Assembly: GCF_010092985.1 (NCBI RefSeq) | Contig: NZ_CP048106.1 | Span: 2,914,001 to 2,978,000, forward strand | Direction: 5' to 3' | Origin: Pontibacter pudoricolor | Lineage (GTDB): Bacteria; Bacteroidota; Bacteroidia; Cytophagales; Hymenobacteraceae | DNA: 64,000 nucleotides | Shown: one piece after another, positions 1-64,000 of the stretch | Numbering within the stretch: the first letter of the stretch is position 1 | Layout: every line of letters begins with the position of its first letter | The notes under the pieces: generated by a model | What the model was told of the DNA's origin: nothing | Database searches by the model: none | What the model saw: the letters and a program-made list of their open reading frames with translations, nothing else | Position numbers and translations under genes: made by a program

Positions 1-740
1 CACACAAAAATGGTAGAAAGGATGGCTTTGCTCCAGTAAGCGGTATTTTTACCTCTCAGCTGCTGCGATGCCCAGATGATCTCGTTGCCATGCTGAAATG
101 CCTGTACGCGCCACTTACGCAAAAACTTAATGGATGTGATCTTCAGCAACAGCCATTTAAATGCCCGCGGCCTTACAAATAAAGCATAGATCATCAGGAA
201 AGTATAGAGCGCGATCAAACTATAGCTCACATAAAATGCCCACTTCAGTTTGCTGATGTCCGAAGGGTCCAGGCCAAAGGTCGGGAACACTTCGCCTTGT
301 GTGGCCAGCAGTGCAATCGGGGCTGCCAGAATAAAGAACATGTTATCCAGCACGGCCGTCAGCATCACATACGCCAGCGATTTGCCCAGCGGAATTCCTT
401 CTTTGTTCAGGATAATGGTGGCCACCGTGGTACCGCCTACAACCGATGGGGTAACTGCCGAAGCAAACTCCCAGAGCATGATCACATCCAGGCTGTTACG
501 CCAGGTCAGGAATTTATCGGTAAGGGCACGGATGCGGTAAATGTACCCGAAGTCGCGGATAAGAAGCACTAATAGCGCCGCCGCCAGCCACCACATATTG
601 GCATCGGCTATACTGGCCAGGTCACCCAGCTTATCATCTTTTATAAACAACCAGGCGGTAGCACCCAGGCCCAGCACTACAGGTATTAATACCTTTACCG
701 GGCTAAAACTTTTAAGTATGGTTTTTTGGTTCTGATCCAT
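1..740 (-). CDS. Flippase-like / LPG synthase TM-region family membrane protein (partial)
   Basis: The minus-strand frame is open from an ATG at 740 to the window edge (about 246 codons), so the C-terminus is missing. The protein starts MDQNQKTILKSFSP and then runs through hydrophobic segments near residues 16-33 and 48-62. Around residues 90-105 it has the family hallmark: an acidic/aromatic stretch followed by AVTPSVVGGTT. This pattern belongs to the lysylphosphatidylglycerol synthase TM-region (UPF0104/YbhN/AglD-like) family of integral membrane proteins, which are linked to lipid or lipid-linked-sugar handling. No substrate can be assigned. It lies 41 bases downstream of scpA on the same strand and may be cotranscribed with it. 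The plus-strand open frames over the same bases are shadows. Confidence 0.82.
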   Translation of the reverse strand, partial: MDQNQKTILKSFSPVKVLIPVVLGLGATAWLFIKDDKLGDLASIADANMWWLAAALLVLLIRDFGYIYRIRALTDKFLTWRNSLDVIMLWEFASAVTPSVVGGTTVATIILNKEGIPLGKSLAYVMLTAVLDNMFFILAAPIALLATQGEVFPTFGLDPSDISKLKWAFYVSYSLIALYTFLMIYALFVRPRAFKWLLLKITSIKFLRKWRVQAFQHGNEIIWASQQLRGKNTAYWSKAILSTIFV

Positions 741-781
741 GCAGGTGTGCTGGCTTTCTTCTGTTTACGGTGTTTAAAAAA

Positions 782-1552
782 CTACTCAACCAGCAGTTGT
801 GTAACCTGGGCAGCCTGCCCTTCGGCTATAGTTATTGTAAAATCATTAAATCCTTCGCCTACTTCAATCCCGATCAGGTTTAGCTGCAGCATATCCAGTA
901 TTGCCAGAAAATTAAAGATCATTCCTATTTTATCCGGAAACTGGCTTATTACCTCTGAAAAAGTAGTGCGCTGGCGCTCCGTCACCAGTTTTAGAATTAC
1001 ATTACGCTGGCCTTCTATCGTATACGGGTATTGGATAACAGTATGCTTCGGGCGGTTCTGCTCAGCTTCGTAGCGGTTCATTACCTTATCAAACACCCGC
1101 ATCAGTTTGTAGAGGTTCAGGTCCTGCAGCTCGTACTCAAAATTGTTGGCGTTGGCAATTACCTGTAACTCGTCGTGTATGTTGCCGCGGTTTTCCTGGG
1201 CAAGGCGCAGGTCTTCCATTTCTGATAAGGCCGGCACCGCACTTTTATATTTTTTATACTCCAGCAGGTGCTGTACCAGTTCCTGGCGCGGGTCAATTTC
1301 GTTGCCTTCTTCGTCTTTCTCGGTGCGGGGCAGCAGCATTTTAGCCTTAATACGCATCAGCGTGGCAGCCGTCAATATAAAATCGCTGGCTACTTCAATG
1401 TTCAGTTGCTCCAGTTGCCGTATGTAGCTCATAAACTCATTCGTGATCTGGAAGATCGGAATATCGTGTATGTCCAGCTCATCGCGCTCAATAAAAAAAA
1501 GCAGCAGGTCGAACGGCCCCTCAAACAACGGTAATTTTATCTCGAAACTCAC
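782..1552 (-). CDS. scpA: Segregation and condensation protein A
   Basis: A 256-residue kleisin subunit of the SMC-ScpAB condensin complex, which compacts and segregates the chromosome. The N-terminus has the ScpA signature LPLFEGPFDLLLFFIERDEL (residues 7-26), followed by a helical region with AATLMRIKAKMLLPR (about 62-76). The C-terminal winged-helix part contains TERQRTTFSEVI and ends in a short acidic tail, which is the usual architecture and length for the family. The ATG at 1552 begins MSFEIKLPLFEG, the natural start. It is probably transcribed from the TAnnTTTG promoter about 45 bases upstream. scpB is not in the window. Confidence 0.95.
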   Translation of the reverse strand: MSFEIKLPLFEGPFDLLLFFIERDELDIHDIPIFQITNEFMSYIRQLEQLNIEVASDFILTAATLMRIKAKMLLPRTEKDEEGNEIDPRQELVQHLLEYKKYKSAVPALSEMEDLRLAQENRGNIHDELQVIANANNFEYELQDLNLYKLMRVFDKVMNRYEAEQNRPKHTVIQYPYTIEGQRNVILKLVTERQRTTFSEVISQFPDKIGMIFNFLAILDMLQLNLIGIEVGEGFNDFTITIAEGQAAQVTQLLVE

Positions 1553-1595
1553 TTTACTTTAGTTTTTGCTGCAGCGCCACGCGCCTAACGAATAA

Positions 1596-1603
1596 CAAAT
1601 TTA
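1596..1603 (-). promoter_or_regulatory. Bacteroidota -7 promoter element for scpA
   Basis: On the minus strand this reads TAAATTTG, a full match to TAnnTTTG, about 44 bases ahead of the scpA ATG. I see no clear TTTG -33 partner. The rest of the 330-base gap to dxs is AT-rich with several ACTATAG-type motifs and no gene I recognise. Confidence 0.5.
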
Positions 1604-1883
1604 AACATTTTTGCCTGATTTGATGTAACTCCCAGTTTATAGCCAGCCACTACAGGCTCCGCCAAAGCGTATAATTTAACTAACCCTAACCCGGCAACTA
1701 TAGTTCTGCAGCACCCTGCAGGCATTCCGGTATAAAATTTGATTACTCCGGACATGAAAATAAGCAGGCGGGTAATTCGTTCGTAGTTTTTTATTAATTT
1801 TACGTTTTGCCCGGACGTTTACAATTTTATCGCCAGCAAACTTTTAACAAAATAAATTGTTGAAGGTCTATAAAGAGAATCGT

Positions 1884-3800
1884 ATGATCATTAAACCCGG
1901 AGAGTTGCTTTCCTCCATAAACACGCCTGAAGACCTGCGAAAGCTGAAGCCAGAGCAGATGTTACAGGTTACGCAGGAATTAAGGCAGTTTATTATTGAT
2001 GTAGTGTCGATACATGGCGGGCACTTTGGTGCTAGTTTAGGGGTAGTTGAGATCACAACAGCACTACACTATGTGTTTAACACACCTTACGACCAACTTG
2101 TCTGGGATGTAGGCCATCAGGCATATGGCCATAAAATTCTCACTGGCCGCCGCGATGTGTTTCATACCAACCGCAAGTACGGCGGCATCTCCGGTTTCCC
2201 GAAACGAAAAGAAAGCGAATACGATACCTTTGGCGTAGGCCACTCCAGCACGTCTATTTCGGCGGCACTGGGTATGGCTGTTGCCTCGCAGTATAAGCAG
2301 GAAAACGACCGCCACCACATTGCTGTTATCGGCGATGGCGCCATGACAGGCGGTATGGCGTTTGAAGCCCTGAACCATGCGGGCGCAACCAATGCCAACC
2401 TGCTGGTAGTTCTGAACGACAACTGCATGAGCATCGACCCGAACGTGGGCGCTCTGAAAGAATATTTAACCGACATAACCACCTCCCGCACTTACAACAA
2501 GGTTCGCGACGAGATCTGGAACATACTGGGCAAGATCAGCAAGTTTGGGCCGAACGCACAGCACATTGCTTCTAAAATAGAGAGTGGCATTAAAGCATCT
2601 ATCTTAAAGCAAAGCAACCTTTTCGAAGGCCTTAAATTCCGTTACTTCGGCCCGATTGATGGTCACGATATTAACCACCTGATATCTGTAATGGAAGACC
2701 TGAAGCATATACCGGGTCCGAAAATACTGCACTGCATTACCACCAAAGGCAAAGGCTTTGCCCTTGCCGAGAAAGACCAGACCAAATGGCACGCGCCGGG
2801 TCTGTTTGATAAGATTACAGGAGAGATCTATAAAACGCACTACGACAAGCCGCAGCCACCGAAGTATCAGGATGTATTTGGCCATACGATAGTGGAGCTG
2901 GCCGAGCAGAACCCTAAAATTATGGGGGTAACGCCTGCCATGCCATCGGGTTGCTCGCTTAACATTATGATGGAAGCCATGCCGGATCGCGCCTTCGACG
3001 TGGGTATTGCCGAACAACATGCTGTTACCTTCTCTGCTGGCTTAGCCACCCAAGGCATGATCCCGTTCTGCAACATTTATAGCACGTTTATGCAGCGCGG
3101 CTACGACCAGGTAGTGCACGATGTATGTTTACAGAACCTACCGGTAGTTTTCTGCCTGGACAGAGCCGGTTTTGCTGGTGCCGACGGCCCGACACACCAC
3201 GGTGCTTACGACATTGCCTATATGCGCTGCATCCCGAACATGGTGGTATCTGCCCCGATGAACGAACAGGAACTGCGTAACCTGATGTATACTGCTACAC
3301 AAGAGGGCGCAGGTCCGTTTACGATCCGCTACCCGCGCGGCGAAGGTGTTATGCCGAACTGGCGCACCCCGCTGGAGGTAATCCAGATTGGAAAAGGCCG
3401 CACTGTGCAGGAAGGCGAGGAAGTAGCAATCCTAACGTTTGGCCATATTGGTAACTATGCTGTGGATGTTTGCAAAAAACTGAGCTTCGATGGCATAACC
3501 CCAGGCCACTATGATATGCGTTTTGCCAAGCCGCTTGATGAAGAATTGCTGCACCACATTTTCTCGAAATACAGCAAAGTAATAACCGTTGAAGATGGCT
3601 GCCTGCAGGGTGGTTTCGGAAGTGCCGTGCTGGAGTTTATGGTTGATAACGGCTATAGTTCTCAAGTAAAGCGCTTAGGCATGGCAGACACCATTTACGA
3701 GCATGGCTCACAGCTTGAATTACACCGTGAAGCCGGTTTTGCCCCGGAAGACATTGAGCGTACTGTTCGTGAGATGATCGGTGTGGCTGTTAAAGTATAA
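1884..3800 (+). CDS. dxs: 1-deoxy-D-xylulose-5-phosphate synthase
   Basis: Thiamine-diphosphate enzyme that joins pyruvate and glyceraldehyde 3-phosphate, the entry step of the MEP isoprenoid pathway. The TPP/Mg site is visible as VIGDGAMTGGMAFEALNHAG followed by LNDN. The transketolase-like middle domain has DVGIAEQHAVTFSAGLA with the catalytic Glu, and the C-terminal domain ends with GSQLELHREAG. I start it at the ATG at 1884 (MIIKPGELLSSI), giving 638 residues, because this matches the family N-terminus. The in-frame TTG at 1857 would add nine residues that look like leader. A strong intrinsic terminator follows. It stands alone, divergent from scpA. Confidence 0.95.
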   Translation: MIIKPGELLSSINTPEDLRKLKPEQMLQVTQELRQFIIDVVSIHGGHFGASLGVVEITTALHYVFNTPYDQLVWDVGHQAYGHKILTGRRDVFHTNRKYGGISGFPKRKESEYDTFGVGHSSTSISAALGMAVASQYKQENDRHHIAVIGDGAMTGGMAFEALNHAGATNANLLVVLNDNCMSIDPNVGALKEYLTDITTSRTYNKVRDEIWNILGKISKFGPNAQHIASKIESGIKASILKQSNLFEGLKFRYFGPIDGHDINHLISVMEDLKHIPGPKILHCITTKGKGFALAEKDQTKWHAPGLFDKITGEIYKTHYDKPQPPKYQDVFGHTIVELAEQNPKIMGVTPAMPSGCSLNIMMEAMPDRAFDVGIAEQHAVTFSAGLATQGMIPFCNIYSTFMQRGYDQVVHDVCLQNLPVVFCLDRAGFAGADGPTHHGAYDIAYMRCIPNMVVSAPMNEQELRNLMYTATQEGAGPFTIRYPRGEGVMPNWRTPLEVIQIGKGRTVQEGEEVAILTFGHIGNYAVDVCKKLSFDGITPGHYDMRFAKPLDEELLHHIFSKYSKVITVEDGCLQGGFGSAVLEFMVDNGYSSQVKRLGMADTIYEHGSQLELHREAGFAPEDIERTVREMIGVAVKV

Positions 3801-3852
3801 ACTCTCTGGTTGAGCGCCTGACAAAGGACTGTTTGACATAGGACATAAGATT

Positions 3853-3891
3853 AAAAGCCCTGCAGTTTTTAGATACTGCAGGGCTTTTTTT
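3853..3891 (+). terminator. Intrinsic terminator of dxs
   Basis: AAAAGCCCTGCAG (3853-3865), a ten-base loop, then CTGCAGGGCTTTTTTT. This is a 13-base GC-containing stem with a T-run, 53 bases after the dxs stop. Confidence 0.9.
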
Positions 3892-4215
3892 GTCTGAATC
3901 AGGGTTTGAAGGATTTTAGGATTGACAGGATTTCTTGGACCTAACACTATGCACGGCTCCTGCTAATTTCCGGGTTCTATAGTTTTATAGTTGCTGTTTC
4001 TCGTCACTTCGAATGGCAGGGTCGTTTCATTCTCCTTTTTTGTCATCCTGTAAGTATCTTTGTGGCCTTTAGCATAGGCTTAACCTCCCTTACACCAAGT
4101 TTCTTTACAAAATGACACTAAATTTTTAAGGAAGTTTTCTTAGAATAAAACAACCCTGCTCCAAAGGGGACTTTCCTGTTCTGTTATGCTTCGCTTTATA
4201 GTTCTATAGTTGGAG
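3886..4215. repeat. Gene-free mosaic of dispersed intergenic repeat modules
   Basis: No coding sequence is credible in the 480 bases between dxs and the hydrolase. The segment 3889-3935 resembles, in reverse orientation, the module at 21842-21900 and 32930-33000 (AATCC...TTCAGACA pattern). Bases 3985-4050 resemble the GTCATTTCGAA module at 21014-21064. Bases 4150-4185 hold a weak CCCCTTT-type hairpin like that at 21490-21515. ACTATAG half-sites occur between the pieces, as in the larger mosaics. Confidence 0.5.
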
Positions 4216-4284
4216 TGGTTTGACCCGGACTCACAGATATTCCGTAATTACTATCTTTACAAACTATAGCAACAACTATAACCT

Positions 4285-5061
4285 ATGCCACACGCTACCT
4301 ACACCGATGCCGGCTCCGGCGACACCCTGGTTTTCCTTCATGGCTTTGCCGAAAGCAAGCAACTTTGGACCGATTTTAAAAAACCGCTGCAAAACAAATT
4401 CAGAACGATAGCTTTGGATTTACCAGGCTTCGGGAATAACACGGCTGCAGTTGCAAACTATAGTATGGATGCAATGGCGGACTATGTAAAGCAGCAACTC
4501 GATAACCTGGGTGTGAAAAAATGTATCCTGATCGGGCACTCGATGGGTGGTTATGTGAGCATGGCTTTTGCAGAAAAGTACAGCAGCATGCTGCATGGTC
4601 TGTGCCTGTTCCACTCCTCTGCCCTTCCCGATACTGACGAAAAAAAGGATAACCGTAACAAAACCATTGAGTTTGTAGAAAAGCACGGAGTAGAGAAGTT
4701 TATGCAGTCGTTTGTAGAGCCGCTGTTTTTTGCTGATAACCGCGAGAAGCTCCGCAGCAAAATAGACCTGATGAAGAAGATAGGCACTGCTACGCCTAAA
4801 GAAAGTATAGTTGGCGGCCTGGCAGCCATGCGCGACCGCCCCGACAGAACCGAAGTTCTGAAAAAAGCGAACTACCCGGTGCTGTTTATTTTTGGGAAAG
4901 AAGACGGCGCCGTGCCCATGGACAAAGCACTGGAGCAATGCCATTTGCCCGACAACAGCATGGTTTACTTCCTGGGGCAAACCGGCCACATGGGCATGTT
5001 CGAGCGCACCTACGAAACCCGCAAAGCCATCGAAAAATTCACCGAAACGATACTGGGATAG
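4285..5061 (+). CDS. Alpha/beta hydrolase
   Basis: A 258-residue cytoplasmic alpha/beta-hydrolase-fold enzyme. The oxyanion-hole strand is FLHGFAES (about residues 17-24). The nucleophile elbow GHSMGG places the catalytic serine at residue 86. FGKEDGAVP near 207 supplies the likely acid, and GQTGHMGMFE near 238 the histidine. The triad is complete, so it should be active, but the substrate is unknown; the family includes esterases, haloperoxidase-like enzymes and C-C hydrolases. The ATG at 4285 fits the first beta strand. An upstream frame at 4220 is a shadow. A TATCTTTA sequence about 35 bases upstream is a near-consensus promoter. Confidence 0.88.
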   Translation: MPHATYTDAGSGDTLVFLHGFAESKQLWTDFKKPLQNKFRTIALDLPGFGNNTAAVANYSMDAMADYVKQQLDNLGVKKCILIGHSMGGYVSMAFAEKYSSMLHGLCLFHSSALPDTDEKKDNRNKTIEFVEKHGVEKFMQSFVEPLFFADNREKLRSKIDLMKKIGTATPKESIVGGLAAMRDRPDRTEVLKKANYPVLFIFGKEDGAVPMDKALEQCHLPDNSMVYFLGQTGHMGMFERTYETRKAIEKFTETILG

Positions 5062-5205
5062 TTTAGGAGTTAGAAAGTTAAAGAGTTTGGGAGTTATAGA
5101 ATGAGTGGCCAATATTTCAACCCAACTGCAACTTCAAAATTTTTAACTTTTAATTTTCTAACTCTCTAAATCTTCAACTCCTAAACTCTCTAAATCCCAA
5201 ACTAT
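5062..5205. repeat. GAGTT/AACTC low-complexity intergenic repeat
   Basis: Bases 5062-5098 (GAGTTAGAAAGTTAAAGAG style) and 5147-5205 (AACTCTCTAAATC style) are imperfect inverted copies of one low-complexity word family around a short centre. The transcript could form a long imperfect hairpin. Similar words occur at 15138-15172 and 36064-36150. Confidence 0.55.
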
Positions 5206-5208
5206 AAC

Positions 5209-6369
5209 ATGCGTCGCATTCTGCCAACTATAGTTTTCACCCAGTTTGCCTGCACGTCGTTGTGGTTTGCGGGCAATGCGGTGTTGCCCGAGCTGCAAAA
5301 GGAGCTTAACCTGGAGCAGGATGTCCTGGGGCTGATCACCTCATCGGTGCAACTGGGTTTTATAGCAGGCACACTCTGCTTTGCCTTTCTTTCGCTGGCC
5401 GACAGGGTATCGCCGCGTTTGCTTTTTATGCTTTGCGCTGTGGCTGGCGCTGCAGCTAATGCCTTGCTGGTCTTTTTTCCTGCTGATTTTACAACTATAC
5501 TTTTGCTGCGTGTAGCTACCGGATTTTTACTTGCTGGCGCCTACCCAGTCGGCATGAAGATAGCGGCCAGCTGGTATAGCGGCAGTTTAGGCAAAGCAAT
5601 AGGTTATTTGGTCGGGGCTCTTGTGTTGGGTACGGCATTTCCCCATTTACTACGGGCTGCGGGCAGCAACCTGCCCTGGCAGAACATGCTGCTAACTATA
5701 AGCGGACTGGCCGCAGTTGGCGGCATGGCAATGTATCTGCTGGTACCAGACGGGCCATATCTGCGCAAAGGCGCCGCTTTCGATGCCAGGAATATACTGC
5801 AGGCGTTTAAAGTAAAGGAGTTTCAGTCGGCGGCATTTGGCTATTTCGGGCATATGTGGGAGCTGTATACTTTCTGGGCATTTGTACCGGTTATACTGGC
5901 TTATAGTTTACCTCAGCTTACTACTATACAAATTTCATTTTATAGTTTCTGTGTTATTGCAGCGGGGGCCGTTGGTTGTGTAGGCGGCGGTCATCTGTCG
6001 CAGCGGTTTGGTAGTGCCAGGGTTGCTTTTGTACAGCTGCTGCTTTCCGGTGTATGCTGCCTGGCTGCGGTGTTTATGCTGGAGATAAATTCAACTATAG
6101 TTATCATCCCTTTCCTGCTGTTCTGGGGTGTGGTAGTGGCTGGTGATTCGCCTCAGTTCTCTGCCTTAAATGCACGCACTGCTCCGCAACATTTGGTAGG
6201 CACGGCACTTACGGTAGTTGTCAGTATTGGCTTTGCACTAACTATAGTCAGTATCCAGTTTACGACTTACATCTTAAAATTTACGCCACTGCCCCTAGTT
6301 TTTGCCCTGCTTGTAGTTGGTCCTGTTTTAGGGCTGCTTTCGCTCTGGCAACTGGTTGGCAGGCAATAA
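5209..6369 (+). CDS. MFS transporter
   Basis: A 386-residue integral inner-membrane protein with about twelve hydrophobic segments, the size and pattern of the major facilitator superfamily. After helix 2 the loop reads LADRVSPRLLF, close to the MFS motif A between TM2 and TM3. A second cytoplasmic loop after the central break has LSQRFGSARVAF, the equivalent motif in the C-terminal half. The substrate cannot be read from sequence; the overall look resembles cyanate/nitrate-type or drug:H+ antiporter relatives. The coding sequence is rich in ACTATAG motifs. It converges on the lipoprotein gene at 6418 across a shared hairpin terminator. Confidence 0.85.
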   Translation: MRRILPTIVFTQFACTSLWFAGNAVLPELQKELNLEQDVLGLITSSVQLGFIAGTLCFAFLSLADRVSPRLLFMLCAVAGAAANALLVFFPADFTTILLLRVATGFLLAGAYPVGMKIAASWYSGSLGKAIGYLVGALVLGTAFPHLLRAAGSNLPWQNMLLTISGLAAVGGMAMYLLVPDGPYLRKGAAFDARNILQAFKVKEFQSAAFGYFGHMWELYTFWAFVPVILAYSLPQLTTIQISFYSFCVIAAGAVGCVGGGHLSQRFGSARVAFVQLLLSGVCCLAAVFMLEINSTIVIIPFLLFWGVVVAGDSPQFSALNARTAPQHLVGTALTVVVSIGFALTIVSIQFTTYILKFTPLPLVFALLVVGPVLGLLSLWQLVGRQ

Positions 6370-6370
6370 A

Positions 6371-6398
6371 AAAGCCGGTTATTACACCGGCTTCTTTA
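6371..6398. terminator. Bidirectional hairpin terminator
   Basis: AAAGCCGGT (6371-6379) pairs with ACCGGCTT (6386-6393). There are A-rich flanks on the left and T-rich flanks on the right. It lies between the convergent MFS and lipoprotein genes. Confidence 0.75.
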
Positions 6399-6417
6399 AT
6401 CCATCTATAGTTTGATT

Positions 6418-6846
6418 CTATTTCTCCGCTTCCATAATCATTTCCGAACCATCTCCTGCTTTAAGGCGAAGTTCATCGTCACTTAGTTTCAGCACATCAA
6501 AGTTCTCAGACACGTTCTGGTCTTCAAACTGTAAAGTCAGTTTTTTGGCACCCTGGTCGTAGGTCCAGGTACCTGTCTGCAGTGTGCTGGCACCACCCAT
6601 TGCGAAACGGCCATCCGCATAAAACTGTATGTTCTGTTCCTTTTCTGCATCCGTTAACTTCTCTTTGTCGCCTTCGGTATTTAATTCTTTTTTAGCCTTC
6701 CAGGTTTTGCTGCTGGTGCCTGATAACATGCTTTCTGTGCCAGCCTTATCGCCGCCGCAGCTTACCAGCGTAACAGCCAGCAACATAGTTAAAGCCGTTT
6801 TTAAGAAACCCGGCAAAAGGCTTGTGTTCTTTTTTGTAATTTCCAT
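6418..6846 (-). CDS. Lipocalin-like lipoprotein
   Basis: A 142-residue exported lipoprotein. The signal peptide MEITKKNTSLLPGFLKTALT is followed by a hydrophobic stretch and the lipobox LVSC, with the lipidated cysteine at residue 30. The mature part has a charged linker and then a beta-rich region (QFYADGRFAMGG, TGTWTYDQGAKKLTLQF). This resembles the small lipocalin-like or DUF-type lipoproteins common in Bacteroidota, where a W/Y-containing beta sheet follows TWKAKK. I use the ATG at 6846 rather than the in-frame TTG at 6870. The function is unknown; an envelope role is inferred. Confidence 0.72.
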   Translation of the reverse strand: MEITKKNTSLLPGFLKTALTMLLAVTLVSCGGDKAGTESMLSGTSSKTWKAKKELNTEGDKEKLTDAEKEQNIQFYADGRFAMGGASTLQTGTWTYDQGAKKLTLQFEDQNVSENFDVLKLSDDELRLKAGDGSEMIMEAEK

Positions 6847-7057
6847 AGTTTTAAGTTGTATGTTTTGCAATAATACCGGCCTTACTGCTGCAAAGCCTGT
6901 GCATAACGTACGTTCCCTTTCTCTTTAAAGTTAATATCAAAACGTCCTTCTAACACAATCACTTATACAACAAACTGAACGTAAAGGCGTATTTATTTAG
7001 GCAGCCATAAGCAAAGGCTGCCTCTTAACGCAGAAGTTTAACACTAAATATTTTATT

Positions 7058-7369
7058 ATGGGATTGTTTGATTTTTTAAAGAAGGGGAAGGAAGAGCCTG
7101 CTAAACAACCAACAGGTACACCAAGAACCAACCAGATGCCTGGTCAGCCCACTCAGGGTACGACCGCATCAACTAACCAGCAGCATGTAAACGCTACAAG
7201 CACTGATACTTATACTGTTCAGTCCGGAGACTCTCTCTCTAAAATTGCACAGCGCCAGTACGGCAGCGCCAGCTCATGGACCAAGATCTATAATGCTAAT
7301 AAAACTATTATCGGCGATAACCCGGACCTTATTAAACCAGGTCAGAAGTTAACGATACCGAGAGACTAA
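7058..7369 (+). CDS. Small LysM-domain protein
   Basis: 103 residues. It begins MGLFDFLKKGKEEP, with no obvious signal peptide, followed by a Thr/Gln/Pro-rich linker (about 17-50). A single C-terminal LysM domain follows (about 53-101): TYTVQSGDSLSKIAQRQYGS, then IYNANKTIIGDNPDLIKPGQKLTIP. LysM binds the glycan of peptidoglycan. The domain order (short N-terminus, linker, LysM) resembles the small LysM proteins of the YgaU group but lacks the BON domain. It is a single gene followed by a strong bidirectional terminator. Confidence 0.85.
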   Translation: MGLFDFLKKGKEEPAKQPTGTPRTNQMPGQPTQGTTASTNQQHVNATSTDTYTVQSGDSLSKIAQRQYGSASSWTKIYNANKTIIGDNPDLIKPGQKLTIPRD

Positions 7370-7390
7370 TCATAAAAATTGACATAAAAC

Positions 7391-7427
7391 AAAAGACCGG
7401 TTATTGAGATAGCCGGTCTTTTGTTTT
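7391..7427. terminator. Bidirectional intrinsic terminator
   Basis: AAAAGACCGG (7391-7400) pairs with CCGGTCTTTT (7413-7422) and is followed by GTTTTTT. It serves the LysM gene and the convergent beta-barrel gene. Confidence 0.85.
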
Positions 7428-8065
7428 TTACTTTAATCTATAGTTTACACCTACCGCTCCGCTCAGATCACGCTCCCAAAATCCCTCTCTTGCATCCTTT
7501 AAGCGATTTGTTAGCTGTAGTTGCATTTGAGCCAGTAACGTGAAACGGTTACTTAACTTATAATGGGCTTCCAGTGGCAAAAGCAAAGTTACTTTATTAC
7601 GGTAAGGGATTGCATAGTTACTTTCTGGTGCTTTGCCGTCACTACTACTTTCTATAGTTCCTTCTGCTTTAAAAGTATATCTGACTCCTGCTCCTGCACC
7701 CAATTCTACTTTTTCTGAAATAGCATATAGATAAACCCCTGTTAACTGAACACTAAGCGTTCTATAGTAGAGGTCTGTCACATACATTTTTGTGTTTCTC
7801 GGTCATAATACTGCACTTCACCAGATTTCTGTTGTTCAGCAGTTTGCAGTAGTGTTACCTGTACACTATTTACTTCTAGGGGTAACTGTAACCAAAAACC
7901 TGCGCCTATCTGGGGACCTATTTCATAATCACTAAAGCCCTTTATTTTATCACTGACAAGAGTTTTAAAAGCACCAACTCGGCCAGTTAATCCATAAGAT
8001 ACTGTTTGTGCACTAGCAGTAGTACCTAATAGTATAAAAATAAGTAGTAAAAGTCTCTGTCTCAT
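7428..8065 (-). pseudogene. Outer-membrane beta-barrel protein, interrupted by a frameshift
   Basis: Two overlapping minus-strand frames make one protein. The upstream frame (8065-7778) has a signal peptide, MRQRLLLLIFILLGTTASAQ, and beta strands up to QYYDRETQK. The downstream frame (7787-7428) continues with MYVTDLYYRTLSVQ and ends in alternating beta strands ending NYRLK, as in Bacteroidota porin-like barrels of about 210 residues. The break is at a five-T run on the plus strand (7787-7791); one extra base there restores a single frame. It is either a true pseudogene or a homopolymer miscall. A real overlap of two genes is less likely, because the second part has no signal peptide and starts mid-strand. 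Confidence 0.7.
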
Positions 8066-8091
8066 AAACTATAGTTTGTTCCAAATATATA

Positions 8092-8128
8092 TAAAAAAAT
8101 CCCGCCAGAGTTATCTCCAACGGGATCT
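8092..8128 (-). terminator. Intrinsic terminator of ndk
   Basis: On the minus strand: GATCCCG..GGAG, a four-base loop, CTC..CGGGAT, then a run of seven T. It lies 29 bases after the ndk stop. Confidence 0.82.
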
Positions 8129-8156
8129 TTCAAATCAATAAGTATACTTTATAAGC

Positions 8157-8576
8157 TTAGAAACGCTCGTCAGCAGCGAAGAAGAAATCGCCTTCGATCT
8201 GCGCGTTCTCATCAGAATCTGAACCGTGCACGGCGTTAGACTCGATAGATTTTGCGTATTTCTTACGGATAGTACCTTCTGCAGCCTGCTCCGGGTTTGT
8301 AGCGCCAATAAGGGCACGGAAATCTTCTACAGCGTTGTCTTTCTCCAGGATCATCGCTACGATAGGGCCTTTAGACATATATTTTACTAAGTCGTTATAG
8401 AACGGACGCTCTTTGTGTACTTCGTAAAATTTACCGGCACGCTCTTCAGACAGTCTTGTCTTTTTCATCGCTACAATGCGGAAGCCGCCTTCTTCGATCA
8501 TTTGAGTAATGCCGCCAATGTGGTTATCAGCCACTGCATCCGGCTTGATCATGGTAAATGTGATGTTTCCTGCCAT
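8157..8576 (-). CDS. ndk: Nucleoside diphosphate kinase
   Basis: A 139-residue enzyme that moves the terminal phosphate from ATP to nucleoside diphosphates through a phosphohistidine. The N-terminus [18 protein letters not shown] is the conserved first strand with the ATP-site lysine. The NAVHGSDS motif near residue 116 carries the catalytic histidine, and the C-terminal FFAADERF is typical of bacteroidotal Ndk. The length is normal. It is a single-gene unit with a consensus promoter at 8616-8623 and its own terminator. Confidence 0.96.
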
Positions 8577-8615
8577 GGTATGTCGTATTTATATAGTGTT
8601 TCTTTTTTACGGGCG

Positions 8616-8623
8616 CAAAATTA
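8616..8623 (-). promoter_or_regulatory. ndk promoter -7 element
   Basis: The minus strand reads TAATTTTG, matching TAnnTTTG, about 40 bases ahead of the ndk ATG. The extended context CACTAATTTTGCGCC is shared with the mreB upstream site at 48349-48362. Confidence 0.65.
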
Positions 8624-8792
8624 GTGCATTTATAGTTAATATTGCTATACTTTGCCGTTATAGTTTGCCAAAACCATAGTTGCAACTTTGCAGGCTTTAT
8701 ACTGCAAAACCGCTATTTTATTGTTTTAGAAGTTATTTCTTCAGAAATTCGCACCCTATTTCCCTATTAATCAGAGGAATTATACCTAACCT

Positions 8793-9818
8793 ATGTATGA
8801 TGTTAGCGCTCTAAAAGAGCTCCTGAAAGAACCTAAAGAGGTGATGATCACCACGCACCACAAACCAGATGCTGATGCACTGGGGTCGTCTTTGGGTCTG
8901 GCTGGATACCTCAAAAAGAAAGGGCATCTTGTTACCGTGGTTACGCCATCCGATTACCCGAACTTCCTTAACTGGATGAGTGGCAACGATGACGTGATCA
9001 TTTATTCTGATAAAAACGACGCACTGGTGCAGCGCATCATTAAGGAGTCGCAGGTTATCTTTTGCCTTGATTTCTCGAGCCTGTCGCGCATAAACGAGAT
9101 GGGCGAATACATCAGGTCAGCGCCTGGTACAAAAGTACTGATAGACCACCACCTGCAGCCGGAAGACTTTGCTGAAATTCAGTTCTCAAACACAAATGCA
9201 GCCGCCACAGCCGAAATTGTGTATGACCTGATAAAGGATATGGGCGACGGCGACATGATCGATACCAACATAGGTGAATGCCTTTACGCGGGGATCATGA
9301 CCGACACAGGTTCGTTCCGCCACCCGAGCACTTCGCCAAATGTGCACCTGATTATTGCTGATCTGCTAAACGTGGGTGTAAAAACATCCAATATCCACCG
9401 CCTTATTTATGACAGCTCCTCAGAACTGCGCCTGCGCTTTTTAGGCTATGCGCTGAAAGAGAAACTGGTGGTGTTGCAGGAATATCATACAGCTTATTTT
9501 GCCATAACTTCAGAAGAGCTGAAAGCTTATGACTCCAGGACCGGTGATACCGAAGGCCTTGTGAACTATGCCCTATCTATAGAAGGCATTGTTTTTGCAG
9601 CCCTGATCATTGATCGTTCGCAGGCTGTAAAAATGTCTTTCCGTTCGGTAGGCGATTTCTCGGCCAATGAATTTGCCCGCGACCACTTTAACGGTGGCGG
9701 ACACAAGAATGCAGCCGGCGGCATGTCTATGGACCCGCTGGAAGTAACCGTACAAAAATTCGAAAGCCTGCTGCCGCAGTACAAAGAGAAACTGCAGGCC
9801 GTAGCTCAAAACAGTTAA
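8793..9818 (+). CDS. nrnA: DHH-family phosphoesterase (NrnA-type nanoRNase / pAp phosphatase)
   Basis: 341 residues with the DHH and DHHA1 domains of bifunctional oligoribonuclease/pAp phosphatases, which degrade 2-5-mer RNA and 3'-phosphoadenosine 5'-phosphate in the cytoplasm. Metal-binding motifs are in order: THHKPDADALGSS (about 21-33), FCLDFSSL (about 89-96), LIDHHLQPEDF with the DHH triad (about 113-123) and MTDTGSF (about 167). The DHHA1 domain ends with HFNGGGHKNAAGG near residue 297. The set is complete. It starts an apparent operon with the two FKBP genes downstream (25- and 28-base gaps). Confidence 0.9.
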   Translation: MYDVSALKELLKEPKEVMITTHHKPDADALGSSLGLAGYLKKKGHLVTVVTPSDYPNFLNWMSGNDDVIIYSDKNDALVQRIIKESQVIFCLDFSSLSRINEMGEYIRSAPGTKVLIDHHLQPEDFAEIQFSNTNAAATAEIVYDLIKDMGDGDMIDTNIGECLYAGIMTDTGSFRHPSTSPNVHLIIADLLNVGVKTSNIHRLIYDSSSELRLRFLGYALKEKLVVLQEYHTAYFAITSEELKAYDSRTGDTEGLVNYALSIEGIVFAALIIDRSQAVKMSFRSVGDFSANEFARDHFNGGGHKNAAGGMSMDPLEVTVQKFESLLPQYKEKLQAVAQNS

Positions 9819-9842
9819 TAAAAATCTAACCTTAAATAATCA

Positions 9843-10799
9843 ATGTTATCTAAAATCAAATTCCTGTTGCCGGTAGTAGCTGGTGCCCTGATGGTACAAG
9901 CGTGCAACAAAAACAACGACGAATTTTATACTTCAGCTGATGGCCTGACTTATAAGATCTTTGAAAAAAACGATAAAGGCGAATACGCAAACAAAGGAGA
10001 AGTTAATGCTGCTGATAGCACCGGCGCTAAAATCGGTCAGGTAGTTACATTCCACTGGGCTATCAAAAATGCGGAAGACTCTACTTTTGCTGATACCCGT
10101 ACGCAGGGTCCTAAAATGCCTATCGTGTTGCCGTTAATGCAGCCAACAATGAAGGGCGGTCTTGAAAATGCACTTTCTATGATGTCTCCGGGCGATAGCG
10201 GTGTGTTCAAGATCAATGCTGATACGCTTTTCGCTAAAACATTTGGCCAGCCACTGCCTCCGTTCATTAAGCCAGGCTCACAGCTTACCTTCTTCATCAA
10301 CATGGAGAAAGTACAGTCTAAAGCTGACGCGGAAGCAGATTACGCTAAAATGATGGAAGAGCAGATGCAGAAAGCCCGTGCAAACGCAGAGCAGCAGTTA
10401 AAAACTGACGATGCCAAAATTCAGGCGTATATTAAAGAAAACAACCTGCAGAACGTTAAAAAAACAGATTCTGGTGTGTATTATGTAGTTACGAAAGAAG
10501 GTAAAGGCCCGCAGGCTAAAGCCGGAAACGAAGTAGCAGTACACTACAAAGGTTCTTTCCTGGATGGTAAGGAGTTCGAATCTTCGCGCAACAACCCAAC
10601 CGGAGAGCCTTTTAAATTTACGCTTGGCCAGCAAATGGTTATTAAGGGCTGGGATGATGCTATTGTAAACTTGAAAGAAGGTAGCGAAGCAATTTTACTT
10701 ATTCCTTCTCCGTTAGCTTATGGCGATCAGGATCGTGGTCCAAGCATGCCCGCTAATTCTATCCTGCGCTTCGATGTGGAGCTGATGGATGTAAAATAA
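9843..10799 (+). CDS. FKBP-type peptidyl-prolyl isomerase lipoprotein (two-domain)
   Basis: A 318-residue exported prolyl isomerase. The signal peptide ends in the lipobox MVQAC, with the lipid-anchor cysteine at residue 21. A divergent FKBP-like region (about 60-155) contains MMSPGDSGVFKINA. A charged coiled linker follows (about 155-200), then a canonical FKBP domain (about 205-318) with VAVHYKGSFLDGKEFESS, VIKGWDDAI and LIPSPLAYGDQ. It probably assists folding of envelope proteins. The paralogue that follows immediately is similar in design to gliding-motility lipoprotein GldI. Confidence 0.88.
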   Translation: MLSKIKFLLPVVAGALMVQACNKNNDEFYTSADGLTYKIFEKNDKGEYANKGEVNAADSTGAKIGQVVTFHWAIKNAEDSTFADTRTQGPKMPIVLPLMQPTMKGGLENALSMMSPGDSGVFKINADTLFAKTFGQPLPPFIKPGSQLTFFINMEKVQSKADAEADYAKMMEEQMQKARANAEQQLKTDDAKIQAYIKENNLQNVKKTDSGVYYVVTKEGKGPQAKAGNEVAVHYKGSFLDGKEFESSRNNPTGEPFKFTLGQQMVIKGWDDAIVNLKEGSEAILLIPSPLAYGDQDRGPSMPANSILRFDVELMDVK

Positions 10800-10826
10800 T
10801 CTGTTGAATAAAATTACCGTTAAGCT

Positions 10827-11381
10827 ATGACCTTACTAACCCTTAAAAACAAAATCCTTAAAGGCAATGGCCTGCTTCAGAGCCTGCTTTTGGCAGTTAT
10901 AATGTTTTCTTTTACATCTTGCGCCGAGGATGAAACAGACCGGTTCTTTTTTGATGAGGCAGCGCAGAAAGTGAAAGACGAAGAGGCTATACGCAAGTAC
11001 TTCCGCGATAATGACGTGGACACAACTGCTGTAGTTCGCACCCAGAGTGGTTTATACTACCTGGAGGAAACTAAAGGAGAGGGTGAAGCGATCAAGCAGG
11101 GCGATATGATTGAAGCGCATTATATTGGCCGCTACACCAACAATTTGATTTTTGATTCTTCTTACCAAAGAGGTGACTCATTTGTATTTACTGTGAAAGA
11201 ATCTGACCAGACAAGTGCTGGTGTAATTAAAGGCTGGGTTGAAGGCTTACAGTTAATGCGTGTTGGCGGTGAAGGCTTTTTATATATTCCGTCTCATCTA
11301 GCTTATGGCCCTTTCGGCAACGGAAGTGTACCACCAAGTGCCGTACTTGTATTTGAGATAAAGGTACTGCGCAAATTGTAG
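10827..11381 (+). CDS. FKBP-type peptidyl-prolyl isomerase lipoprotein (GldI-like)
   Basis: 184 residues. A long N-terminal signal ends at FTSC (lipid cysteine at residue 32), followed by an acidic patch. There is one FKBP domain (about 70-184) with EAHYIGRYTNNLIFDSSY, VIKGWVEGLQLM and YIPSHLAYGP. Size and layout match the small periplasmic-facing FKBP lipoproteins of Bacteroidota, including GldI, which is needed for gliding in Flavobacterium; no other gld genes are nearby, so I do not assign the symbol. It is the third gene of the nrnA unit and ends at a perfect 50-base palindromic terminator. Confidence 0.85.
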   Translation: MTLLTLKNKILKGNGLLQSLLLAVIMFSFTSCAEDETDRFFFDEAAQKVKDEEAIRKYFRDNDVDTTAVVRTQSGLYYLEETKGEGEAIKQGDMIEAHYIGRYTNNLIFDSSYQRGDSFVFTVKESDQTSAGVIKGWVEGLQLMRVGGEGFLYIPSHLAYGPFGNGSVPPSAVLVFEIKVLRKL

Positions 11382-11394
11382 CTTAACTATAGTT

Positions 11395-11444
11395 CTATAA
11401 AACAGAAAGGGCGATACAATTGTATCGCCCTTTCTGTTTTATAG
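11395..11444. terminator. Perfect 50-base palindromic bidirectional terminator
   Basis: Each 25-base arm starts CTATAAAACAGAAAGGGCGA; there is no unpaired centre beyond AATT. It is symmetrical, so it serves both the FKBP gene and the convergent recO. The outer arm sequence recurs in the terminator at 38778-38830. Confidence 0.9.
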
Positions 11445-11451
11445 TTCCGTA

Positions 11452-12165
11452 TTACTCTGCCAGCACTTCCGAGAGTATACTTAATGATTTTATCTCGCCC
11501 AGTTTATCCACGTGCAACTGGTAGTAGCGCACCAGCACAGCCAGCAGTTCGCGTCTTACACGCCCGTTTGGTATAGTTGCCCGAGCCGCATCGTGCAGCA
11601 GCATGTCAAAATATTCTTCGTAAGCCTGCAAGGCCAGTACCGTAGGCGCCGCTGTTGCCGATTGCGCATTCGCCGAAAAAGCTACCTGTTCTACAATCTC
11701 TTTTCCCGAGGTTGGCCCGAAGCCCAAATGGTGACTCAGCTGCAGCAGAAAAACCAGGTGAAAGTTTTCAAATCCCTCTCCCATTTCATCGAAAGCAACT
11801 ATAGCCTGGTACAGGAAATGAAACAGCGACTGGTTCTCTTCTTCTTCTTTTACTGTTCTGGATACAACTTCTGACAAAAACAGCAACATGCTACTCTTGC
11901 GGATATCAAACGGAATGCTGGAAAAGGGATGCGCACACTTGTATTCTGAAATGCGGGTAAGGCCACCCTTTGGCGAGGTATACACCACCATATCGAGCAA
12001 GGTAAACGGCTGAAAAAGAGCGATACGCGAACCCGGCCCCTTTTTGCGGACACTGTTAACGATGTACGACTGAACGCCCAGCTGCTCGGTATACACGCGC
12101 GCAATAATAGACGACTCCCGGAACTTTATAAAGTTGAGCACAATGCCCCTTGTCTTGATCAGCAT
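11452..12165 (-). CDS. recO: DNA repair protein RecO
   Basis: A 237-residue recombination mediator that with RecR loads RecA on SSB-coated DNA. The N-terminal OB fold begins MLIKTRGIVLNFIKFRESSI and continues with YTEQLGVQSYIVNSVRKKG. The helical C-terminal part (LFLSEVVSRTVKEEEEN, LVFLLQLSHHLGFGP) matches the family. The zinc-finger cysteines seen in some RecO proteins are absent. The start codon abuts the porZ stop exactly, so the two genes are translationally coupled. Confidence 0.93.
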   Translation of the reverse strand: MLIKTRGIVLNFIKFRESSIIARVYTEQLGVQSYIVNSVRKKGPGSRIALFQPFTLLDMVVYTSPKGGLTRISEYKCAHPFSSIPFDIRKSSMLLFLSEVVSRTVKEEEENQSLFHFLYQAIVAFDEMGEGFENFHLVFLLQLSHHLGFGPTSGKEIVEQVAFSANAQSATAAPTVLALQAYEEYFDMLLHDAARATIPNGRVRRELLAVLVRYYQLHVDKLGEIKSLSILSEVLAE

Positions 12166-14433
12166 TTACTGCAGTACGGCTATTTTAGAGATACAGGTTT
12201 GCTTGCCATCGGCATCGGAACTGAGCACCAGGTACACACCCGCTTTTGCCCGGTTACCGTTGTAGTCGCGCACGTTCCAGGTGGCAGTTCCGCCGGTAGC
12301 CATCGTTTTATATACGAGCATGCCACTGATATCTGTAATGTGCACTTCGGCATTGTTGGGCAGGTTAGAGATAGCCACCAGCCCTGTAAAACTTTTTTTG
12401 ACCGGGTTCGGGAAAACGATAGCGCAATCAGGGGTGCCTTCGGTTATAGTTGCACCGGCGCGGTAAGAGGCAATACCTGCAGCCGTAGCAACAAACACAT
12501 TTCCGGTTTTATGCTCCACAGCCACGCTATGCACTACATTTGAGGGTAACGGACTGTTTGTAGTTGTAAAATGATGTACCAGTTCATCCCCATCCGGCCC
12601 GAAAAGCCATAATCCGTTATCGGTACCCATCCATTTGCGATTGGCGCCATCTATAGCTATACTCAGCACATGCTGCCCGTCCAGTAAAGGTCTTCGGTCT
12701 ATTATTGGTAAATGAGCATCGTAAGGCCACGACTCGAAAACACTGAACGGATTATAGAATACGGCCACGCCTTTGCTGGTTCCAACCCAGATATCGCCAT
12801 TTGCATCTTTAGCTAAACTATAAACTGCGCCACTTGGCAAATTACCGACACCCGCTCCGGCACCTAACCTCCGGATGCGCAGCTGCTTTTCATCAAAAAC
12901 TATGATACCAACATTATAATCTTTGTCGCCTGTCAGCCATTTATAGCCGTTATCGTCAATCTGGATCTGTTCTATAGTTGTGCCATCTGCCACGTTATGC
13001 AAACTATAGCCGCGCATTTCCCCATCCGGAGAAAGACTAAAAACCGACGGCACAACAGCTCTCCGGCTTGGATTTACTAACCAGATAGTGCCGTCCACAT
13101 CACGGGCTAAGCTTGTAACGGGTGTATTTTCAGGATTGGCAAGCGAGCTTTGTAATGGGCTGTTGGTGTTGTTATAGATCGTATAGTTTTTCCCGTCCCA
13201 AACTATAAGCCCTTGCTTGAGCGATGCCAGGTATAGTTTGCCGGTTGCCGCATCATACACGCCATCCACTATATCCTGCACCTCATCGGGGAAGGCCGCA
13301 TCTATAAAACTGTTGTAGCTCTGCCAACTATAGTTCTCAAAAATACTGAATCCGTTTGTGTTAGCAGTTGGGTTATAGTTATCGGTATAGTTAACGCCAA
13401 AGGCAAAGAGTTTTCCGGCTTCGGTTTTCAGTTTAAAGGCGTTGCCGGCGTAAGGACCGCTGGGTGTAAATACCTGTGCTGCGCCGCCAACTATAGTTTT
13501 CTGTACCAACCCTGCACGCGCATCCGCCACCCAAACTACATCTCCATCCACTACAGCATCTTTCGGAGCCTGCATTAACGGGTCAGTAAGGTCTGTTATA
13601 GTTTGGTTTTTGTTTAGTAGCAGTACTTTTTGAGGTGTGGTTATAGTCAGATATTCTGTAGTTGCCTGAAGCGATTGAACTGACTGAGTTATAGTTTTAG
13701 TCTGCCAGGTAGTGTCCTCAAGTCTGAAAAGTCCGGCTGATGTACCAGCATACACAGCATCGTTAAAAGTAACAACAGAAGTTATAGTTTGCGGCGGGCC
13801 ATTGCCTACATGTTGCCAGTTGCGGAAGTCCTGCAGGTTAGGGCCATTGAGTTTGCCAACTATAACACCGGTGCTGGTTGCAAGGTAAAGGTTGCCGTTA
13901 TGTATAGTGGAAGCCAGTATGTTTAGCTGTTCGCCGTTCGGGCCAAGATTACTGTAGGTATCACGTATCTCTTTTTTGGTGATATCCAGCACAACCACGC
14001 CAAACGTTGTAGCCAGGTAAGCTGTATGGTTGAAACTATAGATGTGGTTAATTTTCTTCTCGCCGGGCAGGTTCTTCCGGAAGATATCGCTGATGGTATG
14101 AAAGGTGTTGCCGTGCAGCAGATCTACATAAGTATTGTTGTAAGCAAGTACAAGGGTTTGACTGGGGTTGTCGTAGGCAATAGCGCTGATCTGCTGTTCG
14201 CGCAGGCCGTCGGCTTTGGTAATGGCTCTGGTGGAACTGAACTCTTTGTCGTAATAAAACAGGCCCTGCTCTGCTACAATGTAAACTTTGTTGTGGGCTA
14301 TAGTTACGGCTTTGGCCTGGCGGTATGGCACGTGCAGTTGCCACGCTCCTACGGGCACCTGCGCTACACCTGTATACGCCTGCACCAGCCCGAAAAGCAG
14401 CAGCAGCAAACGTATGGCAGTGTACAGGCGCAT
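12166..14433 (-). CDS. porZ: Type IX secretion system beta-propeller protein PorZ
   Basis: A 755-residue exported protein. The signal peptide (about 1-24, ending YTGVAQ) is followed by VPVGAWQLHVPYRQA, the conserved start of PorZ. Repeated propeller blades carry short W/D motifs (DANGDIWVGTSKGVAVF, GANRKWMGTDNGLWLFG) through about residue 660. A C-terminal domain of about 90 residues (FPNPVKKSFTG, GMLVYKT, YNGNRAKAGVYLV) has the layout of a T9SS sorting domain. In Porphyromonas, PorZ is a surface protein of the attachment complex that presents anionic LPS to the sortase. Adjacency to recO is common in Bacteroidota. The sequence is unusually dense in ACTATAG motifs. Confidence 0.83.
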   Translation of the reverse strand: MRLYTAIRLLLLLFGLVQAYTGVAQVPVGAWQLHVPYRQAKAVTIAHNKVYIVAEQGLFYYDKEFSSTRAITKADGLREQQISAIAYDNPSQTLVLAYNNTYVDLLHGNTFHTISDIFRKNLPGEKKINHIYSFNHTAYLATTFGVVVLDITKKEIRDTYSNLGPNGEQLNILASTIHNGNLYLATSTGVIVGKLNGPNLQDFRNWQHVGNGPPQTITSVVTFNDAVYAGTSAGLFRLEDTTWQTKTITQSVQSLQATTEYLTITTPQKVLLLNKNQTITDLTDPLMQAPKDAVVDGDVVWVADARAGLVQKTIVGGAAQVFTPSGPYAGNAFKLKTEAGKLFAFGVNYTDNYNPTANTNGFSIFENYSWQSYNSFIDAAFPDEVQDIVDGVYDAATGKLYLASLKQGLIVWDGKNYTIYNNTNSPLQSSLANPENTPVTSLARDVDGTIWLVNPSRRAVVPSVFSLSPDGEMRGYSLHNVADGTTIEQIQIDDNGYKWLTGDKDYNVGIIVFDEKQLRIRRLGAGAGVGNLPSGAVYSLAKDANGDIWVGTSKGVAVFYNPFSVFESWPYDAHLPIIDRRPLLDGQHVLSIAIDGANRKWMGTDNGLWLFGPDGDELVHHFTTTNSPLPSNVVHSVAVEHKTGNVFVATAAGIASYRAGATITEGTPDCAIVFPNPVKKSFTGLVAISNLPNNAEVHITDISGMLVYKTMATGGTATWNVRDYNGNRAKAGVYLVLSSDADGKQTCISKIAVLQ

Positions 14434-14443
14434 CGGCTATAGT

Positions 14444-15037
14444 TTATTTCTTGTTTTTGAGACCTTCCTGGAAACAATGGCGGCAGCGGGCTTCGTACGA
14501 ATCGGTTTCGCCTAGCAATACCTGCTGCTCCGAGGCGGCACTTCTGAAGGAGTAGGTTGCAATATCGCCGCACTGCACACAAATGGCGTGTACTTTGGTT
14601 ACGTATTCAGCTACGGCCATAAGTGCAGGCATCGGGCCGAAAGGATTACCTAAATAGTCCATATCCAGGCCGGCGGCAATTACGCGCACGCCACTGTTTG
14701 CCAGTTTCACGCAAACTTCTGCCAGGCCATCGTCAAAGAACTGGGCTTCATCTATCCCAACCACATCGCAACTACCACCCAAAAGCAGCATATCCTGGGC
14801 AAAATCTATGGGCGTAGAACGAATGGCATTGGCGTTATGCGACACTACATCCTCGTCGTGATAGCGTTTATCCAGCGCAGGCTTAAAAATTTCTACATTC
14901 TGCTTTGCTATTTTTGCACGGTTCAGCCTGCGGATAAGCTCTTCCGTCTTTCCCGAAAACATCGATCCGCAGATCACTTCTATCCATCCTCTTTTAATAG
15001 CCTGGCTTGCACCGCCAACGCGTGGTTCTATAAACAT
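14444..15037 (-). CDS. tdk: Thymidine kinase
   Basis: A 197-residue type II thymidine kinase (dTMP salvage). The P-loop GSMFSGKT is at residues 24-31, and the Walker-B-like DEAQFFDD follows near 96. The zinc-binding lasso is intact: CVQC near 150 and CRHC near 186. The usual substrate-backbone segment around [14 protein letters not shown] is present. The stop lies 10 bases from porZ, so tdk-porZ-recO probably form one unit on the minus strand. Confidence 0.95.
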
Positions 15038-15137
15038 GGTACTTATTAATTGCTGATTGCTGTTTGTTAAATGGGTGGATGGCTAAATTGCTGAATCTGC
15101 TATAGTATAAGACGCAAAACATTGCGTCTCTGCATTA

Positions 15138-15172
15138 TTTAAACTCTCTAACTTCTAAACTCTTTAACTCGA
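15138..15172. repeat. AACTCTCTAA low-complexity repeat
   Basis: A short copy of the word family seen at 5062-5205 and 36064-36150. It overlaps the stop codon of the ferredoxin gene. Confidence 0.45.
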
Positions 15173-15487
15173 ATAGGTCATATGTGGCAGCTTGGTTTGT
15201 TCCGGCACTTTGCCTGTAATATTACCTCCATGTAACATACACTGGCAGGTAAGACGTTCGTTATCTTTCAGGCGGCCGTTGTTGCGGTAGCGTTGCTCAG
15301 CGGGGCTTAGTTCGCCGAGGTGCTCCATACCATCCAAAACAATAATACGGCAGGTAGTGCAGCGGCCTTTAGTTCCGCAGGCGTGCATCCAGTCTATGCC
15401 GGCTGCCTGTATGGCCTTAAATAAGGTCTGACCTTCGTCAACTGCCACATGGCGCTGATTCAGGTTTTGCACAATCAAATCCGGCAT
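15164..15487 (-). CDS. [2Fe-2S] ferredoxin
   Basis: A 107-residue plant/adrenodoxin-type ferredoxin. The cluster ligands are in HACGTKGRCTTC (about residues 35-46) and in LTCQCML near 80. The N-terminal beta sheet (LIVQNLNQRHVAVDEGQTLF) is typical. It should be a small soluble electron carrier; partners are unknown. The gene is divergent from the hypothetical protein at 15524 with only 36 bases between starts. A second, different ferredoxin is at 40932. Confidence 0.88.
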   Translation of the reverse strand: MPDLIVQNLNQRHVAVDEGQTLFKAIQAAGIDWMHACGTKGRCTTCRIIVLDGMEHLGELSPAEQRYRNNGRLKDNERLTCQCMLHGGNITGKVPEQTKLPHMTYSS

Positions 15488-15523
15488 GTTACCTTTATAC
15501 TTCAGAGAAGAAAGCTACTCCCA

Positions 15524-16624
15524 ATGGAAGACAAATATAATCAATTACACCTTGAGCGTTACAGCAAAGAGCTGGCAAATGTGCTGTGCGACCGTCATTT
15601 TGCATCGCATGATATTATAAACGGCCCGCAACTGCTTCATTTTGTACCAGTTAAGCAAGTTAATCTTTTTGTAATTAAGGAACTGCTCCTGAAATGGAAC
15701 CAGGAGATGGCCAACCTGCGCAGCCCTTATTTTGATTTTGAGAACGAAGACGTAAAGGAGGCGCTGCTGAACTTTATGAATGTGCTCTCGCGCAAGATAA
15801 AGATGAAGCGTAATGCCTTTGAGCCACTTTTGCAGAAAGCTATTTACGATACCTTCCTTGTTGTGCTGGCTCCTGCTGCTACCCTCGAAGATAAATTTCT
15901 GCGCGTGCAGGACGAGATAACTTTACCAAAACTGCAGGAAAACCTGAAGTATATTGATCTTAACAAATCCCTTTTTGCAGGTTTTATCGAGACACTTTCA
16001 TCGAGCAGCCGCGACCGCGACTATATAGTTAGTCGTTTTAAACTATACCTGAACGCACACCAGGGCGAGCGTACAACTATAGAACATCTTACTGGTCAGT
16101 TTAATGCATTACTGCCGTTAAGCGCCGAAGAACTGGTTAAACCAAATGCTGCTCCTGCCCCATCTCCGGAGGCCAAACCAACACCGGCGGCCCCTGTTGA
16201 GGAAGTAGATATAGTAGCTCCTATAGATATGGCACAGCGCGAGGCCAGTATTGTTACGCCTCCTGCCCCGGCAACTATAAAACCAACAGACCTGAACGAG
16301 CGTTTTAAAGCGGCAGAGCGTCCAACCCTGAACGAGAATTTCAAGAAAGCCGCTTCTGCTTCGCTGGCCGATGCGCACACCAACCAGAAAATAGACTCCC
16401 TGAAGAATGCGATCTCTATAAACCAGCGTTTCAGTTTTATTAATGAGTTATTTGAAGGCGATAACCTGACCTATTACCAGGCAATACAGTCATTGGATGC
16501 GATGACAGACCCTGACCAGGCCAGCCGCTTTGTAACCCACGATCTGGCCGGCAAATACGACTGGAGTAAAAAGCAGGACCACGTGAATAAACTGCTTCGC
16601 CTGATAGAGCGCAAATTTGCGTAA
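15524..16624 (+). CDS. Conserved hypothetical protein, helical with Pro/Ala linker
   Basis: A 366-residue protein I do not recognise by function; similar proteins occur in Cytophagales. The N-terminal half (1-200) is mostly helical and charged, with LLKWNQEMANLRSPYFDFEN and NVLSRKIKMKRNAFEPLLQK. A Pro/Ala-rich linker (about 210-275: APAPSPEAKPTPAAP) leads to two short similar motifs, LNERFKAAERPT and LNENFKKAASAS. A C-terminal domain follows with SINQRFSFINELFEGD. The last segment resembles the Bacteroidota domain that follows a long linker in cytoplasmic proteins. I start at the ATG at 15524; the longer frame to 15449 overlaps the divergent ferredoxin start. Confidence 0.7.
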   Translation: MEDKYNQLHLERYSKELANVLCDRHFASHDIINGPQLLHFVPVKQVNLFVIKELLLKWNQEMANLRSPYFDFENEDVKEALLNFMNVLSRKIKMKRNAFEPLLQKAIYDTFLVVLAPAATLEDKFLRVQDEITLPKLQENLKYIDLNKSLFAGFIETLSSSSRDRDYIVSRFKLYLNAHQGERTTIEHLTGQFNALLPLSAEELVKPNAAPAPSPEAKPTPAAPVEEVDIVAPIDMAQREASIVTPPAPATIKPTDLNERFKAAERPTLNENFKKAASASLADAHTNQKIDSLKNAISINQRFSFINELFEGDNLTYYQAIQSLDAMTDPDQASRFVTHDLAGKYDWSKKQDHVNKLLRLIERKFA

Positions 16625-16644
16625 CCAAACTATAGCAACTAACG

Positions 16645-16678
16645 AAAAAGCTCATACCTGAACGTATGAGCTTTTTTT
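16645..16678 (+). terminator. Intrinsic terminator
   Basis: AAAAAGCTCATAC (16645-16657) pairs with GTATGAGCTTTTT (16664-16676). The T-run is part of the stem. Confidence 0.88.
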
Positions 16679-16914
16679 ATGACTTAGGTGTTCTTTCAAA
16701 CAGCAGTACATCAGGGGTGTATAGGTGTGCCTGAAAAACTTATTTATTCTGGTGCGGGTGGGTATTGCAAATAATAAACTGAAGTGCTAATTATGCATTT
16801 ACTTTGCTTCTGGTTTTTCAGTTTAAATCAATCTTTAACCTAAAAACCCGAAAATATCTGACACAAAGGGAACGTTAGCCCGTACTATCAACTTTAAAAC
16901 TTTTATTATTAGCC

Positions 16915-17298
16915 ATGAGAGACGATTTAGATTTCGACGAGGATTTCAGCTACAGTGATTTCGATGATGAGGAGGAGGATGACCTAGGAATAACGTTTGA
17001 GGAAGATCTGTACCTCATGATACGGGAGAAACTCCGCGACACTGTACAGGAATTTAAAGGCCAGCACCCGATTCTTAAGAAACTCGAAAATGCCATCAGC
17101 AATTTCAGGGTGAATGCCAAAAATACAGATGACTCCAAGTTTTACCCGCTGGCTGCCAAATTACTGAGCGAGCACATAAAACCGCTAACAGCAGAATCTG
17201 AAGAGATTGAAGAAATTTTCAACAACCTCCAGACAGACATCGCCCGCTTTAAGAACCAGCGCGCACATGGCCACGAAGGCGAGTTTTATTTATCATAA
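16915..17298 (+). CDS. Small acidic hypothetical protein
   Basis: 127 residues. The first 30 are extremely acidic (DDLDFDEDFSYSDFDDEEED). The rest is amphipathic helix (LREKLRDTVQEFKGQHPILKKLE and EEIEEIFNNLQTDIARFKNQ). It has no signal peptide and no known domain. The coding character is good (codon usage like its neighbours; clear terminator downstream). The preceding 290 bases hold the terminator of the previous gene and nothing else I recognise. Confidence 0.65.
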   Translation: MRDDLDFDEDFSYSDFDDEEEDDLGITFEEDLYLMIREKLRDTVQEFKGQHPILKKLENAISNFRVNAKNTDDSKFYPLAAKLLSEHIKPLTAESEEIEEIFNNLQTDIARFKNQRAHGHEGEFYLS

Positions 17299-17312
17299 AC
17301 AACTATAGATCT

Positions 17313-17359
17313 AACTATAAAAGCCACTCCTTGTATTGCAGGGAGTGGCTTTTATAGTT
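17313..17359. terminator. Hairpin terminator with AACTATA arms
   Basis: AACTATAAAAGCCACTCC (17313-17330) pairs with GGAGTGGCTTTTATAGTT (17342-17359). The arms are 18 bases and end in the genome-wide AACTATA half-palindrome. Confidence 0.85.
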
Positions 17360-17379
17360 TAGAGGGCTATTGTCTTCGT

Positions 17380-17640
17380 CCCGCTAGTGTAAGCTATTTG
17401 GTGGCGTCCTGCCACGTTAGTTAAAACTATAGTTAAAGGAAAAGAACCTTCAGGCAACTATAAGCTATAGTTAAAGCGGCCAGAGTCAGCTGGCAGCTCA
17501 CACTCGCCAGAGGCGAGCGAGGGCACAATATAGTTCCCCGCTGGCGCGAGTTTGCAACTCGTGCCTGATAATGATGTTGAGTTTATAACTCAACTGGGCC
17601 GGAGGCCCAACTATAGCAAGTCATGAGCGAAGACGCCCGC
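17380..17640. repeat. Intergenic mosaic of short palindromic modules
   Basis: There is no gene in the 350 bases between the acidic protein and pncA. The stretch is a string of small palindromes: CTCGCCAGAGGCGAGCGAGG (17504-17523), GCGAGTTTGCAACTCG near 17537-17552, TTGAGTTTATAACTCAA near 17578-17594 and GGGCCGGAGGCCC near 17597-17609. ACTATAG motifs separate them. The GCGAGCGAGGGC piece recurs near 21710. Confidence 0.55.
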
Positions 17641-17656
17641 GCCCTATTTCTGACTG

Positions 17657-18274
17657 CTACATCTTCAGTAGTATCTTTTTTGCCTGGGCAATTTGTCCGC
17701 CTTTACTCAGCAGGTGTTCTTTTTTAAGCTCGAAGGCTCCCGCATCTATCGGCCGGCTGGCATCTTCTATCAGCGTAGTTTTAAAGCCAAGTTCCAGTCC
17801 GTCTAAGGCAGTAAAGTACACACAATAGTCGCTGGCCAGGCCACACACCCAGATATCGGTTACGCCACGGCCTTTCAGGTAAGCGCCCAGGCCTGTTGCT
17901 TTGCGATGCCCGTTGTCATAAAAACCACTGTAACTGTCAATGTCCGGCTCCATTCCTTTCCGGAAAATGGCTTCTACGTGGTTCATGTGCAGCTCTCGGG
18001 AGAACTCGGCACCAATAGTGCCCTGCACGCAATGGTCTGGCCATAGTACCTGTTCCAGGCCTTCCAGGTCTATCGTGTCGAAGTTGCTTTTACCTTCGTG
18101 CGCTGATGCAAAGCTTTTATGCCCTGCCGGGTGCCAGTCCTGGGTAGCGACAACTAAATCAACATATTGCTGCAGTTCGTTTATTAACGGAATTATCTCG
18201 TCGCCATTCGGAACAGCCAGTGCGCCGCCGGGCAAAAAATCGTGCTGAACATCAACTATAATCAGTGCTTTCAT
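17657..18274 (-). CDS. pncA: Nicotinamidase
   Basis: A 205-residue cysteine hydrolase that turns nicotinamide into nicotinate plus ammonia for NAD salvage. The catalytic triad is visible: Asp8 (LIIVDVQHDF), Lys106 (FRKGMEPDIDSYSGF) and Cys151 (GLASDYCVYFTALD). Metal ligands are Asp46, His48 and His52 (TQDWHPAGHKSF). The length is normal. The gene starts two bases after the pncB stop, so nicotinate produced here feeds the neighbouring phosphoribosyltransferase. Confidence 0.95.
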   Translation of the reverse strand: MKALIIVDVQHDFLPGGALAVPNGDEIIPLINELQQYVDLVVATQDWHPAGHKSFASAHEGKSNFDTIDLEGLEQVLWPDHCVQGTIGAEFSRELHMNHVEAIFRKGMEPDIDSYSGFYDNGHRKATGLGAYLKGRGVTDIWVCGLASDYCVYFTALDGLELGFKTTLIEDASRPIDAGAFELKKEHLLSKGGQIAQAKKILLKM

Positions 18275-18276
18275 AG

Positions 18277-19704
18277 TTATAGGCTTTCTTTTTTATACTT
18301 GCTCCGGAGCTCATTTCTAAGGTCTAAAAGCTCTTTGCTTACCCCAATTTTGTAAATATGCGGATTCTCGAAACGTTTATACTCAGCGGTAAGCTTGCTT
18401 AAACGTTCGGTAGCGTAGGCGGCAACATCTGTTACTGAAGTTGGCGCATTGGTCGGCTCTCCGTTTTGCATTACCAACTGTAGCAACACCTGAGAACGAT
18501 AGCCTTCCAGCGACATGCTTTTGTCGGGCTCGTAGGGGTGGTGCATGGCAACAGGAACAGCATTGCTTTCCAGGGCAACGGCATCAGCTATAAAATTACC
18601 TTTGTCATCGGAGTAACGGTAAACCTGCTTTAAACCGGGTAAGGTAGTTTTTTTGATGTTCTCCGATAACTTCAGACGTGGCTCACCATCGGCTACACTT
18701 AGCTTATATACGCCATCAAGAGCCGCGTCGGGTTTGCCGGTTGCCAGGTTGGTGCCCACTCCAAAAATATCGATCGGTGCGCCCTGCTCAAACAAGCTTT
18801 TAATAATGTGTTCATCTAACTGGTTACTGGCCACAATTTTCACATAATTCAGACCTGCCTCGTCCAGCATCTTTCGCGCCTGTTTAGCCAGGTATGCCAG
18901 GTCGCCGCTGTCCAGGCGTATGCCCATCAGTTTGTGGCCTTCCTGCTCCATTTCTTTGCAAACCGTTATAGCGTTGGGCACCCCAATTTTCAGGGTATCG
19001 TAGGTATCAACCAGCAACACGCAGCCTTCGGGGTTCACGTTGGCAAAACTTCTGAAAGCTTCCAGTTCATCATCATAGCTTTGTATGTAAGCATGCGCCA
19101 TAGTCCCCACCGCTGGCAAACCATAAATACTGGCCGCCAATACGTTTGATGTGCTTGTAAAACCGCCTGTAAACGCTGCTCTGCTGGCAAACATACCGCC
19201 CAGGCCCTGCGCCCGTCGCAAACCAAATTCGCTAAGGGCGGCCCCGCGAGCCACCAGTTTTATACGCGCCGCCTTGGTAGCCACCAACGACTGAAAATTG
19301 AGGTAATTAAGCAGCACGGTTTCGGCCAGTTGCGCCTCTACAATATTGCCCTGCACGCGTACCAAAGGCTCCTGCGGAAAAACGATCTCGCCTTCGCGCA
19401 TACTATGCAATGTGCCCTTAAACCTGAACCCACGCAAAAATTCCAGGAACTCAGTCTTAAAACCATTTTTATATAGCCAGTCAATATCTCTGTCGCTAAA
19501 CTTAAACTCCTGCAGTAAGGGCAGTAACTCTCCTAACCCTGAAAAGACAGTGAAGCCACCGTTATAAGGCTGTTTCCTGAAAAAATAATCGAAAACTACC
19601 TGTTCGTTTTGCCGGTTATAGTTAAAATGCGAATTTGCCATCGAAAGCTGGTACATATCGGTGTACAGGCCAGAGGTGAGGTCGGTAGAGAAAATGTGCT
19701 GCAT
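18277..19704 (-). CDS. pncB: Nicotinate phosphoribosyltransferase
   Basis: A 475-residue enzyme that makes nicotinate mononucleotide from nicotinate and PRPP (Preiss-Handler pathway). The N-terminus TSGLYTDMYQLSMANS carries the family TDxYQ motif. SEFGLRRAQG supplies the substrate-contacting arginines, GFTSTSNVLAA follows, and MGIRLDSGDLAYLAKQ plus IFGVGTNLATG form the phosphoribosyl site. It is the first gene of the pncB-pncA pair on the minus strand. Confidence 0.95.
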   Translation of the reverse strand: MQHIFSTDLTSGLYTDMYQLSMANSHFNYNRQNEQVVFDYFFRKQPYNGGFTVFSGLGELLPLLQEFKFSDRDIDWLYKNGFKTEFLEFLRGFRFKGTLHSMREGEIVFPQEPLVRVQGNIVEAQLAETVLLNYLNFQSLVATKAARIKLVARGAALSEFGLRRAQGLGGMFASRAAFTGGFTSTSNVLAASIYGLPAVGTMAHAYIQSYDDELEAFRSFANVNPEGCVLLVDTYDTLKIGVPNAITVCKEMEQEGHKLMGIRLDSGDLAYLAKQARKMLDEAGLNYVKIVASNQLDEHIIKSLFEQGAPIDIFGVGTNLATGKPDAALDGVYKLSVADGEPRLKLSENIKKTTLPGLKQVYRYSDDKGNFIADAVALESNAVPVAMHHPYEPDKSMSLEGYRSQVLLQLVMQNGEPTNAPTSVTDVAAYATERLSKLTAEYKRFENPHIYKIGVSKELLDLRNELRSKYKKESL

Positions 19705-19891
19705 GAACTGCCTTTGTTTAAAATTTGTGCAAGTATAATGTACACCTGCCTACTATACCAGAACTATAGTTTTAATGTTATGTAACCGGTAATTGGCTAC
19801 AGTGTTTCCAATTTGGCTGATCAACAACATCACAATAGCCTAGCAGAAATGGCGTAATATAGCTATATTGGAGTCATTTTTTTCAGATCCT

Positions 19892-20893
19892 ATGAGTTTT
19901 ATGCCACTAGAAGAAATTGCATACGAAGACAGAGTAAAGGCGAACCAGCAAAAGATAAAGCAGGTTTTCAGTGAGGTTGGTAAAGTGGTGGTGGGACAGT
20001 CTTACATGATTAACCGCCTGCTGATCGGCTTATTTACCGGTGGCCATATTCTGCTGGAGGGTGTTCCTGGTCTGGCTAAAACGCTAACTATAAACTCACT
20101 TTCCAGGGCGCTCAGGCTCGATTTTCAGCGCATCCAGTTTACGCCCGATCTGCTGCCTTCCGACCTTATCGGCACGATGATCTATAACCAGAACGCATCC
20201 GTTTTTGAAGTTAAGAAAGGGCCGATCTTCGCCAACCTGATCCTGGCTGATGAAGTCAACCGCTCTCCGGCCAAAGTGCAGTCGGCGCTGCTGGAGGCGA
20301 TGCAGGAAAAACAGGTAACGATAGGCGAAACAACCTATAAGCTTGACCTTCCCTTTCTGGTACTGGCAACCCAAAACCCTGTAGAGCACGAAGGAACCTA
20401 CCCCTTACCAGAAGCCCAGGTAGACCGTTTCATGATGAAAGTGTACATCGACTACCCTAAAAAGTCTGATGAACTGGAGATCATGCGTCGTATGGCCAAC
20501 ATGTCTTTCAACGATACGATCAACACAATCCTTTCCAAAGAAGACATTTTCCATATCCGGAACGAGATAAACCAGGTGCAGCTTTCTGAAACGCTGGAGC
20601 GCTACATTATTGAGCTTGTATTTGCCACCCGCCGCCCTGCCGAGTACGACCTGAACGAATTTGCACCATACATCCAGTTTGGTGTTTCGCCAAGAGCCAG
20701 TATAGCCTTAAACCGTGCCGCCCGTGCTGTTGCTTATTTTGATGAGCGTGATTATGTGTTGCCGGAGGATATTAAGGAAGTAGCGCATGATGTCATGAAT
20801 CACCGGATCATTCTGAATTATGAAGCGGAAGCAGATGGTATCAAGACAAAGGATTTTATAGAAGCGATTCTGCGTAAAGTTCCTATCAGTTAA
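19892..20893 (+). CDS. MoxR-family AAA+ ATPase
   Basis: A 333-residue AAA+ ATPase of the MoxR group, which remodels partner proteins often carrying VWA domains. Walker A is GVPGLAKT (near 58), Walker B with sensor is LILADEVNRSPAKVQSALLEAMQE (near 116), and sensor 1 is LATQNP. The C-terminal lid has FGVSPRASIALNRAARA. The ATG at 19892 begins MSFMPLEEIAYEDR; a TTG at 19868 would add eight residues and looks less natural. Unusually for this family, no DUF58 or VWA gene follows: the next 1.4 kb is repeat DNA. Confidence 0.9.
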   Translation: MSFMPLEEIAYEDRVKANQQKIKQVFSEVGKVVVGQSYMINRLLIGLFTGGHILLEGVPGLAKTLTINSLSRALRLDFQRIQFTPDLLPSDLIGTMIYNQNASVFEVKKGPIFANLILADEVNRSPAKVQSALLEAMQEKQVTIGETTYKLDLPFLVLATQNPVEHEGTYPLPEAQVDRFMMKVYIDYPKKSDELEIMRRMANMSFNDTINTILSKEDIFHIRNEINQVQLSETLERYIIELVFATRRPAEYDLNEFAPYIQFGVSPRASIALNRAARAVAYFDERDYVLPEDIKEVAHDVMNHRIILNYEAEADGIKTKDFIEAILRKVPIS

Positions 20894-21013
20894 TATTTGA
20901 TTTGTAGAGGGAGTAAGTCTCGGCAATGTGCGTAACTCCTGCTAGCGTCTGGACTATAGTTTACTTTCTCCTTTGTCATCCCGGGCATCAACCTCTGAAT
21001 CTTAATTGTCGGG

Positions 21014-21973
21014 TAGTTTCTCTTTTGTCATTTCGAACAAAGTGAGAAATCTGGGTTCTATAGTTTGCCACTCTGCACTTCGAACCTAGCCTTTTCTTTC
21101 ATAATGTTCTTTAATCCTGGGAGCTTTACTCACCTATAGTTTCAATCTTGCTTTGATGCCCCACGGCCGGGAGGCTCTGTCTTGGGGGTAGGGGCACTCG
21201 ATAAGGGCATCGCGCTGCTGCTTTCTTGCTACCCTCGCACCTCGGGTTGCCTGGCGGCACCGCAACAAAGCAAAGGCGCTCAACCCAAAGACTGAGATCA
21301 GTTCGATAGTAATTTTTATAGTTGAGTGAGAAACTATAGTTGCATCGCTTTATCGTGGTGCTATTTCCGTGGGGACAGGTCGCGACCTGTCCGATCCTGG
21401 TCTGTAACTATAGAACTATAGCTTAAACTATAGCAATTTCAGATTTCTCCTTATAGTCGAAATGACAGTTGGGTAAGCAGTAGCAGAAAGTCCCCCTTTG
21501 AAGGGGGTAGGGGGATGACAAACGGAAACTATAGAACTATAGCTAGACTATAGCAACAACAGAAATTCCCCTCTTGGGAGGGGCAGGGGTGGGTTAAAAC
21601 AGTAACAATAGAACTATAGCTTAAACTATAGGTATGCAGAATTGTCCGCTTGGGGCAGGGCCGTTTCACTCTATTAATTCAACCTCTTTAATGCCCTCGC
21701 TTGTGTCCCGCGAGCGAGGGCGAATAACTATAGAACTACAGCCTAAACTATAGTAAAGGCCAAAAGCTCCTTCCCCTGTTTTTAGGGGAAGGCTGGGAAG
21801 GGGTAAAACTGAAACTATAGAACTATAGCCACAACTAAAGCAGTAGCCTAATCCTAAAAATCCTTTAAATCTCACTTAATCCCGGTTCAGACAATTCCCT
21901 GCCCCTATCGGGCCAGCTGAGTCAGGAAACGCAGCACCATAGTAAGTCACGAGTCCGGAGACTCGCGCCAGCG
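21014..21973. repeat. Long mosaic intergenic repeat, left copy
   Basis: A gene-free 960-base block inside the 1.44 kb gap after moxR. It is collinear, in inverted orientation, with 32866-33557. The best-conserved pieces are 21014-21064 versus 33507-33557 (51 bases, one mismatch by eye), 21745-21809 versus 33025-33089 (65 bases, about two mismatches) and 21835-21973 versus 32866-33005. Pieces include the perfect palindrome GGACAGGTCGCGACCTGTCC near 21373-21392. Triplets of CTATAG motifs separate the pieces. Confidence 0.85.
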
Positions 21974-22212
21974 TAAACCTACAGTAACTTTAAACCGACC
22001 ACCTCCCAGCAATCGCGGTTATTGCCTCGTCATTCATTATCTGCTCATGCACGGGAAATTCTTTTAATTTTATATGCTCAGCAAGCTGCTGGGAGGCAGC
22101 GGAAGTGGACGAGCCGGAGGCAAAGATGGCTGTGGCGGTATAGGCTGTCTGGCTTTAATTGCGTATCCCTGTATCAGTACCTGGTGGAGAGACAGCACCT
22201 GCCGACTTTTAA

Positions 22213-22246
22213 TAAAAAAAGAAACCCACCGGGAACGGCGGGTTTC
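22213..22246 (-). terminator. Terminator of the lipoprotein/TonB unit
   Basis: On the minus strand: GAAACCCGCC, loop, GGTGGGTTTC, then seven T. It lies about 85 bases after the lipoprotein stop. Confidence 0.75.
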
Positions 22247-22330
22247 GTGCGGGCGGGAGACTAAGCCGCACCGCGGTTGTCTGTGCTGCAGTGTCTCACC
22301 AATGCAGCCACAAACGGGGATGGGGGAAAA

Positions 22331-23662
22331 TTAGTAATCTGTGTTCTGTGGGTCGAAGTTCGCCCAGCCCGCTGTCCAGTCGCTAGCACCGAAAGCACCT
22401 ACGAACTGCACCTGCTCAAAACCAGTCAGGTTACTGAATGACGCACCGCTCAGCAGCTCAGAACCAGAACCCGGAAGTAATGTTGGAGCGCCAGCCTGCT
22501 TGAAAGAACCTTCGATTTTCAGGTCTGCGTTAGAAGCTTTCTGAACGTTTGTGTTGGTCGTGAACCAGTTCTGTATATCGAATGTGCTGCCTGATGCTAC
22601 TTTAAGCGGCGTAGTTGCTGCCACTACATAGTTGTTTTTAAAGTTAAGCTCGTTTTTTGTAGCGCCGCCTTCTACAGCAGATCCATCCAGGAAAATACCA
22701 GTAGGCCAACCGGCAATTACAGAGTTGTAAACCGAAATCTTCGTGTTCTTTTTAAAGTGAACGCCGCTGCCATAGTTTGAATCTGCAGTGGTGCTGGCGG
22801 TAGCCAATGGTCCGAATAAACTCACGTTAGAGAATTTAGCCAGTGTATTTGGCGTGGCCGTATCGCCTGCCTTGTTGTTATCCGACTCAAAACCATTTGA
22901 CTTTGAAACGTCAGCCACGTTCGGGTCGCTGATGCCAAGCGCAAACTGTATCGTTCCGGAGTAACCGTTGTCTGTGTCAAACATATCGTCCACCGTTTTG
23001 TAAGCGATCAGGTGCTTGCCATTTACGGTACCACCGAACCACTCAAACGCATCATCACCACCAAACGAAACCTGCACAAAGTCGATCTCTGTTCCGCTGC
23101 CTACACCGCCAAACGTGATGCCGTTTATCTCGTTATCCGGCTGGTAAGCAATACCTGCAAACTCTACACGCACATACTTCAGCACACCCGAGTTATCAGC
23201 AGGTTTATCGCCACCATATTGTCTGTCTACGCCACCTTCAATAACGGCAGTGTTACCTAAGTTTACAGGCGCATTACCCAGTATAATCAGGCCACCCCAA
23301 TCACCTGCTTTACGAGAACCTTTTGGCTCGTTTGATGTGAACACGATAGGCTTATCGGCTGTGCCACGGGCAATGATCTGTGCGCCGCGCTCCACTATAA
23401 GCGAGCCTTTAGTGGTTTTATCGCCTTTAATAATGGTGCCCGGTTCTATAGTTAGTTTGGCTGGCGCCTTCACGTAAACAAAGCCGGTTAAAAGGTATTT
23501 CTTATCTGCTTTCAGGGTCATATCAGACGTGATACTTCCGCTCAGTTCCACCACTTCTTTATTCTGCTCAACAGGCGTAACAGTGTCGTCGCCATCATCT
23601 TTACAAGATACCGTGGCTACACCTAATAGTGCGAGCAGTAATAATGTGCTTACTTTTTTCAT
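22331..23662 (-). CDS. Exported beta-helix lipoprotein paired with a TonB receptor
   Basis: 443 residues. The signal peptide ends at VATVSC (lipid cysteine at residue 20). An Asp-rich linker follows, then a repetitive beta-rich body (SGSITSDMTLKADKKYLLTG, LTIEPGTIIKGDKTTKGSLIVERGAQI, DWGGLIILGNAPV) typical of right-handed parallel beta-helices. Substrate unknown. It lies 46 bases downstream of the TonB receptor on the same strand, so both probably share the Pho-box-like promoter at 26606-26633. That makes it a candidate surface lipoprotein for capturing phosphate or a phosphorylated compound (inference). Confidence 0.78.
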   Translation of the reverse strand: MKKVSTLLLLALLGVATVSCKDDGDDTVTPVEQNKEVVELSGSITSDMTLKADKKYLLTGFVYVKAPAKLTIEPGTIIKGDKTTKGSLIVERGAQIIARGTADKPIVFTSNEPKGSRKAGDWGGLIILGNAPVNLGNTAVIEGGVDRQYGGDKPADNSGVLKYVRVEFAGIAYQPDNEINGITFGGVGSGTEIDFVQVSFGGDDAFEWFGGTVNGKHLIAYKTVDDMFDTDNGYSGTIQFALGISDPNVADVSKSNGFESDNNKAGDTATPNTLAKFSNVSLFGPLATASTTADSNYGSGVHFKKNTKISVYNSVIAGWPTGIFLDGSAVEGGATKNELNFKNNYVVAATTPLKVASGSTFDIQNWFTTNTNVQKASNADLKIEGSFKQAGAPTLLPGSGSELLSGASFSNLTGFEQVQFVGAFGASDWTAGWANFDPQNTDY

Positions 23663-23708
23663 GGTTAATAAAATTTAGGTTAAAGGTTTTTGGGTTGAAG
23701 ATTTTCTT

Positions 23709-26507
23709 CTAGAATTTATAGTTGATGCCCAGCGTAGTATAGCTACCGCGCTTATAGTTGGTAAAGTCGTCGTCCTGGGAGTTGATCTTTGTATCGCGGT
23801 TAGAGTCCTGCATCAGGATTACTTTCTGGTTCAGCAGGTCCTGGATACCGGCTTTTAGCTCCAGGTGCTTGCCTATACCTTTTGTTACCGACAGGTCGAG
23901 CACGTTGCGCGGCATTTCGTAAACTGTTGGTGCCTGGTCATCGCCTACTGTAAAAATGCGCTTGCCAATTACGTTGTAAAGCATATTCACCTGCAGGTCA
24001 CGTGCCTCATCGTTAAAGTATAACCCGGCGTTTACTATAAAAGGCGACTGTCCGTACATGGCTCTGTTTCTTTCCTGTCCCTCCGATTCGGCTCCCAGGT
24101 CTACTTTACTTTCTATCAGCGAAGCGTTCAGTACCAGGCTCATGTTCTGTATCAGGCTGCGGTTCGACAGGTTCAGGAATGATTTTCTGATCTCAGTTTC
24201 GATACCATAGCTCTGTGCGTTGCTGGCATTTTTTGGTTGGTAAATCGGGTTGCCGGATGCAGGTATACTATAGATCTCGATCGGATTTTTGAAGTACTTG
24301 TAAAACACTCCCACCGACAGTATCTCCGTAGGGTTAGGGTAAAACTCGAAGCGCAGATCGGTGTTGTGTATCGTGGCGGTCTTCAGGTTCTCGTTCCCTC
24401 TTATTTCGGCATTCAGCTGAAAATCGTAGTAGGTAAACGGGGCCAGCTCTCTGAACTCAGGGCGGTTTACGCTTATACTATAGCCACCGCGCAACAGCGT
24501 TCTGTCTGTAATATTGTACGTTGCGTTAAGCGACGGAAGTATGCTTGTAATCGGGTTATTTACTTCTGTTTTGCCACCACCATATTTAGATGTGCTAAGT
24601 TGCTGCTCGTTAAACTCCACACGCAGTCCACCCGAAAGATTAAGCTGATCATTCACCGGAAGGTTACCGCCCAAATAACCGGCTACCAACAAGCTTGAGG
24701 CATCGTATCTGTCGGTTGGATTGGTTCCTTCTGCCATGCTAAAGCCGCTGGTGCTTATATTTTCGGAGGTAAACAGCTGACCTAATGGCGATGTCAGCAG
24801 GTTTCTGTTAAACTGGCCTGGGTCAGAGATAATGTAAGACATCCAGCGCGCTTCAAAATTCCTGTTCTTGTTCTCGGCATAAAAACCGGCTCTCAGTTTA
24901 GGCTGATTTTCTGCAACCGTATCTTTGGCTGTAAATCTGCGCTCTATCTGTCCGCTTGCCAGCACGGTGTTTTCCTTCATCTCAGAATCAAATCGGCCGG
25001 CATCAAACGTGGTAGCGGAGTTTTGCGGAATTACCCATCTGAAAGGCTCGTTACTATCTATGTTACGCTGCGACCTGATGCGCTTGTAGCTTGGTTCGTT
25101 TCGGTTGCTATAGTTGTAGCCGGCTGTCCAGGTATAAGTGGTGCGATCGTCGTCGGCATCGTGTGTGCCCTGCAACTGGCCCGAGTAAACCGTTCTGCTT
25201 TCGTAGCGCTGCGAGAAGTTCTGTACATCCACACTTTTACCCTGTACTTCCTGGCCGGTACGCGCAATTACCTGCGACTGCCCCATCTGGTTAAACAGGT
25301 TCCGGAATTCTATCTTGTTGCTGTTGTTCAGCCTGAAAGCCCAGTTACTGATCAGTCCTACCCGCGCGTTCCGGCTCGATTCGGTGTCGCTGTAACTATA
25401 TTCTATCAGGTTGGTCTTCTGTTCGGCTTCGTTGTAAGTATAGCGGTAGCGGTTTACGTTTTGCAGCTGGCTGGTATTGCTGTAACTTAAAGCTGTGAGG
25501 TTGCTGGCTTCGGTGTTGCCTACAAAAAAGCGGCGGGTAAGCCCAAACGAAAGGCGAAGGTCCGGTGCAGCAGATTTGGTATTAAATGCCCAGTCGTTCT
25601 TTAGTTGTTTGGCTGCTGTTATTAAACTTTCGCCACCAACATTATTTAAGTGCGATGGGAAAGAAGTTGGTAACGCTCTGGTATTAGTATCAAACCCCAG
25701 GAAATCGGTATTGCTGCCCTGCTGTGTGTTTATAGTTTTAAAAGTGGTACCGCTGCGGTAGCCGCCCGTTATGCCAAAGCTGGTTGTATTCTCGCTGGCG
25801 AAGTTCTTGGTGTATACTTTTATTACGCCACCGCCAAACTCACCCGGCAACTCCGGCGACCCAGATTTAAACACAAGGATCCGGTCCAGAACACTTGTTG
25901 GAAGAATATCGAAAGAGAAAGCCCTGGAATCCGGTTCTGTACTTGGTGCAAGTGCGTCGTTAAGCATTACCGTGTTGTAGCGCTCGCTCAGGCCGCGTAT
26001 CATAATGTATTTGTCGTTCATTACGGTTACGCCCGGTATGCGCCTTACCACCGCAGCCGCATCTCTGTCCAACGATTTGGCTATCTGCTCCCCCGACACG
26101 CCGCTCACTACAATCTCGCTTTGTCTCAGGTCCTGCATCAGGGCAAGGTCGGTGTTGGTCTGGCGGGTGGCTACCACTTCTACCACGTTCAGCTCGGTGC
26201 TGTTATCTTCGAGCTGTATATTAAGTGTGGTTGGCTGGCCTGGCTTTATAGTTACGCCCGGGTTTTCGGATGGCTTATAAGAAAGGAAGGTTACTGCTAC
26301 GGTGTGTGTGCCCTGGTCCAGTGTTAAACTATAGTTGCCTTCGTAGTCGGTGCTGGTGCCTTTGGCTGTGCCTTTAATAAATACGACGGCGCCTATTACG
26401 GCTTCGCCGGTTGCTTTGTCGGTTACGTTGCCTTTTAGTGTGCCCTGTTGTGCAACGGCAAAATTTATAGTTAAAACCGTGGTGAGAATGGTAAGTAAAA
26501 ACTTCAT
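23709..26507 (-). CDS. TonB-dependent outer-membrane receptor
   Basis: 932 residues. A signal peptide (MKFLLTILTTVLTINFAVAQ) precedes a carboxypeptidase-regulatory-like beta-sandwich (about 22-105: LKGNVTDKATGEAVIGAVVF). The plug (about 125-250) contains RDAAAVVRRIPGVTV, IMIRGLSERYNTVMLNDAL and PELPGEFGGGVIKV. A 22-strand barrel fills the rest and ends with GSYTTLGINYKF. This is the standard Bacteroidota active transporter for large or scarce ligands. Upstream direct repeats like Pho boxes and the neighbouring porin and pst genes suggest phosphate or a phospho-compound as ligand; sequence alone does not prove it. Confidence 0.9.
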   Translation of the reverse strand: MKFLLTILTTVLTINFAVAQQGTLKGNVTDKATGEAVIGAVVFIKGTAKGTSTDYEGNYSLTLDQGTHTVAVTFLSYKPSENPGVTIKPGQPTTLNIQLEDNSTELNVVEVVATRQTNTDLALMQDLRQSEIVVSGVSGEQIAKSLDRDAAAVVRRIPGVTVMNDKYIMIRGLSERYNTVMLNDALAPSTEPDSRAFSFDILPTSVLDRILVFKSGSPELPGEFGGGVIKVYTKNFASENTTSFGITGGYRSGTTFKTINTQQGSNTDFLGFDTNTRALPTSFPSHLNNVGGESLITAAKQLKNDWAFNTKSAAPDLRLSFGLTRRFFVGNTEASNLTALSYSNTSQLQNVNRYRYTYNEAEQKTNLIEYSYSDTESSRNARVGLISNWAFRLNNSNKIEFRNLFNQMGQSQVIARTGQEVQGKSVDVQNFSQRYESRTVYSGQLQGTHDADDDRTTYTWTAGYNYSNRNEPSYKRIRSQRNIDSNEPFRWVIPQNSATTFDAGRFDSEMKENTVLASGQIERRFTAKDTVAENQPKLRAGFYAENKNRNFEARWMSYIISDPGQFNRNLLTSPLGQLFTSENISTSGFSMAEGTNPTDRYDASSLLVAGYLGGNLPVNDQLNLSGGLRVEFNEQQLSTSKYGGGKTEVNNPITSILPSLNATYNITDRTLLRGGYSISVNRPEFRELAPFTYYDFQLNAEIRGNENLKTATIHNTDLRFEFYPNPTEILSVGVFYKYFKNPIEIYSIPASGNPIYQPKNASNAQSYGIETEIRKSFLNLSNRSLIQNMSLVLNASLIESKVDLGAESEGQERNRAMYGQSPFIVNAGLYFNDEARDLQVNMLYNVIGKRIFTVGDDQAPTVYEMPRNVLDLSVTKGIGKHLELKAGIQDLLNQKVILMQDSNRDTKINSQDDDFTNYKRGSYTTLGINYKF

Positions 26508-26605
26508 AGCGATGTACTGTTGTTTAGTCTCGCTGCAAAAGTAGAGAGGCAGTTTTACCTGAAGTTTAAGGGGAAATTATGTTAGCATTAACCTTTGATT
26601 TCAGA

Positions 26606-26633
26606 TGTTAAGCACGGGTTAATTCCATGTTAA
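26606..26633 (-). promoter_or_regulatory. Pho-box-like direct repeats for the TonB receptor
   Basis: On the minus strand the hexamers TTAACA, TTAACC and TTAACA are spaced exactly 11 bases apart (26633, 26622 and 26611 as first bases), about 100 bases ahead of the receptor ATG. A fourth, weaker GTAATG lies one period upstream. The pattern is that of PhoB/PhoP-type response-regulator sites. Confidence 0.65.
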
Positions 26634-26746
26634 CTATACATTACATCAGTTCCTGAAAGAAATTAAAAGCACCAGTGAGAGATCATCCAAAACAGGCTAA
26701 ATCACTGGTAATCATCCCCTGGTAGTTTTAGAGCAACAGCAAAACA

Positions 26747-26785
26747 ATAACATGAATTTAACATTGGCGTAACTTTCGAGTAATA
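26747..26785 (+). promoter_or_regulatory. Pho-box-like direct repeats for the porin
   Basis: ATAACA (26747), TTAACA (26758), GTAACT (26769) and GTAATA (26780) are four hexamers at an exact 11-base period. They are followed ten bases later by TTATTTTG (26795-26802), one mismatch from TAnnTTTG. The rest of this 440-base divergent gap shows nothing else I recognise. Confidence 0.65.
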
Positions 26786-26947
26786 TACAGGCAGTTATTT
26801 TGCATCGTGATTTAGTAACCGGATTATAGCAGTCTGACTAACTGCCGTAGCTGATTATCTAAAATTCGGACATAGCTTTTGGGCTATGCTGTTATATTTT
26901 ATAGTTTCACGACCCCAGGATTAATTCTCACCTTAAACCAAAGTACC

Positions 26948-28138
26948 GTGATTACCCATTCCCGTACCTTCCTATTTTTACTAAGCACAGCTATAGTTGC
27001 CTCAGTTGGCAGTGCAAATGCCCAGACTATAAACGAATCTAAACTTGGCAAAGGCCTGCAGTTTGTTGCAGCAGACTCTTCTTTCAGCGTAAAACTAGGC
27101 GCTCGTTTTCAGGTGCTTTACCAGGGCGGCTATACGCCTGTTACCGAGCAGTGGGAAGATCGTTTCGTTATCCGCAGAGCCCGTCTTAAACTCGAAGGTT
27201 TTGCTTACAGCCCAAAGCTGGAATATAAAATAGAGCTTGGCCTGAGCAACAACGACATCGGAGGCAATATGGGCAGCCAGAATAATAACGCCAGCAACAT
27301 TGTATTAGATGCTGTGGCTAAATGGGAAATAACACCCGGTTTGCAACTATATGTAGGCCAGACAAAATTACCCGGCAACCGCGAACGGATCATCTCCTCT
27401 CAGAAAATGCAGTTCGTGGACCGCAGCTTACTAAACTCCCGCTTTACCCTGGACCGCGATACCGGTCTGCAGCTTCATCACGAGCACCAGGTAGGTCAGG
27501 TTGTTCTGCGTGAGATCGCTTCTATTTCCACCGGCGATGGCCGCAATATTACTGTGAACCATTCTGGGGGTTATGACTATACCGGCCGTTTCGAGATTTT
27601 GCCTATGGGTGCTTTTGAAGGAGAAGGTGACTATGTAGGAAGCGACATTTACCGCGAGCCAACTCCTAAACTGGCCCTTGCCGCAGCTTATGATTTTAAC
27701 GACAGAGCATCGCGGGAGCAGGGCCAGCTTGGCGATTTCCTGGGCGCCGAGCGCGACCTGAACACCTTGTTTTTAGATGCTATGTTTAAGTACAGAGGCT
27801 TTTCAGCTATGGCAGAATATGCTGCCAGAAGAGCGCCGGACGGACCTGTTGTGCTGGTAAATGATGCCGGCGAAGTGGAAGAGACGTTTGTAACCGGAGA
27901 CGCATTTAACATACAGGCAGGCTATCTTTTTATGAACAACTGGGAAGTAGCAGGCCGCTATACCAACTATGAGCCTACAAAAGTTACCGGCTTAACCGCG
28001 GAGAACCAGTATACCCTGGGCGTTTCAAAATACATAGTTGGTCATGCCCTGAAAGTACAAAGCGACCTGACCAGAAGCGAGCAGCGCGGACTTGGCGAGA
28101 AGTACCAGTTCAGGGTACAACTTGAAATCGGTTTCTAA
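26948..28138 (+). CDS. OprP/OprO-type phosphate-selective porin
   Basis: An outer-membrane barrel of 396 residues. From the GTG at 26948 it has a good signal peptide (ITHSRTFLFLLSTAIVASVG, cleavage after ANAQ). It then shows the porin O/P pattern: FSVKLGARFQVLYQGG, FVIRRARLKLEGFAYSPKLEYKIELG, and the long C-terminal strands ending KYQFRVQLEIGF. I chose the GTG because the frame back to 26879 adds 23 residues ahead of the signal. This family makes phosphate or polyphosphate channels in Pseudomonas. Location between a Pho-box-like site and pstS supports the same role here. Confidence 0.88.
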   Translation: MITHSRTFLFLLSTAIVASVGSANAQTINESKLGKGLQFVAADSSFSVKLGARFQVLYQGGYTPVTEQWEDRFVIRRARLKLEGFAYSPKLEYKIELGLSNNDIGGNMGSQNNNASNIVLDAVAKWEITPGLQLYVGQTKLPGNRERIISSQKMQFVDRSLLNSRFTLDRDTGLQLHHEHQVGQVVLREIASISTGDGRNITVNHSGGYDYTGRFEILPMGAFEGEGDYVGSDIYREPTPKLALAAAYDFNDRASREQGQLGDFLGAERDLNTLFLDAMFKYRGFSAMAEYAARRAPDGPVVLVNDAGEVEETFVTGDAFNIQAGYLFMNNWEVAGRYTNYEPTKVTGLTAENQYTLGVSKYIVGHALKVQSDLTRSEQRGLGEKYQFRVQLEIGF

Positions 28139-28146
28139 GCCGGAAC

Positions 28147-28184
28147 TTAACAATTACTTAACATTGCGTAACAATAAGATAACA
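28147..28184 (+). promoter_or_regulatory. Pho-box-like direct repeats for pstSCAB-phoU
   Basis: TTAACA (28147), TTAACA (28158), GTAACA (28168) and ATAACA (28179) recur with 11-, 10- and 11-base spacing, about 165 bases ahead of the pstS ATG. A possible -7 element TCCCTTTG is at 28216-28223. Confidence 0.72.
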
Positions 28185-28346
28185 CCATACACTTCCGTAA
28201 AAGCGTTTTTCTCCGTCCCTTTGTATCGACAAACTATAGTTACCGTAGTATAACCCAAAAGTTTAAATAAGGCTTGCATTATAAAATCAGCCTGAAATTA
28301 TCCGGGTATAAAACTTAGCAAAAGCTGACTTAGAAAAAACGTATCT

Positions 28347-29363
28347 ATGTTGCACCTGAAACTTAAAAACCTGGCTGCTGCTGCACTTCTTTTACTGGTT
28401 GCAGCCTGTGGCCCTAAGTATAACGAAGACGCGGATCTTACCCTGAAAGGCGACATTTCGATAGATGGCTCCTCAACAGTATATCCCATTACCGAAGCAG
28501 TTGCAGAAGAATTCAGATACGCCGCCCCGAATGTACGCACAACGATAGGTGTGTCCGGCTCGGGTGGTGGTTTCAAGAAATTCTCGCGCGGCGAGATAGA
28601 TATCAGCAATGCATCACGCTCTATAAAAGAAGATGAAGCCAAAGCTGCCAGAGCCAATGGTCTTGATTTTATTGAGCTCTCTGTAGCTTATGATGGACTA
28701 ACTATAGTTGTAAACCCTAAAAACGACTGGGTAAAGGACATAACCGTTGCGGAGCTTAAAAAGATGTGGGAGCCTGCTGCCCAAAACAAAATAAAGCGTT
28801 GGAACCAGATTCGCCCGGAATGGCCAAACCGTGAAATACATCTTTACGGTGCTGGTGTCGAGTCCGGAACGTACGACTATTTTACCGAAGCTATAGTTGG
28901 TACAAGCCATGCCAGCCGCGGCGACTTTACAGCCAGCGAAGACGACAACGTACTGGTACAGGGCGTTGCCGGCGACATTAACGCACTTGGCTTTTTCGGG
29001 TATGCCTACTACGAAGAGAATAAAGATAAGCTGAAAGCCATACCTGTTGATGATGAAGACGCAAGCAATGGTACGGGCCCTATCCTTCCTTCACTGGAAA
29101 CTATAAAGGATGGCTCCTACGCTCCCCTTTCTCGGGCATTGTTCTTATACGTTAACTCTCCAGCTGTTAAAAAGCCACAGGTAGTAGAATTTATGGACTT
29201 TTATTTTGAAAATGTAGGTCAGCTGAGCCAGGAAATAGGCTTTATTCCGTTACCTGACGAAAAATATAAGGCAGAACACCAGAAGTTTAAAGACTTTGTA
29301 GCCAAACACACAGGCAATGCCACAACCCAACGCAAAACCGACTCAACCAATACTTCTCATTAA
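28347..29363 (+). CDS. pstS: Phosphate ABC transporter, substrate-binding lipoprotein PstS
   Basis: 338 residues. The lipobox LLVAAC places the lipid cysteine at residue 21. The phosphate-binding motifs of the PstS fold are present: [20 protein letters not shown] (near 32), [27 protein letters not shown] (near 66) and [18 protein letters not shown] with [12 protein letters not shown] (near 172). It captures inorganic phosphate in the periplasm and passes it to PstCA. It is the first gene of pstS-pstC-pstA-pstB-phoU, with four TTAACA-type repeats upstream. Confidence 0.95.
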
Positions 29364-29381
29364 TAATATTAACCGGAAACC

Positions 29382-30257
29382 ATGAGAATACAGGAAAGAA
29401 TAATAGAAGGTTTGTTGTGGCTATCGGCTGCAATTACCATTCTCGTTACGGCCGGCATCATTTGGGTACTGCTTTCTGAGTCGCTTACATTCTTCTCAGA
29501 AGTATCTATAATTGATTTTCTGACAGATAAACAATGGACACCGCTTTTTGCCGATAAGCACTTTGGTATACTTCCGCTGGTGGCCGGTACCATGCTGACC
29601 ACAGCTATAGCTATTGCGGTTGCCTTGCCCATCGGTTTAACTATAGCCATTTACCTGAACACCTATGCGCCGGCTGGCTTCCGGGCAACTATAAAACCAA
29701 TGCTGGAGATTCTGGCAAGTATACCAACGGTGGTATATGGTTTTTTTGCGCTTACCGTTGTTACGCCTTTCCTGCAATCCTTTATTCCTAATCTGGCTGG
29801 TTTTAACTCGCTTTCAGCAGGTATGGTAATGGGCATCATGATCATCCCGATGATCTCATCGCTCAGTGAAGATGCTATCAGTGCAGTACCGAAATCGTTG
29901 CGCGAAGGTGCTTATGGCATGGGAGCCACTAAATTCCAGACTGCTTTTGGGGTTTTGGTTCCGGCAGCTTCTTCGGGTATTCTGGTGTCTATCATCCTGG
30001 CTATTTCCAGAGCGGTTGGCGAAACCATGCTTGTTGCCATTGCAGCCGGTCAGCAGCCGCGCCTTACTGCCAACCCGTTGGTACCTATCGAAACGATAAC
30101 GACTTACATTGTGCAGGTTAGCTTAGGCGACGTACCGCATGGCTCGCTGGAGTACCGCACTATTTTCGCGGCAGGTATCACGCTGTTCATTTTTACATTT
30201 GCGCTGAATAACATCAGCTTCTGGATCAGAAAGAAATATCAGGAAAAATATGACTAA
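29382..30257 (+). CDS. pstC: Phosphate ABC transporter permease PstC
   Basis: A 291-residue inner-membrane permease with six or more hydrophobic segments. The BPD-permease EAA loop reads SLREGAYGMGATKFQTAFGVLVPAA (about 168-192). PTVVYGFFAL and the preceding hydrophobic run are typical of PstC. It pairs with PstA to form the channel. It starts 18 bases after pstS and overlaps pstA by 8 bases. Confidence 0.95.
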   Translation: MRIQERIIEGLLWLSAAITILVTAGIIWVLLSESLTFFSEVSIIDFLTDKQWTPLFADKHFGILPLVAGTMLTTAIAIAVALPIGLTIAIYLNTYAPAGFRATIKPMLEILASIPTVVYGFFALTVVTPFLQSFIPNLAGFNSLSAGMVMGIMIIPMISSLSEDAISAVPKSLREGAYGMGATKFQTAFGVLVPAASSGILVSIILAISRAVGETMLVAIAAGQQPRLTANPLVPIETITTYIVQVSLGDVPHGSLEYRTIFAAGITLFIFTFALNNISFWIRKKYQEKYD

Positions 30258-31107
30258 CTCGGAGCTAAACAGACTAAAAGACAAAGCCTTCCAGGGATTC
30301 GGTATTTTCTGTACCCTGATCGGACTGGTTGTGCTTGCTATTTTCCTGATCAACATCCTGATCGATGGGCTTGGCCGTATAGACTGGGATTTCCTGCGTA
30401 ACCTGCCATCTCGCCGCGCACACCGCGCCGGTATCTACACCGCCTGGATCGGTACACTCTGGATACTGGTACTTTCATCGCTATTTGCTTTCCCGCTGGG
30501 TATTTCAGCAGGCATTTACCTGGAAGAGTATGGCAAAAAGAACAGGATGGCATCTTTCCTGGAAGTAAATATTTCGAATCTTGCCGGGGTACCTTCCATT
30601 ATCTATGGTTTGCTGGGCCTGGAGATCTTTGGGCGTGTTTTTGGTTTAGGTGGCAGTTTGCTTACAGGGGCGCTAACCCTGGGCCTGCTTATCCTCCCGA
30701 TCATTATCGTAACCACCCGCGAATCTATAAAAGCCGTGCCACGCAGTATCCGTGACGCCTCTTTTGCGTTGGGAGCCTCTAAATGGCAAACCATCTGGTT
30801 CCAGGTGCTTCCGGCTTCGTTTGGCGGCATTATGACAGGTGTTATCCTTGCATTGTCGAGGGCAGTAGGTGAAGCGGCCCCGCTTATAGTTATCGGGGCA
30901 CTGGCTTACGTACCGTTTGCACCAAGCTCACCTATGGACGAATTTACCGTATTACCAATTCAGATATTTAACTGGATATCAAGGCCTCAGGCTGCTTTTG
31001 CTACAAATGCCGCTGCTGCCATTATCATACTTTTAATTATTACCTTTACTTTGAACGGAATCGCTGTATACCTTCGCCACAAGTGGCAGAAACGTGTAAA
31101 GTGGTAA
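30250..31107 (+). CDS. pstA: Phosphate ABC transporter permease PstA
   Basis: A 285-residue second channel subunit. After the first TM segment it has the PstA-type [21 protein letters not shown] and then [14 protein letters not shown]. The EAA loop is [25 protein letters not shown] (about 161-185). It overlaps pstC by 8 bases and ends 7 bases before pstB, so expression is tightly coupled. Confidence 0.95.
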
Positions 31108-31114
31108 AATAACG

Positions 31115-31879
31115 ATGAGTAAGAAAAACCAGAAACTGGAAGCCCGTAACCTGAACGCCTATTATGGCAGCTTCCACGCCCTTAAAGACATTAACATTGC
31201 CATGGAAGAAAAAGCTGTTACGGCTTTTATTGGTCCATCGGGTTGTGGTAAGTCAACGTTTTTGCGCACCCTAAACCGTATGAACGACTATATCGACGGC
31301 TTTAGAGTAGAAGGAGACATTCTGCTTGATGGCCGCGACATTTATACGAAAGATGTACGTGTGGATGAACTTCGCAAACAGGTAGGAATGGTTTTCCAGA
31401 AGCCAAACCCATTCCCGAAAACTGTGTTTGAGAACGTAGTATACGGGCTGAAGATACAAGGCATCAAAGACAAGAAAACTCTGAACGAGATAGCGGAAAC
31501 ATCGCTCCGAAAAACTGCTTTATGGGAAGAGGTAAAAGACAAGCTGGATAAATCGGCACTGGCGCTTTCGGGTGGTCAGCAACAGCGCCTTTGTATTGCC
31601 CGTGCACTTGCTATTTCGCCGTCTGTTATACTTATGGATGAGCCAACTTCAGCCCTGGACCCGATCTCTACCGCCAAAATTGAAGAGCTGCTCTACGAAC
31701 TGAAAGAGGATTACACTATAGTTATAGTTACACACAACATGCAACAGGCTGGCCGTGTAAGCGATCAGACAGCGTTCTTTTACATGGGCGAACTGATCGA
31801 GTTTGCGAAAACCAAAACCATGTTTACGAGCCCGAAGCACGAGCGTACCCAAAACTATATTACAGGCCGATTCGGTTAA
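31115..31879 (+). CDS. pstB: Phosphate ABC transporter ATPase PstB
   Basis: A 254-residue ATP-binding subunit. Walker A is GPSGCGKST (near 44), the Q-loop is [20 protein letters not shown], the signature is [16 protein letters not shown] (near 154), and Walker B is [13 protein letters not shown] followed by the H-loop in [19 protein letters not shown] after the Q-loop is specific to PstB. It energises uptake through PstCA. Confidence 0.97.
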
Positions 31880-31933
31880 GCTTTTATAGTTTACAGCATG
31901 CATGTTTTGATTATCAATCTAACGAGAGACTAA

Positions 31934-32620
31934 ATGAACCAAATAGATATTGAACTTACTGGCCTGCGGGTTAAACTAATGGAGATGTGGGACCTGGTGG
32001 AGTATCAGCTGCAGAGCGGCCGCGAAGCCATGTTGAACGCAGACCATGAACTTGCCAGTAAAGTAGTGAAGCTTGGGAAAAAAGTTAACAACTTTGATGT
32101 GAAGATAGACCGCATGTGCGAAAACCTGTTGGCCCTGTACACTCCCGTTGCCGTGGATCTTCGTCTGGTATTGGCTACCCTCAAGATAAATGCTAACCTG
32201 GAGCGCATCGGCGATACGGCAGAAGGTATTTCAATGTACGTGCAGAACAGAGAGGCAAAGTTCAGCCCTGAAATGTTAGAAATAACGAAGGCTGTAACAA
32301 TGTTTGATGAAGCGCTGGCTATGTTTAATGACTGCCGGGTTGCATACAAAGCGAATAACAGCGAGCAGGCACGCACTATTATTAAGCGCGACAAAATGCT
32401 AAATAAGATCTACCGTAAATCGGACGCTATTATTGCGGAGTTCATGCGCGCTAACCCGGACAGCATAGAAGAAGGCCTTGCCCTGCTTTCTATCATCAAA
32501 AAAGTAGAACGTGTCGGCGACCAGATCACAAACATCGCTGAAGAAATCATCTTCTACCAGGATGCTAAAGTAGTAAAGCATAAAACTAAAAATAAGAACA
32601 AAGATAAAGGCAAGGAGTAA
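31934..32620 (+). CDS. phoU: Phosphate signalling regulator PhoU
   Basis: A 228-residue protein of two similar three-helix bundles, each with the PhoU metal-binding signature: LRLVLATLKINANLERIGDTAEGIS (about 78-102) and LLSIIKKVERVGDQITNIAEEI (about 183-204). PhoU links PstB activity to the Pho sensor kinase and switches the regulon off when phosphate is plentiful. The lysine-rich tail (KHKTKNKNKDKGKE) is a lineage feature. It closes the pst operon. No kinase or response regulator is in the window. Confidence 0.95.
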   Translation: MNQIDIELTGLRVKLMEMWDLVEYQLQSGREAMLNADHELASKVVKLGKKVNNFDVKIDRMCENLLALYTPVAVDLRLVLATLKINANLERIGDTAEGISMYVQNREAKFSPEMLEITKAVTMFDEALAMFNDCRVAYKANNSEQARTIIKRDKMLNKIYRKSDAIIAEFMRANPDSIEEGLALLSIIKKVERVGDQITNIAEEIIFYQDAKVVKHKTKNKNKDKGKE

Positions 32621-32650
32621 CCACTCTAGTCAGGATTCATTTTTTCAGGT

Positions 32651-32690
32651 AAAAGCACGGGCTACTATAGTTCGTGCTTCTGTTTTTTTT
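32651..32690 (+). terminator. Terminator of the pst-phoU operon
   Basis: AAGCACG (32653-32659) pairs with CGTGCTT (32673-32679). The loop contains ACTATAG, and eight T follow shortly after. Confidence 0.75.
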
Positions 32691-32865
32691 ATTCAGGCAT
32701 TTACCCCCTTATTCTCCCCTGTTAAAGAGCTCCTTTGCCTCAATCCGGAAGGGGATTTGTAGTTTGCTTTTTCAACGGAGAAAAATTCTGGTTCCGTTAC
32801 CCTGCTCTTGGGAGAGATATCCCGGCTATAGTTATAGTTGGTGTTATAGTTTCATAGTTCGTATT

Positions 32866-33557
32866 GCTGGTGCGAGTCTCCGGGCTCGTGACTCACAATG
32901 GTGTGGAGTCTCCTGGCTCAGCTGGACCGATAGGGACAGGGATTGTCTGAACCATGATTTATAGATTAATGGATTTTTAGGATTGGGCTACTGCTTTAGT
33001 TGAGGTTATAGTTCTATAGTTGGCGTTTTACCCCTTCCCAGCCTTCCCCTAACAACAGGGGAAGGAGCTTTTGGCCTTTGCTATAGTTTGAGTTATCGTT
33101 CTATAGTTGATGTTTTAACCCACCCCTGCCCCTCCAGGGAGGGGAATCTCGGCTATAGTTATAGCTGAGCTATAGTTCTATAGTTACAGCCTGTTTATCG
33201 GACAGGTCGCGACCTGTCCCTACGAAACTACAGCCACGATAAAGGTCGAAGCTTAACCGGTTCAAACTATAGACAAAAGTAGCTATGCGAAAGATCTCAG
33301 TCTTTGGGTTGAGCGCCTTGTAGATTTCCGGTGCCGTCAGGCATTGCGACGAAGGAGCAAAGGAAATGTACACCGCGCGATGCCCGAAGACGGGGCCTCC
33401 CGGCCGTGAGGGCACCAAAGCAAGATTGAAACGATAGGTAAGTAAAGCTCCCAGGATTAGAAGAAACTATAGAAGAAAGGCTTGGTTCAGGTTGCAACTA
33501 TAACTAACTATAGAACCCAGATTTCTCACTTTGTTCGAAATGACAAACGAGAAACTA
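32866..33557. repeat. Long mosaic intergenic repeat, right copy (inverted)
   Basis: The inverted partner of 21014-21973; all pieces occur in the same order when read on the minus strand. It includes the palindrome at 33201-33220, the hairpin-forming pieces at 33025-33089 and 33112-33150, and the piece at 33290-33475. The whole 1.19 kb from phoU to ccmB is gene-free. The flanking 33560-33770 holds further AT-rich repeat-like text and ACTATAG motifs. Short minus-strand frames at 33170-33497 show no recognisable domain. Confidence 0.85.
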
Positions 33558-33799
33558 TAGTCATATAAAATCCCTCGACTGACGCTAGGGATGACGGTAG
33601 AGAAGATTAAGATTCCTCACAGTTATGCTGGCGCTCTTCGACTCGCGTCTCAAGAAGACTCAAAATGACAAAAGAGTAGAAAAAGCAACTATAGCCCTGA
33701 CTATAGCAAGAGCTACGCACGCTGCAAATGCTAAAAAACCTACAAAGTGATACAAATCATCAATCTAAACAAACACTACTTTACCAAATAATTGTGTTG

Positions 33800-33807
33800 T
33801 AACTTTG
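33800..33807 (+). promoter_or_regulatory. ccm operon -7 promoter element
   Basis: TAACTTTG, an exact TAnnTTTG match, ends only six bases before the ATG at 33814. If used, the ccmB message would have almost no 5' leader. Confidence 0.5.
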
Positions 33808-33813
33808 CGGAAA

Positions 33814-34494
33814 ATGAAAGCAGTGCTGCTGAAAGAAATACTATACCTGATACAAAAAGACCTGGTCCTGGAATGGCGACAGAAGTATGCCTTTAACGGC
33901 ATGTTGCTGTACGTGGGCAGTACGGTTTTTGTGTGTTACCTGAGCTTTGGTCTCCGCCAGTTCTCCGACGACAGTGGCCCGATCTGGAACGCTTTGCTTT
34001 GGATAATTTTACTGTTTACATCCGTAAATGCCATTGCCAAAAGCTTTATGCAGGAAAACCGTGGCAGGCTGCTATACTTCTACTCTATTGTTAGTCCGCA
34101 GGGCATAATACTGGCTAAAATTGTTTATAACACACTTTTAATGCTGCTGCTGGCTTTCATTTGCTTTGTGTTCTACGCATTTGTGTTGGGCAACCCGGTA
34201 CAGGATGTTCCAATGTTCCTGCTTTCGCTTTTACTTGGAGCAATCGGGTTTTCAACATCGTTAACTATGATCTCGGCCATAGCCTCCAAAGCAGCAAACA
34301 GCAGCACATTAATGGCGATCCTCAGCTTTCCGGTTATAGTGCCGATGCTGCTGATGCTCATTAAAATGTCGAAGAATGCGATGGATGGTTTAGACAGAGG
34401 AGCCAGTCTCGACGAACTGCTCACTTTGCTTGCCATAAACATGATCGTTATCACTGTTTCTTATATTTTGTTCCCGTACCTTTGGCGTTCGTAA
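33814..34494 (+). CDS. ccmB: Haem exporter subunit CcmB
   Basis: A 226-residue polytopic permease of the CcmABC haem/chaperone-release complex in cytochrome c maturation system I. It starts MKAVLLKEILYLIQKDLVLEWRQK, the CcmB N-terminus with a conserved acidic/basic cluster before TM1. Six hydrophobic segments follow, with SPQGIILAKIVYN between TM2 and TM3. I use the ATG at 33814; the TTG at 33805 lies inside the promoter. It opens the operon ccmB-ccmC-ccmD-ccmE-ccmF. ccmA is not adjacent and must be elsewhere if the system is complete. Confidence 0.88.
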   Translation: MKAVLLKEILYLIQKDLVLEWRQKYAFNGMLLYVGSTVFVCYLSFGLRQFSDDSGPIWNALLWIILLFTSVNAIAKSFMQENRGRLLYFYSIVSPQGIILAKIVYNTLLMLLLAFICFVFYAFVLGNPVQDVPMFLLSLLLGAIGFSTSLTMISAIASKAANSSTLMAILSFPVIVPMLLMLIKMSKNAMDGLDRGASLDELLTLLAINMIVITVSYILFPYLWRS

Positions 34495-34620
34495 AACAGA
34501 CACAGGACACAGCGTTTCAGGCAGAAGATTTTGACAACAGGAGAAGAATTAAATAACGAAACACGAGGCTTCTTACTTATAACTGAAACTTCGCGTCTAA
34601 CACCTAATAGCTATTTATAA

Positions 34621-35286
34621 ATGATGAAGAATTGGTGGAAAATCCTGACTGTACTGCTGCTGCTATTTACAGTGGTGGCCGGTATGCTGTCAGAAGTTCC
34701 GAGATTGGCCATTCTTAACGAAACCATCCGGAATTTATACTTCCATGTGCCTATGTGGTTTGGCATGATCCTGATCCTGCTGATATCCGTAATCTACTCT
34801 ATTAAATACCTGCGCAACCCAACTATAAAAAACGATGTGATAGCCTACGAGGCTGCCAAGGTCGGTATCCTGTTTGGTGTGCTTGGTATAGTAACCGGCA
34901 TGGAGTGGGCCAAATTTACGTGGGGCGAATACTGGAGCAACGACCCGAAACAAAACGCCTCGGCCATTGGCCTGCTGATCTATTTCGCCTATGTGGTACT
35001 GCGCAGCTCGTTTGCCGAGCAGCAGCAGCGCGCCCGCATCAGTGCTGTGTATAACATCTTTGCCTTTGCAGCTTTAATTCCGTTACTGTTTATACTTCCA
35101 AGACTTACAGATTCGCTGCACCCCGGCAACGGTGGCAACCCGGGTTTTAATACCTACGACCTCGACAGCCGCCTGCGCATGGTATTTTACCCTGCCGTGT
35201 TAGGCTGGACTATGCTAGGCATCTGGATCGTGAATGTAAGATCAAGATTTGAATTACTGAGACAACGCTTATATGAAACTGTTTAG
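34621..35286 (+). CDS. ccmC: Haem-handling protein CcmC
   Basis: A 221-residue six-TM member of the HemeHandling (CcsA/CcmC) family. It loads haem on CcmE. The first periplasmic histidine site reads LYFHVPMWFGM (near 40). The tryptophan-rich WWD-type motif is WAKFTWGEYWSNDPKQNASA (near 100), and a second histidine lies at DSLHPGN near 165. It follows ccmB by 126 bases and overlaps the ccmD-like gene by 14 bases. Confidence 0.9.
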   Translation: MMKNWWKILTVLLLLFTVVAGMLSEVPRLAILNETIRNLYFHVPMWFGMILILLISVIYSIKYLRNPTIKNDVIAYEAAKVGILFGVLGIVTGMEWAKFTWGEYWSNDPKQNASAIGLLIYFAYVVLRSSFAEQQQRARISAVYNIFAFAALIPLLFILPRLTDSLHPGNGGNPGFNTYDLDSRLRMVFYPAVLGWTMLGIWIVNVRSRFELLRQRLYETV

Positions 35287-35542
35287 AATACTGGCCATCT
35301 GCTGCTTTATAATTGGCGCATTGGCAGGACTTACACAAGTGCAGGCCCAGCCCGAGCAGGCACAGGTAGAATATTCATCGGCCCCGGCTGAAACGGATAT
35401 AGAAATGGCCGATACGCTGCGCCAGGATGGAAAAATATGGGTAGTAGTAGTGGTGTTGCTGACGGTAATGGCCGGGCTTATCATTTACCTGATAACGCTG
35501 GACCGGAAGGTAGGCAAACTCGAAAAGCAATTTAAAGAATAA
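35273..35542 (+). CDS. Small CcmD-like membrane protein
   Basis: 89 residues. It has an N-terminal hydrophobic/signal segment (about 1-22), a short acidic stretch, one TM helix (about 54-74: KIWVVVVVLLTVMAGLIIYL) and a basic tail (DRKVGKLEKQFKE). The position between ccmC and ccmE and the single-TM topology with a charged tail match CcmD, which helps release holo-CcmE. Sequence identity to proteobacterial CcmD is not apparent by eye, so the name rests on context. Confidence 0.75.
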   Translation: MKLFRILAICCFIIGALAGLTQVQAQPEQAQVEYSSAPAETDIEMADTLRQDGKIWVVVVVLLTVMAGLIIYLITLDRKVGKLEKQFKE

Positions 35543-35637
35543 TTCCCGGCAGGCATAAATTCTGCACAAAAGTGGATTTAATACACCTGTTTTTGTGTTA
35601 GGCTAACGAAACCGGAAAATCCTAATTTATACGAAAG

Positions 35638-36063
35638 ATGAAGAAGTCACACATCATCGGTATTGTTATCATCGCAGCAGCCATCATGATCATCATGTCC
35701 ACTGCAGGCGACGCCAGTACTTACGTTGATTTTGGTCAGGCAAAAGAGCTGGCTGAGGATGGAAGCAAGACGAAGGTACACGTAGTAGGCCGCCTGAAAA
35801 AGGATGCCCAGGGCCATATAGTTGGTATGAAATACGACCCGCTTGTAGACCCGAACTACTTCTCGTTTATGCTCGTGGATACCAACCGCGTGGAGCAGCA
35901 GGTAGTGTACTTCAACCCGAAACCACAGGACTTCGAACGCTCGGAGCAGGTTGTAATTACCGGTAGTATGCAGAACGAAGTGTTTGTAGCTGACAAGATT
36001 CTGCTAAAATGCCCGTCTAAATACGTGGAAAAAGAAGTACAGCAAACAACTGCAGGCTTGTAA
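35638..36063 (+). CDS. ccmE: Haem chaperone CcmE, CXXXY type
   Basis: A 141-residue membrane-anchored OB-fold haem chaperone of cytochrome c maturation. One N-terminal TM helix (about 5-21) precedes the beta barrel (TKVHVVGRLKKDAQGH; FSFMLVDTN; EQVVITGSM). The haem-attachment motif in Escherichia coli is HXXXY; here the position reads KCPSKY, with Cys125 and Tyr129. Cysteine-type CcmE is known from Desulfovibrio and some archaea. It sits between ccmD and ccmF, 95 bases after the former. Confidence 0.88.
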   Translation: MKKSHIIGIVIIAAAIMIIMSTAGDASTYVDFGQAKELAEDGSKTKVHVVGRLKKDAQGHIVGMKYDPLVDPNYFSFMLVDTNRVEQQVVYFNPKPQDFERSEQVVITGSMQNEVFVADKILLKCPSKYVEKEVQQTTAGL

Positions 36064-36150
36064 TTTAGTTAAGAGTTGAGAGTTAAGAGTTAAAAGTGCC
36101 ACTCTTATCATTACCAACTCATAACTTTTAACTTTAAACTTTTAACTATC
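36064..36150. repeat. GTTAAGAG/CTTTTAAC low-complexity hairpin repeat
   Basis: The left half (36066-36096) is GTTAAGAGTTGAGAG-like and the right half (36116-36148) is AACTTTTAAC-like, forming an imperfect long hairpin between ccmE and ccmF. It belongs to the same word family as 5062-5205. Confidence 0.5.
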
Positions 36151-36154
36151 AGAG

Positions 36155-38761
36155 ATGATAAATACGCTGATCGGCGATATAGGCCACCTAAGTGTAATAA
36201 TTGCTTTTGTGGCAGCTATCGTGGCTTCTTACGCATACTTTATGGCTTCGCGTTCTTCTATAGATGCCGAAGCAATTGCCAAATGGCGTCGCTTTGCCCG
36301 TGTCGCCTTTTATGTGCACTCTGCGGCAGTATTGTTAGTGATATTTGCGCTGTTTAACATTATTTACGAGCACCGTTACGAGTATTACTACGCCTGGAGC
36401 CACTCATCCAATCACCTGCCGGTTCACTTCATGATCTCCTGTTTCTGGGAAGGCCAGGAAGGCTCGTTCCTGCTCTGGATATTCTGGCATGTAGTACTTG
36501 GTATCGTATTGCTGAACACAGGTAAAAAGTACAAAGAATGGGAAGCACCGGTTATGGCCATGTTCTCGTTCGTACAGCTTTTCCTTACATCTATGATCCT
36601 GGGGGTGGTAATCGGTGATTTGAAGATCGGTTCTTCACCATTTATCCTGATGCGCGATTTTATGCCGGATACTCCTGTATTCGCCATGGACCCGAACTAT
36701 AAACCAGAAGATGGTACCGGCCTTAACCCACTTTTACAGAACTACTGGATGGTAATTCACCCTCCTACCCTGTTCCTGGGTTTTGCTGCTACACTGGTTC
36801 CGTTTGCCTTTGCAATGGCCGGCTTATGGAAAAATAAGTTTGGCGAGTGGGTACGTCCTGCACTGCCTTGGGCGCACTTTGCTGCCGTATCATTAGGTAT
36901 AGGTACGGTTATGGGCGCTTACTGGGCCTATGAGACACTTAACTTTGGTGGTTACTGGAACTGGGACCCTGTAGAAAATGCCGTGTACATCCCGTGGTTG
37001 GTATTGGTTGGCGCAATTCATACAATGGTTGCTTACCGACGTGGCAAGCAAGGGCTTAAGGCCTCTTATTTACTGATCATCGCGTCCTTTATCCTAATCC
37101 TGTATGCTACTTTCCTGACCCGAAGCGGTATTTTAGGAAATGCCTCGGTTCACTCTTTCACTGACTTAGGCCTTTCCGGTCAGCTGTTCACGTACCTTGC
37201 TGTTTTTGCAGTGCTGGCTGTTGCGCTTCTGATCTACAAATGGAAACACATCCCAACAACTGAGAAAGAGCTGACAACTTATAGCGGAGAATTCTGGATT
37301 TTTATAGGAGCTGCGGTACTTTGCCTTGCTGGTTTCCAGGTGCTTGCAACCACATCTATCCCGGTTTACAATTCCTTCCTGGGCTTTATTGGCATAGAGT
37401 CAAATGCTGCACTTCCTGCTGACCAGATTGAGCACTATACCAAGTTCCAGCTATGGGCCGGGGTGCTGATAGCGGTACTTACAGGTATAGGCCAGCTGAT
37501 ATGGTGGCGCAAAGCCGATAAGAAAAGTTTTAGTGATGCGATCACCATGCCGCTAATGCTTACGTTACTGTTTGCCAGCCTTGTTATCATTCTTTCTAAT
37601 AAGTTCGATGTATTCGACTTTAAACTCGATAACCCGGTTTACATTACACTTTTCGTTACCTCGTTGTTTGCGGTATTCGCTAACCTCAGCATTATCCTTA
37701 GCCTGCTGCATAAGAAAGTAACACTCTCCGGTGGAGCTGTATCACATATTGGTATTGCTTTAATGTTGCTGGGCATCCTGTTCTCATCTGGTTATTCTAA
37801 CATCATTTCCGGCAACACATCGGGTATGTTATACTCACGTGAGTTCCCGGACGAGATTAACCGCGATAACGTGTTACTGTGGCGCAACACCACTACCGAC
37901 ATGGACAAGTATAGTGTAAGCTACCGCGGCCAGTTCCTGGAAGTAGAAGGCGTGCCTGAATATGTGAACAAGGAAATTCTTTTCAGAACAGCTGATGAGT
38001 ACACTGCTATTGCCCGTGCCGATATTAAAGTAAATGATAAACTATACTTTAAGACAGGCGACACGCTGGAGCTTCCGACTCCGGAAAACACTTACTACCA
38101 GGTAGAGTATAAAAACCGCGAAACGCAGGAAGCCTTTGTACTTTACCCGCGTGCTCAGGTAAACCCTAACATGGGTCTGCTGGCATCTCCTGACATTAAA
38201 GCTTCTGTTACCAAGGACCTGTACACGCACGTTTCTTCTGTGCCGGACCCTAACGAAGAGAAGGAATGGAGCGAGCTGCAGGAATATACTGTTACAATGG
38301 GCGACACTATCATTCTGAACGATTATGTGGCCATCTTTAACGGGGTTGAAGTTATTAAAGAAGTACCTGGCGTACCTTTAAAAGAAGGCGATGTAGCCGT
38401 ACAGGCCGATATGAAGATCATGGGTGAGAAGAAAACCTATCATGCACATCCGCTGCTGATCTTTAAAGAAGGTATGGCTGGTTATTATCCTGAAATTATT
38501 GAGGACCTTGGCCTGCGCATCACGTTCCTGAACGTAGACCCGACGAAAGAAGAATTTAAGATAGGTGTTAACACCACGCAGAAGGACTACATCATCCTGA
38601 AAGCAATGGAGAAACCTTTCGTAAGCATTCTCTGGATCGGTACTATTGTAATGTCCATTGGTTTTATAATGGCCATTACCCGCCGTAACCAGGAAGGTGG
38701 CAGCAGTAACAAACCGAAAGCGAAACATGCCAGAAAAGCTGAGAAAGCACAGGTGGCGTAG
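36155..38761 (+). CDS. ccmF: Cytochrome c haem lyase CcmF
   Basis: An 868-residue polytopic membrane protein (about 14 hydrophobic segments) that attaches haem from CcmE to apocytochrome c. The WWD domain reads GGYWNWDPVENAVYIPWL (near 267). NYWMVIHPPTLFLGF carries a conserved periplasmic histidine. GNASVHSFTDLG follows. A periplasmic soluble region (about 555-830) precedes the last TM helix, and a Lys-rich tail ends the chain. The C-terminal soluble part is longer than in E. coli (647 residues), as usual in Bacteroidota. Confidence 0.93.
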   Translation: MINTLIGDIGHLSVIIAFVAAIVASYAYFMASRSSIDAEAIAKWRRFARVAFYVHSAAVLLVIFALFNIIYEHRYEYYYAWSHSSNHLPVHFMISCFWEGQEGSFLLWIFWHVVLGIVLLNTGKKYKEWEAPVMAMFSFVQLFLTSMILGVVIGDLKIGSSPFILMRDFMPDTPVFAMDPNYKPEDGTGLNPLLQNYWMVIHPPTLFLGFAATLVPFAFAMAGLWKNKFGEWVRPALPWAHFAAVSLGIGTVMGAYWAYETLNFGGYWNWDPVENAVYIPWLVLVGAIHTMVAYRRGKQGLKASYLLIIASFILILYATFLTRSGILGNASVHSFTDLGLSGQLFTYLAVFAVLAVALLIYKWKHIPTTEKELTTYSGEFWIFIGAAVLCLAGFQVLATTSIPVYNSFLGFIGIESNAALPADQIEHYTKFQLWAGVLIAVLTGIGQLIWWRKADKKSFSDAITMPLMLTLLFASLVIILSNKFDVFDFKLDNPVYITLFVTSLFAVFANLSIILSLLHKKVTLSGGAVSHIGIALMLLGILFSSGYSNIISGNTSGMLYSREFPDEINRDNVLLWRNTTTDMDKYSVSYRGQFLEVEGVPEYVNKEILFRTADEYTAIARADIKVNDKLYFKTGDTLELPTPENTYYQVEYKNRETQEAFVLYPRAQVNPNMGLLASPDIKASVTKDLYTHVSSVPDPNEEKEWSELQEYTVTMGDTIILNDYVAIFNGVEVIKEVPGVPLKEGDVAVQADMKIMGEKKTYHAHPLLIFKEGMAGYYPEIIEDLGLRITFLNVDPTKEEFKIGVNTTQKDYIILKAMEKPFVSILWIGTIVMSIGFIMAITRRNQEGGSSNKPKAKHARKAEKAQVA

Positions 38762-38777
38762 CATAGACTAAATAGCG

Positions 38778-38830
38778 AACTATAAAACAGAAAGCAGGCT
38801 TGTTTCAGGCCTGCTTTCTGTTTTATAGTT
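38778..38830. terminator. Long palindromic terminator of the ccm operon
   Basis: Arms of 22 bases are perfectly complementary: 38778-38799 and 38809-38830. The outer 14 bases, CTATAAAACAGAAA, are shared with the palindrome at 11395-11444. Confidence 0.88.
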
Positions 38831-38893
38831 ACAATGCTTTCATAAGTGATATAGAAACTTCATGTTATATAAGAAGTAGTATATTCGCATTAT

Positions 38894-40039
38894 ATGGCGA
38901 TTCGATTCATAGCGGTATTAAAGCGTAAATTAAACAGCGCCTTTTATGTGGCTCTGAGGGTTGTTAACTACTACCCCTATTACACATACCTGCATGGGCG
39001 AGGGCAAAAAATAAACCTGACTCCGGAATATGAATTAGAATTTACGGAACAGGAAAAAGCATTTTTAAAGACCTGCGCAGCTTCTTATAATTATTTCGAA
39101 TCAGATTATGCGCTGGGCCATCGTCAGAAAGAACTATCGTTGTACAAGCTTAAAGATGTTACCTATCTGAGCAACACAGGCGTTATAAAAATGGGTGATA
39201 AACTTATAGTTGAATCCGGCTTAAGCGTAGACCGCCTTACAAGATCAAAAGCGTTCCGTGATTTTACCGTGATGCTGCCACATAGCTATAAGAGAGGGAT
39301 TTACACGACGATACAGCACAGCCATTGGGCTGATAACAATATTTCGCTCTGGTTTATTGACAGTTTACCAAGAGCGTACATACTCGCCAATACAATTAAA
39401 GAACCGGCAACCTTACTGATGTGGAAAGGAGCGGCTGCATACCAGAAACAAACCTTAGAATATTTACTAAAAGACCATCCGCATATCAGGATCAAGTATA
39501 TCAGCAAACACCACAGGATAAAGATCTCAAACTTTTATCTACCGTCTTTTATCACAGCATCGTTTAGCGGGTATATGCCGCCTGAGGTTAGCAATTGGCT
39601 TAGGGAAGGGGTCTGGAACAGCTTCAATATTATCAGAACTAACCCAAAGCAACGGATTTATGTGAGTCGCTCGAAAGCGAGGTTCCGGCGTGTGATAAAT
39701 GAACAGGAGCTGATACCAGTTCTGGAAAAGTATGGCTTTAAAATCGTCTGGTCAGAAGATCTTAGCTATAAAGACCAGGTTCAGCTGTTTTATGATGCGG
39801 AAGCTATAGTTTCGCCACATGGTGCAGGTTTAACCAATTTACTATTTGCTGAGAAAAGTAAAGTAGTGGAATTGCATCCGGCTAAAATAATGAAAGGCCG
39901 TTATATGCTCTTGTGTAAAGGTCTTGGATTTGAGTATACTCCGATTATCGGCTCGCCCGGTGATGATATAGAAGACTTTGTTGTACCAATTGAGGAGCTG
40001 AAAAACTGGCTTCAGAACACTTATCCTTCCAAATTATGA
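38894..40039 (+). CDS. Glycosyltransferase family 61 protein
   Basis: 381 residues. The C-terminal half has the GT61 (DUF563) hallmark: RIYVSRSKARFRRVINEQEL (near 255), then LFYDAEAIVSPHGAGLTNLLF (about 297-317) and KVVELHP. The family transfers sugars such as xylose or GlcNAc in capsule, LPS or exopolysaccharide synthesis; the acceptor here is unknown. The N-terminal third is variable. It overlaps the following gene by four bases (ATGA), so the two are coupled, although no other polysaccharide genes are present. Confidence 0.85.
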   Translation: MAIRFIAVLKRKLNSAFYVALRVVNYYPYYTYLHGRGQKINLTPEYELEFTEQEKAFLKTCAASYNYFESDYALGHRQKELSLYKLKDVTYLSNTGVIKMGDKLIVESGLSVDRLTRSKAFRDFTVMLPHSYKRGIYTTIQHSHWADNNISLWFIDSLPRAYILANTIKEPATLLMWKGAAAYQKQTLEYLLKDHPHIRIKYISKHHRIKISNFYLPSFITASFSGYMPPEVSNWLREGVWNSFNIIRTNPKQRIYVSRSKARFRRVINEQELIPVLEKYGFKIVWSEDLSYKDQVQLFYDAEAIVSPHGAGLTNLLFAEKSKVVELHPAKIMKGRYMLLCKGLGFEYTPIIGSPGDDIEDFVVPIEELKNWLQNTYPSKL

Positions 40040-40836
40040 ACATAGCTATAGTTGGAGCCGGAAATGTGGCGTGGCACCTGGCACAGGCACTGCAAAAAGC
40101 TGGGCATACTATAACCGCCGTGTATAGCCGAAACAAAGCGCATAGCGAAGACCTTACTAAACATCTGCCGAATGCAGTCGCTACGCAGGAGTTAGACCTC
40201 ACAACTATAGTTGCCGATGTTGTATTGATAGCTATTCCGGATGCGGCGCTACCTGGCATAGCCGAACAGATAAAAGTAAAGCCTGAAACTATAGTTGCGC
40301 ATACGTCTGGCTCTCAGCCGTTAGCTGTTTTGTCAACTATAGCCGGGGCAAACTATGGCGTATTTTATCCGTTGCAGACTTTCTCTAAGCATTCGCCTGT
40401 AGATGTGAAGCAGGTTCCTATTTTGATAGAGGGTAACACCGAAGCAACTATAGACCAGTTGGAACACCTTGCGCATACTATAAGCCAGAAGGTAGAACGT
40501 GTAGATTCTGGTAAGCGGAAGCAACTTCACTTAGCAGCCGTATTTGCCTGTAACTTTACAAACCACCTGCTGGGTATCAGCCAGGAGCTGTTACGAAAAG
40601 CTAACCTGCCAACCGATCTGCTGCAGCCCCTTATTCAGGAAACTATAAAAAAGGCAGCTAATCATAACCCGTATGCAGTGCAGACAGGGCCGGCTATCCG
40701 CAACGACCAGAACGTAATTGATGAACACCTGCGTCTGTTACAGCATCAGCCACACTTACAGGCTATTTACCAGGCACTTACACAAGGCATTCAGGCTACT
40801 AAAGGCAACAACTATAGTTCTGATCAGTCGACATAA
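40036..40836 (+). CDS. Rossmann-fold DUF2520 protein
   Basis: A 266-residue dehydrogenase-like protein. The N-terminal Rossmann fold begins MNIAIVGAGNVAWHLAQAL, with the GxGxxA dinucleotide motif. VLIAIPDAAL and VAHTSGSQPLAVL follow, resembling pyrroline-5-carboxylate reductase and ketopantoate reductase folds. The C-terminal half (VDSGKRKQLHLAAVFACNFTNHLLGI) is the DUF2520 helical domain. It is widely conserved in Bacteroidota and Firmicutes without an established reaction. It is translationally coupled to the upstream GT61 gene. Confidence 0.88.
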   Translation: MNIAIVGAGNVAWHLAQALQKAGHTITAVYSRNKAHSEDLTKHLPNAVATQELDLTTIVADVVLIAIPDAALPGIAEQIKVKPETIVAHTSGSQPLAVLSTIAGANYGVFYPLQTFSKHSPVDVKQVPILIEGNTEATIDQLEHLAHTISQKVERVDSGKRKQLHLAAVFACNFTNHLLGISQELLRKANLPTDLLQPLIQETIKKAANHNPYAVQTGPAIRNDQNVIDEHLRLLQHQPHLQAIYQALTQGIQATKGNNYSSDQST

Positions 40837-40876
40837 GTTACCGGCGAACCTTGCCTAAACACAAACCCGTTATAAC

Positions 40877-40907
40877 TTTGATTCGGGAGGCTTGTTTCAT
40901 AACTTTG
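40877..40907 (+). promoter_or_regulatory. Full Bacteroidota promoter of the ferredoxin gene
   Basis: TTTG (40877-40880), then 19 bases, then TAACTTTG (40900-40907): a textbook TTTG-N19-TAnnTTTG arrangement 24 bases before the ATG at 40932. A second TAACTTTG (40873-40880) overlaps the -33 box. Confidence 0.8.
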
Positions 40908-40931
40908 CACTCGCATTACAAGATTAGAAAA

Positions 40932-41261
40932 ATGAAAGTTGTAAATATAACATTTAAGTTCGCAGACGGCTCTCCAGACCAGACGCACCCCGCTGTAGAA
41001 GGCGAATCGGTGCTGGATGTAGCGCTGAATAACGACATAAAACTACAGCATAACTGTGGCGGCGTTTGCGGTTGCAGTACCTGCCATGTGTATGTTGAAG
41101 CCGGCATGGATGACCTTCCTGAAATTTCAGATAAAGAAGAAGATTACATTGACCGCGCCGTAGACCCGCGTATAAACTCAAGACTGGGCTGCCAGTGTGT
41201 GGTACAAGGCAACGAAGACGTTGTTGTAACTATACCGGAGCAGGATTTCCTGGGGCATTAA
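40932..41261 (+). CDS. fdx: Adrenodoxin-type [2Fe-2S] ferredoxin
   Basis: A 109-residue ferredoxin of the ISC type. The cluster motif is CGGVCGCSTCHVYVE (near 41-55), with the fourth cysteine in RLGCQCVV (near 92). ISDKEEDYIDRA is the conserved acidic helix that docks partners. The ATG at 40932 is right because the promoter ends at 40907; the longer frame from 40851 runs through the promoter. The iscX gene is 100 bases downstream, which supports a role in Fe-S cluster assembly or electron delivery. Confidence 0.9.
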   Translation: MKVVNITFKFADGSPDQTHPAVEGESVLDVALNNDIKLQHNCGGVCGCSTCHVYVEAGMDDLPEISDKEEDYIDRAVDPRINSRLGCQCVVQGNEDVVVTIPEQDFLGH

Positions 41262-41361
41262 ACTAAATTGTTCAATAGCTGGATGGTTATATTTTAAGCC
41301 TTGTATAGTTTACAACACGCTTCTGATAAACCCTTCTGCAGTTTAACCATAAATCATTTAA

Positions 41362-41607
41362 ATGATGAATAAGAACTACGAGCCACCAATGACGTGGAGC
41401 GACCACGAAGACATAGCCATGGCACTTTACGAAAAGTTTGGCGATGACTTTAATGAGTCTAAAATATACCGCATCCGTTTTACCGAACTGCTTGACTGGG
41501 TGCTTTCGCTGCCGAATTTTACGGGCACGCGCGAGCAGGCAAACGAAGGCCACCTGGAGCAGATTCAGGCGGCGTGGGTATATGAGTGGCGCGACAACCA
41601 GGATTAG
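41362..41607 (+). CDS. iscX: Fe-S assembly protein IscX
   Basis: 81 residues. The fold signature is clear: MTWSDHEDIAMALYEKFGDD, IRFTELLDWVLSLPNF and NEGHLEQIQAAWVYEW. This acidic adaptor binds IscS and iron in proteobacteria. Here it follows a ferredoxin but no iscS, iscU or hsc genes, so the ISC set is split. A good terminator follows. Confidence 0.92.
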   Translation: MMNKNYEPPMTWSDHEDIAMALYEKFGDDFNESKIYRIRFTELLDWVLSLPNFTGTREQANEGHLEQIQAAWVYEWRDNQD

Positions 41608-41656
41608 CCAAAAACGGTAGCGTCCTACAGAAATATTAAATATTTTCTATACATTT

Positions 41657-41683
41657 AAAGGTTCTTTCACGAGAACCTTTTTT
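41657..41683 (+). terminator. Intrinsic terminator of iscX
   Basis: AAAGGTTCT, TTCACG loop, AGAACCTTTTTTT. Confidence 0.88.
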
Positions 41684-41696
41684 TGTTTTTAGAGCT

Positions 41697-42194
41697 ATGT
41701 CGATCACTCAACCAGACCTTACCCGCATAAACACCTTTATTTTTGATGTAGATGGTGTACTGACAGATGGATTGCTGTATGTTTTTGCTGACGGGGAACA
41801 GGTGCGCGCTTTTAACATTAAAGACGGCTTTGCCATAAAGCATGCCATCCGCCAGGGCTACAGGGTGGCCATTATTTCCGGTAAAAATGAGCCCGGCGTA
41901 CGCAACCGCCTCGAAGACCTGGGCATCGAAGACATCTTTCTCGGGATTGAAGACAAAGTAGACACTTTTGAAGATTACCTGTACATGCAGGGCATTCATC
42001 CGGCAACGGTTGCCTACATGGGCGACGACATGCCGGATTTTGAAGTAATGCAGCGATGCGGTCTGCGCGCCTGTCCTGCCGATGCTGCCGATGATATTAA
42101 AGAGATAAGTACTTACATCGCTACCAGGGATGGTGGCCGCGGAGCTGTAAGGGAGCTTATAGAAAAGATAATGAAGACACAGGATACCTGGTAA
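41697..42194 (+). CDS. kdsC: KDO-8-phosphate phosphatase (HAD family)
   Basis: A 165-residue C0-type HAD phosphatase that releases phosphate from 3-deoxy-D-manno-octulosonate 8-phosphate in LPS inner-core synthesis. Motif I is FIFDVDGVLTDG (about 13-24) with both catalytic aspartates, motif II is VAIISGKN (near 60), motif III involves the lysine in EDKVDTFEDYL, and motif IV is MGDDMPDFEVM (near 106). The length and tetrameric KdsC-type beta hairpin LLYVFADGEQVRAFNIKDG fit KdsC rather than a generic HAD. Confidence 0.92.
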   Translation: MSITQPDLTRINTFIFDVDGVLTDGLLYVFADGEQVRAFNIKDGFAIKHAIRQGYRVAIISGKNEPGVRNRLEDLGIEDIFLGIEDKVDTFEDYLYMQGIHPATVAYMGDDMPDFEVMQRCGLRACPADAADDIKEISTYIATRDGGRGAVRELIEKIMKTQDTW

Positions 42195-42312
42195 CTATTT
42201 ACTTATACTTTTCTTATATTTTTAAGCAAATTTTTTATTATACCCACTTGCATATATATTTAATTCTAATATCTTTACCGTAATTTATTTTTATTACAAT
42301 AATTAATTCTTT

Positions 42313-42507
42313 ATGAAAACAGGAAAAGTAAAGTTTTTTATTGAGTCTAAAGGTTTCGGTTTCATTACTGAAGACGAAACAAATGAGGATTTTTTTGTGC
42401 ACATCACAGGCCTTAACGGTCTGCAGATTCAGCAGAACGACCGCGTAACGTTCGACACGCAGGAAGGCAAAAAAGGAATCAATGCTGTAAACGTGAAAAG
42501 AATCTAA
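42313..42507 (+). CDS. Cold-shock domain protein
   Basis: A 64-residue single cold-shock domain that binds single-stranded RNA or DNA. RNP1 is KGFGFI (about 14-19) and RNP2 is FFVHITG (about 28-34). The aromatic face is intact. The long AT-rich leader (42195-42312) is typical of csp messages, though I see no defined thermosensor. A terminator follows at 42536. Confidence 0.93.
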   Translation: MKTGKVKFFIESKGFGFITEDETNEDFFVHITGLNGLQIQQNDRVTFDTQEGKKGINAVNVKRI

Positions 42508-42535
42508 CCCAGATATACTTCTTTACAGTTACGGA

Positions 42536-42564
42536 AAAAGCCCCTCCTTACAGGGGCTTTTTTT
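42536..42564 (+). terminator. Intrinsic terminator of the csp gene
   Basis: AAAAGCCCCT, CCTTAC loop, AGGGGCTTTTTTTAT. Confidence 0.9.
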
Positions 42565-42639
42565 ATGGCTGAACTATAAGTTTGCGTCTGAGCTGTTACT
42601 GGTCTAACTTTACTATCTCGGATTTTATATAAACCAACT

Positions 42640-43485
42640 GTGAAGGCATTTTTACACCTCATCCGTTTCCCAAACCTTGTGCTCATCGTGCTGAGCCAGG
42701 CACTGGCGCAGGCCTGTCTGCTTTCGCGGGGCATTGTCTGGGAAAAAGTACTTGAGCCTTCGTTTGGGTTACTGACCTTCTCTACCGTGCTTATAGCTGC
42801 TGCCGGCTATATCATTAACGATTATTACGATGTAAAGATAGATGCCATTAATAAGCCCGAACGCCTGGTGGTTGGCACTGTTATCCGGAGAAGGCGGGCT
42901 ATGTTTGCGCATCTTGTCTTGTCGTTTCTGGGTATAGCGATCGGCTTCTGGCTTTATATCCCTATCGGGCTGATAAATACAGGTGCTGTGTTTTTACTTT
43001 GGGGTTATTCGGCCCGCCTCAAAAAGCTACCGTTAATCGGCAATATCACTATTGCCCTACTTTCGGCTACTATGTTGCTGGTGGTAGCTGTTTATAACGA
43101 CAGCCTTAACCGGATAACACTCGGCTATGCCTTGTTTGCATTTCTTATATCACTGATACGCGAGGTAATAAAAGATATGGAAGACATGAAAGGGGATGCC
43201 TCTTTTGAGTGCCGTACGTTGCCTATTGTGCTTGGCATCCGGAATGCAAAACTGGTGCTTTATCCTATAATTGCTGCTTTCCTGGCTTTTGCCGTTATAG
43301 TTGCCCTGCACAGCCGTACCTCGCCCGCATTTGATATTTACATGCTGGCACTTGTTTTAATACCGGCTATCTGGCTAACTATAAAACTAACCCGTGCCGA
43401 CCGCAAACGTGACTTTACCTACCTTAGCAACCTGAACAAGTTTATTATGCTAACCGGTATTCTTTCGATGCTGCTGGTCGGATAA
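42640..43485 (+). CDS. UbiA-family prenyltransferase (GGGP geranylgeranyltransferase-like)
   Basis: A 281-residue polytopic membrane enzyme. The first aspartate-rich motif is NDYYDVKIDAINKPERLVVG (near 61-80) and the second is IREVIKDMEDMKGD (near 176-189), both needed for prenyl-pyrophosphate and Mg binding. The overall type matches the group annotated as digeranylgeranylglyceryl-phosphate synthase-like in Bacteroidota; the real acceptor in these bacteria is uncertain. It starts at a GTG (42640) giving MKAFLHLIRFPN. Confidence 0.85.
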   Translation: MKAFLHLIRFPNLVLIVLSQALAQACLLSRGIVWEKVLEPSFGLLTFSTVLIAAAGYIINDYYDVKIDAINKPERLVVGTVIRRRRAMFAHLVLSFLGIAIGFWLYIPIGLINTGAVFLLWGYSARLKKLPLIGNITIALLSATMLLVVAVYNDSLNRITLGYALFAFLISLIREVIKDMEDMKGDASFECRTLPIVLGIRNAKLVLYPIIAAFLAFAVIVALHSRTSPAFDIYMLALVLIPAIWLTIKLTRADRKRDFTYLSNLNKFIMLTGILSMLLVG

Positions 43486-43625
43486 CAGACTCACGATTAT
43501 ATACTTGCACAAAACATGTTGCTTCCCTACACTGTACAAGCCTGAAGCAATTACTTAAACTATAGTCGCTACTTTTACACCTGATTGCGCATAAATAAAG
43601 TATAAATAGTTTAAACCGTGGGTAC

Positions 43626-44132
43626 ATGATACATAAAACTACAACGGCAAACGAATTCAGAGATCTGGTTGCCTCGCCAGCTAAGTTTCGCCTGTTCATG
43701 CTTGCAAAATTACCAATGGCCTATATGGCAGACCTGCGGGTAAAAGCCTTAACCGATGAGCGCGCCACCGTAACTATACCATACAAATACCTCAACAAAA
43801 ATCCCTTTAACTCTATTTATTTTGCCTGTCTGAGCATGGCTGCCGAGCTTTCTACGGGCGTGTTATGTATGATGCACACGTATAAAGCCGACCCTATTGT
43901 GTCGATGCTGGTGGTGCACATGGATGCGGATTTTACTAAAAAGGCTGTGGGCAAGATAACTTTTATGTGCGAAGACGGCAGGCGCATACAGCAGGCCGCC
44001 GAACAAACCAAACTAACCGGCGAAGGCATTACCATAACAGCCACAACTATAGGCATGGACGAACAAGGGGACCAGGTAGCGGAGTTCAGGTTTACGTGGT
44101 CGCTGAAGGCTAAAAGCAAACTGCTTGCCTAG
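43626..44132 (+). CDS. DUF4442 hotdog-fold thioesterase-like protein
   Basis: 168 residues with the DUF4442 pattern. ATVTIPYKYLNKNPFNSIYFACLSMAAELSTG (about 48-80) aligns with the long central helix of hotdog thioesterases. The sheet follows with VSMLVVHMDADFTKKAVGKITFMC. The usual catalytic residue position is occupied by the Asn/Glu-containing helix, so activity is plausible but unproven. It is a single gene with no informative neighbours. Confidence 0.78.
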   Translation: MIHKTTTANEFRDLVASPAKFRLFMLAKLPMAYMADLRVKALTDERATVTIPYKYLNKNPFNSIYFACLSMAAELSTGVLCMMHTYKADPIVSMLVVHMDADFTKKAVGKITFMCEDGRRIQQAAEQTKLTGEGITITATTIGMDEQGDQVAEFRFTWSLKAKSKLLA

Positions 44133-44261
44133 CACTCAAACCATACACCCTGTCATGTAGTTGAGTGCTGTTTTGCAGACTATAGACTACACGCTATATT
44201 TAAATCTCTCATTCCCTTTATTTTATAGTTATATTGCTAACTATAACAAACCTTATAAACC

Positions 44262-44474
44262 ATGAAAAAGTATTTATTCGCTTTTATATTATTTGCAGTA
44301 ATTGCGTCGGGCTGCAATAACGCCACTGACACGCAGGATACCGCAACAGAGACTATAGTTAATGAGCCGGAAACTGCTCCTGCCGATTCTGTAAACACAA
44401 CTGAGATAGATAATACTACTGTTGAGATTGAAGCAGCATCGGAAGAGGTAGACTCATTGTTAAACGACATTTAA
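44262..44474 (+). CDS. Small acidic lipoprotein
   Basis: 70 residues. The signal peptide MKKYLFAFILFAVIASGC has its lipid cysteine at residue 18. The mature chain is only about 52 residues, Thr/Glu/Asp-rich, with no fold I recognise. It lies 12 bases ahead of the next exported protein and is probably cotranscribed with it. It may be a small envelope or stress lipoprotein (inference). Confidence 0.7.
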   Translation: MKKYLFAFILFAVIASGCNNATDTQDTATETIVNEPETAPADSVNTTEIDNTTVEIEAASEEVDSLLNDI

Positions 44475-44486
44475 ATTATAGTTACC

Positions 44487-45098
44487 ATGAAAAATATAAC
44501 CCGCCATATAAGTTTAGCCTTAACTATCGGCATTTCTGTTTTAACTACAGACTTGGCACTGGCGCAGCAAGGCAAAGGCCATAAAAAAGAAGAGGAGCAG
44601 ACAACACAGCAGAAAGGCAGAGCTGACCAGGATAAGGAAAAAGAACATAGCAACAGACCTGCCAACCCGAGAGAAAGAGCAGCGAAGAGAAGAGCCGAAG
44701 CAAAGGCAAATGCGCAGCATAACAAAGCTGAGGAAAAGTCTGCGAAAGGAAACAATGGCAAAGACAAAGCGAACAACGGCAACGCATACGGAAAGAACAA
44801 AGGCGAACTAAGTGGCCGCGAATTTGGCCAGGCAAGAGCCGCAGCTGCCCGGTTGAGCAACGAGGAAAAGCAGGAAAAACTAAACAAAGTTGTAACGGAA
44901 GGCGACGAGAAAGTAACCGAAGCCAGAGGCAGAGTAGCACGTGCTCTGGAAGAGCTGGAACGCAACCGCAAAGCCAACACTATTTCAGACGCTGAATACA
45001 ATGAGCGCAAAGCCAAAATTACCCGCGTTGAAAAAGCGATACAGGTACTGGAAGAAAAAGTAAGGGACGGAAAACAGCTGGTGATAACGATAGAATAG
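44487..45098 (+). CDS. Exported highly charged coiled-coil protein
   Basis: 203 residues. A signal peptide (about 1-27, ending LALAQ) precedes a Lys/Glu/Asn/Ala-rich low-complexity region (28-115). A predicted helical, heptad-like C-terminus follows (about 125-200: EKLNKVVTEGDEKVTEARGRVARALEELERN). I do not recognise it. The large frame on the opposite strand (44471-45016) is a shadow of this biased composition. It ends at a strong terminator and forms a pair with the upstream lipoprotein. Confidence 0.68.
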   Translation: MKNITRHISLALTIGISVLTTDLALAQQGKGHKKEEEQTTQQKGRADQDKEKEHSNRPANPRERAAKRRAEAKANAQHNKAEEKSAKGNNGKDKANNGNAYGKNKGELSGREFGQARAAAARLSNEEKQEKLNKVVTEGDEKVTEARGRVARALEELERNRKANTISDAEYNERKAKITRVEKAIQVLEEKVRDGKQLVITIE

Positions 45099-45117
45099 GT
45101 TTAAACCAACTATAGCT

Positions 45118-45156
45118 AAAAGCCTGTAACAAATTTATGCTGTTACAGGCTTTTTT
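45118..45156 (+). terminator. Intrinsic terminator
   Basis: AAAAGCCTGTAACA (45118-45131) pairs with TGTTACAGGCTTTTTT (45141-45156). Confidence 0.9.
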
Positions 45157-45272
45157 ATGCACTAAATAGTATATAGTTTAAAAAATATTATAACTTTATA
45201 ACTATTATTTTTAAACTATCCGTATTATAGTTCAATAAAACACAAATATCTACCTACATTAAACAAACTGTT

Positions 45273-45881
45273 ATGCTGTCTCATCTAAAACGACTTAATG
45301 GCTTATTCTTAGCTTTGGGACTGGTGCTTGCTGCTGGTTCTGTTACGCTAGCTCAGGGCAAAAAAGAAGTAAAAGCGACCCCTGGACAGAGCGAAATAAG
45401 CTCATCTTCCATTGGCAATACCTATTACTATCCCACATTTAAAAAAGGTAAGGTAACGTTTATTACAGGAACAGCAAACGAAGGTATTTTAAACTTTAAT
45501 TTACTTACGGATGAGGTAGCATACATTAACACAAAAAAAGATACACTCTTTTTTGATCAGATGTACCTCATAGATATGATCACGATGGATAGTGACACGT
45601 TTTACTATGACACACATAGAGGCTCTGTTTTAAAACTGTTGAAGAACATAAATGGCAGAAAGCTTCTTGTAAAAGAGAACCCGGGCAATAACGCATCAAC
45701 TATAGCTAAAACATATTACGTGACCAATAAGTCTGATTATATACCTGCTTCTACGCCCAACATCATCAACCTTTTCCCTTCGCACGCTTCTACTTTACAG
45801 AAATATATAGAAGAACATAACCTGAAACTTAAATCTGAAGAGGAGATAAGCAAACTGCTGGAGTACGCTGCTAACCTGTAA
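45273..45881 (+). CDS. Exported hypothetical protein
   Basis: 202 residues. It has a signal peptide (about 1-28, cleavage after LAQG region). The mature protein has alternating beta strands and tyrosines: GNTYYYPTFKKGKVTFITGT, ILNFNLLTDEVAYIN, FDQMYLIDMITMDSDTFYYD. Similar proteins of this type occur in Cytophagales, but I cannot name a function. It has a poor leader and an AT-rich upstream region of 115 bases. Confidence 0.65.
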   Translation: MLSHLKRLNGLFLALGLVLAAGSVTLAQGKKEVKATPGQSEISSSSIGNTYYYPTFKKGKVTFITGTANEGILNFNLLTDEVAYINTKKDTLFFDQMYLIDMITMDSDTFYYDTHRGSVLKLLKNINGRKLLVKENPGNNASTIAKTYYVTNKSDYIPASTPNIINLFPSHASTLQKYIEEHNLKLKSEEEISKLLEYAANL

Positions 45882-45946
45882 AAGAACACTCTGGAGAGAG
45901 CGCATATTTAAAAGTATTACTTGCTGGCAACTATAAGCAAACTGGC

Positions 45947-45954
45947 TATATTTG
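45947..45954 (+). promoter_or_regulatory. purN promoter -7 element
   Basis: TATATTTG matches TAnnTTTG, 24 bases before the TTG at 45979. A TTG lies 23 bases upstream of it. It overlaps the in-frame TTG at 45952, which therefore cannot be the start. Confidence 0.6.
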
Positions 45955-45978
45955 CAGCTTCATAGCAAGCTTATACTT

Positions 45979-46572
45979 TTGGAACTACCAGTTAAAAAGA
46001 ATATAGTCATTTTCGCTTCCGGATCGGGGAGCAATGCGCAGCGCCTGCTCGAGCACTTTGAGCACCACCCACAAATACGTGTGGCCGCCCTGTTCTCCAA
46101 CAACCCGAAAGCCTATGCCCTAAAAAGAGCCGAGACCTACCACGTCCCGGCTCTTTTGTTTTCCAGGGACGAATTTTACAATTCCGATAACGTATTGGAG
46201 CAGGTAAAGAACTTTAACCCGGACCTTATAGTGCTGGCCGGCTTTCTGTGGTTAGTACCATTAAACCTGCTGCAGGCTTTCCCTGACAAGATCATTAACA
46301 TACACCCTGCCCTGCTGCCAAAGTACGGCGGTAAAGGCATGCACGGTCTAAACGTACATACCGCGGTGGTGCAGGCAGGCGACGAGCATTCGGGCATAAC
46401 CATACACCGCGTAAACGAAGAGTACGACAAAGGCGAGTTTATACTGCAGGAATATTGCCCGGTAATGCCCGGCGATACGCCCGAAGAGCTTGCCGCGCGC
46501 GTACTGCAACTAGAACATAAATACCTGCCCGAAGTAGTAGAAAAACTGCTACTGAAGCAAGACCAACTATAG
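45979..46572 (+). CDS. purN: Phosphoribosylglycinamide formyltransferase
   Basis: A 197-residue folate-dependent GAR transformylase, third step of purine synthesis. The N-terminus IVIFASGSGSNAQRL is the phosphate-binding loop. The formyl-transfer site has NIHPALLPKYGGKGMHG with Asn and His (near 99-115) and DEHSGITIHRVNEEYDKG with the conserved Asp (near 135). I start at the TTG at 45979 (ELPVKKNIVIF), since no ATG is near and the promoter ends at 45954. purH follows after 29 bases. Confidence 0.92.
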   Translation: MELPVKKNIVIFASGSGSNAQRLLEHFEHHPQIRVAALFSNNPKAYALKRAETYHVPALLFSRDEFYNSDNVLEQVKNFNPDLIVLAGFLWLVPLNLLQAFPDKIINIHPALLPKYGGKGMHGLNVHTAVVQAGDEHSGITIHRVNEEYDKGEFILQEYCPVMPGDTPEELAARVLQLEHKYLPEVVEKLLLKQDQL

Positions 46573-46601
46573 CAATCAACATCAACCCATACAAGCAACT
46601 C

Positions 46602-48125
46602 ATGCAATCTGTTCAAATCAAATCCGCACTTATTTCGGTTTACTACAAAGACCGCCTGGAGCCACTTATCGAGCTACTGAAAAAGAATAATGTTACCATT
46701 TATTCCACGGGCGGCACACAGGCGTTCCTGGAAGAGCAGGGTGCTGAAGTAGTGGCTGTAGAAGACCTGACCAATTATCCGTCTATTTTCGGGGGCCGTG
46801 TAAAAACGCTTCATCCCAAAGTGTTCGGGGGTATCCTCCATCGCCGCGACAACGAAAGCGACCTTGCCGAAAGAACCCAGTACGAAATCCCGCCAATTGA
46901 CCTGGTTATAGTTGACCTGTATCCTTTTGAGGAAACTGTGGCATCCGGCGCATCAGAAGCTGATATTATTGAGAAGATAGATATTGGCGGCATCTCGCTT
47001 ATTCGTGCGGCTGCCAAGAACTTTAAAGATGTACTGATCGTGTCATCGCGTGAGCAGTACGATGAAGTAGTAACATTGCTGCAGGAAAAGAACGGCGCAA
47101 CAGACCTGGAGGACCGCAGACGCTTTGCTGCCAAGGCATTCGATGTTTCGTCGCACTACGACACGCACATCTTCAACTATATGAACAGTAACTCGGAAGA
47201 GCAGCCGTTTAAGCAGAGCATCCGGGAGGCAACACCACTGCGCTACGGGGAGAACCCGCATCAGAAAGGCACTTTTTATGGCAAACTGGACGAGCTTTTC
47301 GAACAGCTTAACGGCAAGCAGCTTTCTTATAATAACCTGGTAGATGTGGATGCTGCTGTAGCCCTGGCTGCTGAATTTGAGGAGCCGGTTGTTGCTATAC
47401 TGAAGCACACCAATGCCTGCGGTTGCGCCACCGGCGAAACTATAAAAGAAGCTTACCTTGCAGCGCTTTCTTCGGATCCGGTTTCTGCCTTCGGAGGCGT
47501 GATCATTGCAAACAGAACTATAGATCTGGCTGCTGCTGAAGAACTGAATAAGCTTTTCTTTGAAGTATTGATCGCACCTGCTTTTGATGCTGATGCACTG
47601 GAATTACTGAAGACGAAGAAAAACCGCATTCTGCTGAAACAGAACGAAGTTGAGCTATCAAAGAAACAGTTCAAGACGTTGCTGAATGGCGTAATTGAGC
47701 AGGATAAAGACCTGGCTACCGAAACCGAGGCCGACTTTAAAACTGTTACTAAGCGCGAGCCTACAGCAGAAGAAAAGAAAGCCCTCGTTTTTGCCGCCAA
47801 GGTTTGCAAGCACACCAAATCAAACACGATCGTTCTGGCAACAGACAAAATGATGTTCTCAAGCGGCGTAGGCCAGACATCCAGGGTTGATGCATTGCGC
47901 CAGGCCATCGAAAAAGCCAACAGCTTCGGATTTGACCTGAGCAAGACGGTTATGGCTTCTGATGCTTTCTTCCCGTTCCCGGACTGCGTGGAGATTGCCG
48001 ATAAAGCTGGTATCAAAGCCGTTGTGCAGCCAGGCGGCTCCATCAAAGACCAGGATTCCATTGCTTACTGCGACGCTCACAACATGGCTATGGTGATGAC
48101 GGGTGTACGCCACTTTAAACACTAA
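46602..48125 (+). CDS. purH: Bifunctional AICAR transformylase / IMP cyclohydrolase
   Basis: A 507-residue enzyme for the last two steps of IMP synthesis. The IMP cyclohydrolase domain (about 1-190) has STGGTQAFLEE, GGRVKTLHPKVFGGIL and DIGGISLIRAAAKN. The AICAR transformylase domain (about 200-507) has LRYGENPHQKGTFYG, KHTNACGCATG and DAFFPFPDCVEIADKAGIKAVVQPGGS. The length is typical. It forms a purN-purH pair. The 300 bases after it hold a weak hairpin and the mreB promoter. Confidence 0.97.
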   Translation: MQSVQIKSALISVYYKDRLEPLIELLKKNNVTIYSTGGTQAFLEEQGAEVVAVEDLTNYPSIFGGRVKTLHPKVFGGILHRRDNESDLAERTQYEIPPIDLVIVDLYPFEETVASGASEADIIEKIDIGGISLIRAAAKNFKDVLIVSSREQYDEVVTLLQEKNGATDLEDRRRFAAKAFDVSSHYDTHIFNYMNSNSEEQPFKQSIREATPLRYGENPHQKGTFYGKLDELFEQLNGKQLSYNNLVDVDAAVALAAEFEEPVVAILKHTNACGCATGETIKEAYLAALSSDPVSAFGGVIIANRTIDLAAAEELNKLFFEVLIAPAFDADALELLKTKKNRILLKQNEVELSKKQFKTLLNGVIEQDKDLATETEADFKTVTKREPTAEEKKALVFAAKVCKHTKSNTIVLATDKMMFSSGVGQTSRVDALRQAIEKANSFGFDLSKTVMASDAFFPFPDCVEIADKAGIKAVVQPGGSIKDQDSIAYCDAHNMAMVMTGVRHFKH

Positions 48126-48147
48126 CAGATTTATAGTTACAACTATA

Positions 48148-48182
48148 AGAGCCCTGGCTATAGTTTAGCTGGGGCTCTGTAG
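48148..48182 (+). terminator. Weak hairpin after purH
   Basis: AGAGCCC (48148-48154) pairs with GGGCTCT (48172-48178). The loop contains an ACTATAG-type motif, and there is no strong T-run. Confidence 0.45.
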
Positions 48183-48350
48183 TTTATATTCACCTGAACT
48201 TTACTAAATCAAAAAATTTATACAATTCAATTTAAAGCAAAAACAACCGTTATACCCCTGAATTAAAGCAGCAGGCACCTATTTATAAGATAAAATTGAA
48301 AAAATCAAACTCTACTGACATAGTACGTTATAAATTCTGTTTAAAATCAC

Positions 48351-48358
48351 TAATTTTG
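48351..48358 (+). promoter_or_regulatory. mre operon promoter -7 element
   Basis: TAATTTTG in the context CACTAATTTTGCGCC, the same as for ndk (8616-8623). A second match, TATATTTG, is at 48386-48393, closer to the mreB ATG at 48434; either may be used. Confidence 0.55.
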
Positions 48359-48433
48359 CGCCGGGTTTATCCCCGATAATTATAGTATATTTGAAATATA
48401 AACAGGGTTACAGCACGCCCGCACAAATACAAA

Positions 48434-49459
48434 ATGGGACTATTTAATTTTTTCTCCAGCGATATAGCCATTGACCTTGGTACCGCCAATACCCTGATCA
48501 TACATAACGATAAGATAGTGGTTGACGAGCCGTCTATTATTGCCGTGGACAGAACAACGGGCAAAGTACTTGCCATTGGTCGCCAGGCAATGCAGATGCA
48601 CGAAAAAACCCACGAAAACATCAAAACGATTCGTCCGCTGAAAGATGGTGTAATTGCCGACTTCCACGCTGCCGAAGAGATGATCCGTGGTATGATCAAG
48701 ATGATCGATACTGGCCGTCGCTTGTTCCAGCCTTCGCACCGCATGGTAATTTGCATTCCGTCGGGTATTACGGAGGTGGAGAAACGTGCCGTACGTGACT
48801 CTGCACAGCACGCAGGCGCCAAAGAAGTATGGATGATACAGGAGCCAATGGCTGCCGCTATCGGTATTGGTATCGATGTGGAGCAACCGATCGGCTCTAT
48901 GATCGTGGATATCGGGGGTGGTACAACAGAAATTGCGGTAGTAGCACTTTCGGGTATTGTATGCGACCAGTCTATCCGTGTGGCCGGTGATGTGTTTACC
49001 AAAGACATCCTGGATTACATGCGCCGCCAGCACAACCTGCTGATCGGTGAACGTTCTGCGGAGAAAATTAAAATTGAAGTAGGTGCTGCGCTAACTGAAA
49101 TAGAAAACCCACCGGCTGATTACGAGATCCGTGGCCGCGACCTGATGACCGGTATTCCGAAAGTTATCAAAGTTACGTACCAGGAAATCGCGATTGCACT
49201 GGACAAGTCGGTTTCTAAAATAGAAGAAGCAGTACTGAAGGCGCTGGAGATTGCTCCGCCGGAACTATCTGCCGACATCTACGACAATGGTATTCACCTG
49301 ACAGGTGGTGGTGCGTTGCTGCGTGGCTTTGATAAGCGCCTGGCTGCAAAAACCAAGCTTCCTATTCACATCGCCGAAGATCCGTTAAGAGCGGTAGTGC
49401 GTGGTACAGGAGCTGCCATTAAAAACATCGAAGGCTTTAAAAACGTCCTGCTGACGTAA
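48434..49459 (+). CDS. mreB: Rod-shape actin homologue MreB
   Basis: A 341-residue bacterial actin that organises lateral wall synthesis. The phosphate-1 loop is DIAIDLGTANTLI (about 9-21), the connect and phosphate-2 motif is MIVDIGGGTTEIAVVALSG (about 156-174), and the adenosine loop is GIHLTGGGALLRGFDKRL (about 284-301). The membrane-binding N-terminus MGLFNFFSSD is present. It is the first gene of mreB-mreC-mreD-mrdA-rodA. Confidence 0.97.
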   Translation: MGLFNFFSSDIAIDLGTANTLIIHNDKIVVDEPSIIAVDRTTGKVLAIGRQAMQMHEKTHENIKTIRPLKDGVIADFHAAEEMIRGMIKMIDTGRRLFQPSHRMVICIPSGITEVEKRAVRDSAQHAGAKEVWMIQEPMAAAIGIGIDVEQPIGSMIVDIGGGTTEIAVVALSGIVCDQSIRVAGDVFTKDILDYMRRQHNLLIGERSAEKIKIEVGAALTEIENPPADYEIRGRDLMTGIPKVIKVTYQEIAIALDKSVSKIEEAVLKALEIAPPELSADIYDNGIHLTGGGALLRGFDKRLAAKTKLPIHIAEDPLRAVVRGTGAAIKNIEGFKNVLLT

Positions 49460-49468
49460 CAGAGCTGC

Positions 49469-50353
49469 ATGCGGAATCTTTTTGCTTTCATTTACCGGTT
49501 CCGTGCGTTCCTTGTGTTCGTCCTGCTGGAAGCGCTTTGTATTTACCTGATTGTGCAGTATAACACGTACCAGGGCGCAGCCTTTTTTAACTCTGCCAAT
49601 AGGTATGTAGGCCGCGTGCTCGAGTTCCAGAGCGGCGTTACCGACTACTTTAGCCTGGCAACAGTTAATAACACCCTGGCGCGCGAAAATGCTTTGCTCC
49701 GCCAGGAAATAATGCAATACAGGCAGGTAAGTACAGCAGATAGCACCAGCAACATGGATACGACCTTGGTTGTGCCTGCAGATACAACTATAGTTGATTC
49801 ACTCAGAACAGGACCGCAGTCCTTTATACTTCATGCAGGCCGGGTGATCAACAATTCCGTTCGCCGCACCAACAACTACCTTACGCTTTCTATCGGAACG
49901 AAGGATGGTGTGGAGCCGGGCATGGGCGTTATTGCTTCCGATGGTGTGGTTGGCCGCATTAAAACAGTGTCAGAGAACTACTCTACTGTTACATCGCTGC
50001 TACACTCCCAAATGCTTATCTCAGCTAAGATCAAGAAAAATAATACAATGGGTACCATTAAGTGGCAGGGCGGCGACTACCGCACCGCTATTCTTGATTA
50101 CATACCCTTACACGTGAAGCTGGCGAAAGGCGATACTATAGTTACGAGCGGTTTTAACACAGTTTTCCCGGAAGGCATTTTGGTAGGCACTATAAGTTCC
50201 GTAGCAAAAGAAGCTGACAAGAGTTTTTATACTGTAAAAGTTAAGTTGGCCGTTGATTTTGCGCAGCTTTCTTATGTATACGTGGTTGAGAATTTGCGGA
50301 AAGCAGAACGTGACACCTTAGAATATAAAGCAGGTATACTTCCAAATGAATAG
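49469..50353 (+). CDS. mreC: Rod-shape protein MreC
   Basis: A 294-residue bitopic membrane protein. One TM helix (about 13-31), a coiled coil (about 60-88: NNTLARENALLRQEIMQYRQ), then a two-barrel periplasmic domain with RRTNNYLTLSIGTKDGVEPGMGV, GVVGRIKTVSENYSTVTSLL and VTSGFNTVFPEGILVG. It links MreB and MreD to the PBP2-RodA synthase. It starts 9 bases after mreB and overlaps mreD by 8. Confidence 0.95.
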   Translation: MRNLFAFIYRFRAFLVFVLLEALCIYLIVQYNTYQGAAFFNSANRYVGRVLEFQSGVTDYFSLATVNNTLARENALLRQEIMQYRQVSTADSTSNMDTTLVVPADTTIVDSLRTGPQSFILHAGRVINNSVRRTNNYLTLSIGTKDGVEPGMGVIASDGVVGRIKTVSENYSTVTSLLHSQMLISAKIKKNNTMGTIKWQGGDYRTAILDYIPLHVKLAKGDTIVTSGFNTVFPEGILVGTISSVAKEADKSFYTVKVKLAVDFAQLSYVYVVENLRKAERDTLEYKAGILPNE

Positions 50354-50864
50354 CACCCTCGGCATCCGACATATCGTGCAGTTCATACTTTTTGTAGCAC
50401 TGCAAATTCTGTTACTCGATAACCTGGTGCTTTTCAGTACGGGCTTTTGTTTTATTTATATCGCTTTTCTGCTGTTCCTGCCTATCCAGATAAATAAAGT
50501 GCTGTTGCTGTTTCTGGGGTTTATAGTTGGGTTTACGGTTGATATATTTTATGATACGATGGGCATACACGCAGCGGCAAGTGTGTTGCTGGCATATTTA
50601 CGCCCGCACATATTGAACCTTCTCACGCCCCGGGATGGTTACGATACCAACGACTCCGCTAACCTGCACGTGATGGGCTGGAACTGGTTTCTGACCTATG
50701 CTTTAATACTTATTTCGGTACACCACGCTGCTGTTTTCTTTTTAGAGATCATCAGATTTGAGTGGTTTACGTTGGTTAAGATCCTGCTAAGCACTTTATT
50801 TACAGGGCTGGTGGTTGTTATACTCCAATTACTTTTCTTCTCTGTTAAGGGATCGAAGAGATAG
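50346..50864 (+). CDS. mreD: Rod-shape protein MreD
   Basis: A 172-residue hydrophobic protein with five or six TM segments: VQFILFVALQILLLDNLVLF near 12, FLLFLPIQINKVLLLFLGF near 42, and GFTVDIFYDTMGIHAAASVLLAYLRP near 60, which is the bacteroidotal MreD signature. The operon position (8-base overlap with mreC, 3 bases before mrdA) supports the name. Confidence 0.9.
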   Translation: MNSTLGIRHIVQFILFVALQILLLDNLVLFSTGFCFIYIAFLLFLPIQINKVLLLFLGFIVGFTVDIFYDTMGIHAAASVLLAYLRPHILNLLTPRDGYDTNDSANLHVMGWNWFLTYALILISVHHAAVFFLEIIRFEWFTLVKILLSTLFTGLVVVILQLLFFSVKGSKR

Positions 50865-50867
50865 TAC

Positions 50868-52699
50868 ATGAACTACTTAGAAAACAGAAAGTACGTTATT
50901 CAGGCCATTTTTATAGTGGTTGGCGTTGTGTTTGCGCTACGCCTGTTTTATATACAGGTAGTAGACAGCAGCTATAAACAGGCTGCCGAAACAAATGCTA
51001 TTAAGACAGTTATCCAATATCCGTTCCGTGGCCTGATATACGACCGCGACGGCAGGTTGCTGGTGGAGAATACCCCTGTTTACGACCTGATGGTTGTACC
51101 AAAGGAAACCAAGCAACTGGATACCCTCCGGCTAACCAAACTACTGGGCCTGCCTTTAGAAGATGTGCGCGAGCGCCTGAAAAAAGCGCGGGCTTATTCG
51201 TACGTCAAGCCATCCATCTTTTACCAGAAACTCACTACTGAAGACTTTGCCCACATACAGGATAACCTGATCGATTTCCCTGGGTTTTATATTAATGCCC
51301 GTACAGCGCGCGGTTACTCACATACCAGCCTGTCACATGCGCTGGGTTATATTGCCGAGATCAGCCCGAAACAACTCGAAGACACCAGCAATTACCAGGG
51401 TTATCGCCCCGGTGACTATATTGGAAAAAGTGGCATTGAGCTGGAGTATGAAAAATACCTGATGGGCCAGCGTGGTGTAAAACACATTATGGTGAACGTA
51501 CGCGGTATTGAGAAAGGCTCTTTTAAAGATGGCGCTTATGACACGCTTTCGGTTGCTGGCGAAAACCTGTACAGTACTATAGACCTGGAGCTGCAGGCCT
51601 ACGGCGAGCTCCTGATGAATGGCGCCAAAGGAAGTATAGTTGCCATAGAACCTGCCACCGGAGAAGTGCTGGCTTATGTTTCAGCTCCGTTTTACGACCC
51701 GAACCTGTTTACCGGAAAAGATTACGGCAAAAACTACATGAACCTGCTGAAGGATGTGGACAAAACCATGTTCAACCGCCCGATCATGGCTGATCAAAAC
51801 CCGCCAGGCTCTATTTTTAAGCTGGTGCAGGCACTGATTGCACTGGAAGATGGTGTGATTAACCCGCATACAACTTATGCCTGTAACAAGGCGCTGGTAA
51901 ACTGCCACCCTCACCCCTCTCCGCTTAATTTGTATGGCGCAGTGCAGCACTCGTGTAACCCGTGGTTTTTCCAGGCATACAGGGCGCTCGTGAACCAGGG
52001 AAAATCACCTAATACCTTTATGGACACAGCTCTTGGCCTGAAATCATGGAGAGATCAGGTGTTAACTTTTGGGTTTGGGAAAAAGCTTGGTATAGATCTG
52101 CCAGGCGAAAAACAGGGCATTATAGCATCGCCGGAACTATACGACCGGGTATATGGCAAGAACCGCTGGAAATATTCGACCATTTATTCACTTAGCATAG
52201 GCCAGGGAGAGCTGGGTGTAACGCCACTGCAAATGGCAAACTTTATGGCTATAGTTGCCAACAGGGTTATTACGTAACGCCGCATATTATCCGTTCGGTT
52301 GGCGAAAATGGCAAGCCGTTGAAGGAATATCAGGAAAAACATTATACCTCTGTTGGTGCCGAACATTATGAGCCTATAGTTGAAGGCATGGCTGCAGTGG
52401 TAAGTTCAGGAACGGGCCGTAAAGCCAATTTGGCTAAAGTAGGCATAGAAGTTTGTGGTAAAACCGGAACAGCCCAGAACCCACAGGGCCCGGACCACGC
52501 TGTATTTGTGGCCTTCGCTCCTAAGGTTAACCCCAAGATTGCCATAGCAGTTTATGTAGAACATGGTAAATGGGGCGGCCAGTCTGCAGCACCTATCGCC
52601 GGCCTGATGATCGAGAAGTACCTGACCGACACTGTAACTATAAAAGAGCAGGAGAAATGGGTGCTTAGCCGTAAATACCTGGATATCAAATCGAAGTAA
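50868..52699 (+). pseudogene. mrdA: Penicillin-binding protein 2, frameshifted
   Basis: The elongasome transpeptidase, about 610 residues when joined. Frame 1 (50868-52277) carries the TM anchor (about 11-28), the dimerisation domain, and the catalytic SIFK (Ser315) and SCN (Ser362) motifs. It stops at ANRVIT. Frame 2 continues to 52699 with GYYVTPHIIRSVGENGKP and the third essential motif KTGTAQNP. One extra G in the GGG run at 52264-52266 joins them exactly. The gene is normally essential in rods, so a miscalled homopolymer or a very recent mutation is likelier than old decay: no other damage is seen. Confidence 0.88.
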
Positions 52700-52703
52700 G
52701 GTT

Positions 52704-54026
52704 ATGCCAGTAGAACAAACTATACCAAAGTATAAAATTGCTACCCGGAGCAGTAAGCGTACATCGCGCAATATCCTGAATAACCTGGATTGGGTGACTG
52801 TATTGATTTACTTTTTACTGGTGGGTTTGGGCTGGATGAACATTTACGCCGTAGTGTATAGCCCTGACAACGTAGTAAACATCTTCAGCTTCGACATCAA
52901 CTCTGGTAAGCAGCTACTCTGGATCGGAACTTCTGTTATACTGATAACTATGCTATTGGCCGTGGACTATAAAATTTACGAGCACCTGGCATATCCTATT
53001 TATGGTATAATTATCCTCCTGCTTCTCTTTACGCTGGCTGTGGCCAATCCCGTTGCCGGGTCGCGTTCCTGGCTCGAGTTGGGCGGTGGCATACGTTTAC
53101 AGCCCGCTGAGTTGGCGAAGTTCGCAACTGCACTGGCGGCATCTAAATTCTTAAGCAACGTTAACCTGCGCCAGCAAAACATGAAAGACCAGATGATCCT
53201 GGCTTTTATCACCTTGTTGCCTCCTGCCATTATCATTCTGCAGAACGAAACAGGCTCGGCATTGGTGTTTGGTGCATTTATACTGGCTTACTTCCGTGAG
53301 GGAATGTCGCCGCTGATATTAATAATCGGTGCTTCTGCAGCTGCTATTTTTATACTTACGCTGCTTGTCCCTAAACTATACCTGATCATCGCCATTATAG
53401 TGTTAATGGGTATTGCCATCTGGATGGACTACCGCCTGATGCGCCGCATTAAGTCTATGATCGCGCTGTTGCTGCTGATAGTAGGGATGATCTTCAGCGT
53501 AGATTATTTTATAAACGATGTACTGCAGCCGCACCAGCAGAACCGTATCAAAGCGCTTATCAGCCCGGAAGCTGACCCGCTTGGGTATGGCTGGAACGTA
53601 ACACAGTCTAAGATCGCGATTGGCTCGGGCGGCTTCTGGGGCAAAGGTTTCCTGGATGGTACGCAAACCAAATTCGACTTTGTACCGGAGCAAAGTACCG
53701 ACTTTATTTTCTGTACAATTGGAGAAGAACATGGCTGGATCGGGAGTACGGTATTAATAGCCCTGTTCCTGCTGTTAATGACCCGCATCGTCAATATAGC
53801 TGAGCGTCAGAAATCCATTTTTGCCAGAACCTATGGCTACTGCGTGGCCTCTATTATCTTCTTCCACTTCCTGGTAAACATCGGCATGACAATCGGACTG
53901 GCTCCTGTTGTAGGTATTCCGCTGCCGTTCTTTAGCTACGGTGGTTCATCGTTGTGGTCATTTACGATCCTGCTTTATATTCTTTTGGCTATTGATGCTA
54001 ACCGCGCGCAGGACTTATCCAGGTAG
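52704..54026 (+). CDS. rodA: Peptidoglycan polymerase RodA
   Basis: A 440-residue SEDS-family glycosyltransferase with about ten TM helices, partner of PBP2 in lateral wall synthesis. NLDWVTVLIYFLLVGLGW opens the first helix. VAGSRSWLELGGGIRLQPAELAKFATALA (about 112-140) holds the SEDS motif with the conserved Trp, Pro and Glu. TDFIFCTIGEEHGWIGS and GIPLPFFSYGGSSLW near 412 are the C-terminal signatures. It starts four bases after mrdA and ends the operon. Confidence 0.95.
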   Translation: MPVEQTIPKYKIATRSSKRTSRNILNNLDWVTVLIYFLLVGLGWMNIYAVVYSPDNVVNIFSFDINSGKQLLWIGTSVILITMLLAVDYKIYEHLAYPIYGIIILLLLFTLAVANPVAGSRSWLELGGGIRLQPAELAKFATALAASKFLSNVNLRQQNMKDQMILAFITLLPPAIIILQNETGSALVFGAFILAYFREGMSPLILIIGASAAAIFILTLLVPKLYLIIAIIVLMGIAIWMDYRLMRRIKSMIALLLLIVGMIFSVDYFINDVLQPHQQNRIKALISPEADPLGYGWNVTQSKIAIGSGGFWGKGFLDGTQTKFDFVPEQSTDFIFCTIGEEHGWIGSTVLIALFLLLMTRIVNIAERQKSIFARTYGYCVASIIFFHFLVNIGMTIGLAPVVGIPLPFFSYGGSSLWSFTILLYILLAIDANRAQDLSR

Positions 54027-54043
54027 TGAGCCTATAGTTGGTA

Positions 54044-54700
54044 TCAGAATCTGAATCCTCCTTTAACCACGTGATTAAAGGCTGACAGCCATTGCTTTTT
54101 GTATGTAACGGCGCCGTTTAACTCAAATTCAAATTCGGGCTCTGAAGAAAGTAAAGCAGACTCCAGTCCTAAATTGATTTTACCAAAGTTATAGTTTACT
54201 CCAAGCGCTGTAGCGTAGGCAGGCTCAAATTTGCCGCCGCTTTTTATAGTTCCGCTGCCGACATCATTCCGGATCTTCATTTCCCATACATCCGGTAGCA
54301 TACTGCCCAGGCCCCCTTTTGCATAAAACTGCCATTGCTTTACCGGAAACAAACCATACACGTCAGCCATTAAAAAAGTAAGCCTGTAAGGTTCTGTCTG
54401 CACGCTTGTAGCTGATGAGAACGATTGCGCTACTGCCAGTGCATTCAGGTTATTGCGGCTATGCCCTATAGTTGCTCCTATTGCTATAAACCGATGAAAC
54501 CGGGCCATATAATTTAAAGCTATAGTTGGCCCATTCTGCACATAGCCTTTGTCATCAATACTTTCGATGCCAGCTAAATCTTCGGGCGCTACGGAGATAC
54601 CTGCACCAGCATACAGGCTGTGTTGTAGCGTAAAATTATTCTGCGCCACTGCATGAAAGCTAACAGCAAGAAATGCCAGCAATAGAACAAGCCTGCTCAT
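54044..54700 (-). CDS. Outer-membrane beta-barrel protein
   Basis: A 218-residue exported barrel. From the ATG at 54700 it starts MSRLVLLLAFLAVSFHAVAQ, a clean signal peptide. The body has alternating strands (LQHSLYAGAGISVAP, TIALNYMARFHRFIAIGATIGHS, WQFYAKGGLGSMLP, NYNFGKINLGLES) and ends FNHVVKGGFRF with a terminal aromatic. The frame open back to 54823 adds 41 residues ahead of a natural signal peptide, so I reject that start. The function is unknown. Confidence 0.78.
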   Translation of the reverse strand: MSRLVLLLAFLAVSFHAVAQNNFTLQHSLYAGAGISVAPEDLAGIESIDDKGYVQNGPTIALNYMARFHRFIAIGATIGHSRNNLNALAVAQSFSSATSVQTEPYRLTFLMADVYGLFPVKQWQFYAKGGLGSMLPDVWEMKIRNDVGSGTIKSGGKFEPAYATALGVNYNFGKINLGLESALLSSEPEFEFELNGAVTYKKQWLSAFNHVVKGGFRF

Positions 54701-54931
54701 AAAGTCACCAACTACAATAGGGAAGGGATTATTGAAAAATTTAAAAGTTACACTTTGTACGTGTACGGAGAGAATAGTTACAGCACAAATAAGCACCACT
54801 ATTCGAACTGCTCGTTTTAGCACCTGTTAATAGCTAAACCGGCTCTTGGCTATTAGCCTGAAAAGTTAGGGGAGGCAACCACATGATAGCAGCCAGAAAG
54901 GATATTAATGGGATACTGGCCTGGCAAAAAA

Positions 54932-55333
54932 TCAATCTTTTGCCAACCATTCCATGGCTTCATCATAATCGGAAAAAGTTCTGATATCAATCGCTTGATT
55001 TGTTACCTGCTGAAGCTTTTCACCCTGCTCTTCCCGATTTTTATCTGTTAAGGCTAAGCGAGCAATTTTATGGATGTGGGTCTCCAATAAATCTTTTCCG
55101 AACTGAGCTGCTATAGCTTTGTATTCGTCTTCGTTTTCTCCCATATCCAGATGCGTATGGCGCGAATCGAAAATTGCTTTACTAATGTGGTAGTTGCGGA
55201 TATGGGAGATTATAATATTTAAACACAGGCGCACTTCCGGTAATGTAAAATGTGACGCATCCGGCATAGTAGTTTCTAATATGTCAGTTGCAGGGTCATA
55301 TTCTAATTTAATCAGTCCGCTGTATAAAATCAT
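54932..55333 (-). CDS. STAS/SpoIIAA-like small protein
   Basis: A 133-residue cytoplasmic protein with the SpoIIAA-like/STAS-type layout: LIKLEYDPATDILETTMPDA, a helix (LPEVRLCLNIIISHIRN), a second strand (SKAIFDSRHTHLDMGENE), helices and a C-terminal FSDYDEAMEWLAKD. Similar proteins in Cytophagales have no defined role. It is the last gene before the tRNA-Leu island. Confidence 0.7.
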   Translation of the reverse strand: MILYSGLIKLEYDPATDILETTMPDASHFTLPEVRLCLNIIISHIRNYHISKAIFDSRHTHLDMGENEDEYKAIAAQFGKDLLETHIHKIARLALTDKNREEQGEKLQQVTNQAIDIRTFSDYDEAMEWLAKD

Positions 55334-55407
55334 TTTCTCCTTTTTAACTTATTTATCAGCCCGCTTTATAAGCTTTAATCAAAGCTACACTAATATATTG
55401 CACAAAA

Positions 55408-55445
55408 AAAAGCCCTTGCAACTTTGCCAGTTACAAGGGCTTTAA
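55408..55445 (-). terminator. Displaced tRNA-Leu terminator
   Basis: On the minus strand: AAAGCCCTTGTAAC, seven-base loop, GTTGCAAGGGCTTTTTTTT. It lies immediately outside the island's left end, where it would follow tRNA-Leu if the island were absent. Confidence 0.78.
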
Positions 55446-55447
55446 AA

Positions 55448-55460
55448 AGTACCAGGAGCG
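55448..55460. other. attL core
   Basis: AGTACCAGGAGCG, identical to 61200-61212. It is the displaced 3' end of the target tRNA. Confidence 0.85.
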
Positions 55461-55499
55461 TGTATTTAACCCTGTCCATAACAGGTTAATTTACAGTGT

Positions 55500-55544
55500 G
55501 TTATAAACAAATTTAACACCGCGAGTTACAAACCAGTTACAAAA
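55500..55544 (+). repeat. Arm-type GTTACAAAC repeats, left end
   Basis: GTTACAAAC (55525-55533) and GTTACAAAA (55536-55544) are 11 bases apart. A near match, GTTATAAAC, is at 55500-55508. The same motif recurs at the other end of the island, so these may be integrase or excisionase arm sites. Confidence 0.65.
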
Positions 55545-55642
55545 TATTCTATACCATCAGAAAATAACTGCTTTTTTATGGTTTCTGAAAACTCAATTAT
55601 AAGCCTATATACACTGTGAAATGTTAGCATTTGTTAGCATCT

Positions 55643-56116
55643 ATACGCGCGTGTGATGTCCATAAACTCAACTCCCTGTTATTTATTGTTATTATAAATG
55701 CGCGCGTGTGATAGGTTGATAGTCAGTATACCTTTTAAGAACTCGTGTTTTATCGTGTTCCTTATACAGGCATTAAAAGTCTACATTTGTCAGCATACAG
55801 CACATTTAATGAACGGTGTATAACCTTTTTATACAGTTCGGTTTGTTAAGTTTTCCTTTTAAGGCGTTGCATTAGTAGCACATTAACGCGCGTGTGATAG
55901 GTTGAAACTCTGTAAAGAACTTTTTTAGGACTCAGAAAATTCAGGTTTTATCAGGTTTGCCTATGCGCGTGGAAATGTTAGGTTTTGTCAGGTTTTACTA
56001 AGTTTTGCTAAGCTCTTGTTACCTGGATCTTCTTATGCGCGTGTGATAGGTTGATAGACAATGTATAGTTATCTGAAGTTTTCTGTAGTTGCCTTATGCG
56101 TACGAGTGTGATAGTG
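55643..56116 (+). repeat. Six dispersed GCGCGTGTGATAG direct repeats
   Basis: Copies begin near 55645, 55700, 55886, 56036 (good), and 55964 and 56097 (degenerate). The fullest form is ATGCGCGTGTGATAGG followed by TTGATAG. The spacing is irregular (about 55-185 bases). No frame over 60 codons exists in 55461-56430, so this end of the island is non-coding and may hold an origin or regulatory RNA. Confidence 0.75.
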
Positions 56117-56430
56117 TTATAATCTTTTTAGGTTCTTTTTAGGGTGTCCAGTTTGTCCATTTTTAGGCCGTTTCATTAGTAACTTTTTTAGCGTGTTTTA
56201 GCCTGAAAAATCAGTTTTATTCTATTGCTCTAAATACTAAGTTTTGCTAAGTATACACCTCTCTTCTATTACCTTTTTAACTGCTATTTCCTCACACTAA
56301 TCACAATAATTAACTAATAGACCTATCTAACATTAATATTAGACTATGATTATAAAAACATAAGTTTATTTTCTTTTATTTAGTTTTTTTATAATTTAGG
56401 CATCATTACACACCTTTAAACTATAAGAAA

Positions 56431-56811
56431 ATGGGATTTATCGTTTTTGTATTTTGGATAGCGTTATGCTTTGTCGTTGCCTCTTTTGGAAAAGATAAGA
56501 ATATAGGTTGGGGTGGGGCACTTGTAGTATCACTTTTATTTAGTCCTTTGATTGGAGCTATAGTGGTAGCTATCTCATCAAAAAAGGCTGTTACAACCCT
56601 CCAATGGAAAGTATATGCAGAAGCTGCAAAAAAGGCTGAATATAAGGGTGAAGTAAAAGAAGCAATTAGCCTTTATAAAGATGCTATGTACCATTTAGAA
56701 AACGATTATCACAACCTTAGCGGCCAAGATGAAAAAATCAGAACTGGTAGATTAGAAGAACTTAGAACAAAGGTTGAAGAGCTAAATAATACATTAGCCT
56801 CTACATTATAA
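56431..56811 (+). CDS. Small membrane protein with helical tail
   Basis: 126 residues. Two TM helices (about 3-19 and 28-48: GGALVVSLLFSPLIGAIVVA) precede a cytoplasmic region with one TPR-like helix pair (about 60-90: AKKAEYKGEVKEAISLYKDAMYHLE) and a final coiled segment. It is the only plus-strand gene of the island. Proteins of this build occur widely in bacteria without assigned roles. AT-rich codon use agrees with the island. Confidence 0.65.
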   Translation: MGFIVFVFWIALCFVVASFGKDKNIGWGGALVVSLLFSPLIGAIVVAISSKKAVTTLQWKVYAEAAKKAEYKGEVKEAISLYKDAMYHLENDYHNLSGQDEKIRTGRLEELRTKVEELNNTLASTL

Positions 56812-56814
56812 AAA

Positions 56815-56838
56815 AACAGGCTCACTTTTGAGCCTGTT
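56815..56838. terminator. Bidirectional hairpin terminator in the island
   Basis: AACAGGCTCA, CTTT loop, TGAGCCTGTT, preceded by an A-run. It separates the converging membrane-protein and initiator genes. Confidence 0.8.
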
Positions 56839-56844
56839 ACCTAT

Positions 56845-57768
56845 CTATCTGTAATACCGCCTTACCCGTTCCATCTTGCTGTTTAGCTCCTTTATAAGCT
56901 CAGATTGCTCATCTTTGCTGCCTGTAATATGTTGCCTTAACAGCTTTTTTATCCTGTCATATTCTTTGGGTGTAGTAAACTCGTTATTGTTCTTCATTTC
57001 TTCTGCTACATTCAGAAATTCCTTACCCCAATATCTTAGGGCAATTTCTCCAGCTTGTTTTAAAAAGTTAGCTGACGTTCTCATTTTACTTTTATCCATA
57101 GCGGGCAAACCTAATTTATTAATGTTATCATACTCATTAAAATAGCGATCAAACACATCTATATAAAACCGCTCATCTGTTAAGGTGTCAGGTGTTATGA
57201 TTTGTTGATTAAACTGCTTATTCAGGCGTGCTGTATAACTTAACTCAAACCTTAGCAGGTTCTTTCTTGCATACACCTCAGGTATAGCTACTTTGTTCTT
57301 TATACTCTCTGCTATCTTATCATAGGCCTTTTTACTTCTCAGGCTGTTCTGATAGCTTATACTTTTAGGCTGTGCCAGGCGTGTATAATAGGCACTTGAT
57401 CCAAAGTAAGGATAATACAGTTCAGGCTTATAGTCTGTAATGATGTTTTGGCCGGCATCTATTCTTGTAACCTTAGCCTTATGTATAGGCAGGTGCAAGG
57501 TATCTGCCATCATTTCAAAGGCTTTTATAGTATCTGAGCGGGTAAGGGTGTGCAGGTTAGTACCTAAGTAGAACTTTGCCAGGCTGCCTGTAATGCTTAC
57601 ACCATGCTCTGAAATACCTGTTCTTAAGTTACCTGCATAGCCTGTAACATAAGTTTTACCTGTGTCCTGCCTGTAGTTTTCTGAAAGGTTGGTAAGGTAT
57701 GGCAGGCAGTCCATAACAGAACCGCCTGCCATATCCATAGGTAAGAATAGGCCTATAGTACAGTACAT
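56845..57768 (-). CDS. Phage/plasmid replication initiator (pII / Rep_trans-like)
   Basis: About 307 residues from the ATG at 57768 (MYCTIGLFLPMD); the frame extends to a TTG at 57825. Using that longer numbering, motifs follow the order of rolling-circle initiators of filamentous phages and Rep_trans plasmids: GSLAKFYLGTN (80-90), TRID (120-123), YFGSSAYYTR with a candidate nicking tyrosine (140-149), YDK (168-170) and RFELSY (192-197). The C-terminal part is helical and charged. Such proteins nick one strand at an origin and prime unidirectional replication. It is the strongest functional clue to the island's nature. The call rests on motif order, not on a database search. Confidence 0.7.
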   Translation of the reverse strand: MYCTIGLFLPMDMAGGSVMDCLPYLTNLSENYRQDTGKTYVTGYAGNLRTGISEHGVSITGSLAKFYLGTNLHTLTRSDTIKAFEMMADTLHLPIHKAKVTRIDAGQNIITDYKPELYYPYFGSSAYYTRLAQPKSISYQNSLRSKKAYDKIAESIKNKVAIPEVYARKNLLRFELSYTARLNKQFNQQIITPDTLTDERFYIDVFDRYFNEYDNINKLGLPAMDKSKMRTSANFLKQAGEIALRYWGKEFLNVAEEMKNNNEFTTPKEYDRIKKLLRQHITGSKDEQSELIKELNSKMERVRRYYR

Positions 57769-57802
57769 AGTTAGGACAAAAATTGTCTGTAAATACTGCT
57801 TA

Positions 57803-58336
57803 CTATAAGGAGCTCCAATAATCAAAGAACGGCTTAGCCTGTGCCCTCAGTTGCTCTAACTCGCTTTCTAACTCTCCATCTATCAGGCGTTGGTAGTAAG
57901 CCCCTGCTAAGTTCCTACCGTTGGTTATAACCAGTATTTCTACTGTAGTAAGATCCTGATTAGTGATAAACAGATAGCAGTCGTTTCTGTAAGGGAACAG
58001 CGGGTTAGGTTGGCCGTTACTTAATAGCCTATTAGCATTAGGGTATCCATAGCCATACTCAGGATAATCTATGTCCTCAAAGTAAATACTGGATAGGTTT
58101 AATTTACCGTTGGATAGTGCCCATTCTGCCAGGCGCTTGCTGTTAGACTTTACAAACTCTTTTGCAGGTATCTTATACAGGTACATCTGCCTTTTAGCGT
58201 TTATAAAATCTGTTAGCCCTGTGTAGCCTGTAAGGTTGGTGTAGGCTAAACAGTCTAACCTGCCTTTAGCTTTTATACCATGCTTAGCCCTTACCTCATC
58301 TGCCAGGCTCTCAAATTTAAAGTATGCCGTTATCAT
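57803..58336 (-). CDS. Island hypothetical protein
   Basis: 177 residues, unrecognised. It is alpha/beta mixed: MITAYFKFESLADEVRAKHG, YLYKIPAKEFVKSNSKRLAEW and CYLFITNQDLTTVEILVITNGR near 125, then a charged C-terminal helix. It lies between the HTH gene (one base after its stop) and the initiator (34 bases), so it is part of one minus-strand operon and may act with the initiator. Confidence 0.6.
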   Translation of the reverse strand: MITAYFKFESLADEVRAKHGIKAKGRLDCLAYTNLTGYTGLTDFINAKRQMYLYKIPAKEFVKSNSKRLAEWALSNGKLNLSSIYFEDIDYPEYGYGYPNANRLLSNGQPNPLFPYRNDCYLFITNQDLTTVEILVITNGRNLAGAYYQRLIDGELESELEQLRAQAKPFFDYWSSL

Positions 58337-58337
58337 T

Positions 58338-58637
58338 CTAAGCCCTCCCCATGTTCTTAAGTGCTACATAGGTTGCTGCCTGCTCTTCTATCTCAGCATC
58401 ATTTACAGGCGTTACAGGGTTTCTTTGCAGCCATTGATCTATATCTACTTTATTAAAATAGATATGCTTACCCTGTGGCTTAAAGTGGGGTATAGTTCCT
58501 GCACTGGTGCATTTATACAGATAGCTCTTAGAGAGCCCTGTATAGGCTGCCACCTCATCAAAATTAAATACTGTCTTTTGGCTAAGGAGCAAAATTTTAA
58601 TTGTCCTTATGTCCTGCATTACTTGTTGTAAGTCCAT
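58338..58637 (-). CDS. Helix-turn-helix excisionase-like protein
   Basis: A 99-residue MerR/AlpA-type winged HTH. The N-terminal helix is followed by VFNFDEVAAYTGLSKSYLYKCTSAGTIPHFKPQGKHIYFNKVDIDQWL (about 23-70), the standard DNA-binding core of Bacteroidota excisionases and element regulators, where the wing is GKHIYF. A GTTACAAAC motif sits 58 bases upstream of its start (58695-58703), matching the island's terminal repeats, so this protein or the integrase may bind there. Confidence 0.83.
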   Translation of the reverse strand: MDLQQVMQDIRTIKILLLSQKTVFNFDEVAAYTGLSKSYLYKCTSAGTIPHFKPQGKHIYFNKVDIDQWLQRNPVTPVNDAEIEEQAATYVALKNMGRA

Positions 58638-58694
58638 TTCTAAACCTTTTAAAAGTTAATGAAATGGATTAGCGCTAATCCTTTGTCTGATATC

Positions 58695-58703
58695 GTTACA
58701 AAC
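58695..58703 (+). promoter_or_regulatory. GTTACAAAC motif upstream of the HTH gene
   Basis: An exact copy of the terminal arm-type repeat, located in the 135-base gap between the HTH gene and the 375-residue gene. It suggests autoregulation (inference). Confidence 0.4.
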
Positions 58704-58772
58704 ATAGGAAAGCAAGTAAAAGAAAAGTATTTACCTTATATTGAGGTAATGGTAAAGGTAAATAGGTAAAGA

Positions 58773-59900
58773 TTAGTAGAATTGATTAACGATACTATCT
58801 ATAACCGCCTGTTTGGCTGGGGCTAATACAGGATCTTTAAGGTTCTGCTTAGCTTGTTTAAAGTTTTCAGTGAATTGCTCACCATCGGGCTTCACAAAAC
58901 AGGCAGTGAGGCGTTTGTAGTTTGCTCGGTTTCCCTTTTTTATAAGCCAGCCATCTGGGTACATTTCATCATCTGTGCCCTCTAATTGCAGGATAAAGTA
59001 TAGCAGCTCACTTGCATTGTCCTCATGCCATTTGATAGGATTATCTTTTACTATATGCAAGGGCTGTGCTCTGAATACCGCTTTAAACTGTTCTAATGTA
59101 GTAGCAGGGTCTATAAGCTTAGCATTTATCAGGTGTTGGTGTAGCTCTATTAGGTCTGTATCAGATTTGCTAAGCCAAGTATAGCTTAATTTTTCTTTTG
59201 GAGTGTTAGAGCCTTGTTGTTTAAAAGCAGATTTGTCTAATGTATCTGTGGCCTGCTCTGTCATTAGCTTTACTACTCTTTCCTTTATGAATGACAATTG
59301 AAAGAACTCTTGAGCATATTCTTTAGCGCTTTTGCTATCTAATTCTAATAGTCTATCTAACCTTTTTTGACTTCTTTCAACCTGTTTTTTAAAGTCTTCA
59401 TTAGAAACTTCAAATGAAGGTTCTGTATCTGATTTGCCATCTTCTTTTAGCCAGTTCAACCATCTATAAAAATTTGATTTTGTATAATAAGTTATATGAG
59501 TTGGCACTATTTCTTCTAACTCATCTATAAAAGGACTGCACATTAAATAGAATGGTATAAATGGGGGTGTTAATTTGTATCTATTGTCTATACCATTGAT
59601 TGCCTCCCAATAAAGAACAGGATTGTTAACTTTGAAATTCTGCAAATCTTCTTCAGCATTTTTTAATTGTTGATTTAGCAAGTCCTCTTTTGCAAAAGAA
59701 TATTCATACCTCTGATAAAAGGCTACTTTCATCATTTGTAAATGCATAGCTATGTAGATTGAGTAAGCTATTTCTTGATCTGATCTAATTTTTTTTAGAT
59801 CTTCTTTGTCTAATTGCTTATTCTCTACTAATCCTTCTAAATCTTCATTGTGGATTTCTCCCTTCAACCAATCTTCAAAAGAGTATCTATATATTTCCAT
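58773..59900 (-). CDS. Island protein of unknown function
   Basis: 375 residues. The N-terminal two thirds is helical and acidic (WLKGEIHNEDLEGLVENKQL; YERYEYSF-type stretch; VPTHITYYTKSNFYRWLNWL). The C-terminal part (about 235-375: YTWLSKSDTDLIELHQHLINAKLID, FILQLEGTDDEMYPDGWLIK) resembles, at the level of pattern only, the C-terminal domain of RteC-type element regulators, which begins with a W-K/S-T-x-L motif followed by helices. I cannot confirm that relation. It lies two bases after the integrase stop, so it is probably translated with it. Codon use is AT-rich like the rest of the island. Confidence 0.6.
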   Translation of the reverse strand: MEIYRYSFEDWLKGEIHNEDLEGLVENKQLDKEDLKKIRSDQEIAYSIYIAMHLQMMKVAFYQRYEYSFAKEDLLNQQLKNAEEDLQNFKVNNPVLYWEAINGIDNRYKLTPPFIPFYLMCSPFIDELEEIVPTHITYYTKSNFYRWLNWLKEDGKSDTEPSFEVSNEDFKKQVERSQKRLDRLLELDSKSAKEYAQEFFQLSFIKERVVKLMTEQATDTLDKSAFKQQGSNTPKEKLSYTWLSKSDTDLIELHQHLINAKLIDPATTLEQFKAVFRAQPLHIVKDNPIKWHEDNASELLYFILQLEGTDDEMYPDGWLIKKGNRANYKRLTACFVKPDGEQFTENFKQAKQNLKDPVLAPAKQAVIDSIVNQFY

Positions 59901-59902
59901 AG

Positions 59903-60997
59903 CTAAAAATTAAGTTCTGGTAAGGCGTTTACAGCTTGTGCTTTGCGCTCGTCTGCAATAGTCAGGTACTTTTGTGTATGTTGTATAGAAGTGTGTCCTA
60001 AGAGCTGAGAAAGGGTTTTAATATCATACCCTAATACAAGTATGTTTGTAGCAAAAGAATGGCGGGCACTATGCCAGGTAATGCGCTTGTCTATACCTGC
60101 TCTTGTTACCCAATTTTTGATAGTTTTAACTGAGCCCTCAAAGCTTGGCAAGGGAAATACAAGGGTATCAGGCTTACCCCGCTCTCCTACCAGTTTTAAG
60201 GCGTTCTGATTGAGTTTAAGCCTTAGTACCTCCTTAGTCTTGTTCTGCACTACAAACAGCTCAGTATCGCTTATATCCTGCCATTTCAGCGCCTTTATAT
60301 CTCCAAACCTTAAACCAGTATTGCAGGCAAACAGAAAGGCGCGTTTTATCACTTCATTACCACAATAGGCAGCGGCTAACTTTCCTATCTCATCTAAGTT
60401 CAGTACTCCCTTATTCATACCGCCTGCCTTAAACTTTACTTGCTCAGGCAGTGGGTACTGAGGGAACAGGTTCTCTCTCATACCATGCTTTACTACTTTC
60501 TTAAAGCGGGCAAAGTATGTTTGTGGGGTATCTCCTTTCTGCTTTGCTTCTAAATAGTTCTTAAAGCCTATTACAAGGTTTGGGGTAAGGTCTTTACAAG
60601 GCAGGCGGGCTGTGCTGTATCTTTCTTTCAGGAACTCCTTAAACTTGTTCAGGCAGGCGCTTAATACCCTGTGATCTGCCTTAGTATACTGGTTTATGTA
60701 AGCCTGATAGTACTGCACAAAATCTACTGTGCCCTGATTCTTAGATGCAAGGTTTAAAGCTCCTGTTAGCAGCTCTTCTGTTCTTTTGGCTTTGATGCGT
60801 TGAGCAAGCTCTAATGTCTTTTTATTAGATTCTTTTTCTAATTGAGTTTTAGGATTTTCTAATATATGTAGTTTCAGGAATTCAAACTCCCTTACCCCAT
60901 CATAGTAAAAATCTAAGTACAGGCTAAGGTTGCCATTCTTAAGTTTCTTCTCTCTGAGCTTTACAGGCTCTTTTGCAGTTTGTTTTTTCCCTTTCAT
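59903..60997 (-). CDS. int: Tyrosine-type site-specific integrase
   Basis: 364 residues. An N-terminal arm-binding domain (about 18-90: GNLSLYLDFYYDGVREFEFL) and a SAM-like core-binding domain (about 112-200) precede the catalytic domain. Catalytic residues are Arg in NTGLRFGDIKALKW (near 231), the HSARHSFA box (His and Arg near 312-315), His in LLGHTSIQHTQKY and the nucleophilic Tyr near 345. All are intact, so the element should be able to recombine. It is the tRNA-proximal gene and reads away from tRNA-Leu, the usual arrangement. Confidence 0.93.
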   Translation of the reverse strand: MKGKKQTAKEPVKLREKKLKNGNLSLYLDFYYDGVREFEFLKLHILENPKTQLEKESNKKTLELAQRIKAKRTEELLTGALNLASKNQGTVDFVQYYQAYINQYTKADHRVLSACLNKFKEFLKERYSTARLPCKDLTPNLVIGFKNYLEAKQKGDTPQTYFARFKKVVKHGMRENLFPQYPLPEQVKFKAGGMNKGVLNLDEIGKLAAAYCGNEVIKRAFLFACNTGLRFGDIKALKWQDISDTELFVVQNKTKEVLRLKLNQNALKLVGERGKPDTLVFPLPSFEGSVKTIKNWVTRAGIDKRITWHSARHSFATNILVLGYDIKTLSQLLGHTSIQHTQKYLTIADERKAQAVNALPELNF

Positions 60998-61046
60998 AGC
61001 TCTTGTATTCCTTTGTTATCAAATATAATAGAATATACCTAATGGA

Positions 61047-61077
61047 GTTACAAACGGGTTACAAACCAGTTACAAAT
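61047..61077 (+). repeat. Arm-type GTTACAAAC repeats, right end
   Basis: Three copies (61047, 61058, 61069) at an exact 11-base period; the last ends in T instead of C. They lie between the integrase start and attR, and match the left-end repeats in sequence and orientation. Confidence 0.7.
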
Positions 61078-61130
61078 AACATCTAAACAAGGGAAAAAAC
61101 GGGGTATATTAGGGAAAGGCTATAAAAGCA

Positions 61131-61166
61131 AAAAACCCGCTTAAAACACTGTTTAAGCGGGTTTTT
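61131..61166 (-). terminator. Island-borne terminator downstream of tRNA-Leu
   Basis: AAAAACCCGCTTAAA (61131-61145) pairs with TTTAAGCGGGTTTTT (61152-61166). It lies 35 bases past the tRNA 3' end, inside the island, and replaces the displaced host terminator at 55408-55445. Confidence 0.8.
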
Positions 61167-61199
61167 CAATATATCTGCTATTGCAGATATAGAACATTG

Positions 61200-61212
61200 A
61201 GTACCAGGAGCG
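61200..61212. other. attR core within the tRNA-Leu 3' end
   Basis: AGTACCAGGAGCG. Eleven of the 13 bases fall inside the tRNA acceptor/T-arm end, so integration keeps the tRNA intact. Confidence 0.85.
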
Positions 61213-61285
61213 GGAATCGAACCCGCACGTCCTTGCGGACACAAGATTTTAAGTCTTGCGTGTCTACCAGTTCCACCATCCCGGC
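61202..61285 (-). tRNA. tRNA-Leu(TAA)
   Basis: An 84-base class II tRNA. The acceptor stem GCCGGGA pairs with TCCTGGT and the discriminator is A73. The anticodon loop CTTAAAA gives anticodon TAA. The long variable arm TGTCCGCAAGGACG forms a stem, and GGTTCGATTCC forms the T loop. CCA is not encoded. It is the target of the island integrase. Confidence 0.93.
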
Positions 61286-61324
61286 AAGCCATCCGGACGA
61301 CATCCGAAGGGTGAGTTTAAAAAA

Positions 61325-61351
61325 CAAAGACGTTGTGTAAAACAACGTCTT
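61325..61351 (-). other. Hairpin between the two tRNA genes
   Basis: AAAGACGTTGT and ACAACGTCTTT form a strong stem in the spacer between tRNA-Gly and tRNA-Leu. It could be a processing site or terminator; no clear T-run follows on the minus strand. Confidence 0.5.
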
Positions 61352-61367
61352 TATCTGCCTTTTTTTG

Positions 61368-61440
61368 AGCGGGAGACGAGGTTCGAACTCGCGACCTCGA
61401 CCTTGGCAAGGTCGCGCTCTACCAACTGAGCTACTCCCGC
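61368..61440 (-). tRNA. tRNA-Gly(GCC)
   Basis: 73 bases: acceptor GCGGGAG/CTCCCGC, D arm AGCTCAGTTGGTAGAGC, anticodon loop TTGCCAA (GCC), T loop GTTCGAAC, no encoded CCA. It is upstream of tRNA-Leu in the same direction, so the two are probably one transcript. Confidence 0.95.
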
Positions 61441-61644
61441 TTGAGTCAATCACTATTTCGCTTTTCGTTTCCGTCCCAGCGATTTAGTGATACAAAGATA
61501 TAGACAAAATCTCACTTGTCAATAGCCTGCACAAAAAAAATCTTGCACTTACGTGTTTCAGGCTGATTTTCAGAGAGAAAAAATTAATAAAATCTTCTCG
61601 GCACGCTGCTTCTATAGTTACGAAGGGCTGATTTGCGTCTCTTA

Positions 61645-62136
61645 TCACTTCAGTTGTACGGGAACCCAGATCTCTTCTTCTGATTCCGGATTGTTTGGGC
61701 CCAGGTATTTATTACCCATTACATCAAAATGTGGTCTTTTATCCAACTCATATACAGAATTTGGCAGCCAGGAGCCATAGATATACTGGGCAGCTTCAAA
61801 AAAAGCGCTGCTCGGGCCTTTATACACAAAAACAGCATAAAGTCCTGCAGGCAAGGTAAAGCTGTGCATACCTTCAGGTATCGTCTCAAATGCCGAAACT
61901 TCCATAGTTGCCCATTTCTCAAAAACTGTTTTGGGCGTAAATTCTTCTACATCTAAACCACCCTTAAATACCTGCACCGAATACAACAGTTCATCTACCC
62001 GTTTACTGACCTCTTTGCGTCTGGGCATAAACCGCTGCCACATAGCTACCGTATCATCCTCTGACAGCGAAGTGGAAATCCGCATTCCAACAAGCTTCTT
62101 TTCACTGCACACCACTATTTCGGGCTCCTGCATCAT
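61645..62136 (-). CDS. GyrI-like effector-binding domain protein
   Basis: A 163-residue stand-alone GyrI/SbmC (AraC effector-binding) fold. EIVVCSEKKLVGMRISTSLSEDDT opens the first SHS2 module. MWQRFMPRRKEVSKRVDELLYSVQVF follows. The second module ends with PAGLYAVFVYKGPSSAFFEAAQYIYGSWLPNS and the family's terminal ERP-like DKRPHFDVMG with a final EIWVPVQ strand. These domains bind hydrophobic drugs or metabolites; here no DNA-binding domain is attached. It starts 31 bases after the mutS stop, likely in one unit. Confidence 0.82.
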   Translation of the reverse strand: MMQEPEIVVCSEKKLVGMRISTSLSEDDTVAMWQRFMPRRKEVSKRVDELLYSVQVFKGGLDVEEFTPKTVFEKWATMEVSAFETIPEGMHSFTLPAGLYAVFVYKGPSSAFFEAAQYIYGSWLPNSVYELDKRPHFDVMGNKYLGPNNPESEEEIWVPVQLK

Positions 62137-62167
62137 ATCTATCGTTTCCGGGATTGTAATTCCTGCT

Positions 62168-64000
62168 TTATCGTACGGTTTCTCCCTTTTCTTTTAACAG
62201 GCTTTTCAGCTCATTTAACTTCAACAGGGCTTCTACCGGAGTAATGGTATTGATATCGAGTTGCTCCAGCAGTTCTTTAGCGCGAACCAGTTGCGGGTCG
62301 TTCAGTTCAAACATACTTAGTTGGAAATTACTTTTCGGGGCAGACTTCATTCTTTGTTGCGGCGCATGCTCCGATACTTTTTCTTTTTCCAGGTGATGCA
62401 TGATCTCGTCGGCACGCAGCACTACGCTATTCGGCATACCGGCCATTTGCGCCACATGTATACCGAAACTGTGCTCGCTCCCGCCTTCTACCAGCTTGCG
62501 CATAAATAATATTTTACCACCTGCCTCGCGCACCGACACGTTATAGTTCTTCACACGCGGCAGCTCTTCGGCCAGTTGGTTAAGTTCGTGGTAGTGTGTG
62601 GCAAAAAGGGTCTTGCCTTTATGCTTCGGATGATTGTGCAAGTGCTCCACTATAGCCCAGGCAATGGAAATACCGTCGTAGGTACTGGTACCACGCCCTA
62701 TCTCGTCCATCAGCACCAGACTTCTGTCCGACAGGTTATTCAGGATACTTGCCGTTTCAGTCATCTCCACCATAAACGTAGACTCCCCTTTCGATAAATT
62801 ATCAGAAGCGCCTACACGGGTAAAAATCTTGTCGATAATGCCTATACTTGCGGCTTCGGCAGGCACAAAACACCCGATCTGAGCCATCAGAACTATAAGC
62901 GCCGTTTGGCGGAGCAAAGCACTTTTACCAGCCATGTTCGGACCAGTAATGATGATCACCTGCTGCTGTTCGTTATCCAGGAAAATATCGTTGGGCACGT
63001 AGGTTTCACCCAGCGGCAACTGCTTTTCGATAACCGGGTGGCGGCCTTTTTTGATATCCAATATGTGGCTGTCGCTAACTTCGGGCTTGGTATAGTTGTT
63101 GGCCAAAGCTATAGTTGCAAAAGAGCTCAAACAATCTATCACCCCAATCACTTTAGCATTCTGCTGCACCTGGGCTACGTAATCCAAAGCGTGTAGCACC
63201 AGTTCGTTATACAAGCCAAATTCTATACTATAGATGCGGTCTTCAGCATTAAGAATTTTCTCTTCGTACGTTTTTAGCTCTTCAGTAATGTAGCGTTCGG
63301 CGTTTACCAGTGTCTGTTTACGGATCCAGGTTGTTGGTACTTTATCTTTGTGCGCGTTGCTTACCTCCAGGTAATAGCCGAAAACTTTATTGTAAGCAAT
63401 TTTAAGGGAGCTGATACCGGTATTCTTCACTTCGCGCTGCTGCAGCTGTGCCAGGTAATCTTTGCCCGAAAAAGCGATACTTCTGAGCTCGTCCAGTTCC
63501 GCATGAATGCCGTCGTTGATCATGTTGCCCTGGTTGGTGAGCATTGGCGGTTCTGGCTTCAGGATGTTTTTTATCTCTTCGCGCAGGCCATCGCAAGGCG
63601 TAAGCTGGGCAGCCAGTTTCTGCAACGCGGTAATATTGCTCAATGCCAGGGCAGCCTGTATCGGAACTATAGCATCCAGCGCTTTTGATAACTGTACCAA
63701 TTCCCGTGGATTTACGCGTCGCACGGCCACTTTCGAGATCAGGCGTTCCAGGTCGTTTATCTGCTTCAGGTGCGTGGTAAGTTCGTTCAGCAGTTCGCGG
63801 TGCTGCGTTAACGCTTCAACAGTATCCAGGCGGCGTTTAATCTGGGCCACATCTTTTAGCGGCAATACCACCCACTTTTTTAGCAGGCGCGCACCCATTG
63901 GCGTTACGGTATGGTCCAGCACCTGAATCAGCGGCACACCTTCCTGGTGCTGTGGAAAAACAAGCTCCAGGTTACGGATTGTGAACCTATCGAGCCAAAC
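62168..64000 (-). CDS. mutS: DNA mismatch repair protein MutS (partial)
   Basis: The C-terminal 610 residues or so of MutS; the N-terminal mismatch-binding domain lies beyond the right window edge. The frame is open to base 64000, with LDRFTIRNLELV upstream of TPMGARLLKKWV (lever domain). Walker A is GPNMAGKSALLRQ, followed by STFMVEMTETASILNNLS, Walker B LVLMDEIGRGTSTYDG and THYHELNQL of the ABC ATPase. The C-terminus ends with the short helix LLKLNELKSLLKEKGE. It detects mismatches with MutL in post-replication repair. Confidence 0.96.
   Translation of the reverse strand, partial: VWLDRFTIRNLELVFPQHQEGVPLIQVLDHTVTPMGARLLKKWVVLPLKDVAQIKRRLDTVEALTQHRELLNELTTHLKQINDLERLISKVAVRRVNPRELVQLSKALDAIVPIQAALALSNITALQKLAAQLTPCDGLREEIKNILKPEPPMLTNQGNMINDGIHAELDELRSIAFSGKDYLAQLQQREVKNTGISSLKIAYNKVFGYYLEVSNAHKDKVPTTWIRKQTLVNAERYITEELKTYEEKILNAEDRIYSIEFGLYNELVLHALDYVAQVQQNAKVIGVIDCLSSFATIALANNYTKPEVSDSHILDIKKGRHPVIEKQLPLGETYVPNDIFLDNEQQQVIIITGPNMAGKSALLRQTALIVLMAQIGCFVPAEAASIGIIDKIFTRVGASDNLSKGESTFMVEMTETASILNNLSDRSLVLMDEIGRGTSTYDGISIAWAIVEHLHNHPKHKGKTLFATHYHELNQLAEELPRVKNYNVSVREAGGKILFMRKLVEGGSEHSFGIHVAQMAGMPNSVVLRADEIMHHLEKEKVSEHAPQQRMKSAPKSNFQLSMFELNDPQLVRAKELLEQLDINTITPVEALLKLNELKSLLKEKGETVR

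Follow-up and report, generated by a model that had tools for sequence, protein, structure and literature searches.

A TTAACA-type repeat upstream of phosphate uptake genes in Pontibacter pudoricolor as a putative Pho box of Bacteroidota

Genes and repeat sets at the phosphate locus

The window analyzed here is a stretch of 64,000 nucleotides from Pontibacter pudoricolor, whose genome consists of a single contig of 4.34 Mb. From left to right, the locus contains a lipoprotein gene and a TonB receptor gene on the minus strand (22331-26507), a porin gene on the plus strand (26948-28138) and the pstSCAB-phoU genes on the plus strand (28347-32620). The encoded PstS is 98% identical to PstS of Pontibacter populi HLY7-15 (locus L033). 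The genes, repeat sets and promoter elements are as follows; the E-values are those of the whole-genome profile search described below.

22331-23662, minus strand: lipoprotein gene, downstream of the receptor gene; no Pfam or NCBIfam match; beta-rich predicted model
23709-26507, minus strand: TonB-dependent receptor gene; PF00593, PF07715 and PF13715 above cut-offs
26536-26543, minus strand: -7 element TACTTTTG of the receptor, a perfect match 9 bp past the last proximal hexamer; relatives agree
26553-26591, minus strand: putative proximal Pho box of the TonB receptor, TTAATG/ATAATT/TTAAAC/GTAAAA, period 11; rough profile E 5.6e-8
26606-26644, minus strand: putative distal Pho box of the TonB receptor, GTAATG/TTAACA/TTAACC/TTAACA, spacing 11-11-11; rough profile E only 5.1
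26747-26785, plus strand: putative Pho box of the OprP-type porin, ATAACA/TTAACA/GTAACT/GTAATA, spacing 11-11-11; rough profile E 1.7e-12
26795-26802, plus strand: -7 element TTATTTTG of the porin, a TAnnTTTG match 9 bp past the last hexamer
26948-28138, plus strand: OprP/OprO-type porin gene (GTG start assumed); PF07396, 45.7 bits, cut-off 20.9
28147-28184, plus strand: putative Pho box of pstSCAB-phoU, TTAACA/TTAACA/GTAACA/ATAACA, spacing 11-10-11; rough profile E 4.4e-4
28216-28223, plus strand: putative -7 element TCCCTTTG of pstS, 31 bp (9+22) past the last hexamer; same distance in 9 of 10 pstS promoters
28347-29363, plus strand: pstS; TIGR02136, 298.8 bits, cut-off 206.6
29382-32620, plus strand: pstC, pstA, pstB and phoU, downstream of pstS; TIGR02138 and TIGR02135 above cut-off, pstA and pstB from open reading frame reading

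The predicted model of the lipoprotein is rich in beta-strands, with a mean pLDDT of 71. A search of the PDB at E<=1e-3 gave no structural match, and the weaker matches were of the beta-helix type: among the best 50 of 360, judged by title, most were pectate lyases, tailspikes and similar proteins. This agrees with the description of the FI-FIII lipoproteins of F. johnsoniae, which are said to resemble pectate lyases (PMC8115612). Because of the mean pLDDT of 71 and the lack of a PDB match at that threshold, a parallel beta-helix in the modelled protein is only a lead.

The first-pass annotation had described TTAACA-like hexamers at an 11-base period before the receptor, the porin and pstS. 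Their presence was confirmed by shuffling: TAACA-N6-TAACA-N6-TAACA with up to three mismatches matched 14 times in the window, compared to 2.99 +/- 2.00 times in shuffled sequence, and none of 100 shuffles reached 14. Eight of these 14 matches, overlapping registers counted, fall within the three sets. The porin, pstS and distal receptor sets are also the top three four-hexamer sites on both strands of the window, a rank that is circular on its own because the score was written from these very sites. The hexamer pair with one mismatch was no commoner than expected by chance (11 matches compared to 7.4 in shuffled sequence, with 13 of 100 shuffles reaching 11), which is what would be seen if three unrelated sets merely resembled each other in AT-rich intergenic DNA. 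This explanation is hardly credible, as it is excluded by the three-hexamer test together with the cross-species conservation and the genome searches with reversed controls reported below.

Each set contains four conserved tandem direct repeats. The 11-base period holds for the porin and receptor sets, which are spaced 11-11-11, but the pstS set departs from it (11-10-11). The receptor repeats assigned to 26606-26633 of the minus strand are present; however, that assignment left out a fourth hexamer at 26639-26644 and a second, nearer set at 26591-26553 of the same strand, which ends 9 bp before a perfect -7 element. The receptor promoter therefore has eight hexamers. Distal sets of this kind were also found in the loci L033, L035, L038, L042, L043 and L050 of relatives, and relatives possess proximal sets too.

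Promoter geometry and specificity within the genome

The sequence TAnnTTTG is reported as the consensus of the Bacteroidota -7 element, and in F. johnsoniae its -33 partner is reported as not identifiable (PMC7366714). Where the layout was recognised in Pontibacter porin and receptor promoters, four TTAACA-like hexamers are followed by 9 bp and then by TAnnTTTG. Both boxes recur in named Pontibacter species and relatives while the flanking sequence diverges; at 21 of 28 loci the porin box was recognised where it was expected, and it lies further out in L034, L043 and L045. In a count of site rows that includes overlapping registers and distal sets, the distance between box and TAnnTTTG was 9 bp in 51 rows and 20 bp in 12, the latter being the same promoters read one repeat further up. 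No other distance occurred in more than two rows, and 16 rows were without a -7 match of 5/6. The pstS promoters are built differently. Ten of them, from Pontibacter and a relative, were picked by eye for a visible box from 32 loci, and in nine, judged from its TTTG core, the -7 element lies 31 bp past the last hexamer, at a local TTTG density of 0.0048 per bp. The repeats accordingly stand at a fixed place beside the core promoter element, at 9 bp in the one group and at 31 bp in nine of the ten chosen pstS promoters.

A sequence-only profile (R1) was built from 28 aligned promoters (22 porin, 6 receptor), leaving out the window and L033, and was run against the genome of the window. With 150 of 2209 candidates scored and E-values that are rough owing to a shortened calibration, four matches were obtained at E<1e-3: the porin (1.7e-12), the receptor (5.6e-8), a Pit-like gene (1.7e-4) and pstS (4.4e-4). 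All four precede phosphate-regulon genes, and two of them, pstS and the Pit-like gene, were found although they lie outside the training classes. The next match had an E-value of 0.25. The distal receptor set (E 5.1) is one of ten weaker matches; downstream of the remaining nine, no relative of the phosphorus reference proteins was found. The promoter of the Pit-like gene lies at 3301592 of the genome. Its product is named Pit-like only, because it scores below the gathering threshold of PF01384 (21.9 of 33.7 bits, E 9.8e-5); a relative encoded in G232, 53% identical to it, also has the box. That a single profile retrieves the receptor, the porin and pstS along with the Pit-like gene argues for the proposal that the three units belong to one phosphate regulon, as far as promoter sequence can indicate.

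The genome scan for two hexamers that had been proposed at the outset performed poorly. It gave 19 matches compared to 6 with the reversed control, and only 5 of the 19 lie in phosphate promoters. An exact TTAACA-N5-TTAACA pair at G000:C1:13655-13671 (L001), before a secreted-protein gene that appears protease-like by eye, is not among the R1 matches and therefore illustrates how unspecific the pair alone is. A consensus usable for regulon searches was nonetheless obtained in a longer form, namely four hexamers plus a -7 element at 9 or 31 bp. The 14 pairs at unrelated places also bear on the explanation that phased AT-rich repeats are a general feature of strong promoters, similar to UP elements or curved DNA, and not the site of any regulator. 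The repeats are indeed AT-rich, helically phased and located directly upstream of the -7 element. The full signature, however, has only four matches at E<1e-3 in 4.34 Mb, a reversed profile of equal composition and phasing is nearly silent, and neither curvature nor UP elements would pick out phosphorus genes. We regard this explanation as very improbable.

Distribution in the family and the class

Among 60 family genomes, with 89 candidates scored per genome, R1 matched in 54 at E<=0.01, and all six sampled genera were represented; the reversed profile R2, of equal information content, matched in one. Counting only matches at E<=1e-3, 107 sites were obtained, including the four of the own genome. 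Seven are training sites; without them, 36 sites are in Pontibacter and 64 in other genera. The downstream gene was taken as the longest open reading frame starting within 450 bp of the site. By this rule 85 of the 107 sites precede relatives of five proteins: the receptor (41 sites, plus 2 with receptors of a second type), the porin (36, of two kinds), the lipoprotein (4), Pit (1) and PstS (1). Nine further sites precede genes for PhoX (2), a MauG-like protein (1), GDPD (1), a non-specific endonuclease (3) and a PlcP-like metallophosphatase (2), all of them classes absent from the R1 training set. The remaining sites precede SusC-like or other outer-membrane proteins (4), MarC (3), unknowns (3) and an ECF sigma factor (1), or have no open reading frame (2).

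Several of these sites deserve mention in their own right. In one family genome, divergent genes encode PhoX and a MauG-like di-haem enzyme, each with its own box (L229, L231), which echoes the co-induced PhoX/MauG-like pair listed for F. johnsoniae (PMC8115612). Large genes for secreted proteins or lipoproteins, without a Pfam or NCBIfam match, carry the signature at L219:480-1979, L221:1070-2542 and L216:1015-3000; as a guess, the products of the first two could be counterparts of an unnamed class of phosphatase-like lipoproteins in F. johnsoniae. The signature also precedes an ECF sigma factor gene (L234:1061-1675). ECF sigma factors are among the genes reported as induced on phosphate depletion in F. 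johnsoniae (PMC8115612), and by analogy a cascade from PhoB to an ECF sigma factor is therefore conceivable. In three genomes of Pontibacter the signature precedes a gene for a MarC/NAAT-family transporter (L214, L242, L247). We know of no phosphate role for this family. Having no obvious link to phosphate, the three MarC sites count against reading the repeats as a Pho box.

At the level of the class, R1 matched in 70 of 247 genomes at E<=1e-3 and the reversed profile in 2, with 21 candidates scored per genome in both searches. Beyond the own genome there were 89 matches, none of them a training site. With the downstream gene defined as the longest open reading frame starting within 400 bp, 60 precede recognised classes, 9 an unannotated porin-like family and 20 nothing recognised in the slice that was read, two of these 20 having no open reading frame (G291, G204). 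The recognised targets are receptors (23, one being a fragment of 118 residues), porins (9, three by clustering only), lipoproteins (8), PstS or PstC (7, among them the PstS behind the second site of G201, L305), DUF47 (PhoU_div) proteins (6), PlcP-like proteins (3), PhoB (2), Pit (1) and a metallophosphatase (1); for some unlabelled groups Pfam was run on representatives and the remaining members were assigned by BLAST clustering. Of the class genomes scored in this way, 177, including 151 with PhoB, gave no match at E<=1e-3. Either the motif is not universal in the class or the Pontibacter-trained profile overlooks it. Judged by sequence, the putative TTAACA Pho box with its fixed spacing in the Bacteroidota promoter is common in the class but not universal.

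The far spacing seen at pstS was also encountered among the 17 class sites that were matched on the box only (L294 was left out, since its match includes the -7 element). The best -7 candidate lies 31 or 42 bp past the third hexamer in seven of them, with two ties, and at other distances in five, while five have none. The genes L269, L275 and L307, all of the DUF47 (PhoU_div) type, have a perfect -7 element 42 bp past the third hexamer, and DUF47 genes are a second gene class using the far geometry.

A predicted envelope protein family of 396-487 residues was found with a Pho promoter at L255, L261, L266, L268, L271, L282, L301, L312 and L322. Several members share the motif FKPSGxLWGYAFGDYA, and Pfam gave no match for the five members searched (L255, L261, L266, L271, L282). 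In G236 the member L266 is divergent from PhoB, and in G167 the member L255 lies 2.4 kb before the site of a DUF47 gene. From sequence, this family is possibly a new phosphorus porin.

PhoB and the reading of the repeats as a Pho box

The best PhoB relative of the own genome (L112) is encoded at G000:C1:2750479-2751165 and adjoins a PhoR-like kinase. It reaches 226.5 bits, compared to 189.6 and 161.9 for the two other full-length OmpR-type regulators (L113, L114). Both names rest on best match because both proteins score below the curated cut-offs: the regulator obtains 227 of 296.2 bits with TIGR02154 and 208.5 of 270 with NF053854, the kinase stays below those of the PhoR models, and the TIGR02154 cut-off itself was exceeded in only 2 of 14 control genomes. 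The regulator consists of a receiver (PF00072) and a winged-helix domain (PF00486). Among solved structures, chains of E. coli PhoB gave the best alignment to its DNA-binding domain, and the recognition helix VYVxxRTVDVHIR is common to both. A box before phoBR of the own genome was also sought, and the best scores there, 16.2 on the plus and 18.8 on the minus strand, were not convincing.

Elsewhere in the class, the PhoB gene is at most 10 kb away from 9 of 62 matches, distributed over 8 genomes, where 0.35 would be expected (P about 1e-10 under uniform placement, ignoring contig breaks; the 62 are those of the 89 matches in genomes with a located PhoB). Two sites, L318 and L333, stand directly before phoB. 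PhoB was detected at E<=1e-62 in 69 of the 70 motif-bearing genomes compared to 151 of the 177 others (Fisher P 0.0013), and according to tables read by eye G165 is the sole motif-bearing genome without it. Tandem direct repeats of 11 bp are common across the OmpR/PhoB family. This generality, the failure of the best PhoB relative to reach the PhoB cut-offs and the presence of two further full-length OmpR-type regulators in the genome would all suit another regulator of the family, or one responding to outer-membrane or nutrient stress, that binds the boxes and controls the same genes. We consider such a regulator unlikely, given that in eight genomes the best PhoB relative has sites no more than 10 kb away and in two has them directly in front of it, that the targets include pst, DUF47/Pit, PlcP-like and PhoX genes, all with phosphorus functions, and that L112 scores higher as a PhoB than do L113 and L114.

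The motif itself was compared with known Pho boxes. The consensus of 82 class sites, which were chosen by a score favouring such hexamers, reads TTAACAtTt.ctTAACATT...tTAAcatTg..gTAAtAtT...g..gta.tTTTGcA. The initial description of the motif as unlike the enterobacterial CTGTCAT holds, as this consensus is of the TTAACA type. Sites of Bacillus subtilis PhoP consist of TTnACA repeats, and their hexamer and spacing are like those found here. The Pho box of E. coli PhoB is similar in that tandem 11-bp direct repeats precede phosphate genes about 10 bp from the -10 element (PMC1906773, PMC4415409), and the DNA-binding domain of E. coli PhoB is closely related to that of L112. It differs in its CTGTCAT repeat, in being defined by two repeats where the Pontibacter box has four, and in lying beside a sigma-70 -10 element instead of the Bacteroidota -7 element TAnnTTTG. 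Such variation of the consensus between species is described in published work (PMC4415409). The other close relative is the cyanobacterial SphR box, reported as CTTAACCT with a 3-bp linker in at least three copies (PMC1906773). Its repeat is almost identical to the cTTAACAt observed here and the unit is 11 bp in both, whereas one base of eight and the promoter type differ and the targets here include TonB receptors and lipoproteins.

For Bacteroidota, the box-bearing genes were compared with the phosphate-depletion stimulon of F. johnsoniae, which according to Table 1 of that study contains TonB receptors, FI-FIII lipoproteins, PhoX, a MauG-like protein and PlcP as well as extracellular nucleases, SusCD-like pairs, ECF sigma factors and PhoB (PMC8115612). 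A TonB receptor with a lipoprotein beside phoBR, PhoX with MauG, PlcP, a nuclease and SusCD all have counterparts among the box-bearing genes, a likeness at the level of gene classes. Differences were also noted: the induced nucleases belong to pf04231 whereas the box-bearing ones belong to PF01223, and OprP, which bears a box here, is listed as not induced in F. johnsoniae (change -1.3, adjusted P 0.25; PMC8115612). The terms "Pho box" and "promoter" are absent from the main text of that study (PMC8115612). In the literature surveyed, no Bacteroidota Pho-box consensus was found. Putative Pho boxes are mentioned in plcP clusters of marine bacteria, in work that includes a flavobacterium (PMC4796936), and an earlier prediction of a Pho box in Bacteroidota is possible.

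The repeats are conserved, regularly spaced, specific across the genome and placed at phosphorus genes as well as next to phoB. They are best explained as the Pho box of Bacteroidota, bound by PhoB (probability about 0.87); binding, activation and the phosphate response in this species are what we infer from these observations. Scarcity of phosphate would lead to phosphorylation of the PhoB-like response regulator, which would then occupy the four 11-bp repeats in tandem, probably in the form of two dimers arranged head to tail. Bound PhoB would recruit the housekeeping RNA polymerase of Bacteroidota to TAnnTTTG, which lies on the same face of the helix, and would act as an activator rather than a repressor. 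Where only 9 bp separate box and -7 element, as in the promoters of the porin and the receptor, the box may stand in for the -33 element, while in the Pontibacter pstS promoters it would act from two turns further up, at 31 bp. The predicted outcome is joint control of scavenging at the outer membrane, by receptor plus lipoprotein and by the porin, and of uptake across the inner membrane, by pstSCAB-phoU and the Pit-like transporter encoded elsewhere.

The two distances might further represent a phase-locked promoter code, in which 9 bp and 31 bp correspond to two modes of PhoB activation with different strength or phosphate threshold, serving the outer-membrane scavengers and Pst of Pontibacter, respectively. 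This idea is tentative and, on balance, we do not favour it. By eye, pstS of G089 and the DUF47 genes of G123 and G278 have the near position of about 8-9 bp and the DUF47 genes of G122, G191 and G277 the far position; the split between 9 and 31 bp is therefore not universal.

The response of a Bacteroidota species to phosphate depletion has been known from expression, and the signature described here supplies a candidate binding consensus together with a regulon search at the level of the class. Its promoters newly tie a few uncharacterised envelope protein families to phosphorus. It also offers a case in which a putative activator box keeps a constant distance to the unusual -7 element of Bacteroidota.
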